From Lachnospiraceae bacterium (GTDB lineage Bacteria; Bacillota; Clostridia; Lachnospirales; Lachnospiraceae), in NCBI GenBank assembly GCA_011958945.1, contig BLLT01000004.1:1-47415 (forward strand): a stretch of DNA of 47,415 nt. Direction: 5' to 3'. A model generated the notes under the pieces. That model had not been told where the DNA came from and did not search any database. It saw only the letters and a list, made by a program, of their open reading frames with translations. The translations under genes and the position numbers were made by a program. This document shows positions 1 to 47,415 of this stretch, one piece after another; the first letter of the stretch is position 1; each line of letters starts with the position of its first letter.

Positions 1-3
1 CTT

Positions 4-36
4 ATACGCCTGTCCGGGCTTTTCGGACAGGCGTAT
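4..36 (+). terminator. Intrinsic terminator-like hairpin
   Basis: Perfect 13-bp arms ATACGCCTGTCCG (4-16) / CGGACAGGCGTAT (24-36), followed by TTTTG. Confidence 0.75.
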
Positions 37-43
37 TTTGCTG

Positions 44-157
44 GTGCGTCTGGCGGCGCACGTTTCCGACAGGGGCAAGTCCTGAATCCGCCCGGTAGTG
101 GGAAGGATATAGCCGAAGGCACGGGTGTCCATTGTGAGGTAGAATCTGAAGGAAGCT
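44..157 (+). mobile_element. Truncated group II intron 5' part (domain I remnant, class C-like)
   Basis: GTGCG start at 44 directly after a terminator hairpin; intron-like motifs GGCAAGTCCTGAATCCGCCCGGTAGTGGGAAGGATATAGCCGAAGGCACGGGTGTCC...GAATCTGAAGGAAGC; no reverse transcriptase ORF follows. Confidence 0.6.
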
Positions 158-315
158 GTTTCTGGTATTCCTTTTTTATGGTGTGGTAAGCAGATTATTC
201 TACTATTTTTTACACACACAATATGTAAAATCCCCTGTTTTTTACATAACGCTGTTGGCTTTTACTTACACCATGCGTATAAAACAGTAAATAAAAGATA
301 AAGGAGCTGACAGTT

Positions 316-1242
316 ATGTACCAGAAGATTATCGTGCCCATAGACCATGGGAACAGGAACATGAAGACCGAGCATAAAGTATTCACTTCCGGATTCGTGG
401 AGGGGGACTGCAGGCCCGCGCTGGGGGAGTACCTGCATTATGACGGGCGCTACTATGCCCTTGCGGAGCAGAGGATACCTTATATGCGGGACAAGACTGT
501 GGATGACCGTTTCTTCATCCTGACGCTGTTTGCGGTGGCGATGGAAGCGGAGAAGCAGATGCTTGACGCAGAAAGCACCATCCTTCAGGCAGTGTTGCTG
601 GTGGGGCTGCCTCCGAAGCATTATGGCGTACTGTACCGGAAGTTCGAGGATTATTTCAGGGGCAGGGGCATCCAGAAGTTCACCTACAAGGGCATCCCTT
701 ATAAGGTGGAGATTATCGATGCGGCTGCCTTCCCGCAGGATTATGCTGCAGCCATGACCGTCTACCAGAGGATAGCGGAATTCAACAAGGTCATTACAGT
801 GGATATCGGGGGCTTCACGCTGGATTACCTCCTGATCCGAGGCAGCAGGCCGGATCTGGGGGTATGCGACTCGCTGGAGAAGGGCGTCATCAAGCTGTAC
901 AATGACGTGACCTCCCGCATCAACTCCGAAAAGGACATTCTGCTGGACGATACGGACATCGACCGGATCATCCGGAGAGAGCGGACGGACTATGACGGGG
1001 AGGTCCTGCGCATCGTGGGAGACATGACCAGGACATTTGTGGACGACATCCTGGGGACGCTCAGGGAGCGGGGGCTTGACTTAAAGACCAGCTGCATGGT
1101 GTTTATTGGCGGTGGGGCGATGCTGCTCAGGAAATATCTGGAAAGATCGGACAAGATCGGGCGCAGCATCTTCGTGGAGGATATCTGCGCCAATGCGAAG
1201 GGCTACGGCCTGCTCTACCAGATACAGAGGAAAGGCAGGTAA
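316..1242 (+). CDS. ParM/StbA-like actin-family ATPase (segregation)
   Basis: Actin-like motifs IIVPIDHGNRNMKT, VITVDIGGFTLDYLLI, CMVFIGGGAMLLRKYL; followed directly by a small basic ORF. Confidence 0.8.
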   Translation: MYQKIIVPIDHGNRNMKTEHKVFTSGFVEGDCRPALGEYLHYDGRYYALAEQRIPYMRDKTVDDRFFILTLFAVAMEAEKQMLDAESTILQAVLLVGLPPKHYGVLYRKFEDYFRGRGIQKFTYKGIPYKVEIIDAAAFPQDYAAAMTVYQRIAEFNKVITVDIGGFTLDYLLIRGSRPDLGVCDSLEKGVIKLYNDVTSRINSEKDILLDDTDIDRIIRRERTDYDGEVLRIVGDMTRTFVDDILGTLRERGLDLKTSCMVFIGGGAMLLRKYLERSDKIGRSIFVEDICANAKGYGLLYQIQRKGR

Positions 1243-1247
1243 CTGCC

Positions 1248-1622
1248 ATGGGGAAAAAGAACGCATTTGTGACCACCATAGGGTTCAACAAAAACGCCCC
1301 GGCTCATGTGCAGGTGGCGGAATTTTTAAACCGCATGGAGCGGGGGAAGGCGCAGTACATCGTCAATGCAGTGCTGGCATACCAGAACGGCGGAGCGGCG
1401 GCAGGGATTTCTGCAGGGCAGGAGGCGGTTGACTATGAAAAGATACGGCAGTTTGTGCTGCAGGTGATCAGGGAGCAGGAAAGGCAGGAGGCGCCCCGCA
1501 ATGAAACGGCGGGGGAACCGGCTGTGCCGGACGGCGCAGAGGAAAGGGAGGGAGATTCTTTTGGGTTTGACGAGGATGCCCTGAACGGCATCATGTCATC
1601 ACTGGAGGCGTTCAAGAGGTAA
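1248..1622 (+). CDS. Probable ParR-like partner of the upstream actin-like protein
   Basis: Small ORF 6 bp downstream; N-terminus FVTTIGFNKNAPAHVQVAEFLNRMERGKAQYIVNAVLAYQ resembles plasmid ParR-like proteins. Confidence 0.6.
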   Translation: MGKKNAFVTTIGFNKNAPAHVQVAEFLNRMERGKAQYIVNAVLAYQNGGAAAGISAGQEAVDYEKIRQFVLQVIREQERQEAPRNETAGEPAVPDGAEEREGDSFGFDEDALNGIMSSLEAFKR

Positions 1623-1648
1623 GGGAAAGGGAGCCTGCAGGACATTCT

Positions 1649-1903
1649 TCATTGTTCCGGCTCCCTTTTCCCAAGCAGCTCGTCTGTGGATATGTTAAAA
1701 TATTCGGAGAGGATCGCCACCTCATAGTCCGGGACGAAGCGGCTGCCCTGTTCGATCCGCAGGATGGTCAGGTCGCTGCATTCCATGCCCAGGAGCTGGA
1801 GCCTGCCTGCGAGGGCGGCCTGGGAAAGTCCCTGGGCGGTGCGGAGCTGCTTCACTTTCGGGCCTATGATGTTTTTGGATGTACCATTACAGTAGATTTT
1901 CAT
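1649..1903 (-). CDS. XRE-family helix-turn-helix regulator
   Basis: GPKVKQLRTAQGLSQAALAGRLQLLGMECSDLTILRIEQGSRFVPDYEVAILSEYFNISTDELLG. Confidence 0.85.
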   Translation of the reverse strand: MKIYCNGTSKNIIGPKVKQLRTAQGLSQAALAGRLQLLGMECSDLTILRIEQGSRFVPDYEVAILSEYFNISTDELLGKREPEQ

Positions 1904-1914
1904 ATACAGCTTTC

Positions 1915-1985
1915 CCTTCTAAAGATGAAGTATATGAATTGATTTTACCGAAACAGCGTGATAATATACTTCTAAAGATGAAGTA
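1915..1985. promoter_or_regulatory. Duplicated palindromic operator between divergent genes
   Basis: CTTCTAAAGATGAAGTA at 1916-1932 and 1969-1985; each copy contains CTTC...GAAG dyad symmetry; start-to-start spacing 53 bp. Confidence 0.6.
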
Positions 1986-2043
1986 AAGAAGAACAAGGGA
2001 GAGATATTGGCGGGATCGGGGAATACTGGGAGATAAGAAAGAT

Positions 2044-2400
2044 ATGGCAAAGGAGATTTTTACAATGAGTGATGTATGGTTAAAGTTTGCCCAGTTTTTA
2101 GGCACTCTGAATGGGGAGAATGTGAAAAGGGAGAGCTATGTGCGCACCCCGGAGTTTGAAGCGGCGCTGGAGGCATGGAAGGAGACAGAGCAGGAATGGG
2201 AGGCGTTTCTGGAAAGCCTGCCTGCAGACGGGCAGGAAAAGGCAGAGGAGATGAAGGAGTGCCTGGAGGATTTTTCATCCGCCCAGGAGAAGCGTGCCTA
2301 TATCCAGGGCTATGCGGACTGCATCCAGGTATTGTTCCACGTGGGGCTCCTGAAGGAGAACGAGGATCTGAAGTGGGCAGAGAAGATGGATGTGCATTAG
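2044..2400 (+). CDS. Small uncharacterised acidic protein (DUF6809-like style)
   Basis: ORF divergent to the XRE regulator; ...RAYIQGYADCIQVLFHVGLLKE. Confidence 0.55.
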   Translation: MAKEIFTMSDVWLKFAQFLGTLNGENVKRESYVRTPEFEAALEAWKETEQEWEAFLESLPADGQEKAEEMKECLEDFSSAQEKRAYIQGYADCIQVLFHVGLLKENEDLKWAEKMDVH

Positions 2401-2486
2401 GAAGCGCCGAATAGAAGCAGAATCCCAGCACAGGGAAGAGGGGACACAGACAGGATGTAGCCACATGGGCAGAGGGCATCCTGTTC

Positions 2487-2741
2487 TTATTGCTCCTTTC
2501 CGTCAATCAGATAGGCATAGCTGACACCCAGAACCTGTGACAAGGCCCGAAGCTCAATATCCGTCACATACCTTTTGTTGGTCTCAATGCGTGTGATCAC
2601 GTTCTTGTCCATGTCATATCCTGCAAGCTGCAGCTTATGGGCGAGATCCCTTTGCGAGAGGTTCTGCTGTCTTCTGAGTTCTATGAGCCGGCTGCTGACC
2701 AGATTCTTTTCTCCTGATGATCCTGTTGGTTTTGGCATGAT
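2487..2741 (-). CDS. XRE-family helix-turn-helix regulator
   Basis: VSSRLIELRRQQNLSQRDLAHKLQLAGYDMDKNVITRIETNKRYVTDIELRALSQVLGVSYAYLI; start set at MPKPTG. Confidence 0.85.
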   Translation of the reverse strand: MMPKPTGSSGEKNLVSSRLIELRRQQNLSQRDLAHKLQLAGYDMDKNVITRIETNKRYVTDIELRALSQVLGVSYAYLIDGKEQ

Positions 2742-2773
2742 GTCCTCCATTAGTGTCGAAATGTGTCGAGAAG

Positions 2774-2850
2774 TTTGTCTCACTTTTTGCACCACTACTA
2801 TTGATTTTAGTAGCATTCCATATTAAAATCGGTTGTAAAAGTGAGACAAA
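2774..2850. promoter_or_regulatory. Inverted-repeat operator between divergent genes
   Basis: Perfect 14-bp arms TTTGTCTCACTTTT (2774-2787) / AAAAGTGAGACAAA (2837-2850), with a nested CTACTA...TAGTAG dyad (2795-2813). Confidence 0.65.
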
Positions 2851-2863
2851 AGGAGGATGCGGT

Positions 2864-3145
2864 ATGCAAAAAGAACTGATTTATGATAAGATGAATGGGT
2901 TTTTAACGGAGGGGATGTATTCCCTGCAGGAAGGAGCTGCCATTGAGGATGAATTTGCCGAGGGAAAAGAGTGCTGCCTTCTATATGAAGGTGTGTACCA
3001 GGCAGGCCGGAATCTGTGCGAACGGTTGGGAGAAGACGAGGATAGTGATGTGGAAATCATTCTGAACGGCATGGAGAGGATTAACAGACTGGTATCCCTG
3101 AAAATGTATGAATATGGCAGGCACGAGGCAGTAGCTGCTATCTGA
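2864..3145 (+). CDS. Small uncharacterised protein (DUF6809-like style)
   Basis: ATG at 2864 after AGGAGG; MQKELIYDKMNGFLTEGMYSLQEG...; divergent to an XRE gene. Confidence 0.6.
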   Translation: MQKELIYDKMNGFLTEGMYSLQEGAAIEDEFAEGKECCLLYEGVYQAGRNLCERLGEDEDSDVEIILNGMERINRLVSLKMYEYGRHEAVAAI

Positions 3146-3377
3146 TATGTGGCTGTACAGGGCCGGGGAAGGTTTGTCAAGTGCCTTCCCCGGTCTTGTA
3201 CTGTCTGCACTATAGGGGCGAAAGACATATTATTTTTGATGATTACCATCAACATCGCTTTTTTGCAGTTTCCATTTCCATTATTTAGTGAGAAAATAAA
3301 TAATTGTCCAATATATTTCAAAAACATGTGACCGTTTTCTTCCGGCAATTGTTTTATAGGTGAAAGGAGGTCAGGCA

Positions 3378-3854
3378 ATGAAACAAGCAATATCCACACA
3401 ACAGCTGGAAGATGCCTATGATGCTTATGGCACGGCAGTATACCGTCTGGCAACGGCTTTCCTGGGGCAGTGCGCCGATGCGGAGGATGTGACCCAGGAG
3501 ACCTTTTGCCGATTGCTGTACCGCGCTCCCATTTTCACGGATGAGAACCATCAGAAGCGCTGGCTTCTCCAGGTTGCAGCCAATCTGTGCCGGAACCAAC
3601 TGAGGGGCTTCTGGCGGAAACGGGTGACGCAGTTAGAGGACACCATCCCTGTCATTGTTCCAGAGGAACTGGAGGCCCTGAATGCTGTAATGGCCCTGCC
3701 GGAACAGTACAAGCTGCCTATCCATCTCTACTACTATGAAGGATACTCGGTGACGGAAATCGCTGAAATTTTAAAGATGGGGAAATCGGCGGTGAAGATG
3801 CGGCTGAAACGGGGCCGTGAATTGTTGAAAATGGAATTGGAGGGATCAAATTGA
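3378..3854 (+). CDS. ECF-type RNA polymerase sigma factor
   Basis: YRLATAFLGQCADAEDVTQETFCRLL (region 2) and LPEQYKLPIHLYYYEGYSVTEIAEILKMGKSAVKMRLKRGRELLK (region 4). Confidence 0.9.
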   Translation: MKQAISTQQLEDAYDAYGTAVYRLATAFLGQCADAEDVTQETFCRLLYRAPIFTDENHQKRWLLQVAANLCRNQLRGFWRKRVTQLEDTIPVIVPEELEALNAVMALPEQYKLPIHLYYYEGYSVTEIAEILKMGKSAVKMRLKRGRELLKMELEGSN

Positions 3855-5317
3855 ATATCAACGACTATCGAAAAGCGATGGATCATATCAGTCCAAGTAA
3901 TGAATTGAAAGAGCGTATTATGCACAAAAAAACAACTCATAGGCGGTATGCCCCAGTTCACCGTGTTCTCGCCAGCATACTGACAGCAGTTTTAATGCTG
4001 ACCTATGTGACCACTGTTGCCCTGGCTGCCAGCCCGGAACTGCGAAGGGCGGTGCTGTCTTTCTTCCGCATAGAAGAGCGGGAACAGGTGCCCGGTCAGC
4101 CCGATATCAATCCATCCGACATCAATCAGCCCGATGTTGATCAGCCTTATGACAATCAGCCTGACATCAGCCAGACTGAAATCGGCAGTCTGGTCAAGGC
4201 CCAGTACATCAAAATGGACCAACGTTACGGTCTTTCTGGTGGCCTGCTCAATAACCTGACCTGGAGCGATGACGGCAGGACTCTTTTGGAGGCTGGGTTC
4301 TGGGAGATCAAGGACAACAATCTGGTTCCCGTCCAGGTGGACATGCGGACCAGCCAAATTGACATAACATTCCAGGACATCAATTACCAGGGCAACCTGT
4401 ACTGGTTCATCCGGAATGGGGAGCTGCATCTCTTTCAAGGCAGTCCCTACGGTGTTGATACACGCCCTGAGGATGAGTGGTCTGTAGAGGCCATTCCAGA
4501 GCGCACTGATGTATTATTGCTCAAGCTGGCACAGGGCCAGCAGACAGATTACACCGAGTACCCTATGCTTTTCTATCTGGATACCGGCGAGACAGAGGAC
4601 TTTTTGGCCAGCACAGGCGCCAAGCAGCTGGAATACGCTTATGATTATTCGTGGTCGGAGAATATGCGCAGGGCATTGATTTTATGTAGTGCCGGCACGG
4701 GTGGGCTGCAGGAATGGCTTTGCGATCTGGATGCCAGGACTCTCATCCGTTTGGATGAGCTGACTGGGATGGGCGAGGAAGTCAGTGCCGGTTTCGCAGA
4801 CAATGATACGCTGATCCTCACCACCCACACCACATCGGAAGAGGACGAAACATGGCAGACCATCACTTGTTATGCTTACGACATCCCCACCGGGCAGAAG
4901 ACGAAAACCCTGGATAAGGCACACTACTATCGATGGTGGGATGAGCCCTATGGTGCCCAGCTGTTCGGTAGCCGCTGTGTTCTGATAGGCGAGGATGGAC
5001 AGGTTCGGTTGGTCGATCTGAAAACAGGGATGCAGACTGTCGTAGAGGGATTTACCTGGCAGACAGGGGACGAATTCATGCCCAGCCCCTCCGGCAATAA
5101 GCTGCTGTATTATTCCTCTGACTCCAAAGCGGAGGGCCTGGGTATCTCCCAGCTGGGTGTGGTGGATCTGGAAAAGGGCACTTTCATTGCCTTTGACAGG
5201 GAAGGTTACGGGAACCTCTACGAGGAGGGCATCGGCTGGAGCAATGACAACACAGTGAGCATTAACGCCCGCTCTTCCGATGGCGAAACCAGGTATCTCA
5301 TTTTGTATACGTTCTGA
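3851..5317 (+). CDS. Membrane-anchored anti-sigma-like protein with large extracytoplasmic domain
   Basis: ATGA-type overlap with the sigma gene, single TM (HRVLASILTAVLMLTYVTTVALAA), linker of QPDIN/PSDIN/QPDVD/QPYDN/QPDIS repeats, long sensor-like C-terminus. Confidence 0.7.
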   Translation: MNINDYRKAMDHISPSNELKERIMHKKTTHRRYAPVHRVLASILTAVLMLTYVTTVALAASPELRRAVLSFFRIEEREQVPGQPDINPSDINQPDVDQPYDNQPDISQTEIGSLVKAQYIKMDQRYGLSGGLLNNLTWSDDGRTLLEAGFWEIKDNNLVPVQVDMRTSQIDITFQDINYQGNLYWFIRNGELHLFQGSPYGVDTRPEDEWSVEAIPERTDVLLLKLAQGQQTDYTEYPMLFYLDTGETEDFLASTGAKQLEYAYDYSWSENMRRALILCSAGTGGLQEWLCDLDARTLIRLDELTGMGEEVSAGFADNDTLILTTHTTSEEDETWQTITCYAYDIPTGQKTKTLDKAHYYRWWDEPYGAQLFGSRCVLIGEDGQVRLVDLKTGMQTVVEGFTWQTGDEFMPSPSGNKLLYYSSDSKAEGLGISQLGVVDLEKGTFIAFDREGYGNLYEEGIGWSNDNTVSINARSSDGETRYLILYTF

Positions 5318-5384
5318 CAGCGAGAGGCTCCCTTTTTGGAAAACGGATATAGGGTAGAAGATGCTGCCTGATAGGAAATGATAT

Positions 5385-5432
5385 AAGGCTGGGGAGTGGA
5401 TGAGATGTATATGTGTCTTCCCCAGTCTTTTA
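5385..5432 (+). terminator. Intrinsic terminator
   Basis: AAGGCTGGGGAG...CTTCCCCAGTCTTTTA hairpin downstream of the sigma/anti-sigma operon. Confidence 0.65.
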
Positions 5433-5621
5433 TCTGTCTTTCAGGGAAAAAATCTATACGTCTGGAATTGCGATTTCCTATATGCCAACAAACCGTGCAT
5501 AATAAATGGGGTATTGTAGCAACACCATAGTACCAATCCCTCAAACATAAAGCAGCAAAGGACGCAGGGACCAATGTTTCAGATCACAGTCTGGTTATAA
5601 TAAAATAAAAAGAAATGGAGG

Positions 5622-6299
5622 TTGATGATGAAGACAATCGCAATCATCGACGATGATGTTCATATTGGGAATGTATTGACAAAAATCTTAGAGAACGAAG
5701 GATATGGTGTTATGCGTGCCTATTCCGGTACAGAAGCACTCTATCTTCTTTCCCAAAAGAAGCCCGATCTGATTCTTCTGGATCTTATGCTTCCCGGACT
5801 TTCGGGAGAGGAAGTGTTGTCTCATGTTAAAAACATACCTGTCATCGTCCTTAGTGCAAAGGTGGATGTTCAGGATAAGGTAAATCTTTTGCTTGGAGGT
5901 GCGGTTGACTATATGACCAAACCGTTTGATCCGGATGAACTTCTTGCCCGCATTATAGTAGGACTTCGCAAAACGGAAATTGCAGATGATTCCACCGTAC
6001 TCGTAGCAGATGACTTAACACTGGATGTTTCATTGCAGGAGGTTACAGCAGGGAACCGACTGGTCAAACTGACACGGACAGAATTTGCTATCCTGAAATT
6101 ATTGATGATGAATCCGAAACGTGCCATATCAAAAAGTGTTCTGTTGGATCGCATCAGCATTGACACTCCAGATTGTACGGAACGGTCATTAAAACAGCAC
6201 ATCAGTAATCTACGGAGAAAATTGCAGGAGGCGACAGGCGGGGATTATATTGAGACTGTATGGGGTATCGGATTCAAACTGGCAGAGAAGAAATCTTGA
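5622..6299 (+). CDS. OmpR/PhoB-family response regulator
   Basis: IAIIDDDVHIGNVLTKIL...LILLDLMLPGLSGEEVL...PVIVLSAK; winged-helix C-terminus RSLKQHISNLRRKL...ETVWGIGFKL. Confidence 0.93.
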   Translation: MMMKTIAIIDDDVHIGNVLTKILENEGYGVMRAYSGTEALYLLSQKKPDLILLDLMLPGLSGEEVLSHVKNIPVIVLSAKVDVQDKVNLLLGGAVDYMTKPFDPDELLARIIVGLRKTEIADDSTVLVADDLTLDVSLQEVTAGNRLVKLTRTEFAILKLLMMNPKRAISKSVLLDRISIDTPDCTERSLKQHISNLRRKLQEATGGDYIETVWGIGFKLAEKKS

Positions 6300-6357
6300 C
6301 CAGATCCTGACGCTTTTCTGACCGCTTTCTTGACTTCCGTATGATATTCTTTAGATG
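6297..6357 (+). promoter_or_regulatory. Putative response-regulator-controlled promoter of the ABC operon
   Basis: Four TGAC direct repeats at 6297, 6308, 6319 and 6331 (11/11/12 bp steps); the last lies in a TTGACT -35-like box. Confidence 0.5.
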
Positions 6358-6388
6358 AAAGTAGGAGAAAAAATAGATATAAAGTGAT

Positions 6389-7072
6389 ATGGAGGGAAAG
6401 CGTAAAATGAATATTGTAGAAGCACAGGGTCTATGTAAATATTATGGTAAAGAAAATAATTTGGTCAAAGCGGTTGATGGCGTGGATTTTGGTATCAAGC
6501 GTGGAGAATTTGTTGCTATTGTTGGAATGAGTGGTAGTGGAAAATCTACGCTGCTGTATATGTTAGGGGGATTGGAGCAGCCTACCGATGGAGAAATTAT
6601 TTTGGATGGCGCCAAAATATATGAAATGGATAGCGAGGATATGGTTGCTTACAGAAGAAAAAATATTGGTTTCATCTTTCAAAGTTATAATCTTATTCCT
6701 GTTATCAATGTACTGGAAAATATCACTCTGCCAGTAGAGCTGGATGGTACAAAAGTGGATAAAGAGTATCTATCGGAAATCATAGACTTTCTGGGGATTC
6801 GTGACAAATTATATGAAATGCCCAATAATTTGTCAGGGGGACAACAGCAGCGAGTTGCTATAGCAAGGGCATTGATAGCAAAACCTCAGATTGTCCTTGC
6901 TGATGAACCGACGGGGAATTTGGATAGTAAGACGAGTGAGGATGTGATGGCACTTCTTAAAAAGACCAGTGAAAAATTTAACCAGACTATTATCCTGATT
7001 ACCCATAATAATGAAATCGCTGCATTGGCAGACCGTAGAATTACAATAAGAGATGGAAAAATAATAGCTTAA
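6389..7072 (+). CDS. ABC transporter ATP-binding protein (BceA/MacB-type)
   Basis: Walker A GMSGSGKST, Q-loop FIFQSYNL, signature NNLSGGQQQRVAIARAL, Walker B IVLADEPTGNLDS. Confidence 0.95.
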   Translation: MEGKRKMNIVEAQGLCKYYGKENNLVKAVDGVDFGIKRGEFVAIVGMSGSGKSTLLYMLGGLEQPTDGEIILDGAKIYEMDSEDMVAYRRKNIGFIFQSYNLIPVINVLENITLPVELDGTKVDKEYLSEIIDFLGIRDKLYEMPNNLSGGQQQRVAIARALIAKPQIVLADEPTGNLDSKTSEDVMALLKKTSEKFNQTIILITHNNEIAALADRRITIRDGKIIA

Positions 7073-7087
7073 GGGGGGGAATCTACG

Positions 7088-9598
7088 GTGAAAATAGAAA
7101 GAAAACTATCAAATAAAAAAATGACGGAAGGTAAAACCAGAAATGTGATATTGGTAATAGCGATTGCACTGACCACTGTTATGTTTACGGTGTTAATGAC
7201 GATATTCAGTAGCATTTCAGACTCACAGCAAAAAGAGGAAATGCGGCTGAATGGTTCGACATCATTTGCGACGATAAAGTATATTTCGGATGATGATTAT
7301 GAAATACTACAGCGGGCTTTTGGAAATGGAAATGTTGGATATCGTTTATTTATATCATCTCAAATAAATAATGAATCTTTATCAGGGCCGCCAATTGAAA
7401 TGTCTTATATGGATGAAAATTACATGTTAACACATTTCTGTACTCCTTCTGTGGGCACAGTGCCAATGAAAGAAAATGAAATTATATGTGACAGTAAAAC
7501 TTTAGAAGAAATGGGTGTGAAGGCGGAAATTGGAAACACGGTATCTTTGGAATTTATTATGAGAAACCAGTTATATATAATAGATTTTAAAATTGCAGGA
7601 ATTATACAGTCCGATGCATACAGTAGGCAAAGTATTATTGTTTCCAAGGCGTTTGTCGATAAATATGCTACTGAATTGGAGAATACGTACTTGGTTGACG
7701 GTGAATATTCTGGAGTTCGGATGATGGATATTAAGATTGATAATAAAATATTTCCATTACGATATTTCACTGACAAGTTGAATGAATGTGGTTATACCAT
7801 GGAGAATCAGACAGGGAATTTTTTGGATGCAAGTATAAATCCGGCATATGAGACGCAGGTCTCCGTAGATATATCAACTATGATAGGCATAGCTTTAATT
7901 GTTTTTCTATTGATGTTCACGGGATATTTAGTCATCTATAACATATTCGAAATATCTATTACACAGGATATCCATTTTTGGGCACTGCTCAGAATGATAG
8001 GGACTGACAAAAAAACAATTATCAGGATTGTAAGGCATCAGGCCTCCATGCTGATGATATTAGGAATTCCGCTTGGTATTGTGATTGGAGGCGTATTGGG
8101 CAATATTTTGTTTCCGTATATCGCAAGGACAACAACAATAAATGAGGGGTATTATCAATATGGAATTAAAGTTTATGCGATATTGTTTACGGTAATCTTT
8201 GTTGCTATGACTGTATATTATAGTGCAAAAAAATCGGTCAGAACAGCTGTCTCAATCTCACCAGTAGCCGCATTGCGGTGTACGGATGGGGAAGTAACAA
8301 TCCACAAAAAGAAAAGAAAAGTAAAAAAAGGAAGTTTAGAAAAGCTTGCTGCAGCTAATGTTGGAAGAAACAAAAAAAGAATGATTTTAGTTATCGTTTC
8401 ATTAAGCATTAGCCTGATCCTTTTTAACTGTACGTTTATTCTGGCAAATGGGATAGACAGGGAGAAATATTTGCAGAGCAAGATGAAATCAGATTTTGTA
8501 ATAGGAAATAGTAATTATTTTAACGTAAATAAACATTTTCGGACAAATGATGATGCCTTGGACGAAGCTGTTATAAATGAAATTAACAGGCAGGAAGGCT
8601 TCTTACAGGGAGGGGCTATGTATGCCTGCACACCGATGGGAGAGTCATTGTTTGAGTATCCCGACTGGGAGCAGCACAGTGAGACTGATAAGGATGGCAA
8701 CCAATATATCAGAATCAGCACAGGTGCCAGGTACAAATCCAATAATGGTATGCTTAGCTGTCAGTTATATGGAGCAGATGATTATGTGCTGTCTAATTTT
8801 GAGATAACAGAGGGGACAACAGACATAGAAGAATTACTCCGTAAGATGGGTTCTGGAGAATATATTATTATGAGTGCTGCTGGGTCTTCAGAATTTGCTG
8901 TTGGAGATACAGTTACAATCGTATTGGATGGGCAGAAATATCAATATACACTTCTGGCGAAAATGAATCGGGGAAGAACAGAATATTGCCAATTTACTAC
9001 TAATGGATTTTGTTATTACTTAAGCAGTGATAAACTCCGAAAAATCAGTAATGCGACATTGATGAATTATTCTTTTGATGCAGCAGATATTGATCAGATG
9101 GGAAAATATATTGATAGCCAATGCTGCAATGAATGGCTAAGCATGTCTTATATATCTGCGAAGACATATTACACTTCCTTTGACAGCTTGAAATCAGAAT
9201 TCTGGATTGTTGGCACTTTTATGAGCGTAGTTATTGGGGTAATAGGGATTGTTAATTTTGTCAATGTTATTTTGACATCTATTATAAGCAGAAAAAAAGA
9301 AATAGCCACGATGCAGAGTATTGGGATGCAGGGAAAGCAGTTACGGAAAATGCTTTGCACAGAAGGTATTATTTTCTCTCTGTCAGCGTTATCAGGTTCA
9401 CTTGCCCTGGGTGTTGTTTTGATACCATTGGTTTCTAATGTGTTTGCAGGGATGGTCGAATACTATGCCGGATATATCACGATGACACCAATGATAGCGA
9501 TTTGGATAGTATATTTTATTGTTTCAATTATAGTTCCTGTTTATGGTAAGCAGATCATTTCCAAGGATTCGGTAATAGCACGAATCAGGCAGGAATAA
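7088..9598 (+). CDS. FtsX-like ABC transporter permease
   Basis: 836 aa; two FtsX-like repeats of TM segments with large extracellular loops, next to its ATPase. Confidence 0.9.
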   Translation: MKIERKLSNKKMTEGKTRNVILVIAIALTTVMFTVLMTIFSSISDSQQKEEMRLNGSTSFATIKYISDDDYEILQRAFGNGNVGYRLFISSQINNESLSGPPIEMSYMDENYMLTHFCTPSVGTVPMKENEIICDSKTLEEMGVKAEIGNTVSLEFIMRNQLYIIDFKIAGIIQSDAYSRQSIIVSKAFVDKYATELENTYLVDGEYSGVRMMDIKIDNKIFPLRYFTDKLNECGYTMENQTGNFLDASINPAYETQVSVDISTMIGIALIVFLLMFTGYLVIYNIFEISITQDIHFWALLRMIGTDKKTIIRIVRHQASMLMILGIPLGIVIGGVLGNILFPYIARTTTINEGYYQYGIKVYAILFTVIFVAMTVYYSAKKSVRTAVSISPVAALRCTDGEVTIHKKKRKVKKGSLEKLAAANVGRNKKRMILVIVSLSISLILFNCTFILANGIDREKYLQSKMKSDFVIGNSNYFNVNKHFRTNDDALDEAVINEINRQEGFLQGGAMYACTPMGESLFEYPDWEQHSETDKDGNQYIRISTGARYKSNNGMLSCQLYGADDYVLSNFEITEGTTDIEELLRKMGSGEYIIMSAAGSSEFAVGDTVTIVLDGQKYQYTLLAKMNRGRTEYCQFTTNGFCYYLSSDKLRKISNATLMNYSFDAADIDQMGKYIDSQCCNEWLSMSYISAKTYYTSFDSLKSEFWIVGTFMSVVIGVIGIVNFVNVILTSIISRKKEIATMQSIGMQGKQLRKMLCTEGIIFSLSALSGSLALGVVLIPLVSNVFAGMVEYYAGYITMTPMIAIWIVYFIVSIIVPVYGKQIISKDSVIARIRQE

Positions 9599-9646
9599 CA
9601 CTGGCAATATTTGAGCACTACATTTAATTTTAGGAGATAAAATATT

Positions 9647-10561
9647 ATGGATTATGTGCTGACAACAAACTGTCTGGACAAGAGATACAGGAATTTTCAG
9701 GCATTAAACGGGCTTACAATGCATATTCCCAAAGGAGCTATTTATGGATTTGTTGGGAAAAACGGTGCCGGTAAGACGACTCTGCTCCGCCTGGTCTGTG
9801 GATTACAGGAGCCTGCTTCTGGCAGTTTTACCTTGTATGGAATCCGTAACGATGAACGGGACATTGTGAAAGCAAGGCGCCGCATAGGGGCAGTGGTGGA
9901 GACTCCGTCAATTTATCCGGATATGACAGCTGGGGATAACTTGAAACAACAGTATTTGGTTCTTGGGTTGCCTTCCTTTGAAGGATTGCGGGATATCCTG
10001 AAACTGGTGGGGCTTGGAGAAACCGGTAAGAAAAAGGTGAAAAATTTTTCTTTGGGCATGCGCCAAAGGTTGGGAATTGCTATAGCGCTGGTGGGAGATC
10101 CGGATTTTCTGATATTGGATGAACCCGTTAATGGTCTTGATCCCCAGGGAATTGTAGAAGTGCGTGAATTGATCCTGAGACTGAACCGCGAGAGACAGAT
10201 TACGGTGTTAATCTCAAGCCATATCCTGGATGAACTTGCCAAAATTGCAACACATTATGGGTTTATCGATAGTGGCAGAATATTAAAAGAAGTGAGCAAG
10301 GCGGAGCTGGAGGCTGCGTGTCGCAAATGTATCCATGCAGAAGTAACGGATACGAAGGTTCTTGCCCATATATTGCATACTGCAAATGTTGACCATAAAA
10401 TTCTTTCTGCTACATCTGCGGAAATATATGCAAAAGTAAATATATCCAAACTTGCTGCAGAGCTGGCAAAGGAAAACTGCGAGATTTTTTCCATGCAGGA
10501 AAAGGATGAAGATCTGGAGAGTTATTTTTTTTCATTGGTAGGAGGTAGCAGTTATGAGTAG
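9647..10561 (+). CDS. ABC transporter ATP-binding protein (bacitracin/lantibiotic immunity type)
   Basis: Walker A GKNGAGKTTLLRLV, signature FSLGMRQRLGIAIAL, Walker B FLILDEPVNGLDPQG. Confidence 0.93.
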   Translation: MDYVLTTNCLDKRYRNFQALNGLTMHIPKGAIYGFVGKNGAGKTTLLRLVCGLQEPASGSFTLYGIRNDERDIVKARRRIGAVVETPSIYPDMTAGDNLKQQYLVLGLPSFEGLRDILKLVGLGETGKKKVKNFSLGMRQRLGIAIALVGDPDFLILDEPVNGLDPQGIVEVRELILRLNRERQITVLISSHILDELAKIATHYGFIDSGRILKEVSKAELEAACRKCIHAEVTDTKVLAHILHTANVDHKILSATSAEIYAKVNISKLAAELAKENCEIFSMQEKDEDLESYFFSLVGGSSYE

Positions 10562-11369
10562 AATATTTTTTGCTGAGTTTCGCAGGTTATTCCATTTCAG
10601 GCTCTACTATATTGAATGTGCGGCAGTCGTCCTGTTTTCGGTACTTTATTTTAAACCGCCGGTTATTGATAGTTTTTTGTTCTATATTATGATTGTAATA
10701 GGAGCATTCTCTGCCATTTGTGTTTCGCAATTTATTGGTATGGAATATTCTTGTGGAACAATCCGCAATAAGCTGGCTACAGGACATACCAGAATGGAGA
10801 TTTATATGGCTCAGCTTATTTTGCATATTTTCGCTGCTGTCATCTTGTTTCATTTATCTATTTCGACTATTGTAATTGCAGGGGCAATATTTAACTGGAC
10901 GTATTATTTTTCTGTTCAGACACTTTTGGCTTATTATCTTGCGTGTATGTGTACTATCATTTTCATCACTGCGATATCAGTGTTTGTGGCGATGCAAAGC
11001 AGTTCAAATCTGTCAAGTTTAGTGATTCTTCTTGTACTATATGTTGGACTAAATATGATGGGTACCAATGTTCACAGTGCTTTGCGGGAGCAGGAAATGC
11101 GCATGACGGATACGCCACAGATGGAAAACTCTCTGGATGAACACTATATGGATGCCAGAACCCGGATGGGCTTTGAATATCTGCTGCTTATCAATCCATA
11201 TGGACAGGCGGCTTATGAAAGTATGCCTGTATTTGAGAGTCACGGGGAATATTTACCAATGCAGATTCTGAAAAATCCATTCCCTAAAATATTTCTATTT
11301 TCTGCGGTGGAAAGTATAGGTATAACGGCTGCTGGAATTTTATCATTTAGGAAAAAGGCAATCAAGTAA
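10554..11369 (+). CDS. ABC-2-type permease (lantibiotic immunity type)
   Basis: Multi-TM ORF overlapping the ATPase gene; FFAEFRRLFHFRLYYIE N-terminus. Confidence 0.8.
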   Translation: MSRIFFAEFRRLFHFRLYYIECAAVVLFSVLYFKPPVIDSFLFYIMIVIGAFSAICVSQFIGMEYSCGTIRNKLATGHTRMEIYMAQLILHIFAAVILFHLSISTIVIAGAIFNWTYYFSVQTLLAYYLACMCTIIFITAISVFVAMQSSSNLSSLVILLVLYVGLNMMGTNVHSALREQEMRMTDTPQMENSLDEHYMDARTRMGFEYLLLINPYGQAAYESMPVFESHGEYLPMQILKNPFPKIFLFSAVESIGITAAGILSFRKKAIK

Positions 11370-11381
11370 AGGGATAAAAGA

Positions 11382-12254
11382 ATGGTCTATAGTCTTGTCG
11401 GTATATTAGTGGTCATCATAATAATGTTATCAATAAAAATATATCTCATGGAAAAATCTGTTAGAGAGATCATGGAAGCATTTGCAGACAGGCTTAAGAC
11501 CGATACAAATATCCTTATTGATATTTCCAGTCGTGATAAGAACATGCGGGAACTGGCTGACCGGATCAATACAGAGCTTCGCCTGCTTCGTAAAGAACGC
11601 CGCTGTTATCAGCAGGGAGATCAGGAACTGAAAGACTCCGTGACAAATATTTCGCATGACCTGCGTACTCCGCTGACAGCAATCTGTGGTTATCTTAATC
11701 TTTTGAAACATGAAGAAAAAAGCGCGGCCGTGGATGAGTATCTTGCACAGGTTCAGAACCGGGTAGATGTGATGATAAGCCTGACGGAAGAAATGTTTCG
11801 CTATAGTATAGCCGCATCTTCCTATGAGCTTAAGAGGGAGAGAATAAATGTTGTCAGTGTGTTGGGGGAGAGCCTGCTGTCCTTTTATGGGATGATGCAG
11901 GAAAAAGGTATTCAGCCAGTGATAGCCATGCCAGAGGAACCTGTCTGGCGAATGTTGGATGTAAGTGCATTAAACCGTATTTTTTCCAATATCATAAGCA
12001 ATGCTTTAAAACATTCAGACGGAGATTTGTTTGTTGATATGAAAGAAAATGGCACCATAACATTCTCCAATACGGCACAAACCTTAAATTCGGTGATTGT
12101 GGGCAGGCTGTTTGAACGTTTTTATACTGTAGGAACAAACTATTACTCCACAGGCTTAGGGCTTTCTATTGCAAAGTTACTGACAGGGCGAATGGGCGGA
12201 CAGATAAGCGCTGAGTACAAAGGGGAAATGTTATACATTACAGTACAGTTTTAA
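11382..12254 (+). CDS. Sensor histidine kinase
   Basis: VTNISHDLRTPLTAICGYL H-box; IISNALKHS N-box; GLGLSIAKLL G-box. Confidence 0.92.
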   Translation: MVYSLVGILVVIIIMLSIKIYLMEKSVREIMEAFADRLKTDTNILIDISSRDKNMRELADRINTELRLLRKERRCYQQGDQELKDSVTNISHDLRTPLTAICGYLNLLKHEEKSAAVDEYLAQVQNRVDVMISLTEEMFRYSIAASSYELKRERINVVSVLGESLLSFYGMMQEKGIQPVIAMPEEPVWRMLDVSALNRIFSNIISNALKHSDGDLFVDMKENGTITFSNTAQTLNSVIVGRLFERFYTVGTNYYSTGLGLSIAKLLTGRMGGQISAEYKGEMLYITVQF

Positions 12255-12381
12255 ATAATAAGTGAAATATCTATCTAAAACGGGGCCTGTTTAGGAAAGA
12301 TATTAAAGTAATGCAAATATTGCTGTATTTATAGTAAAATAGGTTATTAAATCATAAATCGTCAAAAGGAGGCAGGAACCA

Positions 12382-13128
12382 ATGCTTCAGATAGCAGTCT
12401 GCGAGGACGAAAAGGCGGACAGGGATAATCTCACAGGCATCCTGAAACCGCTTTTAGACAAATACACAGAAGAATACCATATCAAAAACTTTACTTCCGG
12501 TGGGGAGCTGCTGCAATCGGGCGGCAGCTTCCACCTGATCTTCATGGATATCATGATGGAGGGCAGGAACGGGATAGAAACGGGGCAGGAGCTTTACAGC
12601 CGGAACCACTCCGCAAAGATCATATATACCACCAATTTCGGACAATACTGCATGGATGCGGTGAACACCGTACACGCCTTTGCCTTTCTGGAAAAGCCGG
12701 TATCGGCGGAAGCACTGGAGGAACAGCTGCAGGCATTCCTGCGGCAGTACCAAAAGGAGGAGGTGCGGCTGGAATTCAGGAATGTATCTTATGAGGAAAA
12801 TGGTGTCCAGTCGGAAAAACCTACCCTGTTGCTTCCTGCTGATACGATCCTGTACTTTGAATATATCAAGGCAAAAAAGAAGGTTAAAATCGTGACGGAA
12901 AATATGGTGTACGAGTACCCGGATGCCATCAGCGGACTGGAGGAGAGGATGCAGCCCTACGGCTTTGAGACGAGCTGCCGGGGCATCCTTGTAAACCTTA
13001 AAAATGTGGCAAAGACAAAGGGGTATGAGGTTGTATTAAAAAACGGCATGTCAGTGCCGCTGTCGCAGAAGCGGGTGGCGCAGTTCAAGGAACGGCTCAA
13101 TGAATACATCCATAACAGTGGGGAGTAG
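12382..13128 (+). CDS. LytTR-family response regulator
   Basis: LQIAVCEDEKADRDNL receiver; C-terminal LytTR domain ILYFEYIKAKKKVKIVTENMVYEYPDAISGLEERM...CRGILVNLKNV. Confidence 0.92.
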   Translation: MLQIAVCEDEKADRDNLTGILKPLLDKYTEEYHIKNFTSGGELLQSGGSFHLIFMDIMMEGRNGIETGQELYSRNHSAKIIYTTNFGQYCMDAVNTVHAFAFLEKPVSAEALEEQLQAFLRQYQKEEVRLEFRNVSYEENGVQSEKPTLLLPADTILYFEYIKAKKKVKIVTENMVYEYPDAISGLEERMQPYGFETSCRGILVNLKNVAKTKGYEVVLKNGMSVPLSQKRVAQFKERLNEYIHNSGE

Positions 13129-13132
13129 GGGC

Positions 13133-14425
13133 ATGGAAAATTTAGTATATCTGTTCAGTTGTTTTCTGTCATGTGTGATCGTTGCCGGACTGATGTTCCA
13201 GTTCATGGGTGACCGTTATGAGAAAGCCTTTGTAAATCCGTGGGTTTACCGGATTGCCGCCGCTGCCTCCGTAGTGATCGTGACACTGGTAAACCTGAAA
13301 CACAGTACATGGTGGAATATGGCAGCAAACTTTCTGGTGTTCGGCATTGCCAGCTTTATCTTCTATGAGGATAAAAGCGGCAGGAGATATTGGCGGGTGC
13401 TGGAGTTGGAATGCTTTTTTATGATGGTTGCGCTGTTTGAGGGGATTGGTGTATTTGGCATTGACCTATTGATGGATAAACTTTCACTTATGCCGGGAGA
13501 TATGGTAATCAGAAACAGTATAGAGGTGGCATTTTCCAAGCTGGTGCTGATCTTCTTTTACTATGCCCTGATGAGGCGGCTGTGGAAAAAGGATTACAGG
13601 CAGAGCCGGACGCAGGTGATCCTTTACCTTGTTATGTTTTTATACAGTATAGTCAATTTTATTATCCTTGCAACAGCTGTCACAAGGAAAGCGGACTATT
13701 TCCTGCTCTGTGCAAATTTATGTTGTATCGTCTTTGCCAACCTGTACCTGTTCTATTCCCTGAAGGTGGAGGATGATAAGAACAGCATGGAGTTCCAGAT
13801 CGCCATGATGAAGCAGCAGGAGGGTATGCAGTTTGAGCATTATGAGAGACAGCGGGAGAAATATGGAAAGTCCATTGAAGTCCTCCATGATGTCAGCAAG
13901 CATCTCCGCTCCATAGAAGAACTATATAAAGCAGGTATGACGGATAAGGCGATGGAGTACACAAGGCAGATCGGGGGCATCCTGAAGCCCCTTGTGCCGG
14001 AGGAATATTCCGACAATCCGATGCTGAACATCCTCCTTGCAGACAGGAAGCAGGAAGCGGAGAGCATCGGCATCCGGTTTGTGGTAAGGGTGGAAAGCAC
14101 AGGGCTTGGGTTCATAGAGCCGGTGGATGTGACAACGCTCTTTGGGAACCTTCTGGAAAACGCAATGCAGGCTGTCCTAAAATGCTGCGGGGAACGCTGT
14201 ATTAAGGTGCATATCAGAAACTATAATGAGATGCTTTCCATACGCATTGAGAACAGTGTGGAAAAGGAAGTAAGGATAAAGAACGGCAAACCGGTCAGCA
14301 CAGGCGGGAGGGGCACTGGAATCGGCTGCCTGAACGTAGAGCGGTGTGTGGAGAAATACGGGGGCAGCGTCCTCTATAAGAACGGTGACGGGAAATTTTA
14401 CAGTGATGTGATTCTGAACCGGTAG
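13133..14425 (+). CDS. GHKL-domain sensor kinase (AgrC-like architecture)
   Basis: Six-TM-like N-terminus; HDVSKHLRSIEELY; VTTLFGNLLENAMQAVLKC; GRGTGIGCLNVERCVEKYGG. Confidence 0.88.
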   Translation: MENLVYLFSCFLSCVIVAGLMFQFMGDRYEKAFVNPWVYRIAAAASVVIVTLVNLKHSTWWNMAANFLVFGIASFIFYEDKSGRRYWRVLELECFFMMVALFEGIGVFGIDLLMDKLSLMPGDMVIRNSIEVAFSKLVLIFFYYALMRRLWKKDYRQSRTQVILYLVMFLYSIVNFIILATAVTRKADYFLLCANLCCIVFANLYLFYSLKVEDDKNSMEFQIAMMKQQEGMQFEHYERQREKYGKSIEVLHDVSKHLRSIEELYKAGMTDKAMEYTRQIGGILKPLVPEEYSDNPMLNILLADRKQEAESIGIRFVVRVESTGLGFIEPVDVTTLFGNLLENAMQAVLKCCGERCIKVHIRNYNEMLSIRIENSVEKEVRIKNGKPVSTGGRGTGIGCLNVERCVEKYGGSVLYKNGDGKFYSDVILNR

Positions 14426-14495
14426 GCGGGATGGCGCAAACCATAAGGTTACTTTAGGATAATTTAGAGCAGATTTGGAGAAAAAACATAAAAAT

Positions 14496-14565
14496 CTGTA
14501 CTTCGGGGAAAAAATCTGTACCTCGGGATAAATGTATAGGATTTTACAGACAGATTACCGATAAG
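14496..14565 (+). promoter_or_regulatory. Tandem LytTR-type binding repeat and promoter, site A
   Basis: CTGTACTTCGGGGA (14496) and CTGTACCTCGGGAT (14516), exact 20-bp period; TTTTAC and GATAAG boxes downstream; matches site B at 31131. Confidence 0.6.
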
Positions 14566-14636
14566 AAAAGTGACAGTGCAGTATATGCGCAGAAGTGAAA
14601 ACGGATTTTAAGAACAGGATCAAGGAGGACAAAATC

Positions 14637-15422
14637 ATGGCAATGGAGATTACAAACAATTACAGCAGTTATGCAGCACAAACCATGACAGAAAGCGGTG
14701 CTACAAGCGGCACAAAAAAGAAAGGGACAGAAAAAACGCAGGAAACAGCAGGAAACAGCAAATCCAAGAGTACAGCAGAGTATGCAAACGAATTGGCGAA
14801 ACTTGCCCCAAGCGTAGAGTTTAAGGTTGGAAATGCCTGTTCATCAGCCCGAAACGGCAAGTCATTGACTGTTAATCCAAAACTTTTGGAAAAAATACAG
14901 AATGACCCCGAAAAAGAGAAGGATATGAAAGACATGATAAAAGGCGTTGAGTCTATGTCTAAATTGGCAGAAAGCATGGCAAAAGCCAGTGGCTGGACTA
15001 TAGTGTATCAGCACAGTTATATTGATGAAAACGGAAAATATCATTGCAGAATGCAAGGCAGAAACGATGGTATGTTAAAATTGAGTGATAAGCTCCGGGA
15101 AGAACGGAAGAAAAATTCTGAAAAGCTGATTGAAAAGACAAAAGAAAAGGCGGCAGAAAAGGAAGAAGAATTATCTGAAACTTTAGAAGAAAAGAAAGAA
15201 GTAAAAGAAGATGGCTCAGATGGAAAGATAGAAGAAAAATCAACTCCAAACAAAGCGGAACAGCTTCTAAATGAAAAATTGGCAGCTTCCAAAGACGGAA
15301 TAATATATCTGAATGATACAGATATTCGGACAATTATTGAAGCAGCCAAAGAAGATAATGCAGGCAGGGCAAATACAAAACAACAGGCGGGGGTCGGTGC
15401 AAATTTGGACTTAAAGGTTTAA
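14637..15422 (+). CDS. DUF6033-family-like protein
   Basis: MAMEITNNYSSYAAQTM...VEFKVGNACSSARNGKSLTVNPKLLEKIQ...; C-terminus ANLDLKV. Confidence 0.65.
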   Translation: MAMEITNNYSSYAAQTMTESGATSGTKKKGTEKTQETAGNSKSKSTAEYANELAKLAPSVEFKVGNACSSARNGKSLTVNPKLLEKIQNDPEKEKDMKDMIKGVESMSKLAESMAKASGWTIVYQHSYIDENGKYHCRMQGRNDGMLKLSDKLREERKKNSEKLIEKTKEKAAEKEEELSETLEEKKEVKEDGSDGKIEEKSTPNKAEQLLNEKLAASKDGIIYLNDTDIRTIIEAAKEDNAGRANTKQQAGVGANLDLKV

Positions 15423-15470
15423 CGGGAAAAGGACTTCCAATTTTAATTAAGGTCAAGGAGGAAATGGAAA

Positions 15471-16139
15471 ATGGAAATTAACAGTATCAATGGTATAAAT
15501 ACACAAATGCGGCAGATGGGAATGAACCAGGCAACGGATTCTTACAGCCGGAATCTTCAGAACCAGATTGCCGATGCACAGAAGCAGCTGCAGGAACTTT
15601 CTTCCAACAAGGATATGTCGCAGGAGGAAAAGATGGCGAAGCAGCAGGAATTACAGCAGCAGATTAGTGACCTGAATGTGCAGTTAAGGCAGCACCAAAT
15701 GGAGCAGCGCAGAGAGAAACAGCAGAAACAATCTTCCTTTGATGATATGATTGGCGGAAACCAGAAAACAGGCGTAGCAGATACAGGAGTGATTATTTCC
15801 CTTTCAACAACAAAAGAGCAGATTGCAGGCATGAAGAAAGTGCGGACAGACTTGCAGGGGAAACTGCGTACTGCCCAAACAGAGGAGGAAAAAGCAGACC
15901 TGCAGGAAAAGATTGATAACATTACCCAGAATATAGGCGATAAGGTAAAAGAAACACAAGATACCATATCAGACCATCAAAATGCTGAACAGGATAAAAC
16001 AGATAAGACACTGGATAAGAAAGAAGATGAAAAAGAGAGCGGGACGAATTCTGTCTCGGAAGAAGAAAATGGCAGTGTTGAGGTTAAGTCTGTTGAAAGT
16101 GCGAATACAGATGTTGAGGTGCAAAAAGAAAAGGAATGA
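15471..16139 (+). CDS. FlxA-like protein
   Basis: MEINSINGINTQMRQMGMNQATDSYSRNLQNQIADAQKQLQELSSNKDMSQEEKMAKQQELQQQISDLNVQLRQ. Confidence 0.7.
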   Translation: MEINSINGINTQMRQMGMNQATDSYSRNLQNQIADAQKQLQELSSNKDMSQEEKMAKQQELQQQISDLNVQLRQHQMEQRREKQQKQSSFDDMIGGNQKTGVADTGVIISLSTTKEQIAGMKKVRTDLQGKLRTAQTEEEKADLQEKIDNITQNIGDKVKETQDTISDHQNAEQDKTDKTLDKKEDEKESGTNSVSEEENGSVEVKSVESANTDVEVQKEKE

Positions 16140-16173
16140 CAAGAAACAGTTAACTATTACAGCACCCACTATC

Positions 16174-16446
16174 ATGCACTTTTATACAGATTTGCATCGG
16201 AAAACAAACAAAAGTGACCGTTTGAAAGCAGGATATACTTTATCGCGGTATGAAAAGGCATATACACAGGCGTTTATTGCAGCAGCGAAAGCGGCAGACC
16301 CTACTTGGACAGCGGGAAAGCCTATTAAAGCCGGTGCACTGGACGGCATCACAAGAGAAAGCGTAGAAAGTCAGCTTGCCAAAAGTGGTAACAAACTTGT
16401 GAAAAGGTCATCTGTTTCAGGAAGCTCATTAGATTTACAAGTATAA
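16174..16446 (+). CDS. C-terminal fragment-like ORF (DUF3879-like style)
   Basis: SRYEKAYTQAFIAAAKAADPTWTAGKPIKAGALDGITRESVESQLAKSGNKL...SLDLQV; looks like the C-terminal part of a longer protein. Confidence 0.45.
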   Translation: MHFYTDLHRKTNKSDRLKAGYTLSRYEKAYTQAFIAAAKAADPTWTAGKPIKAGALDGITRESVESQLAKSGNKLVKRSSVSGSSLDLQV

Positions 16447-16558
16447 AATATGTATTAGAGAGGGTGTACTGCGTTTCAAATGTGCGAATGAAGTACGCCC
16501 TTTCCAATATGTGAGGAATAATAGGAGTGTAAAGACTGTTTATGAGGGGGTAGGTTTC

Positions 16559-17221
16559 ATGGGCGTATCTGTAAGTGGCTCTGTCAGCGGCATAAAGGAT
16601 GTTACCATTGCAACAAGCAGAAAGGGAGAGCCGAACTGGTCTTATATCCCGTCAGCAGGGAAATCTAATAAATCGAAGGCGGAGTTTACCAGTGAAATCA
16701 AGGAACTGGCAAAAAAGGCAGCTCTGTCAACAAATAAAACAGAATCAGAATATATTTCCAGACAGGTTCTCCAGTTAAGGACGGAATATTTATCTGATGT
16801 TGCACCGGACAGGAAGATGTTGTATCAACAGGCTAAAAATGTTATGAAAAATCAGAATAATAACCCTAAATGTAGAGGGATTGGGGAATTGACATTATTG
16901 GATTTTTTGGAGGCTGCTGATGGCAGGGGAAGCAGTCTTGCTGAAAAAATGTTTGCATTGGCAGGTGGTGGCACGTTGACTTGCCCGATTTTAACAACGG
17001 GCGGTTATGGCGCTGTTATTGAATGCCAAGGTGTAAAAGCCCTGTCCAACACAGGCAATGGGTGGAGTTATGAAATGACACCGGCAGAACTTGCCAAAAA
17101 GAATGAATTTTATTCTATCTATTGGACAGAGTACCGTTCTGTTAAGAACAGTGCAGGGGCAGAACTTTCAGAACTGCCAGATTATCTGGAGGAGAAGCCC
17201 TCTTTTGATAGGAAAGCATAA
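16559..17221 (+). CDS. Uncharacterised protein
   Basis: MGVSVSGSVSGIKDVTIATSRKGEPNWSYIPSAGKSNKSKAEFTSEIKELAKKA...; ATG at 16559. Confidence 0.6.
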   Translation: MGVSVSGSVSGIKDVTIATSRKGEPNWSYIPSAGKSNKSKAEFTSEIKELAKKAALSTNKTESEYISRQVLQLRTEYLSDVAPDRKMLYQQAKNVMKNQNNNPKCRGIGELTLLDFLEAADGRGSSLAEKMFALAGGGTLTCPILTTGGYGAVIECQGVKALSNTGNGWSYEMTPAELAKKNEFYSIYWTEYRSVKNSAGAELSELPDYLEEKPSFDRKA

Positions 17222-18460
17222 ACAGGCAGTCATATTGGGATTTTATGGGCAAGAAATGAAGCCATGGGTGCATATCACCAATAAGGTGCAAATTATCTGA
17301 TTTATTTCGTAGCCAGAATAACAACGTAATGTAAGGGGACAACATGAGAAAACAAATCGCATTTATTATGGCAACAGTATGTACTTTGTTGATAACGGGG
17401 TGTGGAGCTTCAAAAAATATGTCTGAATCACATTCATTGACATTGGGTGAACTGAAAGAATCGGAGGACAGAGAGTTAATTGGTAATCAAATTCCACAAT
17501 GGGTATCTGATGCTGACTGGAATAAACCTTTATATGCGGTATCTTCATCAAATATAGGGCACTTCGATGCTTATGCACTGGAAAATTTTCCGGATTATTA
17601 TGATGATGGCTGGACACAGAAGCAAAGCGATGCGATTTATTTGGGACAGGGGATAGAAATGTTCGCTCTTGATGATGCCGCACAGAATAACAGAATTATA
17701 TATTATCCTGTTATTCTGAATGGGGTTATTGTTGGCGGGTATCAAGTATACGAACAATTAGAGAATCAGAAAATCAGTATGCAGGCTTCGCCGCTTTTGG
17801 CGAATGAATTAAACTTGATGATGGATTTGACAAGTGAAGAAACACCTTTGATATTAGGATGCAATAATAATAACACAATAGGAATTATTGGGGATACCTG
17901 TTATATTCTAGACATAGACCATATGTTTCATGAGGATGTTTCCTTAGATAAGATACCTGCTATTGAATTTAGTACCTGTGTCAATGCCATGGAGGTTTTA
18001 TGTACAGAACGAACTGCAAATATAGAAATGAAGGAAAGAGATATAGATACTGATATGTTATCACCTTTGGATGGGGTAACGATGGAAGTAACGGAATGTT
18101 CCGATACCAGTGTAACTGTCAGGATTGTGAATGTTACAGATAAAGATATACAGTGTGGGGAGGACTTCTGTCTGGAAACGCAGGATGAAGAAACAGGTGA
18201 GTGGCGGGAACTGGATGAAGTAATTGACAATGCTGCTTTTAATGCGATTGCATATATGATCCAGAAAGATTCTCCCTATGAAACGGTTATTAACTTTGAA
18301 TGGCTTTATGGAAGGCTGGACCCGGGCAGATATCGTATTGTAAAAACTGTTACAGATTTTAGAGGGACAGGGGACTATACAGATTATGTATTTACAGCAG
18401 AATTTAGTATTGAATAATATTAGTTGTGTTAAGAACAGTGTAGGGGCAGAAATTTCAGAA
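17141..18460 (+). repeat. Direct repeat flanking the lipoprotein gene
   Basis: GTTAAGAACAGTGCAGGGGCAGAACTTTCAGAA (17141-17173) vs GTTAAGAACAGTGTAGGGGCAGAAATTTCAGAA (18428-18460), 2 mismatches in 33. Confidence 0.8.
17344..18417 (+). CDS. Lipoprotein with C-terminal Ig-like domain
   Basis: Lipobox FIMATVCTLLITGCGAS; C-terminus GVTMEVTECSDTSVTVRIVNVTDKDIQCGEDFCLE...YGRLDPGRYRIVKTVTDFRG. Confidence 0.7.
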   Translation: MRKQIAFIMATVCTLLITGCGASKNMSESHSLTLGELKESEDRELIGNQIPQWVSDADWNKPLYAVSSSNIGHFDAYALENFPDYYDDGWTQKQSDAIYLGQGIEMFALDDAAQNNRIIYYPVILNGVIVGGYQVYEQLENQKISMQASPLLANELNLMMDLTSEETPLILGCNNNNTIGIIGDTCYILDIDHMFHEDVSLDKIPAIEFSTCVNAMEVLCTERTANIEMKERDIDTDMLSPLDGVTMEVTECSDTSVTVRIVNVTDKDIQCGEDFCLETQDEETGEWRELDEVIDNAAFNAIAYMIQKDSPYETVINFEWLYGRLDPGRYRIVKTVTDFRGTGDYTDYVFTAEFSIE

Positions 18461-18552
18461 AGGATCAAGAGAACAAAATATTTTCAGCAAACATAGTTAC
18501 AAAACCGCTTTTTCCTTTTGAGGTGCTTTTACTATGGAAAAAAGGTGTCTAT

Positions 18553-18768
18553 ATGCATACGAAAAAATTTTATGTTAGAGAAAATGATGGATTATTAGAG
18601 GACGATCAAGAAATTCTCCTGTCAGGTGCTTTAGCGTATGCAGAACAAGAAATGAACAGGTATATTGAATTGGCAATAAAGAGCTTGAAATCTATGAAAT
18701 TTATACCAGAGGAAAAAGAAACGATATTGTTCGGGTTGATATGGTATCTGAAGCTGAGAAAATTTTAA
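18553..18768 (+). CDS. Small uncharacterised protein
   Basis: ATG at 18553, MHTKKFYVRENDGLLEDDQEILLSGALAYAEQEMNRYIELAIKSLKSM. Confidence 0.45.
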   Translation: MHTKKFYVRENDGLLEDDQEILLSGALAYAEQEMNRYIELAIKSLKSMKFIPEEKETILFGLIWYLKLRKF

Positions 18769-18959
18769 CCTTTTATCAGACTTATTTTGATGTAGCAGTC
18801 TGACATTTCCATAGGAAGGCCAGGTATCAGTGTAGTACAGATGAAAAACGGATGATTACGGAAGCCAGATAATCAGTATGTCCTAAAGATGCATTGTACA
18901 TTATAAAAAAGCTGGACCGATTGTTAATATAGAGAACCAGGGAGTTGTAGGGATAAAGA

Positions 18960-19607
18960 ATGAAGAAATTTCTGAATAATATAAGAAGTGCAGAAAATCC
19001 AATACCTCTTAATAAGCAAATTATAAACACGATATGTATATTGTTTATTGGAATTATTTTGGGAATTTTTTCAAAGCTTTTAGACACCATGCCGACAAAT
19101 GAATTACCCTTTATCTTTGAATTTTTAGACATGAGAAATTTTTTGGGCCGTTTTGCCATATGGCTGCTGATTGCCTTGAGTATCTCTATTTATAGCAATT
19201 CGTCCATCAGAGCGTCAATCAATGTATTTGTATTTTTTGTGGGAATGGTTACAAGCTATTATTTGTATTCAAAATTTGTGGCAGGATTTTTTTCGAGAAG
19301 TTATGCAATGATCTGGGTTACTTTTACAGTTATTTCTCCCATATTGGCATTTATCTGTTGGTATGCAAGGGGAAAAAGCAAACTGGCGTTTATGCTATCA
19401 GCGACAATACTCGCCGTTTTGTTTAATACGACATTCGTTCATGTTGGCAGTTACTTTGAAATGCGTTCAATCTTAGAATTGATAACATTCCTTTTTGCAG
19501 TAGTGTTTTTGAAACGAAAGGCTATAAAGGATACAATGATTATGTTGGCATTAAGTGTTGGCATAGCGTTTGCTCTTGATTTTGTAGTACCATTTCATTT
19601 TGGATAA
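18960..19607 (+). CDS. Multi-pass membrane protein (DUF6518-like style)
   Basis: Several hydrophobic segments across 215 aa. Confidence 0.6.
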   Translation: MKKFLNNIRSAENPIPLNKQIINTICILFIGIILGIFSKLLDTMPTNELPFIFEFLDMRNFLGRFAIWLLIALSISIYSNSSIRASINVFVFFVGMVTSYYLYSKFVAGFFSRSYAMIWVTFTVISPILAFICWYARGKSKLAFMLSATILAVLFNTTFVHVGSYFEMRSILELITFLFAVVFLKRKAIKDTMIMLALSVGIAFALDFVVPFHFG

Positions 19608-19668
19608 GTAACTTTCCGTTTGTCAGACAGTTGTTTAAAGAAAAATTGAAGTTTATAGGGGAAACGTA

Positions 19669-20229
19669 ATGACTAATCCATGGGAAGAAATATCATTATC
19701 TGATTATGAAAATCATATGAAATTAGATTCAGTTATGCAATTACAGAACCTGAACCAAATGATGAAAGATCAGTTCAGTACTTATCCAGTAAGTTCTGTT
19801 ATGGTTTTGGGGATTGCGGGTGGGAATGGCTTGGAACACATTGATAATAATAAATTTGAAAAAGTATATGGTGTTGATATTAACAGAGAATATCTGGCAG
19901 CGGTTACAAGAAGATATTCAGATATTTCAAATATATTGGAATGTATACAATTAAATCTCATTGAAGAAGCAGATAAGCTTCCAAAAGCAGAATTATTGAT
20001 TGCCAATTTGTTAATTGAATATATCGGATATGATTGTTTCCAAAAAGCAGTCAAACAAGTGCAGCCCCAATATATCTCCTGTATTATTCAGATAAATATA
20101 AATGACAAATGGGTGTCCGATTCACCATATATTCATGTATTTGATGGTCTTGATGAAGTTCATCATCAAGTGGAGGAAGATTTATTGATTCAGACTTTGG
20201 ACAATATTGGATATAAAAAAATTGCATAA
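19669..20229 (+). CDS. Class I SAM-dependent methyltransferase-like protein
   Basis: SVMVLGIAGGNGLEHIDNNKFEKVYGVDINREYLAAVTRRY (SAM-binding motif). Confidence 0.75.
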   Translation: MTNPWEEISLSDYENHMKLDSVMQLQNLNQMMKDQFSTYPVSSVMVLGIAGGNGLEHIDNNKFEKVYGVDINREYLAAVTRRYSDISNILECIQLNLIEEADKLPKAELLIANLLIEYIGYDCFQKAVKQVQPQYISCIIQININDKWVSDSPYIHVFDGLDEVHHQVEEDLLIQTLDNIGYKKIA

Positions 20230-20473
20230 ATAGAAAGTTCGTTACCAAACGGAAAGAAGCTATTCCAAATAGATTTTGCAGGGATGTAATGGAGCAGGAA
20301 ATTGAAAGGGATAAAACAAAAATTTACTGATCAGATAACAGCACCTGTGTCGCTTATACATGGGTGCTGTTTGCTATGATGCAGAACCGATGACTGGATA
20401 TGCAGGGGAGATAGGAAAAAGTCGCAACTTTGACACATCTATTTGCTACAATAAATATATTGGAGGTTTTGGG

Positions 20474-21127
20474 ATGAATGTTTTGATTGTAGAAGACGAT
20501 GAGGCAATCGCCAATCTGTTATATATGGATCTGAGTGATGAAGGGTATCAGTGCGTATGTGCCTATGACGGAAAGACTGCGGCAGATTTGCTTGAAGAAA
20601 AGCAAGACTTTGATCTCATATTGTTGGATATCATGCTTCCGGAAATAGACGGTTATGAACTACTGGAATATATCAAACCCATGGATATCCCTGTTATCTT
20701 CCTGACAGCGAAAGGCTCGGTAGGTGACCGCATACACGGGTTGAAAATGGGGGCGGATGATTATATTGTGAAGCCTTTCCAGAGTGGGGAAGTGCTTGCC
20801 CGTATGGAAGCTGTGCTACGGCGGTATGGGAAAAAACGAAAAGAGCTTTCCTTTGCGGATGTCACAGTAAATCTGGAGTGCAGAAAGGTATTCCAGAATG
20901 GGAAAGAAGTGGAACTGACAGTAAAGGAATATGATCTGCTGGTGGAGCTGATGCAGAATAAGAATGTGGCACAGCACAGGGACAGGCTGTATGAGAAGGT
21001 GTGGAAAGAGCCTTTCCTGGGGGATACCAGGACGCTGGATACACACATCCAGAGGCTGAGGAAAAAGCTGGGATGGGAGGAGCATATAAAGACCATATTC
21101 AGGATAGGGTACCGTCTGGAGGACTGA
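20474..21127 (+). CDS. OmpR-family response regulator
   Basis: MNVLIVEDDEAIANLLYMDL...LILLDIMLPEIDGYELL...PVIFLTAKG; winged-helix C-terminus. Confidence 0.93.
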   Translation: MNVLIVEDDEAIANLLYMDLSDEGYQCVCAYDGKTAADLLEEKQDFDLILLDIMLPEIDGYELLEYIKPMDIPVIFLTAKGSVGDRIHGLKMGADDYIVKPFQSGEVLARMEAVLRRYGKKRKELSFADVTVNLECRKVFQNGKEVELTVKEYDLLVELMQNKNVAQHRDRLYEKVWKEPFLGDTRTLDTHIQRLRKKLGWEEHIKTIFRIGYRLED

Positions 21128-21131
21128 TTTT

Positions 21132-22541
21132 ATGAAATTAGGCGCAAAGATCATAGTTTCCATTATGATATTTTTCAGTGTCATATTTCTTTTTGGCGGA
21201 TATGTCCTGATCTCCTACTTTTATGAAGTTACCATGGAAAGGGAAGTTGAGGGAGCCATAGAGCAGTACCAGTATAATAAATTTGTGGTGCAGGCCAACC
21301 TGATCACCAGGGGGGAGAATTGGTTTGCCGGCGCAGCGGACGGACAGTATGACATCAGCAGCATGGCTTCGGATATGAATGGCACAGTGGCTTTTTTGGC
21401 AGCGGACGGCTCCGTACTGTTTTCCGGTTTTCCGTCTAAGACAGAGTTTTCCGGACTGTTTGCAGATGTAGAACAGGATATGGTAAACTACCGGTTTATG
21501 AAGATAAATAACAGGACATTCCTTTTGACCATGGGAATAGTTGTCCATGGAGAGACAAGCGTATATCTCATAACAGGAGTAGACGTGGAAAAAATCCAGG
21601 AGCAGCAGGCACAGATCATAAGGAAATTTGGAGTTGTATATGCGATGGCAGTGGGTATAGGTATCTTCCTGATTTTTGGCATTTCTTTTTTCATAACCAG
21701 ACCGATCAAGCAGCTGACGGCGGCTACTAAAAAAATAGCAGGGGGGAATTACGGGGAACGTGTCACAGAGGGCGGCAGTGATGAGGTAAGCCAGCTTGCG
21801 AGGAACTTTAACCGTATGGCACAGGCTGTCGATGAAAAGGTACAGGAGCTTTCGGATAGTGCAAGGCAGAAAGAAGATTTCGTTGCGAATTTTGCACATG
21901 AGTTAAAGACACCCCTTACATCCATTATCGGCTATGCAGACCGGATATACAAAAAGGAGCTTTCCAGGGAGGAACAGAAGAAAGCGGCATTGTATATCTG
22001 GAATGAGGGGATGCGTTTGGAGGCCCTGTCGCTGAAGCTGATGGATTTGACCATATTGAACCATAAGGAGTTCTGTCTGCAGGAAGTAAAGACAGACATT
22101 TTGTTTCAGGAGCTTACAGCTGATGTGGAGTATCTTATGGATGCAAAAGGGACCTCGCTGGATTGCACTGTTGAGCCTGCTTATATCGAGGTGGAATATG
22201 ACCTGTTCAAAACACTGTTCCTGAATCTTTTGGATAATGCCATAAAAGCAGGCGCAAAACATATTCAGGTAACAGGGGTTGTGGAAAAAATGGCAGAAGG
22301 AACTTATTTTACCATGCTGGTGAAAGATGATGGAAACGGCATACCGAAGCAGGAGATAAAGAGAATCACGGAAGCGTTTTACATGGTGGACAAGTCACGT
22401 TCCAGAAAGCAGCATGGTGCAGGAATCGGTCTTGCCTTATCGGATAAAATAGCTCAGATACATAGAAGCAGACTGGAATTTGAAAGTGACGGTAGGAACG
22501 GGACGAGTGTGAGGCTTTGCCTGAAATGCAGAGGAGATTAA
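21132..22541 (+). CDS. HAMP-domain sensor histidine kinase
   Basis: RPIKQLTAATKKIAGGNYGERV (HAMP), FVANFAHELKTPLTSIIGYADRIY, NLLDNAIKAGAKHI, GAGIGLALSDKIA. Confidence 0.93.
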   Translation: MKLGAKIIVSIMIFFSVIFLFGGYVLISYFYEVTMEREVEGAIEQYQYNKFVVQANLITRGENWFAGAADGQYDISSMASDMNGTVAFLAADGSVLFSGFPSKTEFSGLFADVEQDMVNYRFMKINNRTFLLTMGIVVHGETSVYLITGVDVEKIQEQQAQIIRKFGVVYAMAVGIGIFLIFGISFFITRPIKQLTAATKKIAGGNYGERVTEGGSDEVSQLARNFNRMAQAVDEKVQELSDSARQKEDFVANFAHELKTPLTSIIGYADRIYKKELSREEQKKAALYIWNEGMRLEALSLKLMDLTILNHKEFCLQEVKTDILFQELTADVEYLMDAKGTSLDCTVEPAYIEVEYDLFKTLFLNLLDNAIKAGAKHIQVTGVVEKMAEGTYFTMLVKDDGNGIPKQEIKRITEAFYMVDKSRSRKQHGAGIGLALSDKIAQIHRSRLEFESDGRNGTSVRLCLKCRGD

Positions 22542-22586
22542 ATTTTGTTTAGTATGCGTATTCCAGGTATGCAAAGAGGTATAAAC

Positions 22587-23378
22587 ATGAATAAAAGCAA
22601 ACTATATGCCGTGGTTGTATTTCTGCTGTCGTTTGGAGTCGTGATTGGCGGATGGTTTCTGACAGGAACGCTGCTTCGTCAGAAACAGGAAGAATTTCTT
22701 GACAGAACCGGGCGGATTGCCTTACAGCCAGCGGAAAACTCACTTTTTTCATCGAATCAGCCGGGGGACACGGAAGGGGATTTGGCGGATGACACCTTAT
22801 TTGAAGGGCAGCTGCTATCCGAAGGGATGATGGCGGAAGTGCTGGCCGTCTGGGAAAGCGGAGGAAATGAACTGCCTCATGAACCACAAAAAGGACAGAT
22901 GAATATGGAACAGGCGATTGAAACGGGGAAAGAGTGGATCGCAGACATGGCGGGATGCGGCATTGTCCCGGAGGAATTGGCAGAGTGTGACTTTGACAAA
23001 GTTACTGCAAGGCTGTGTGGTCTGGATGCTCAGGTTGATTTTGCCGACAGCCTGCTCAGTTACTGGCTGGTTCAGTTCACGGAAAACGATGTGGTGGTCA
23101 GCCTTACGGTTCATGCTTCAAGCGGAAAAGTGTGGAAGGCCGGTCTTTCAATGAAGGCAAGTGACAGATTATCAAATGAATACAGCCATGAAGAAATGCT
23201 GGAGATCGCATTTCCATTCATTAACAGAGGCAGCACGGAAACCGCAAATCTGATAGATAATACCACTTGTGAAATCATGCCAGGAGGGCTTGTCTACGCA
23301 GCGGTAAAAGAACGGCAGATTGCCGTAAATAATCAGGAGACGGTTATAATGATTGATTTTTGGCTGGGTACGGTATAA
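22587..23378 (+). CDS. Membrane-anchored uncharacterised protein
   Basis: N-terminal TM LYAVVVFLLSFGVVIGGWFLTG; downstream of the kinase gene. Confidence 0.55.
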   Translation: MNKSKLYAVVVFLLSFGVVIGGWFLTGTLLRQKQEEFLDRTGRIALQPAENSLFSSNQPGDTEGDLADDTLFEGQLLSEGMMAEVLAVWESGGNELPHEPQKGQMNMEQAIETGKEWIADMAGCGIVPEELAECDFDKVTARLCGLDAQVDFADSLLSYWLVQFTENDVVVSLTVHASSGKVWKAGLSMKASDRLSNEYSHEEMLEIAFPFINRGSTETANLIDNTTCEIMPGGLVYAAVKERQIAVNNQETVIMIDFWLGTV

Positions 23379-23496
23379 AGGATAGAGATAAGTTTGGCAG
23401 TTTTGACACATCTCAGACGAATGTACGAGACATCTCCCTGCTATGATTGTTTTACAAACATTTGCAAAGCAATCATGGCAAGGAGGTTTTTATTTT

Positions 23497-24903
23497 ATGA
23501 GAAAAGAAAGAAGTCTGCTGGCGGTTCTGCTCATTGTGGTGTCTGTTTTGTGTGGATGCGCTAATGGAACTGTACCGGAAGACAATGGGGGACAAAGTAA
23601 TGCTCCAATGCAGGAATCAAGCGGAGCATCAGGGACAGAGGAGCATCCAGAAACCGAAGTGAAAACACCGGATGTACAGGAAGCAGTACCGTATGTGCAG
23701 CCGGAAATGAAGGGGGAGATAACCATATCCTGCCTGTATGCGGAAGAATTTCTGAATACTGCTGCAGAGCAGTTTATGAAGCTGTATCCGGATGTAAAGG
23801 TGACCGTTAACAGTTATAAGGAATCCGCCAGCGAGAGCACCGTGGAAGATTACCGGACATACCTAAATACAAAGATTATGACGGGAAAGGCAGAAGACAT
23901 TTTGTTTACCAGCTTCCTTCCCATTACAAAATACAGTGAAATGGGCGTGTTTGAAGATCTGAGCGGATATATCCAAAAAACACCGGAACTGAATGATGAA
24001 AATTATTTCATGAACGTACTGCAGGCAGCGAAAGAGGATAGTGGGGAAATTTATATCGTTCCTTATATGGCAAGATTTGACACCTTTGCGTTTTCGGCAG
24101 AGCTCTTACAAAGGCATGGCGGCAATGAAAGTGATTTACAGGGCATCCATTTTGGGAAAGCAATGGATCTGGCAAAACAGTTGGTGGATGAAATGGATAA
24201 AAACAATGTGTTCCTGATACAGATGAACGAGGTGTCCTACGCACATTATCTGATTAAAGATTCCATTGGACAGTTTATAGATGGAAGCACCAAAAAAGTG
24301 AGCCTGGATTCACCAGAATATATTGCACTTTTGGAGTCGGTGAGGGCTCTTTCTGAAAATGGTTATTTTGGTTCGGATGTTGACTTTTATAATATGGAAT
24401 ATTATTTTGCCGCAGAATGTGATTATGATGTGCAGGCCGCTTATTACAGCATGGATACGAAAAACGGAGCGAACCATTGCATGCCTCTTACAGATGCGGA
24501 AGGCAGAACGCTCATTAAATCAAATTCCTGTGTGGCCATAAACAGTGCATCGGCCAGTAAGGATCTGGCATGGGAATTTATCAGATACCTGCTGTCTGAT
24601 GAAGTGCAGATATTTCCTTCCTTTCATGGCCCCACAGTGAGCCGGAAAGGACTGGAAGCAGTGGCAGAGCGTTACTATGCTTTTTACAAAGAAGGCAATG
24701 GCGGAGCCGGGTTTGGAAGCGAGGCGGAATACAAGGCAATACTGGAAAGCTGGATGGAACAGATCAATGGCTGTGACACTCTGGATGGGGCTATCATGGA
24801 TTTAGTAGATGAGGAAAACAGTAAATATTTTTCGGGCCAGCAGACAGCGGAGGACACGGCCAAGAGGCTTAAACGGCAGCTGGAACAATATTTTAATGAA
24901 TAA
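23497..24903 (+). CDS. Extracellular solute-binding lipoprotein (family 1-like)
   Basis: Lipobox VLLIVVSVLCGCAN; GEITISCLYAEEFLNTAAEQFMKLYPDVKVTVNSY; next to MalF/MalG-type permeases. Confidence 0.88.
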   Translation: MRKERSLLAVLLIVVSVLCGCANGTVPEDNGGQSNAPMQESSGASGTEEHPETEVKTPDVQEAVPYVQPEMKGEITISCLYAEEFLNTAAEQFMKLYPDVKVTVNSYKESASESTVEDYRTYLNTKIMTGKAEDILFTSFLPITKYSEMGVFEDLSGYIQKTPELNDENYFMNVLQAAKEDSGEIYIVPYMARFDTFAFSAELLQRHGGNESDLQGIHFGKAMDLAKQLVDEMDKNNVFLIQMNEVSYAHYLIKDSIGQFIDGSTKKVSLDSPEYIALLESVRALSENGYFGSDVDFYNMEYYFAAECDYDVQAAYYSMDTKNGANHCMPLTDAEGRTLIKSNSCVAINSASASKDLAWEFIRYLLSDEVQIFPSFHGPTVSRKGLEAVAERYYAFYKEGNGGAGFGSEAEYKAILESWMEQINGCDTLDGAIMDLVDEENSKYFSGQQTAEDTAKRLKRQLEQYFNE

Positions 24904-24917
24904 GGAGAAGAGTCAGT

Positions 24918-25625
24918 ATGAAGAAAAAAATGGTGACCGGATTTATCGGTTTAAACATATGTATGTTGTTAATGGCTTGTGGTGATAAGGAGACTCCCAA
25001 AACATTGGAAGTAAGCCCGATTCAGCTTGAAACGCAGCAGGTACCGCCGGCTAATGAAAGCGAGGGGACACAGTCTGAAGGAAACAGCAGTGGCGAAAAG
25101 CCTGAAATGACACAATTGAACGAGGACATTCCAGAGGAAAACGACTCGGTATTAGATGAAAGGCCGAAAGGGGATGACAATTATAATGAGAACATCAGTG
25201 ATGATAAGAAGCTGGATAATACTGCACTACCAGAGACGAAAGAAAACATTGACAATGTACAGGATAATCCGGCTGAGAAAGTGGAAGAAGGGACTCAGGA
25301 CAATAGCGTCAATCCTGAATCGGAACAGTCTATGCCGACAGTTACATTGTCAGGAACAATCAAGTCTGTAGAAAGTGGGAGTTTTACCATATCCAGAGCG
25401 GACGTGAATGGTAACGTGATGGTCAGCACAGATGAGGCAGTCAATATTATATATACGGATAATACGGAATTTGTATTATGCACTTCCTCAGACGGAGGCA
25501 TAACGGCGAACTATGCAGATGGAACGCTTGCAGATTTATGCAGTGGTAAAATTGCTAATATTATAGGGGCGTATGAAGGATCTGACTTTGTGGCACAGAG
25601 TGTCAAGATCAGTAGTTTTAACTGA
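24918..25625 (+). CDS. Lipoprotein with acidic low-complexity linker
   Basis: Lipobox LNICMLLMACGDK; acidic linker; C-terminal PTVTLSGTIKSVESGSFTISRADVNGN beta domain. Confidence 0.65.
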   Translation: MKKKMVTGFIGLNICMLLMACGDKETPKTLEVSPIQLETQQVPPANESEGTQSEGNSSGEKPEMTQLNEDIPEENDSVLDERPKGDDNYNENISDDKKLDNTALPETKENIDNVQDNPAEKVEEGTQDNSVNPESEQSMPTVTLSGTIKSVESGSFTISRADVNGNVMVSTDEAVNIIYTDNTEFVLCTSSDGGITANYADGTLADLCSGKIANIIGAYEGSDFVAQSVKISSFN

Positions 25626-25639
25626 TTAGGAGTCTGTAT

Positions 25640-26515
25640 ATGAGAAGAAAAAACGAATGGAAACTAAATAAAATGCTGCCATGCATTATGCTGCTTATCA
25701 GTCTGGCAGGGTTTTGTTTCTTTTACCTGATTCCGTTTCTGCTGTCCTTTTTCTATTCTGTCGTGGATAATCCGGTGAACGGAAAGTTTTGCGGGCTGCA
25801 GAACTATAAGGCATTGTTCCAAAACATCTATTTCTTGAGAGGGCTGAAGAATACAGTATGGTTTATGGCAGTCAGCATTCCGTTGAATGTGGTTCTTTCC
25901 CTGTGTGTTGCTTTTGTTGTCAGGAAAATGAAGGCATATTCCAATTATTTCAGTCTGTTTTTTCTGATACCTCTGGCGATTCCCTCTGCCACATCCGCGT
26001 TTTTCTGGGAAAATTTCTTTGGGCTTCATGGAACGCTGAACAGATTTCTGTCAGTTTTCCATGTGAAGGGTATAGACTGGCTGGAGGGCAGTTATGGAAT
26101 GATGGTAATGGTCATCATATTCATCTGGAAAAATATTGGATATAACATGGCGCTGTTCATAAGCGGATTAAGCAGCATCCCGGAAGAATATTATGAGTGC
26201 GCTGATGTGGAAGGGGCGGGGAGGTTCTGGAAGTTCAGAAATATCACTTATGTATACCTGGCGCCGACTACGTTTCTGGTGCTGATCATGACATTTGTGA
26301 ATTCATTTAAGGTTTTTAAGGAGATTTATATTATTACAGGAGAGTACCCTCCGGACAGCCTGTATGTCCTGCAGCATTATATGAATAATATGTTCCTCTC
26401 CCTGAATTACTCAAAGCTGGTCAGTGCGACTTATATCCTTACGATAGTCATTGTATTGTTTGTGGTTTGCATATTCCGGGCAGAGAGGAAGTTTTCGGAG
26501 AATCTGCATTATTAG
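25640..26515 (+). CDS. Sugar-type ABC transporter permease (MalF-like)
   Basis: Six-TM style with EAA-like motif EEYYECADVEGAGRFWKFRNITYVYLAP. Confidence 0.88.
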   Translation: MRRKNEWKLNKMLPCIMLLISLAGFCFFYLIPFLLSFFYSVVDNPVNGKFCGLQNYKALFQNIYFLRGLKNTVWFMAVSIPLNVVLSLCVAFVVRKMKAYSNYFSLFFLIPLAIPSATSAFFWENFFGLHGTLNRFLSVFHVKGIDWLEGSYGMMVMVIIFIWKNIGYNMALFISGLSSIPEEYYECADVEGAGRFWKFRNITYVYLAPTTFLVLIMTFVNSFKVFKEIYIITGEYPPDSLYVLQHYMNNMFLSLNYSKLVSATYILTIVIVLFVVCIFRAERKFSENLHY

Positions 26516-26559
26516 TGTGAGAAAGTTTTCTTCGTCTGGCACAGCAGAAAGGAAATAAC

Positions 26560-27417
26560 ATGAAAAAAATCGGGACAATGAAAAGAAAAATTTTATATGT
26601 ATTATTTATTGTAATTGTAGTATTTTACATGATGCCGCTGGTCATCACTTTTACTAATTCTCTCATGGGAAGCAGAGAAGTAGAAAACAATTACTTTACA
26701 GGCAGCCTGGCAGCAGATGAATATGTTGATATGGATGTCGTGCCCAAAAAGGCAACGTTGTCACAATATGCCGCCCTGTTATTTGACAGCCCGGTGTATC
26801 TGCATATGCTCTGGAATTCTGTGAAGATTGTGGTGCCGATTGTACTTGGACAGATATTGGTGTCGGCTCCTGCAGCATATGCATTCACTGTTTTGAAGTT
26901 CCGGGGGAAGGAGGGCCTGTTCTTTCTGTACATTATCGTTATGCTTTTGCCGCTGCAGGTAACTTTGATGCCTAATTATATGGTAGCGGACTGGATGGGC
27001 ATTACGGACAGCTACCTTGCCGTTATCCTGCCCGGTATCTTCAATCCGCTGGGGGTATTCCTTTTACGGCAGTTTATGAAAAGTATGCCGGATGCTTATA
27101 TTGAGGCGGCAAAGGTGGATGGGGCAGGGCATGGAAAAATATTTTTATGGGTGGTGCTGCCAATGGTAAAGCATGGGATTGCGGCAGTGGCAATGCTTAC
27201 CCTTTTAGACTACTGGAATCTGGTGGATCAGGCAGTCATATTCATACAGAACTCAGAAGCCCAGCCGTTATCCATTTTTCTTGCAAAGATTAACAGCGGC
27301 GAATTAGGAATTGCATTTGCCGGCTCTTGTTTCTATGCGCTGCCGGTACTTTTGGTGTTGCTTTATGGGCAGGAGTATCTAAAAAACGGAATTGCCATTA
27401 CGGGGCTGAAAGGGTGA
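26560..27417 (+). CDS. Sugar-type ABC transporter permease (MalG-like)
   Basis: EAA motif DAYIEAAKVDGAGHGKIFLWVVLPMVKHGI. Confidence 0.9.
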   Translation: MKKIGTMKRKILYVLFIVIVVFYMMPLVITFTNSLMGSREVENNYFTGSLAADEYVDMDVVPKKATLSQYAALLFDSPVYLHMLWNSVKIVVPIVLGQILVSAPAAYAFTVLKFRGKEGLFFLYIIVMLLPLQVTLMPNYMVADWMGITDSYLAVILPGIFNPLGVFLLRQFMKSMPDAYIEAAKVDGAGHGKIFLWVVLPMVKHGIAAVAMLTLLDYWNLVDQAVIFIQNSEAQPLSIFLAKINSGELGIAFAGSCFYALPVLLVLLYGQEYLKNGIAITGLKG

Positions 27418-27487
27418 TAAGAATTTTAAGGCATCACCGGAATCTTTGCGCCGTGGGAATATGATAGAAAGACGAAAGGAATGGAAA

Positions 27488-28420
27488 ATGGATAAGGCAG
27501 AAAATGAAAAAAGAGCATATCAAAAGAAAAAAAGATTTAAGAAAATATTTGTAGTTTTAGCCGTTGTTTTATTGGCACTGACGTTTTTTTCAAAATCCTT
27601 TTATAACTACCGGCTTCCAGTGGTAACGGCAGCATTGCCCAGACAGGGCAGGCTTAGCTTTACGGTGGAAGGAACTTCGGAATTTACCTATGCGTACACA
27701 GAATCTATCTATGCAGACATCGATGGCAAGATAAGGGAGATACTGGTGGATGTGGGGGATGAGGTAAAGGCGGGCCAGACCCTGATGAGGGTTGAACGGA
27801 GCGGGACAGGGGAAATGTATGATGTCAGGTCGGATAAAGACGGGATTATCTCATGGATTGGCGTAAGCAAAGGGATATATGTGTCCTCCATGCAGAATAC
27901 GGTTTTGTATGAGATTGCTGAAAAGTCGGAAGAATGGGTATGCAGCCTGATCATCAGCGAGGAACAGTTTGAACATATTAGCATGGAAAGTGTGCCGGTG
28001 CTGGAACTTGTGGATCAGAACGAATTGGTGGAGGGGGAAATCAGCTCCATCTTTGGCTATGACAGCCAGAATCTGCAAGGTTATAAAGTAAATATCACAG
28101 TGAGGAGTGCTGATGCATCTCTGGCAGGGGAGCGGGTGAAAATAGCCATCAGGGAAGACGGCGAGCTGTATGATACGCTTATTCCGGCAACGGCACTGTG
28201 CAAAGATGCAACAGGCTATTATGTCCTGGTGGTACAGGAGAATAACAGTGTACTGGGGGAAGGATACAAGGCCCACAGGATGTCCGTGGATTTACTGGGT
28301 TCAGATGAAGCCTACTGTGCAGTAAGGGGGCTGCCGACAGATGAGCTTGTCATCATAGCATCTACAAGTGAAATTGCGGATGGGAGCAACGTATTTTACG
28401 AGGGAGATGGCACACGATGA
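27488..28420 (+). CDS. HlyD/MacA-like efflux adaptor
   Basis: N-terminal TM, SIYADIDGKIREILVDVGDEVKAGQTLMRVE (lipoyl-like half), C-terminal LIPATALCKDATGYYVLVVQ. Confidence 0.75.
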   Translation: MDKAENEKRAYQKKKRFKKIFVVLAVVLLALTFFSKSFYNYRLPVVTAALPRQGRLSFTVEGTSEFTYAYTESIYADIDGKIREILVDVGDEVKAGQTLMRVERSGTGEMYDVRSDKDGIISWIGVSKGIYVSSMQNTVLYEIAEKSEEWVCSLIISEEQFEHISMESVPVLELVDQNELVEGEISSIFGYDSQNLQGYKVNITVRSADASLAGERVKIAIREDGELYDTLIPATALCKDATGYYVLVVQENNSVLGEGYKAHRMSVDLLGSDEAYCAVRGLPTDELVIIASTSEIADGSNVFYEGDGTR

Positions 28421-29499
28421 AAAGAATATTCGGAAGGAAATGGCTGGTGTTGCTTATTCTAGTGGGAGCAGCAGGAATCTGCCTGTTGTCCTGGCTGAAA
28501 ATGCAGAGTGCGGTATGCGATGGGGTATATGCATTATCATCCCAACGTGATGACAGGATTTTTACGGAAACCGACATTGCCAATATTGAGAAGGAGGGTA
28601 TTGACCTGACCTATACGCAGCAGGTTTACCCTGATGTGTCAAATGGTTTTCGCAGGGAGGAAATTCCTGTCTTCCTGACCAACGAAAACTACGCATTCTT
28701 TACAAATACCCACATGCAGGAAGGAGCCTTTTTTAACGGTATGCAGATAGACAGGAAGCTGGCGTTAATGGTGCTCAATGAGGCGGCGGCAATTCAACTA
28801 TTTGGGAACCGGGAATGTGTGGGAGAAACAGTTTTTCTCAATGAGGTGCCCTATCAGATAATAGGAATCATGGCGGGGAGGGAAGAGGAAGAATCAGGAA
28901 TATATATACCATATTCCACAAAGGATCTTTTGGGTATATCGAGTTTGGAAATCAGCCAGATATGGTGCAGGTTCCCTAACCTGGCTGATGCGGCATTAGT
29001 GATGAAGAAAGTGGGGTATCCCATAGAAACGCTTAAGCTCATGCAGATAGATCTGATAAAGGGTGTTTTTGAGCAGAGGTTCTTTTCTCTGCTGATAATA
29101 GCAGGGGGATATGCAGTATTTCTTGCCTGCAGGTCGGTATGGAAATGGAAGAAGTGCATTCCACGAATAAAGGCATTTAGGCAGGATGGGAATATGGACA
29201 CGAAATGGATCAGCATCATTGTGTTACAGGTTCTGGGAACTTGCATAGGGATAGTTCTGTTATGGAAAGCTGTGGAAATTGCATGGTGTGTGCCGCCGAG
29301 CTATGAATTGCTGGGAGGCAGTTGGAGAGAAATATTTTATGGTATGATGGATTTTTATCTGCTTATTGGTGCAGGATTAGATAATATGCCGCTATTGCCA
29401 CATTGGAATTTGGTTTCTATCCTTTCTGCAGCAGTGTATTTTTATTTCTTTTCGTTATGTATATTTGCCCGAAAGCCTGATAGGGAAATAAAGTGTTAG
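28417..29499 (+). CDS. MacB-like ABC permease-type membrane protein
   Basis: N-terminal TM, MacB_PCD-like periplasmic region (AIQLFGNRECVGETVFLNEVPYQIIGIM), C-terminal TMs; overlaps the adaptor gene. Confidence 0.65.
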   Translation: MKRIFGRKWLVLLILVGAAGICLLSWLKMQSAVCDGVYALSSQRDDRIFTETDIANIEKEGIDLTYTQQVYPDVSNGFRREEIPVFLTNENYAFFTNTHMQEGAFFNGMQIDRKLALMVLNEAAAIQLFGNRECVGETVFLNEVPYQIIGIMAGREEEESGIYIPYSTKDLLGISSLEISQIWCRFPNLADAALVMKKVGYPIETLKLMQIDLIKGVFEQRFFSLLIIAGGYAVFLACRSVWKWKKCIPRIKAFRQDGNMDTKWISIIVLQVLGTCIGIVLLWKAVEIAWCVPPSYELLGGSWREIFYGMMDFYLLIGAGLDNMPLLPHWNLVSILSAAVYFYFFSLCIFARKPDREIKC

Positions 29500-29535
29500 C
29501 ACGATAGGTTTCGATTATTTTAGGGAGAAGCGGAA

Positions 29536-30516
29536 ATGAGGAACAGCGGAAGAAACCAGGAGATGAAAAGGAGGCGGGTGGAATATAGGAAAAAAGGGCA
29601 GACAGGAAACCGGCTGCTTCTCCTTGCAACGATGGCCGCTATTGTTGTACTTGTGTTCCATATCAGAGACATAAAGGCAGAACTGGAAGAAATACGGACT
29701 GCTCTGAAGCGGATTGAAGTGCTGCAATATGGCAGAATCGAAACCTTAGTAAAAGCTGGCCCGCAAGAGGAGACGGATTATGTCAGCAGCATTGCTATAA
29801 TGAACGTGGAAAAGCCGGTACAGCGTACCTTGGCAGAAACGATCCAAAGACTGGAGGAATTGGGAAAAGAGAATACGGGCATTGCGGCGATCTGCAGGAA
29901 CAGTTCACAATATCCGGAGGCTATGCTGACAGCCCTGGCAAATAATCCGGAGATGGCGGATTTTGTGGCGGGCTATCTGGACAGTAACGAATACACGGCA
30001 GGAGGTCTGACAGAACTGGAAAAGGAGCAGGAATGTCCGCTGCTGCTTCAATGGGACCCACGATGGGGATATGAGCCTTATGGCGGGAACAGCTGTATCG
30101 GGCTTGCAGGATGCGGCCCCACCTGCCTGTCGATGATTTTGTATTACCTGACAAGGGATGAGACGCTCACACCTGACAGGATAGCTGCCTATTCCATGGA
30201 GAACGGCTACTATGTAAACGGAACAGGCACCGCATGGGGGCTGATGGAGGATTTTCCTGAAATGTATGGCATCAAAGCCGTAGAACCAAGAATGACAGAA
30301 CGTGCCGTAAAAGCGGCGCTGGATAAAGGTAAGATACTGGTATGTGCCATGGGGCAGGGTGATTTTACAGTATCCGGCCATTTTATTGTCATTTATGGCT
30401 ATGATGACGGCGGGTTTTGGGTAAATGACCCGAACTGTGTGGCAAGGAGCAGGAGGGAGTGGACTTTTGAGGAAATAGAAGATCAGATTAAGAAAATTTG
30501 GGCTTATGAAAAGTAA
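29536..30516 (+). CDS. Membrane-anchored C39-like papain-fold peptidase
   Basis: PLLLQWDPRWGYEPYGGNSCIGLAGCGPTCLSMILYYLT (Cys), SGHFIVIYGYDDGGFWVNDPN (His/Asp); N-terminal TM. Confidence 0.82.
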   Translation: MRNSGRNQEMKRRRVEYRKKGQTGNRLLLLATMAAIVVLVFHIRDIKAELEEIRTALKRIEVLQYGRIETLVKAGPQEETDYVSSIAIMNVEKPVQRTLAETIQRLEELGKENTGIAAICRNSSQYPEAMLTALANNPEMADFVAGYLDSNEYTAGGLTELEKEQECPLLLQWDPRWGYEPYGGNSCIGLAGCGPTCLSMILYYLTRDETLTPDRIAAYSMENGYYVNGTGTAWGLMEDFPEMYGIKAVEPRMTERAVKAALDKGKILVCAMGQGDFTVSGHFIVIYGYDDGGFWVNDPNCVARSRREWTFEEIEDQIKKIWAYEK

Positions 30517-30528
30517 AGGAGGACAGTT

Positions 30529-31068
30529 ATGAGCAGAAATGAAAAAAGAAGAATGGGTATCTATGTGGTGACAGGGATTGCCCTGGTTGCGGTGGTGGCA
30601 GTCCTGTCGGTGGCTGTGCTTAAGAAAAGAGATTCTAAAAATGCCCAGGCCCAGGCAGCAAATCCGTCTTATATGGATGAAAACGGAGGGGAGTATATTG
30701 CTGCGTTCCTGAAAGACATGACAGATAGTACCATAACAGTAGACATAGCCGAGTTCATTACGGATGATAACACGGAGCGGATAAAGGAGCTGAAACTTTC
30801 GGAAGAGGACATGCCGGACGGCTATTATATATACAATCCGGATGAGGAAACTGTTACAGGGAAGCTGGACGGGCAGACCATATATACTTTTATTGATTGG
30901 AATGGCAATTTTACTGGTTCTGATTACCCGGAGGAGTACACCACAACGGATGCGGCGGAGTTTCAGAAGTATATTGGAACATATGAAGATTCGCAGCCAG
31001 GGATGCCGCTTTTCTTCCAGATAGAGGATGGAACAGTAAAGATTATTCTGGAGAAGCAGATTGCATAA
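30529..31068 (+). CDS. Membrane-anchored uncharacterised protein
   Basis: N-terminal TM IYVVTGIALVAVVAVLSVAVL; extracytoplasmic acidic domain. Confidence 0.6.
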   Translation: MSRNEKRRMGIYVVTGIALVAVVAVLSVAVLKKRDSKNAQAQAANPSYMDENGGEYIAAFLKDMTDSTITVDIAEFITDDNTERIKELKLSEEDMPDGYYIYNPDEETVTGKLDGQTIYTFIDWNGNFTGSDYPEEYTTTDAAEFQKYIGTYEDSQPGMPLFFQIEDGTVKIILEKQIA

Positions 31069-31130
31069 GGGCAGGATTGTCCCAGAAAGATATAGGCTTG
31101 CAGGTCTATAAACCGTAAGACAATTTATAC

Positions 31131-31198
31131 CTGTATTTCGGGGAGAAAATCTGTAAGTTGGGAAAAACCAGAGATTTTTACGGTTTTCCATATATAAT
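31131..31198 (+). promoter_or_regulatory. Tandem LytTR-type binding repeat and promoter, site B
   Basis: CTGTATTTCGGGGA (31131) and CTGTAAGTTGGGA (31151), 20-bp period, TTTTAC at 31176, TATAAT at 31193-31198. Confidence 0.6.
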
Positions 31199-31204
31199 AA
31201 AAAG

Positions 31205-31507
31205 GCAACATGTTGTTATGGCAATTTGGGGTATTGGACACAGAAATGCCCCATGAAAAGAAAGGGGAGTTTTACAGAAGGGCCGTACTATGGCCTGGTG
31301 AGAAGAAGTCACACAGGAGGAAGGAAGATATCTTCCTGTTTAGTTTAAGGGGAATCTGCCCCGGAAATGGGGTGCAAGCAAGTATCTGTATTTTCAGCTG
31401 AAACTTATATCATTACTTAAGAACAGGCATGGAAACAGCCTTCCCATGCGGCATTACAGAAAAAGCCAGCGGAACAGACATAAATCTGGACGGCTGGCTT
31501 TTTTGCT
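31205..31507 (+). ncRNA. Putative structured regulatory RNA
   Basis: Promoter-like TATAAT just upstream; hairpins TGGGGTATT/AATGCCCCA (31227-31253), AGGAAGATATCTTCCT (31322-31337), GCATGG/CCATGC (31427-31449); terminator AAAAAGCCAGC/GCTGGCTTTTTT (31460-31504); no convincing ORF. Confidence 0.45.
31460..31507 (+). terminator. Intrinsic terminator
   Basis: AAAAAGCCAGC ... GCTGGCTTTTTT. Confidence 0.7.
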
Positions 31508-31520
31508 TTTATCTGACATA

Positions 31521-31905
31521 CTACGTTTGTTCGTCACGGATACTTTCGGACTGTTCTTTTAGCACGGCATTCTGATCAGCACCTGTAAGTACAGCTGCAG
31601 CAGCCACGAGAGCGGACAGGCTCTTTTCGTCGCACAACGGGAGCAGCCGGCAGCGTCTGGTATGTAGAGCCGGTTCTGTCGGCTCCATCCTGGAAGATAC
31701 AGTCGTCCGCGGAAATGCCGAGCGTCCTGCAGATATGGTAAAACCCCTCAATGCTTGGGGAGCAGCGGCCACGTTCCAGGTCCTTCTGGAAGGACACGGA
31801 ATGGTCAAGCAGCTCCGCACACTCAGCCTGTGTGAGCTTCCGTTTTTGCCTTGCTTTTTTTAGGGCAGCGCTGAACACACGGGCATCACTGATTGATAAA
31901 GACAT
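31521..31905 (-). pseudogene. XRE-family regulator disrupted by a frameshift
   Basis: HTH in one frame (ALKKARQKRKLTQAECAELLDHSVSFQKDLERG...GSTYQTL); expected C-terminus RLLPLCDEKSLSALVAAAAVLTGADQ in the next frame; extra C at about 31647-31653. Confidence 0.65.
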
Positions 31906-32361
31906 GCGAATCACCTCCTAATAGTAGTGTATTGCCATACCTTGTAAAAGTAAAAATGGTATAAACACCCTAAAAGATAGCGTAATAAACTACTAAGCAC
32001 CCGGACATCTGGTGAACAAAAAAAACATGGTTCATCAGGGTTTTGTTTGGGTGCCTTTTTGCGGCCATGGGAGAGGTGCATGGTCCGCAGTGGGGAATGA
32101 TCGTAAGCCGGCCAGCGGCAGGGGAATTTCGTTAAAAAAATCATAAGCTTCCGTGGAGCGTCCTGTGCCCTGAATGGTAGTCTGGTACGCTACTTTTTAG
32201 AGGGAGGCATGAACTTATGGGAAAAGGGTGTCTATCCGTGCTGTCGGGCGGATAAATGCCCTTTCCCTTTTGCGTCCAGAGCCTGCATAAGCCATCCTGC
32301 AAGAGGGCCTCCGGTCCCACGGTTCACAGGGAAACGTGGAAAAAGACTGGAGGCGAAAAGG

Positions 32362-32805
32362 ATGAAAGAAAAACATAACGATTCCGTGCAGAACCGCTTC
32401 ACGGCATACCTGATGGCGGCTGTGGGGAACACGCGCAAGAAATACTGGGAGCGGAAATGCCGGCTGCAGGGCAGGGAGGCTGCCAGGGAGGATCTTCTGG
32501 AACGCAACTATACGGACTTTGAGGAGCAGTACCGCGCTTACATAGGGGAGCATACGGATTTTATCTTCCGGGACTGGCAGAGGTACGGCGAGCTGCTGGA
32601 CCTTCTGGAGAGCGACCGGCTGGCAAAGGCCATAAGCAGGCTGAAAGACAGGGACAGGGAGATTCTGTTCGCCAGGGTGTACGGGGAGCTTACCTTTGCG
32701 GAACTGGGAGAGCGGTTCAGGATGGAGCCGAAACAGGCGGAGATGGCATATTACTATGTGCTCAGGAAACTCAGGAAGGAGATGAATGGGAATGACAGAT
32801 TTTGA
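32362..32805 (+). CDS. Conjugative-transposon-type sigma factor-like protein
   Basis: AISRLKDRDREILFARVYGELTFAELGERFRMEPKQAEMAYYYVLRKLRKEM. Confidence 0.75.
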   Translation: MKEKHNDSVQNRFTAYLMAAVGNTRKKYWERKCRLQGREAAREDLLERNYTDFEEQYRAYIGEHTDFIFRDWQRYGELLDLLESDRLAKAISRLKDRDREILFARVYGELTFAELGERFRMEPKQAEMAYYYVLRKLRKEMNGNDRF

Positions 32806-32977
32806 AAAGCTGCTGGAGCGTGCGAAGGCGGGGGATAAGGAGGCGCAGGAGGCAATCTTCCGGATGTACCGCCCGCTCCTTATCAAGAACGCCATGGAGC
32901 AGAATGTATTCGAGGAGGACCTGTACCAGGAATTCTCGGCAACCCTGTTAAGCTGCATCCGGACGTTCAGGATTTAG
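32786..32977 (+). CDS. Short ICE/Tn-type helix-turn-helix protein
   Basis: MTDFEKLLERAKAGDKEAQEAIFRMYRPLLIKNAMEQNVFEEDLYQEFSATLLSCIRTFRI; overlaps the sigma-like gene. Confidence 0.7.
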   Translation: MGMTDFEKLLERAKAGDKEAQEAIFRMYRPLLIKNAMEQNVFEEDLYQEFSATLLSCIRTFRI

Positions 32978-33067
32978 ATGGCACTGGCCTTATGGCACAG
33001 TTTCAGGGTTTAAGTGATTGTGCAGGGGATGTGTTGCGTTTCGGGCATCCCCTGCGTATAAAATGAT

Positions 33068-33192
33068 GTGTCGCAAAAGGTATTGGGCACAACCACGACA
33101 TCGCAAAACCCAAAAAGGGCTTTTTGCGACAGAAAAACAGGGGTGTATGCATGCTGGAGTGGACGTCTCCAAAGGTATACCTTTTGCGATAC
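33068..33192. repeat. CGCAAAA repeat cluster upstream of the serine recombinase (candidate res-like site)
   Basis: GTGTCGCAAAAGGTAT (33068-33083), CATCGCAAAA (33099-33108), TTTTTGCGACA (33121-33131), ATACCTTTTGCGATAC (33177-33192). Confidence 0.6.
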
Positions 33193-33217
33193 GGATTTTT
33201 ACGGAAGGAGGGCTGTC

Positions 33218-33853
33218 ATGGCAGCAAAGAAGTTCGGATATGTGCGCGTATCCACCCGTGAGCAGAACCCGGAGCGGCAGATCCACATCCTGCGGGACGA
33301 GGAGGGCATCGACGAGCGCGATATCTATGTGGAGAAAGAATCCGGGAGGAAGTTTGAACGCCCGGTGTACCGTTCCCTGGTGGACAACATCCTGCGTCAG
33401 GGCGATCTGCTGGTGGTGACGGAGCTGAAGCGGTTCGGGAGGAACTATGGGGAGATATACAAGGAGTGGTTCCACATTACAAAGGAAATCGGCACTAATA
33501 TTAAGGTGACTTCCATGCCCATACTGGATACCACGCAGTCGAAGGAGCTGGTGGGGCAGCTGATCACGGACGTTGTGCTGGCGGTATTCGCATATGTGGC
33601 TGATGAGGACTGGACGGAGCGCCATGAGCTGCAGCGGCAGGGAATAGAGGTGGCCAAAGCAGGCGGGAAGCATCTGGGCAGGCCGAGGGTGGAATACCCG
33701 GAGAACTGGGAGGACTGCTATGGGAGATGGAAAGGCGGCGTGATCTCGGCAAAGGAGGCTATGATGCTGACCGGGCTGAAGAAGGACAGCTTCTACCGGC
33801 TGGTGAAAAAATATGAGGCAGAATTTAAGAATACACAGGAGGAAATGGTATGA
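33218..33853 (+). CDS. Serine site-specific recombinase (resolvase/invertase family)
   Basis: KFGYVRVSTREQNPERQIHIL; LLVVTELKRFGRNYGEI; C-terminal HTH VISAKEAMMLTGLKKDSFYRLVKKY. Confidence 0.92.
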   Translation: MAAKKFGYVRVSTREQNPERQIHILRDEEGIDERDIYVEKESGRKFERPVYRSLVDNILRQGDLLVVTELKRFGRNYGEIYKEWFHITKEIGTNIKVTSMPILDTTQSKELVGQLITDVVLAVFAYVADEDWTERHELQRQGIEVAKAGGKHLGRPRVEYPENWEDCYGRWKGGVISAKEAMMLTGLKKDSFYRLVKKYEAEFKNTQEEMV

Positions 33854-34296
33854 ACGGAGACAAAGTGGTGGAAAGGAACAAAATCTTGCAGGTCATGGAA
33901 AAGTACCGGGATTATTTTAAGGAGTGGAATGCGGATGTGGCGTTTGGCACCAATAAGAGTAATTTTTTTTATGTGTTGGCACCAAGAAATGAATTTGAAA
34001 CTTTCCTGTTTTTCCAGACAGCGGACCAGCTCGAAAGGATCATACTGGGCACGATTGCGGAAAATGTCGAGATTATCATGGAGGCTGGTATAGAAGAAAT
34101 CTCCATAGGGTTTTCGGCTGATAAAATGGATGGCGAGTATGGAAAGAGCATAGAACATTATCTGCCGGGTCTTGTGCATAAGCTGGATGTGATCTGCAAA
34201 ACCGGGGAAGAATGGCAGAATATGATGAGGGTAACATTTAACTCTTTGAAAAATGTCTGCGCGGAAATAGCGGAAAAAGAACAGAAAAATGTGTAA
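33850..34296 (+). CDS. Uncharacterised protein
   Basis: ORF overlapping the recombinase stop; coding composition. Confidence 0.5.
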   Translation: MNGDKVVERNKILQVMEKYRDYFKEWNADVAFGTNKSNFFYVLAPRNEFETFLFFQTADQLERIILGTIAENVEIIMEAGIEEISIGFSADKMDGEYGKSIEHYLPGLVHKLDVICKTGEEWQNMMRVTFNSLKNVCAEIAEKEQKNV

Positions 34297-34366
34297 AAAG
34301 TTTCAAGGAAACAGGGGGAATGGAACTCCTTATTATATGAGAATAAATTTTAGAGGAGGACTGTTT

Positions 34367-34600
34367 ATGAAACAGGGTACATTATTTTATGATAAGCAAA
34401 GCGGCAGGTACAATTTCCATTACACTGACGGGGACGGTGACAGGCGCGATTATGGCGGCATCCACTGCGGGGAGGTCTTTGAGTTCAGGCTGAATGATGT
34501 CTGGGTTCCCGCCCGTGTGGAGATGGGCATGGATGACAAATGGTATCTGGTGGGATTACCGGGGCTTACGCTGGACTGGCTGGAGGTGAGACAGGAATAG
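34367..34600 (+). CDS. DUF5348-like small protein
   Basis: MKQGTLFYDKQSGRYNFHYTDGDGDRRDYGGIHCGEVFEFRLNDVWVPARVEMGMDDKWYLVGL. Confidence 0.7.
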   Translation: MKQGTLFYDKQSGRYNFHYTDGDGDRRDYGGIHCGEVFEFRLNDVWVPARVEMGMDDKWYLVGLPGLTLDWLEVRQE

Positions 34601-34638
34601 CAGACAGTATTAAAAAATGAAAAATATCCTATATGGTT

Positions 34639-34720
34639 GTGAAACAGGGATTGACCTTATGAAGTTTCACTGATATAATGGGTTTCACCAATAGAATGAA
34701 AGTGGTGATTAAAGTGAAAC
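34639..34720 (+). promoter_or_regulatory. Autoregulated promoter of the AbiE-like pair
   Basis: TTGACC (34651-34656), 17 bp, TATAAT (34674-34679); GTGAAAC/GTTTCAC at 34639, 34664, 34682, 34714. Confidence 0.6.
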
Positions 34721-35739
34721 CTGATGACAGAAAAGGGATGGAATGTGTAGAAAACAAATTTCTTAAGCTCCCCAATATCCAGAAATATGAAGTGGACCGG
34801 AGAACGGAAGATGGATTCATTGCATCTGTTGAAATGGATGATGGCTTTGTGTTCAAAATATATGCCTATTCCTTACAGCAGGTATTCCCTTCAACTGTCA
34901 TGCAGCTGATTGGAACAAAGAACGATAATACAGGAGTCCGCATTTTGATTTCACCGTATATATCGGACAGGACAGCGCAGATATGTGAAGAGAATGGAAT
35001 GGGGTATTTTGATTATGCCGGAAACTGCTGGTTTGTGGGACATTCCATTTATCTGTCTGAGCGGGGCAATAAGAACCCCCAGCCAAAGCAGCGCAGTGCC
35101 GTTTCCATATTTGAGAGGTCATCAGTGGTTTCCTCCCTGATCCTGCGGGAGCTCTTTGCAGATATAAATAAGGTGTGGAAGTTAAAGCACCTGTCGGAAA
35201 AGGTTGGCTGCAGCATCGGCCAGGTCTCCAAAGTAATGGGGTTCCTGATGAAGAATGCCTGGGCAGTCAGGACGGCGGAGGGCTATGCTGTTTCAGAGCC
35301 TGGCCTGGTTATAAGGGAATGGGGCAGGGTCTATGGCAGGAAAGATGCAGTTTCATATCCCTGCTACAGCCTGGATAACATTTCCGTCCTGGAAGGGAAG
35401 CTGCGGGAATTGAAACAAGATACGGGGATAGAGAGCTATCTTACAGGCTTTTCCGGCGGTGTCCGGTATGCGCCGGTGGTCCGGTATAATAAAGTCCATG
35501 TATATATGGCACCGGAGGATATACGGGAAGCAGTCCGCTATCTGGGGATAAAAGAGGTGGAAAGCGGTGCCAATATGGTCATTTACCCTTTGGAGAATGA
35601 TTCTTATATAAAAGACTGCCGGATCATCACAGGGGATATGGTGGTGTCGCCATTGCAGGTCTGCCTGGACAGCCTGCAGCTAAAGGGACGGGGAGAGGAA
35701 CTGGCCGAAGCTGTCCTGCAAAAGGAGATTATCAGATGA
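34678..35739 (+). CDS. AbiEi-like type IV antitoxin / transcriptional regulator
   Basis: Winged-helix region NKVWKLKHLSEKVGCSIGQVSKVMGFLMKNAWAV; overlaps a nucleotidyltransferase gene. The true start is probably 34696 or 34738 because ATG 34678 overlaps the -10 box. Confidence 0.7.
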   Translation: MGFTNRMKVVIKVKPDDRKGMECVENKFLKLPNIQKYEVDRRTEDGFIASVEMDDGFVFKIYAYSLQQVFPSTVMQLIGTKNDNTGVRILISPYISDRTAQICEENGMGYFDYAGNCWFVGHSIYLSERGNKNPQPKQRSAVSIFERSSVVSSLILRELFADINKVWKLKHLSEKVGCSIGQVSKVMGFLMKNAWAVRTAEGYAVSEPGLVIREWGRVYGRKDAVSYPCYSLDNISVLEGKLRELKQDTGIESYLTGFSGGVRYAPVVRYNKVHVYMAPEDIREAVRYLGIKEVESGANMVIYPLENDSYIKDCRIITGDMVVSPLQVCLDSLQLKGRGEELAEAVLQKEIIR

Positions 35740-36566
35740 TAAAGGATGAAGATTTGAAGAGCAGCATTGATTATTCCGAGGGACAGAAAGAAGCGGCCCA
35801 CAGGATACTGGTGGAGCTGGTCAATATTTTTAAGGAATACGAGGATGACATCCGTATTGTGGGCGGCTGGGTCCCTGACCTGATGTTTCCGGGAGAAGGG
35901 CATATTGGCAGCGTGGATGTCGATGTCCTGATCAACCATCTGACACTGCATGACGAAGGGTATCAGAATATGGCAAGGATTCTACAGGGCAGCGGATACA
36001 GGGAGCATCCGGATAAATATTTCTCATTTGTGAAAACAGTAGAGATAGAGGGGGTTCCATATGATGTGGATGTTGACATCCTTGCAGGAATGTACGGCGG
36101 GACCCAGCCAAAGAAAAGAAGCCAGCATGTGCAGGGCATCAGGGCATTGAAAGCTACAGGAGGGAACTTTGCATTTGACTTTCCGCCGCAGAAGATCCAT
36201 CTGGAGGCGAAACGCCCGGATGGAGCATGTGATGTGGCAAACGTCAGCGTGGTTGCGGTGGTTCCCTATCTGATCATGAAAGCGGCGGCAATGGGGAGGG
36301 GAAAAGCCAAAGATGCCTATGATATCTATTTCCTGTTAAAGCATTACAGAGGCGGCGTAAAGGAACTGGCAAAGGAGTTCCAGCCAGCTGGAAACAGAAG
36401 GCTGGTACAGGAGATGAAGGAAAAACTGTCAGGGAAATTCGCGTCTGCAGACCATGCAGGTCCGAAAGACGTAGCTGATTTCCTTGGACTGGATGATGAC
36501 GAGGATGTTGAGCTGATAAAAAGAGATGCGTATGAGCAGGTTCAGGCATTGCTGAATCTGGTTTAG
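35736..36566 (+). CDS. AbiEii-like nucleotidyltransferase (type IV toxin)
   Basis: IRIVGGWVPDLMFPGEGHIGSVDVDVLI nucleotidyltransferase motif; VDVDILAGMYGG; AKDAYDIYFLLKHYRGG. Confidence 0.78.
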   Translation: MIKDEDLKSSIDYSEGQKEAAHRILVELVNIFKEYEDDIRIVGGWVPDLMFPGEGHIGSVDVDVLINHLTLHDEGYQNMARILQGSGYREHPDKYFSFVKTVEIEGVPYDVDVDILAGMYGGTQPKKRSQHVQGIRALKATGGNFAFDFPPQKIHLEAKRPDGACDVANVSVVAVVPYLIMKAAAMGRGKAKDAYDIYFLLKHYRGGVKELAKEFQPAGNRRLVQEMKEKLSGKFASADHAGPKDVADFLGLDDDEDVELIKRDAYEQVQALLNLV

Positions 36567-36925
36567 GAGCAGGACGATTATATTACCAGTATAATGACAA
36601 AACGGAAAATTGGTGTTATAGTGGTTACAGTTAGAAAACGAAGCGGACCGGATGAGTCCAGAAAGGAAAAGATCATGGCAACAGTTAATTTCGCCGCGAA
36701 TGGCTTCGCAACAACTCCAGTTGTTTATTATCTGCATAGCGAACATTATGAGGCACTGTTCAGTAAAGAAAAAGAACAGAGTCTGGTTAAGATGCGCTCA
36801 TGCAAGATAAGGAAAAGGCGAAAAACTGTGTGATGTCCGAAGGCAGGTCTTCTGGAAGGCTGCCGGGAATAGAACATAGATTTCAAGTACCGCTTATCTT
36901 AAATGAGGTAGGCGGTATTTTTTAT

Positions 36926-37017
36926 GTTCCATTAGCTCAGATGGGAGGAGCACAAGGGATAAAGGACATCCCTGACTTTTAATCGAGGAGTCATGGGTTC
37001 AAGTCCCATATGGAGCA
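36926..37017 (+). tRNA. tRNA-Lys(TTT)-like gene with an extra hairpin
   Basis: Acceptor GTTCCAT/ATGGAGC, D arm GCTC/GAGC, loop CTTTTAA, T arm ATGGG-TTCAAGT-CCCAT; 92 nt, with AGGGAT-AAAGGAC-ATCCCT between D and anticodon arms. Confidence 0.6.
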
Positions 37018-37060
37018 TTGCCGCCTGGATATTGATTTCAAATAGCAGGAGGTGAGGATC

Positions 37061-37315
37061 ATGGTGAATCTGCCGGTTATAGATATGGTAAGGACAGGGC
37101 AGAACATAGCAAGGCTGCGGAAGCAGGCAGGGCTATCGGTAAGGGATCTGCAGGATGTTTTCGGCTTTGCCACGCCGCAGGCCATATACAAGTGGCAGCA
37201 GGGTGTTGCCCTGCCGACCATAGACAATTTGGTGGTGCTTGCAGCGGTTCTGCAGGTACGCCTGGATGATATTCTGGTTACGGATACAGCGGCGCAGGTG
37301 CAGATAAGCGCATGA
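37061..37315 (+). CDS. XRE-family helix-turn-helix regulator
   Basis: TGQNIARLRKQAGLSVRDLQDVFGFATPQAIYKWQQGVALPTIDNLVVLAAVLQVRLDDILV; RBS AGGAGG. Confidence 0.88.
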   Translation: MVNLPVIDMVRTGQNIARLRKQAGLSVRDLQDVFGFATPQAIYKWQQGVALPTIDNLVVLAAVLQVRLDDILVTDTAAQVQISA

Positions 37316-37374
37316 ATGGAAGATAAGAAAGAGAAACAATAAGATAACAGCAGGCTGGAAAATGCCTGCAGCAA

Positions 37375-37447
37375 GGTCCCCTGGTCTAAAGGTCAGGACA
37401 CCGGCCTTTCAAGCCGGAGGTATTGGGTTCAAGTCCCATGGGGATCA
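37375..37447 (+). tRNA. tRNA-Glu(TTC)
   Basis: Acceptor GGTCCCC/GGGGATC; anticodon arm CCGGC-CTTTCAA-GCCGG; T arm TGGG-TTCAAGT-CCCA; 73 nt. Confidence 0.9.
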
Positions 37448-37453
37448 TTATAT

Positions 37454-37526
37454 GGCTCCTTGGTCTAAAGGTTACGACGCCGGCCTCTCAAGCCGGAAAT
37501 GTCGGGTTCGAGTCCCGCAGGAGCTA
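37454..37526 (+). tRNA. tRNA-Glu(CTC)
   Basis: Acceptor GGCTCCT/AGGAGCT; anticodon arm CCGGC-CTCTCAA-GCCGG; T arm CGGG-TTCGAGT-CCCG; 73 nt. Confidence 0.88.
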
Positions 37527-37528
37527 CT

Positions 37529-37618
37529 GTGGCCATAGGACAGTGGCAGTAAAGCGAACGCAGTTCGCTTTGCAGATATGTGGCTCTGCTCACGGGGGTT
37601 CGATTCCCCCTGGTCACA
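37529..37618 (+). tRNA. tRNA-like gene, isotype uncertain (possibly His GTG), with an extra hairpin
   Basis: Acceptor GTGGCCA/TGGTCAC, T arm GGGGG-TTCGATT-CCCCC; AAAGCGAAC-GCA-GTTCGCTTT then GCAGA-TATGTGGC-TCTGC; 90 nt. Confidence 0.55.
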
Positions 37619-37622
37619 TTAT

Positions 37623-37705
37623 GGATGGGTATGCCTAGCGGCGAGGGCAGCGGACTGTAAATCCGTCACACAGAAACACCGCAGGTTCGAGTCCTGCCCT
37701 ATCCA
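37623..37705 (+). tRNA. tRNA-Tyr(GTA)
   Basis: Acceptor GGATGGG/CCTATCC; anticodon arm GCGGA-CTGTAAA-TCCGT; long variable region; T arm GCAGG-TTCGAGT-CCTGC. Confidence 0.85.
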
Positions 37706-37711
37706 CTTTCC

Positions 37712-37796
37712 GTTTGCGTGTCCGAGTGGTTTATGGTGCCACCCTGCTAAGGTGGTGTGCGGCAACGCACCGAAGGTTCAAATCCTTCCGCAAACG
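37712..37796 (+). tRNA. tRNA-Ser(GCT)
   Basis: Acceptor GTTTGCG/CGCAAAC; anticodon arm CCACC-CTGCTAA-GGTGG; variable arm GTGCGGCAACGCAC; T arm GAAGG/CCTTC. Confidence 0.92.
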
Positions 37797-37827
37797 CTTC
37801 AGAGCCGGGATGAAACGCCCGGCTTTG

Positions 37828-38750
37828 TCAGTCTATATCCTCCGGCACCATGTCTGTGCGGAATCCTTTGAAGACAGCCTGACGCAGAGAGTTTTTTGTG
37901 TTTGGCATGTATTCCACAGTGCATACTCTGTCCGGATAAACCCAAATGGCAGATTCATTGCCTGCACCTACAGGAATGGCTGTGAACGGCGTGATGCCAC
38001 TTTCCCTTAGCTGGCTGACGGTTTCTTTAGTGACGCCCAGTGTTACATGACCTTTATAAAGATAGGTGCCGTCATGGTATTTTCCAAGGATGATGCTGAA
38101 GGTTCTGCTGTTTTTCCGGATATAGCCGCATACAACAAATTCCTCATCTGCCATCCGTTTGAATTTGATCCAGTCTTTTGTGCGCCTGCCGGGATAATAC
38201 AGGCTGGCGGCTCTTTTGGCAACTACACCTTCCAGTTCCTTCTCATCGGCGGCGCGGAACAATCCGATGCCATCCGTGGGGATATAGCGTGAGATGGCGA
38301 TAAGGCGGTTCTCGCGGACGGATGACTGCAGGACTTCCTTTCGCTCAAGGAGTGGATGGTCCATGATGCTGCGGCTGCCTTCATAAAGGCAGTCATAAGC
38401 AACAAAGGAGGCAGGATGCCTTGCGGCTGCCAGTTCAATCTTGAAGCGGTCTGTCAGCAGGGTGCGCCGCTGAAGTTCAAAAAAGTCAGGGACGCCATCC
38501 CGAAGCACCACCAGTTCACCTCAAGCACTGTCCGCTCCGACACGTTACGGTGGAGTTCCTTCAGTTCAGGGAATTTGGGGAGAAGTTCCATGTTCCTCTT
38601 ATTCCGCAGGCAGGTGCCGTTTTGGTCAAAATAGCCGATGCAGCGGCAGCCGTCCAGCTTCAGTTCATAGATCCATTTATCGTCCTTGAATGGTTCCTGC
38701 ATCTGAGAGATCAGCATAGGGCTTACTCTCTTTTCCTCGAACAGATCCAT
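37828..38750 (-). pseudogene. ligD: ATP-dependent DNA ligase (LigD-type NHEJ ligase) with a frameshift
   Basis: Adenylation motif IYELKLDGCRCIGY in one frame, then VVLRDGVPDFFELQRR...ELEGVVAKRAASLYYPGRRTKDWIKFK in another; a G appears missing near 38518-38522. Confidence 0.8.
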
Positions 38751-39203
38751 TATGCGGTTCCCATCTTTTTCCGCCCGTTCCCTTTGGACATCTCCAGGCT
38801 TTTCTGCAGGGCTTCCATCAGGTCGATCACATTGCCCGGTTCACTGGTATCGGCGGTGACAATTTCTTTCCCCTGGATCTTTTTCATAATAAATGGAATT
38901 GATCTCTGCTATTTTGGCGAACTGCAGGATGTGGATGGTCTTATCCTTCTTTGTCTTGATCTTCTCCAGGTCATCATCCGTCATCACCACATATTTATCT
39001 TTCTCATATTCGTACCCCTTGATGATGTCATCCGGGCCGACTTCCTTGTTGCAGTGGCTGCAGTATTTCTTATATTTAATGCGTGCCTTGCTCTCCTTAT
39101 CAAGCTGGTTAAAGTGGATGTCATTGTCTACGGTGGTCTTATACAGGCCCACGGGGATCAAGACAAGCCCCATGGAGATGGAGCCTTTGTGCGCAACAGC
39201 CAT
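38750..39203 (-). pseudogene. ku: Ku protein with internal deletion and frameshift
   Basis: N-terminus MAVAHKGSISMGLVLIPVGLYKTTVDNDIHFNQL...KIAEINSIYYEK, then, in another frame, Ku C-terminus KIQGKEIVTADTSEPGNVIDLMEALQKSLEM; middle missing. Confidence 0.78.
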
Positions 39204-39409
39204 AGTAATCCCTTCTTTCTTTTTAGGATTAGTGTCTGTAATTTGGGAATTATCATACAGGAGCTGTTAAAAAAAGACCGGCTGCTGCCGGTCCAATCTC
39301 TTTTATTCTCTGTCTATAAACTTTTCAGTGGCAACAGTCCATTTAATATATTCACTTTCTAAGGTGTGTTAGGTGTGAGAGTTTAATCTTGACTTTTGAG
39401 ACCATTTAG

Positions 39410-39442
39410 TGTAGTCTGCGATAGAGACTACTGCGAGTAGTC
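39410..39442. promoter_or_regulatory. BlaI/MecI/CopY-type operator
   Basis: Half-sites GTAGTCT (39410-39416), AGACTACT (39424-39431), AGTAGTCT (39435-39442). Confidence 0.7.
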
Positions 39443-39463
39443 TGTGAAAGGAGAACGAAACAC

Positions 39464-39823
39464 ATGGCAGAAATACAATTGGGTGTTATTGAGGCACGAT
39501 ATGCAGATATGATTTGGGCGCATGAGCCGGTTACTTCGTCTGAATTGGTAAAGATGACAGCGGTAGAATTTAACTGGAAAAGAACTACGGCACATAATGT
39601 ATTGCGGAGACTAATAGACAAAGGATTGTTCCGTAATGAAAATGGAGTGGTAACGGCTGTGATTTCCAGGGATGAATTTTATTCCATGCAGAGCAGACGA
39701 TATGTGGAAGATACTTTTACGGGCTCGCTTCCAGCATTTATTGCGGCATTTATGCAGGGTTCCAAGATTACAGCGGATGAAGCGGAAGAAATCCGCAGGA
39801 TAATTGACAGGACGGAGGAATAA
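39464..39823 (+). CDS. BlaI/MecI/CopY-family regulator
   Basis: RYADMIWAHEPVTSSELVKMTAVEFNWKRTTAHNVLRRLIDKGLFRNENG. Confidence 0.9.
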   Translation: MAEIQLGVIEARYADMIWAHEPVTSSELVKMTAVEFNWKRTTAHNVLRRLIDKGLFRNENGVVTAVISRDEFYSMQSRRYVEDTFTGSLPAFIAAFMQGSKITADEAEEIRRIIDRTEE

Positions 39824-39828
39824 AGGGT

Positions 39829-42213
39829 ATGGGCGATATTTTCTTGAAGTTATTAAATATGAGCATTACTGCCGGATGGTTAATATTGGCTGTTTTATGT
39901 ATCAGGCTGTTATTTAGAAAAATTCCCAAATGGGTGAATTGTCTGTTGTGGGGAGTAGTAGCAATTCGGCTGATTTGTCCGTTTTCCATTGAAAGCCAGT
40001 TCAGTATATTGCCAAGTACAGAACCTATAAAATCCAGCACAGTTGTGGAAGGGGAAGTGCAAAATTATATACCGTCCATAGACAGCCGGCTGACGATTGT
40101 GGAAAATACGATAAACCCAATGCTGACAGAAACCTTTGCGTATAATGAATCAGATAGTGCGGCTCCCTTGCAGATAGTTACATATGCTGCCGGTCTTGTT
40201 TGGTGCTGCGGCATGGTTCTGTTAATAATTTGTGCAATGGGTAGTGCTGTAAAGCTGCATAAACTTGTAAAAGAAGCGGTATGCGTCAGGGATAATATTT
40301 ACATTTGTGATGTCGTAAAATCCCCCTTTATTTTGGGGATTTTCAGACCAAGGGTTTATCTTTCTTCTGCACTGCGCGAGAGAGAGATGGACTATATCCT
40401 TGCACATGAATCTGCACATCTTAAAAGGAAAGACCACTGGTGGAAAGCGTTGGGGTATTTATTGTTATGTATCCATTGGTTTAATCCTCTTTGCTGGATG
40501 GCATATTCCCTGCTCTGCAAGGACATTGAACTGGCATGTGATGAAAAAGCGGCCAAAGATATGACATTCCATGAGAAAAAAGAGTATTCTAAAGTGTTGT
40601 TATCCTGTGCAAGACAGAGGAGCCTGATCATGGTGTGTCCGCTGGCTTTTGGGGAAGTGGGAGTAAAGGAAAGAGTGAAATCCGTATTGAATTACAAAAA
40701 ACCGACATTATGGATCATGATAGCAACGGTAGCAGTATTAGTAATATTGGCGGTATGCTTTTTGACGAATCCCACAAGAGAGTATCAGATCAGAATTACA
40801 ATACCTGCAGGAAGTACAGAAGCTTTTTGTTATTCAGATGAAGAAATCAGCCCTAAAGGTAATACGCTTACATTTTATGCCGGCGAAGGACTTGGGGATA
40901 CGGAAATTGCATTGCTGCCTGTAGAGGTCAGGGAAGAAAACGCTTATGACGAACCCGCCTATATTACACCGGGAATGCCTGTGAAAATGGATGTAGAAAA
41001 AGGCGCATGGTTTAAAATAGGCGTAAATGTGCAGAATACGACAGATGAAAGTATGGACGTGTATGTATCTGTAAAAAATGTGGAAGTAAGGATTGCTTCT
41101 GTAAAGGAAGCTGGAGATAGCAGCCTATCCACAGAACAGACGCCAGGTGAGGAAAATGCTGCACAGCAGGAAACTGATGCTGATATGCAGGTATCTGATA
41201 TTTTAAACGGAAGCAGTCCCGTTACTATATCAAGGGAAGATGCGCTAATCTTTCGTGCCTTTCTTGAATCCGGAGAATGGGATGATGGTATTTCGCGCTG
41301 TGCCAATAATTATGAACTTATATTTGATGGAAATACGGTAAGATACCATTCCGATTGTGGAACCTTTAATGATTCTGCTTACAACAGACATATCACGCTT
41401 AGTGAAGAAGATAAAGTGGAAGTGAATACTATTCTTGAGAAATATATTTCTTTACAGGCAGGGGAAATGCCAGTAAAAAATGATACTATACAGAATATCA
41501 TGCTTTATGAACAGCCGGAAGCTGACAAGGTTTGCATAAAAGTACAGCCTTCCATGATAAGAGAGAATGCTTATTATTATATTCCTACAGATAAAGACCA
41601 GGAATGGCTGTCAGCACAAGTAGAGGCGCTGGATTTGGAAGGACAGCCGTTTGACAGACGTTGGGAAGGCCATAAAGAAAGGGGCTGGCAGATAATCTAT
41701 AATGATATGGAAATCCGAGTGTTTGAAGGAGGGTATTTATACTATACTTATGATGACGAAAAGGGAATGATGGAGTGCTTCATAGAAGCGCCTAAGTTAT
41801 GTGATTATATACAGATTATGTTGACAGAAAAAATAGGTTATCAAAATTATGATGTTTCTGACATAAAAGATATTGTATCCGCTAAGTTAGATGTTAAGTC
41901 TGCTTTTACTAGCGGGCAATTTTATAGTCAGACCATAACAGACGCAGAGACACTGCAAAAGTTTGAAGAGTGGTTCAGTAATGCAGAATATATGTATGGC
42001 GGAACAGAGTGCGGAACACAATATGCCTGTTTGGAATTGACGTTGGCAAATGGGGATGTAATGAAACTGTCGATGGCTACAGACAGTTGCCCGAATTTCC
42101 ATATAGATGGAGTTGCTTATGATTATCGTCCGGTGTCAGATTGGAATAATAGTGAGTTTTACGTTACTGTTCAGAGGTCAGCTTGTGATAAACAAACCGA
42201 TGGTGTAGACTAA
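39829..42213 (+). CDS. BlaR1/M56-family metallopeptidase sensor with large extracellular region
   Basis: M56 motif YILAHESAHLKRKDHWWKALGYLLLCIHWFNPLCWMAYSLLCKDIELACDEKA; multi-TM N-terminus. Confidence 0.9.
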   Translation: MGDIFLKLLNMSITAGWLILAVLCIRLLFRKIPKWVNCLLWGVVAIRLICPFSIESQFSILPSTEPIKSSTVVEGEVQNYIPSIDSRLTIVENTINPMLTETFAYNESDSAAPLQIVTYAAGLVWCCGMVLLIICAMGSAVKLHKLVKEAVCVRDNIYICDVVKSPFILGIFRPRVYLSSALREREMDYILAHESAHLKRKDHWWKALGYLLLCIHWFNPLCWMAYSLLCKDIELACDEKAAKDMTFHEKKEYSKVLLSCARQRSLIMVCPLAFGEVGVKERVKSVLNYKKPTLWIMIATVAVLVILAVCFLTNPTREYQIRITIPAGSTEAFCYSDEEISPKGNTLTFYAGEGLGDTEIALLPVEVREENAYDEPAYITPGMPVKMDVEKGAWFKIGVNVQNTTDESMDVYVSVKNVEVRIASVKEAGDSSLSTEQTPGEENAAQQETDADMQVSDILNGSSPVTISREDALIFRAFLESGEWDDGISRCANNYELIFDGNTVRYHSDCGTFNDSAYNRHITLSEEDKVEVNTILEKYISLQAGEMPVKNDTIQNIMLYEQPEADKVCIKVQPSMIRENAYYYIPTDKDQEWLSAQVEALDLEGQPFDRRWEGHKERGWQIIYNDMEIRVFEGGYLYYTYDDEKGMMECFIEAPKLCDYIQIMLTEKIGYQNYDVSDIKDIVSAKLDVKSAFTSGQFYSQTITDAETLQKFEEWFSNAEYMYGGTECGTQYACLELTLANGDVMKLSMATDSCPNFHIDGVAYDYRPVSDWNNSEFYVTVQRSACDKQTDGVD

Positions 42214-42238
42214 TCTTAGTCGAAACCATCGGTTTTCT
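42194..42238 (+). terminator. Terminator hairpin overlapping the M56 gene stop
   Basis: AAACCGATGG (42194-42203) / CCATCGGTTT (42226-42235) then TCTTT. Confidence 0.6.
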
Positions 42239-43915
42239 TTATCCAAATATCTCGGATACTCTGTTATATAAATTTGATTCTTCGTTTTGGCGTATCTGAA
42301 TAAGCATGCTCATGCATTCACAGAGATACTCGATGGACTCGAATCCCCTGAATGACACAGCCTGCTGCTGCTTGCGCTTATATCCTCTAAGCAGACGCTC
42401 CGCTTCATTGTTTGTAGCCGGAACTCTGTGATCATGCAGGAACAGAAGATGGTTGGACATGTATTCTTCCATCCGCAGATACAGGTTGTATCCGTCCTTA
42501 TAATACTCACTTGCCGGAATGTATTCGTATTCCTCTTTCGCTTTTTGCAGTATTGCCCGGTAGCGTTCTTCATACCCCCTGACCTTTTCGGTGTCAGGGG
42601 GCGCCTCTTCCGGCAGGCCGTTCCGGTAGTGGATCATTTCCTGTACCAGGGCACGCATTTCCTTGTTCCAGGCCCGGTCAGCTTCATTATCTATGCTGTC
42701 CTTCAGATAGCGGAGGACATGCGCAAGACACTCCTGGTGTTGTGCACCATAGTTATAAAAGGTTTTCTCATGATCGTGAACCAGGGTTCCCTGGTAATCT
42801 TCGACCGGGGTGCCTTTTACTCCTTCGTGCCCTTTTTTCCTGCGTGCAAAATACATCGCTTTTCCATCCGGGGCAGCGCACACAAATACATAAGCATTTT
42901 TTCCGTTTTCCTTTGCGTTGGTACAATCCGTATGAAGGACGGGGCTAAGCAGCAGATCGGCAAACGTCGCTTTTCGTTCCTGTTCCGTTTTTTTGGCAAA
43001 TTCCCTGCCAAGCTTATTAACCATGCCCTTGGATATGCTGAGCCTGCCATCAGTCAAATCGGAAAGGAATTTCCTGCTTTTGTCGATGGAAGTGCAGCAG
43101 TCGTTATTCAACAGAAACAGGAAGGCCTTGACGCTTCCACCATAATTCACCTCGTCCACAACGCCGGGAGGAAACTCCGCATGGATCCGCTCGCCGGTTT
43201 TGGAATTATAATACACATCTGCGTGGTATTCCGTGACCTCCAGTATCGTACGTATGTTGACCAGCTGTTTCACGATCGTTTTTGAAGTCTTTTTGAAATC
43301 CGGATCTTCCAGCACTTCCCGGGGCGGCGGCAGCAGAACCGGATCCGTGGCAGGGATCTGCTTTTTCCTGCCGTGTCCCGGATGTCCCGGCTGGGCGCCC
43401 GGCTTACGGCCGCTTTTTTCCCGGCCGTTGGAGACCTTCTTGCGGCGGAGCGTTTTGGAAGAAGGGATGGAGGAATTTTCATAATCCCGGTTGATTTGCG
43501 CCCTCAGCTTCAAGTTCCTGCCCTTTTCCTCTTCCAGCGCCATTTCCAGCCCATAGATCTTATGGCGCTGCCGGGTTACCTTGTCCAGTGCGGCGTCTCT
43601 CTGTCTTTCTGCCTTTATGGAACGCCTTTCCATTCGTTCCAATTCTTTTCGCAAGGCCGACAGCTTTCGCTCGCATTCCTTTTGAAGTTCTTCAAATATC
43701 TCAAACCATTGATTGCGGACGGAAACGGTTTCACTGCGGGCACGTGAAAGCTCGTCCTTCAATTCCCGGATTTCCCGTTCCAAAGAACGTAATTCTTTCA
43801 GGTATTCCTCCTGCATGCGGACATATATTTCACCGGATTTGAAAGCGCATATCTGTGCGTTGGCCGCTTTCAGCCTGTATTCAAGAGTGGTGGTGTATTC
43901 AAAGGAAGCGTTCAT
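42239..43915 (-). mobile_element. IS66-family transposase
   Basis: GRKPGAQPGHPGHGRKK, VLHTDCTNAKENGKNAYVFVCA, HDHEKTFYNYGAQHQECLAHVLRYLKD, VPATNNEAERLLRGYKRKQQQAVSFRG. Confidence 0.9.
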
Positions 43916-43919
43916 GTGG

Positions 43920-44102
43920 TCAGCCCTTCTTTAAGGAGTCAAGAATTCTGTTCATCAGCGCCGATAATTCACCGTTGTGTTCCTGTTGGGCCTTAATGAT
44001 GCGTTCCTGCTGCCTGATGATTTCATTTTTTGCCTGGACTTCCTCTTCGAGACAGGCAACAGCCTTGTTAAGCAGGACGATTTCATCTTCCATATTTTTC
44101 AT
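43920..44102 (-). CDS. Small coiled-coil ORF upstream of the IS66 transposase
   Basis: MKNMEDEIVLLNKAVACLEEEVQAKNEIIRQQERIIKAQQEHN; directly precedes the transposase gene. Confidence 0.6.
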   Translation of the reverse strand: MKNMEDEIVLLNKAVACLEEEVQAKNEIIRQQERIIKAQQEHNGELSALMNRILDSLKKG

Positions 44103-44142
44103 TCTCTCAACCCTCCGTTTTCATAAGGTAATTATACTATAG

Positions 44143-44179
44143 ATGCCCTCAAAATGCGAATTTCCGTATTTGAGGGCAT
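44143..44179. repeat. Hairpin upstream of the IS66-type genes
   Basis: ATGCCCTCAAA ... TTTGAGGGCAT, perfect 11-bp arms. Confidence 0.75.
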
Positions 44180-44290
44180 GGTCAATTTGACGGTGGATAA
44201 TTTAAAAAAAACGAGTAAATATCAGGTGAAAAAGAGGGCAAGGAAGCATGCCTGGGACGAAACGGAAGACAGAAATGTGGATAACTTTCT

Positions 44291-44348
44291 GATAAATAAA
44301 GCGGACAGAAAAACTATAAACATCATTTTTCTGTCCGCTTTATTTATC
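44291..44348. repeat. Long perfect inverted repeat
   Basis: GATAAATAAAGCGGACAGAAAAA (44291-44313) / TTTTTCTGTCCGCTTTATTTATC (44326-44348), 23-bp arms, 12-nt loop. Confidence 0.85.
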
Positions 44349-44549
44349 CACATATAAAAAATTTAAATTTCGTCACTTTTCACAATCGTCAAATGTAGGG
44401 AGTGAACAGTAACACTACTCGGCCTTTGACGGTCTGGATAGTCGGAACGGGGATTGTTTTCAGCGGGGAGATGTGCTATACTTATAGCCGACAAAAGTAC
44501 GAACAGTGAAATAATTTTCGTAGTTTCCGGTTTTATAGGAGGTATAAAC

Positions 44550-45116
44550 GTGTCTTCGCATTTTTGGATAGCTATGCCGATAGATGACTTTTTTTGTTGT
44601 GCCAATCAACTAATGAAAAAATATAATGTTTCGGCTTATGTGGAACTAATTGGTGATGAACTTGGAAATAGGAACGTATATGTTTTTCAGGAAAATACAC
44701 CAGACACATTTATTAAATATTTTTTTGAACCAACTTATCACTCGTTCTACTTTTCTTGCTATCCGTTCGGGGATATAAAAAACCCCGTTAAATTCGGGAC
44801 ATTCTACTCGCCTGAAATAGCACCCTTTACGATAGAGGGTAATGGTGGATATGAGACAGACAAAACGCGCGAACAAATATATTTAAGGCAACTTTGGAAA
44901 CAACCCGATAAGAACATCCAAAGGTTCTATCTGGCCTTGCAACGAAAACTGAAAACTCTACCGGGTATGCAAAATGGCTATGTCATGGGAAAGCATGAAT
45001 ATAAAAATCTCTATTATTTGCCATCATCAAAAAAAATTATTCCTAACAATCCACATAATAGAGATGTTAAAGGTACATGGGAAGAATATTATCTCAATTA
45101 TCTGAGTGATACCTAA
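44550..45116 (+). CDS. Uncharacterised protein
   Basis: GTG start after AGGAGG; ORF with coherent composition (PIDDFFCCANQLMKKYNVSAYVELIGDELG...). Confidence 0.5.
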   Translation: MSSHFWIAMPIDDFFCCANQLMKKYNVSAYVELIGDELGNRNVYVFQENTPDTFIKYFFEPTYHSFYFSCYPFGDIKNPVKFGTFYSPEIAPFTIEGNGGYETDKTREQIYLRQLWKQPDKNIQRFYLALQRKLKTLPGMQNGYVMGKHEYKNLYYLPSSKKIIPNNPHNRDVKGTWEEYYLNYLSDT

Positions 45117-45227
45117 ATAGAAAAATCGTTAACTTTTTCCGCCGCCCTGTCTGTTACCGCTCCACATCCTGCGCTTGATATCCTCACCGTTTCCACGGCT
45201 GTGCCTCCGGTCTATGACAGAGGGCTT

Positions 45228-46124
45228 TCATGTTCCGGTTCTTGCCCTATCCGCATCCGTTTCCGCTCCTCTTTCGCTTTCCTTACTGCCGCCCGTTTTT
45301 CTGCTTCTTCCTTTGCCTGTATTTCCGCCCTCATCTCCCTTTCCACTTAACCAAAATTCCTCCATAGCTGCATTAAATTTATTCGGCGTGTCCATATTCA
45401 CACAGTGTCCAGCTCCCTCGAAAATAATCACACCACATTCCGGTTCATTTTTCTTCCACATTTCTACGGCGGATAGTTCCATTGGAATATCGTACTTTCC
45501 GCAGCCAATAAGCAAAGGGTATTTCCTCGGTTCTGTCTGCCGAACATTTATCATACTGCTTAAAGAAGATAAATACATAAATGACTTCTTAGAAAATTGA
45601 ATATTCATCTCGTAAAAATCCTTTTGAGCCTGTAAAGTATAAGCAGATATTTTTTTATTCGACTTTGCAAACCATTTAATTGAAAATATAGCTTTAAGCA
45701 TCATAAGTATCTGTGATGCGCTATTTTCCTTCTGCATTTTGACATCGAAATTGTTTATATCATAACCGCCGAAACAAGCAAGTGATTGTACGGCTTCTGG
45801 ATACTGGTTTGCAAAGTCTTGCGCTAATACAGCCCCCAATGAAATCCCGACAATATGTATCTTTTCTATTTTTTCTGTTTTTAGAATTTTGTTTATCCAC
45901 GATGACATTTTATCTATACTATCGCCTTTTTGTACTTTTGTTGATTTACCGTGACCGATAATATCAAGGGTAAGAATGTTATATTTATCTTGAAAATAGT
46001 CAATTTGTGCTTGAAACATATTGTGGTTTACAAAAGCAGCATGTATAAAAAGTATCCACTCAGCCCTTTCCTTTCTACTGATATAATAAACAATAGGCGA
46101 TTCTTCTAAATGGTATTGTTTCAT
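45228..46124 (-). CDS. Alpha/beta hydrolase
   Basis: WILFIHAAFVNHNMFQAQIDYF, VGISLGAVLAQDFANQYPEAV nucleophile elbow, IIFEGAGHCVNMDTPNKF catalytic His; C-terminal tail probably vector-derived. Confidence 0.85.
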   Translation of the reverse strand: MKQYHLEESPIVYYISRKERAEWILFIHAAFVNHNMFQAQIDYFQDKYNILTLDIIGHGKSTKVQKGDSIDKMSSWINKILKTEKIEKIHIVGISLGAVLAQDFANQYPEAVQSLACFGGYDINNFDVKMQKENSASQILMMLKAIFSIKWFAKSNKKISAYTLQAQKDFYEMNIQFSKKSFMYLSSLSSMINVRQTEPRKYPLLIGCGKYDIPMELSAVEMWKKNEPECGVIIFEGAGHCVNMDTPNKFNAAMEEFWLSGKGDEGGNTGKGRSRKTGGSKESERGAETDADRARTGT

Positions 46125-46660
46125 ATTTCACCGTTCCTCATCTTTCTTAACAAGCTTTCAAACCAGTCGATATTAAATTTAATCAGTTCTTTTCCATAAA
46201 GAGCGGAAACAAACTGATAGTTAAGTATATCTTTATTTTCCTCTGAAATTTTGATATTTTCTGCTTCTTCACATATTGCCGATAATACATTATATTTTTC
46301 ATTCAAAAATATTAAATGCTGTTGTATGCTTATTTCACGATTTTTTTTATCCGAAAATCCCATAAAATAGACCTTTGCCAACTCTGGGCTTTTGGGACTT
46401 TGTTCTTCTATGGGTGCATTTATCCATTCGAAAAAATGTTGCCGTCCACTTTCGGTTATGCAATAAACTTTCTTATACTTTCCATTATCAACTATTTCCT
46501 CATAGCTGATAAACCCACAATTCAGCAATTTTCTTATAGCTGCCTGTATGCTTCCCATACTACTGCTATACATCAAATTGATTCCTTTATCTATTCTTTC
46601 CCTTAGTTGATAGATTGTTCTATTGCACATAAGTAAAAGCCCAAGAATGATATTGTCCAT
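46121..46660 (-). CDS. PadR-family regulator
   Basis: ILGLLLMCNRTIYQLRERIDKGINLMYSSSMGSIQAAIRKLLNCGFISYEEIVDNGKYKKVYCITESGRQHFFEWI. Confidence 0.85.
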   Translation of the reverse strand: MDNIILGLLLMCNRTIYQLRERIDKGINLMYSSSMGSIQAAIRKLLNCGFISYEEIVDNGKYKKVYCITESGRQHFFEWINAPIEEQSPKSPELAKVYFMGFSDKKNREISIQQHLIFLNEKYNVLSAICEEAENIKISEENKDILNYQFVSALYGKELIKFNIDWFESLLRKMRNGEI

Positions 46661-46787
46661 CGTTAACCTCCATATATTCCTATTAGTAACATTACTATTA
46701 TACGCATCTTGTGTTTAAAAGTCAAGTAGACAGATATTTTTTAACAAATGCACAGCGACAGAGCTTTTACCCTCTGCCGCCTGTCTG

Positions 46788-47162
46788 TTATGCGTAGATT
46801 ATTTCCTCGTTTACAATCTCCATTGCACAAGCCCGTATGTTGTTCATCCTCCCGACCCATTCTAAGGCGTTTTCAGCCTTTAGCCGTTCCGTAATGCCCT
46901 GTGCCTGTTTCATGCCCTCTATGAGCCTTTCAAAGCGTTCCTGCGCCTGCCTGTCAATGTCGGCAAGGTAGGCGTTGAGCCTGCCGCTTGTGAGAAGATT
47001 GGTGTATGTAACCTTTCGATACTGCTTCAGATAGTCCAAGTGCCGCTGTCCCCATATGCCTATGGGCTGTTCTTCTTCGGCGGGTACGATTAAGCACGGT
47101 ATTAAGTAATCTCCTTGCCGCTCATATTTGCCGCCCAGTTCCTCAAATAATGATTTAGCCAT
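46788..47162 (-). CDS. TnpV-like transposon-encoded protein
   Basis: LFEELGGKYERQGDYLIPCLIVPAEEEQPIGIWGQRHLDYLKQYRKVTYTNLLTSGRLNAYLADIDRQAQERFERLI. Confidence 0.82.
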   Translation of the reverse strand: MAKSLFEELGGKYERQGDYLIPCLIVPAEEEQPIGIWGQRHLDYLKQYRKVTYTNLLTSGRLNAYLADIDRQAQERFERLIEGMKQAQGITERLKAENALEWVGRMNNIRACAMEIVNEEIIYA

Positions 47163-47271
47163 TGTCTGTTACCTCCACATTCTTTTTTATTTTGAATGTC
47201 CGCAAAATCCGTCCTACATCACCAGGGCAGAGTTATCTATAAAGATTCAGGTGTCAAAAGCCCTGGCTGCA

Positions 47272-47415
47272 GAGTGCGACTGGCAATTTGCACAAAAAAT
47301 GTTCGTGCAACTGACTTTTGTGTATATGTCCTAAGGGGGTATCAGGCGAAGCCTGGTGGATTCCTTAGGACCTGGAGGTGAGACTCATAAATCGTGGAAG
47401 CCTCTGCTGAACACG
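47272..47415 (+). mobile_element. Possible 5' end of a group II intron (continues past the window)
   Basis: GTGCGACTGGCAATTTGCAC start; GTCCTAAGG...CCTTAGGAC stem; GGAGGTGAGACTCATAAATCG motif. Confidence 0.45.

Follow-up and report, generated by a model that had tools for sequence, protein, structure and literature searches.

What occupies the space between the last cargo gene of a mobile element and the regulatory gene that faces it? The window, i.e. the whole stretch of 47,415 nucleotides analysed here (contig BLLT01000004.1), belongs to a 5.07-Mb draft genome of a Lachnospiraceae bacterium, and its contig bears a mobile element that occurs in gut Lachnospiraceae. In order and domains, the regulatory genes on the right-hand side of the element are similar to those of Tn916. 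Judging from sequence comparison, we give a probability of about 0.6 to the reading that positions 31130-31508 are a LytTR-activated gene for a structured noncoding RNA of roughly 300 nt, likely a regulatory output. The sequence-only reading from which we started had delimited the unit as 31131-31507; the unit is real and is best drawn as 31130-31508. Its neighbours are as follows.

30529-31068: last cargo gene before the RNA unit
31521-31914, minus strand: convergent HTH repressor-like gene in the position of Tn916 orf9, C-terminal part frameshifted here
32359-32805, plus strand: sigma-like gene (sigma70_r4, orf7-like), assigned by domains
32786-32977, plus strand: HTH_16 gene (orf8-like), assigned by domains

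The unit is placed between the cargo genes and the convergent HTH gene, and a small serine recombinase comes after the HTH_16 gene. Between the HTH and sigma-like genes (31996-32060) lies an extended inverted repeat, nested and bearing a T run (GCACCC...GGGTGCCTTTTT), which is also found in locus L005 and resembles a conserved terminator or attenuator. A search of plasmid and viral collections gave no match.

Which signals would drive transcription of the unit? The relevant features, together with the partners that we propose for them, are these.

31130-31158, plus strand: LytTR-type direct repeats CCTGTATTT / TCTGTAAGT, detected by PWM and pattern search
31193-31198, plus strand: -10 box TATAAT; distance to where the first repeat core begins, 62 bp
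12382-13128, plus strand: LytTR response regulator, presumed activator (Pfam LytTR 5.5e-14, Response_reg 4.8e-12)
13100-14425, plus strand: GHKL sensor kinase (HATPase_c_5, Pfam 3.3e-19)
14495-14520, plus strand: second LytTR site, upstream of a DUF6033-like/FlxA operon
5433-5458, plus strand: third LytTR site, upstream of an operon for an OmpR-type regulator and ABC transporter

Repeat 1 (CCTGTATTT) occupies 31130-31138 and repeat 2 (TCTGTAAGT) 31150-31158; each is 9 bp long, with an 11-bp spacer and a 20-bp period. The TATAAT previously spotted at 31193 is indeed there, no -35 consensus was found at 17 bp from it, and about 11 bp separate the second repeat from the -35 position. LytTR promoters have been described as 9-bp direct repeats with an 11-13-bp spacer that precede the -35 position by about 10 bp (PMC6193735), and the repeat length, spacing and -35 distance of the unit fit this description. 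The same layout recurs in 30 sites of related elements, 26 of which have a -10 box at offset 60-67, compared with 7% of random positions. The repeat pattern gives three real matches versus none expected in shuffled windows. HdrR/BrsR of Streptococcus mutans (LytTR Regulatory Systems) share the repeat layout with the sites of the element, and in some relatives sites also lie upstream of the regulator's own gene, a further likeness. They differ in having a membrane inhibitor partner and bacteriocin genes, whereas the element has a kinase partner and one predicted RNA output.

With up to three mismatches allowed, the repeat pair occurs at three sites in the 5.07-Mb genome, all of them on the window's contig and on one strand; a reversed-pattern control gave no site in the genome. 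In a search of 22 genomes, almost all of which have the element backbone, a regulator at least 90% identical is as a rule accompanied by at least two sites, mostly clustered within one element; G455, where the contig is truncated, has such a regulator and one site. All five genomes with a promoter-bearing unit possess a regulator at least 90% identical. A few genomes without the regulator also have weak or single sites, namely G460 and G461, and G462 with three. When two mismatches are allowed, a site is present in only two genomes, G449 included, out of 345 relatives of G449. Because of this site specificity, the co-occurrence with the LytTR regulator and the fixed -10 spacing, LytTR control of the RNA unit, already suspected in the sequence-only reading, appears well supported. 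Binding by this particular regulator is suggested by proximity and by the habit of its family, and, most likely, an active LytTR system would switch on production of the RNA.

With the HTH protein as query, we collected 35 loci with the same backbone from many species, mostly Lachnospiraceae (some loci bear two labels: L098 = L011, L097 = L016, L099 = L018, L101 = L038, L017 = L096). Homologous units in other Lachnospiraceae elements always lie between variable cargo and the same convergent HTH gene. In L098, L097, L099 and L101, homology sets in at the first LytTR repeat, give or take a few bases, and reaches to the terminator; since it begins at the repeats and ends at the terminator, promoter and RNA behave as one cassette at the cargo boundary. 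Elsewhere the cassette is incomplete. L008 and L009 retain the RNA body, with other cargo fused at 31203 in place of the promoter; L017/L096 retains promoter and 3´ end, its middle being replaced and weakly folded (z -2.05); other elements retain the 3´ part only, and the 3´ third is also present in elements without the LytTR system. These arrangements indicate that in some lineages recombination has eaten into the promoter-RNA cassette. A covariance-model and DNA search of about 640 relatives revealed no new copies except a partial second one in G451.

Two observations on the same loci may be added. A short 3´ module (AAGGGGAA...TTAGCTGAAACTTA...terminator) precedes the HTH gene, behind unrelated cargo, in many elements (L015, L017, L019, L022, L023, L033, L036, L042). 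The HTH gene itself has, relative to L008/L098, a 2-base deletion at 31649 in the window, which shifts the frame after about residue 86, so that this copy may encode a changed repressor-like protein.

Does the unit encode a protein? One reading frame comes into question.

31210-31401, plus strand: 63-codon ORF, judged non-coding from stops in relatives

A small protein of 63 codons, or of 90 codons in G001, would account for the open frames in the window and in L008/L009. Nevertheless, the frame stops at codon 4 in L098, which is 96% identical, at codon 12 in L097/L099 and at codon 5 in L101, early stops or frameshifts having destroyed it in the latter three. No ribosome-binding site was found for it, and substitutions are about equal at codon positions 2 and 3, without the bias towards position 3. 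Disrupted in close relatives and lacking a coding signature, the frame was rejected as a gene, and we consider the small-protein explanation hardly tenable. The ORF had been called weak from the start, and a normal coding sequence had been named as the finding that would speak against a regulatory RNA; the frame exists, is not conserved and shows no coding signature.

The transcript that would arise from the promoter is predicted to contain the following elements.

31205-31508, plus strand: predicted structured noncoding RNA of some 300 nt; its start is placed according to the -10 box
31228-31252, plus strand: hairpin H1 (GGGGTATT / AATGCCCC), two pairs changed on both sides
31272-31390, plus strand: long-range helix P0 (TTACAGA / TCTGTA), closing a multi-branched domain
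31281-31295, plus strand: hairpin H2 (GGCCGT ACT ATGGCC), compensatory C-G to U-A and U-A to C-G
31322-31337, plus strand: hairpin H3 (AGGAAG ATAT CTTCCT), compensatory A-U to G-C
31342-31357, plus strand: hairpin H4a, with invariant AAGGGG loop
31358-31373, plus strand: hairpin H4b (GCCCCG GAAA TGGGGT), compensatory C-G to U-A
31427-31449, plus strand: hairpin H6 (GCATGG ... CCATGC)
31460-31504, plus strand: intrinsic terminator (AAAAAGCCAGC...GGCTGGCTTTTTT), bidirectional, shared with the convergent HTH gene

Positions 31205-31507 fold with -99.2 kcal/mol, compared with -78.6 ± 5.2 for shuffled sequences (z -4.0; none of 100 shuffles as good), and homologous RNAs beat their shuffles too (L097 z -2.8, L101 z -5.4). 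Both the strong hairpins over about 300 nt and the intrinsic terminator, recognized earlier by inspection, are confirmed, the latter as a terminator on both strands. A simple terminator scan missed this hairpin, probably because its loop is long.

The fold is also conserved. For seven aligned copies, the consensus fold reaches -70.6 kcal/mol (Alifold), whereas alignments with shuffled columns reach -32.6 ± 4.5 (z -8.4), and SCI equals 0.72 versus 0.44 ± 0.05, the best of 200 shuffles scoring 0.57. With the terminator removed, consensus-fold z still amounts to -5.7 to -6.2. In P0, H2, H3, H4a and H4b, 95% of cells are paired versus 34-50% with slid partners; six pairs are changed on both sides in these helices, and H1 adds two. 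Compared with L097 or L101, the window differs at 13-14 pairs, of which 11-12 can still form; 40 of 42 pairs are kept where neutral simulation predicts 29-30 (P <= 0.0003, an optimistic value because the helices had been picked from these very sequences). The shuffle tests are the safer evidence, since each shuffle was refolded, unlike in the pair-retention test. As there are only about three diverged lineages, covariation events are few and each compensatory change probably represents one event; the signal of covariation is genuine but of little depth. Covariation had been proposed as a check on the RNA, and the outcome, conserved pairing with compensatory changes above controls, favours a structured RNA.

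Primary sequence has diverged by 0.29-0.33, compared with 0.16-0.39 at fourfold sites of neighbouring genes. Strong sequence constraint is therefore not seen, divergence being about as fast as at fourfold sites, and as pairing persists, it seems to be the fold rather than the letters that is kept. This neutral-like divergence, the recombinant copies that have lost a promoter or a middle part and the position at the cargo boundary would all suit an inert leader or relic, composed of a promoter, remains of a deleted cargo operon and a shared 3´ end, whose RNA has no function. Against it, far more pairing is kept than neutral change would leave, the fold surpasses shuffles even when the terminator is removed, and the promoter has been retained in several lineages. 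We regard such a relic as quite unlikely.

Mobile elements offer yet another use for inverted repeats, of which the unit has many: the folds might work as single-stranded DNA in element transfer, as a single-strand origin, oriT or similar. They are, however, flanked by a promoter and a terminator. Furthermore, entire lineages have G-U at several of the variable pairs, and G-U there suits RNA better than folded DNA. A role as DNA thus seems very improbable to us.

The main rival of the regulatory-RNA reading is a switch acting in cis, as in Tn916. In the model of that element, transcription towards orf9 yields antisense RNA and transfer genes are released, a scheme proposed for transcription of tet(M) (PMC7288454). 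By analogy, read-through past a regulated terminator would here produce RNA antisense to the HTH gene and feed the orf7- and orf8-like genes, the RNA serving as attenuator. The regulation region of Tn916 (orf9, orf7, orf8, tet(M) leader) shares with our element the accessory genes, the convergent HTH gene, the sigma-like gene and HTH_16, as well as a promoter aimed at the HTH gene with a terminator between them (PMC7288454). By domain and order, the Tn916-type succession of an orf9-type HTH (minus strand), orf7 sigma with sigma70_r4 (plus) and orf8 HTH_16 (plus) is found after the cargo, the unit adjoins the HTH gene in every copy, and a second terminator-like hairpin (31996-32060) precedes the orf7-like gene. 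Nevertheless, the terminator of the unit appears to be strong and independent of conditions on either strand, antiterminator pairing was not seen by eye, and relatives retain the junction and the HTH gene without the LytTR promoter. The element further differs from Tn916 in having neither tet(M) nor the leader-peptide attenuator, in LytTR control and in the small serine recombinase that follows. On balance we hold the cis-acting switch to be unlikely. Two other candidates were discarded: a remnant of a tet leader, with no plasmid match, and a CsrA-type sponge, since the GGA motifs of the RNA, when the alignment was inspected, proved not to be conserved in the loops.

We return to the reading of the unit as a regulatory RNA gene. 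LytTR regulators are common, and RNAIII is the textbook case in which such a regulator has a long structured RNA as a main output. In agr of Staphylococcus aureus, RNAIII, of about 514 nt compared with roughly 300 nt here, is the long structured RNA among the outputs of AgrC/AgrA. In both systems a LytTR regulator is paired with a kinase of the HATPase_c_5 type, a promoter with direct repeats has no good -35, and the outputs include a long structured RNA, a predicted one in the element. The element differs in having no agrB/agrD system, in its repeats and in its mobile location, and its RNA has neither sequence similarity to RNAIII nor a conserved peptide. Only one match to the AgrB family (PF04647) was found in the whole genome, a broken one on another contig. 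Rfam gave no hit in the window at the gathering threshold and nothing relevant, RNAIII included, at a permissive E-value. Antisense targets near start codons were searched in four elements; the best hits differ and none is shared. Of the agr/RNAIII parallel drawn in the sequence-only reading, the logic of the circuit stands; agrBD and similarity are absent, and the search in four elements gave no conserved antisense target. The RNA may therefore be said to work like RNAIII in the logic of its circuit, not to be RNAIII, and it appears to belong to a previously undescribed family.

The following course of events is conceivable. The sensor kinase/LytTR pair (12382-14425) would sense a signal, whereupon the phosphorylated regulator would bind the repeats at 31130-31158 and recruit polymerase to a promoter without a -35 box. 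The transcript would fold into a multi-branched domain (P0, H2, H3, H4a, H4b) with flanking hairpins and end at the terminator, and the folded RNA would most likely act in trans on an mRNA or on a protein. The conserved site, the promoter spacing, the conserved fold and the lack of a conserved ORF are results of the computations, and we infer transcription, the binding regulator and the start point of the RNA. Somewhat doubtful, and offered tentatively, is the wider proposal that the new RNA family is the dedicated regulatory output of the element's own kinase/LytTR system, linking an external signal to cargo or transfer control, and that an RNAIII-type circuit has evolved independently on a conjugative-type element. 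If true, this would be a second, unrelated example of the RNAIII type, on a mobile element of gut commensals, meaning that the circuit arises repeatedly; it would also add a new RNA family to test and be relevant to the question of how these elements perceive their environment.

Finally, the putative LytTR regulon (5433-17221) includes the DUF6033-like/FlxA cluster, an operon located directly behind the LytTR/GHKL pair, whose first gene varies among elements behind a conserved promoter. G001 and G448 hold, near the intact regulator gene, a second, truncated copy with a stop codon (L063, L064). The untranslated leader of the DUF6033-like operon (14547-14634) is strongly conserved across elements (GAAAACGGATTTTAAGAACAGGATCAAGGAGG), and TTAAGAACAGG is common to this leader and to the RNA near 31418.
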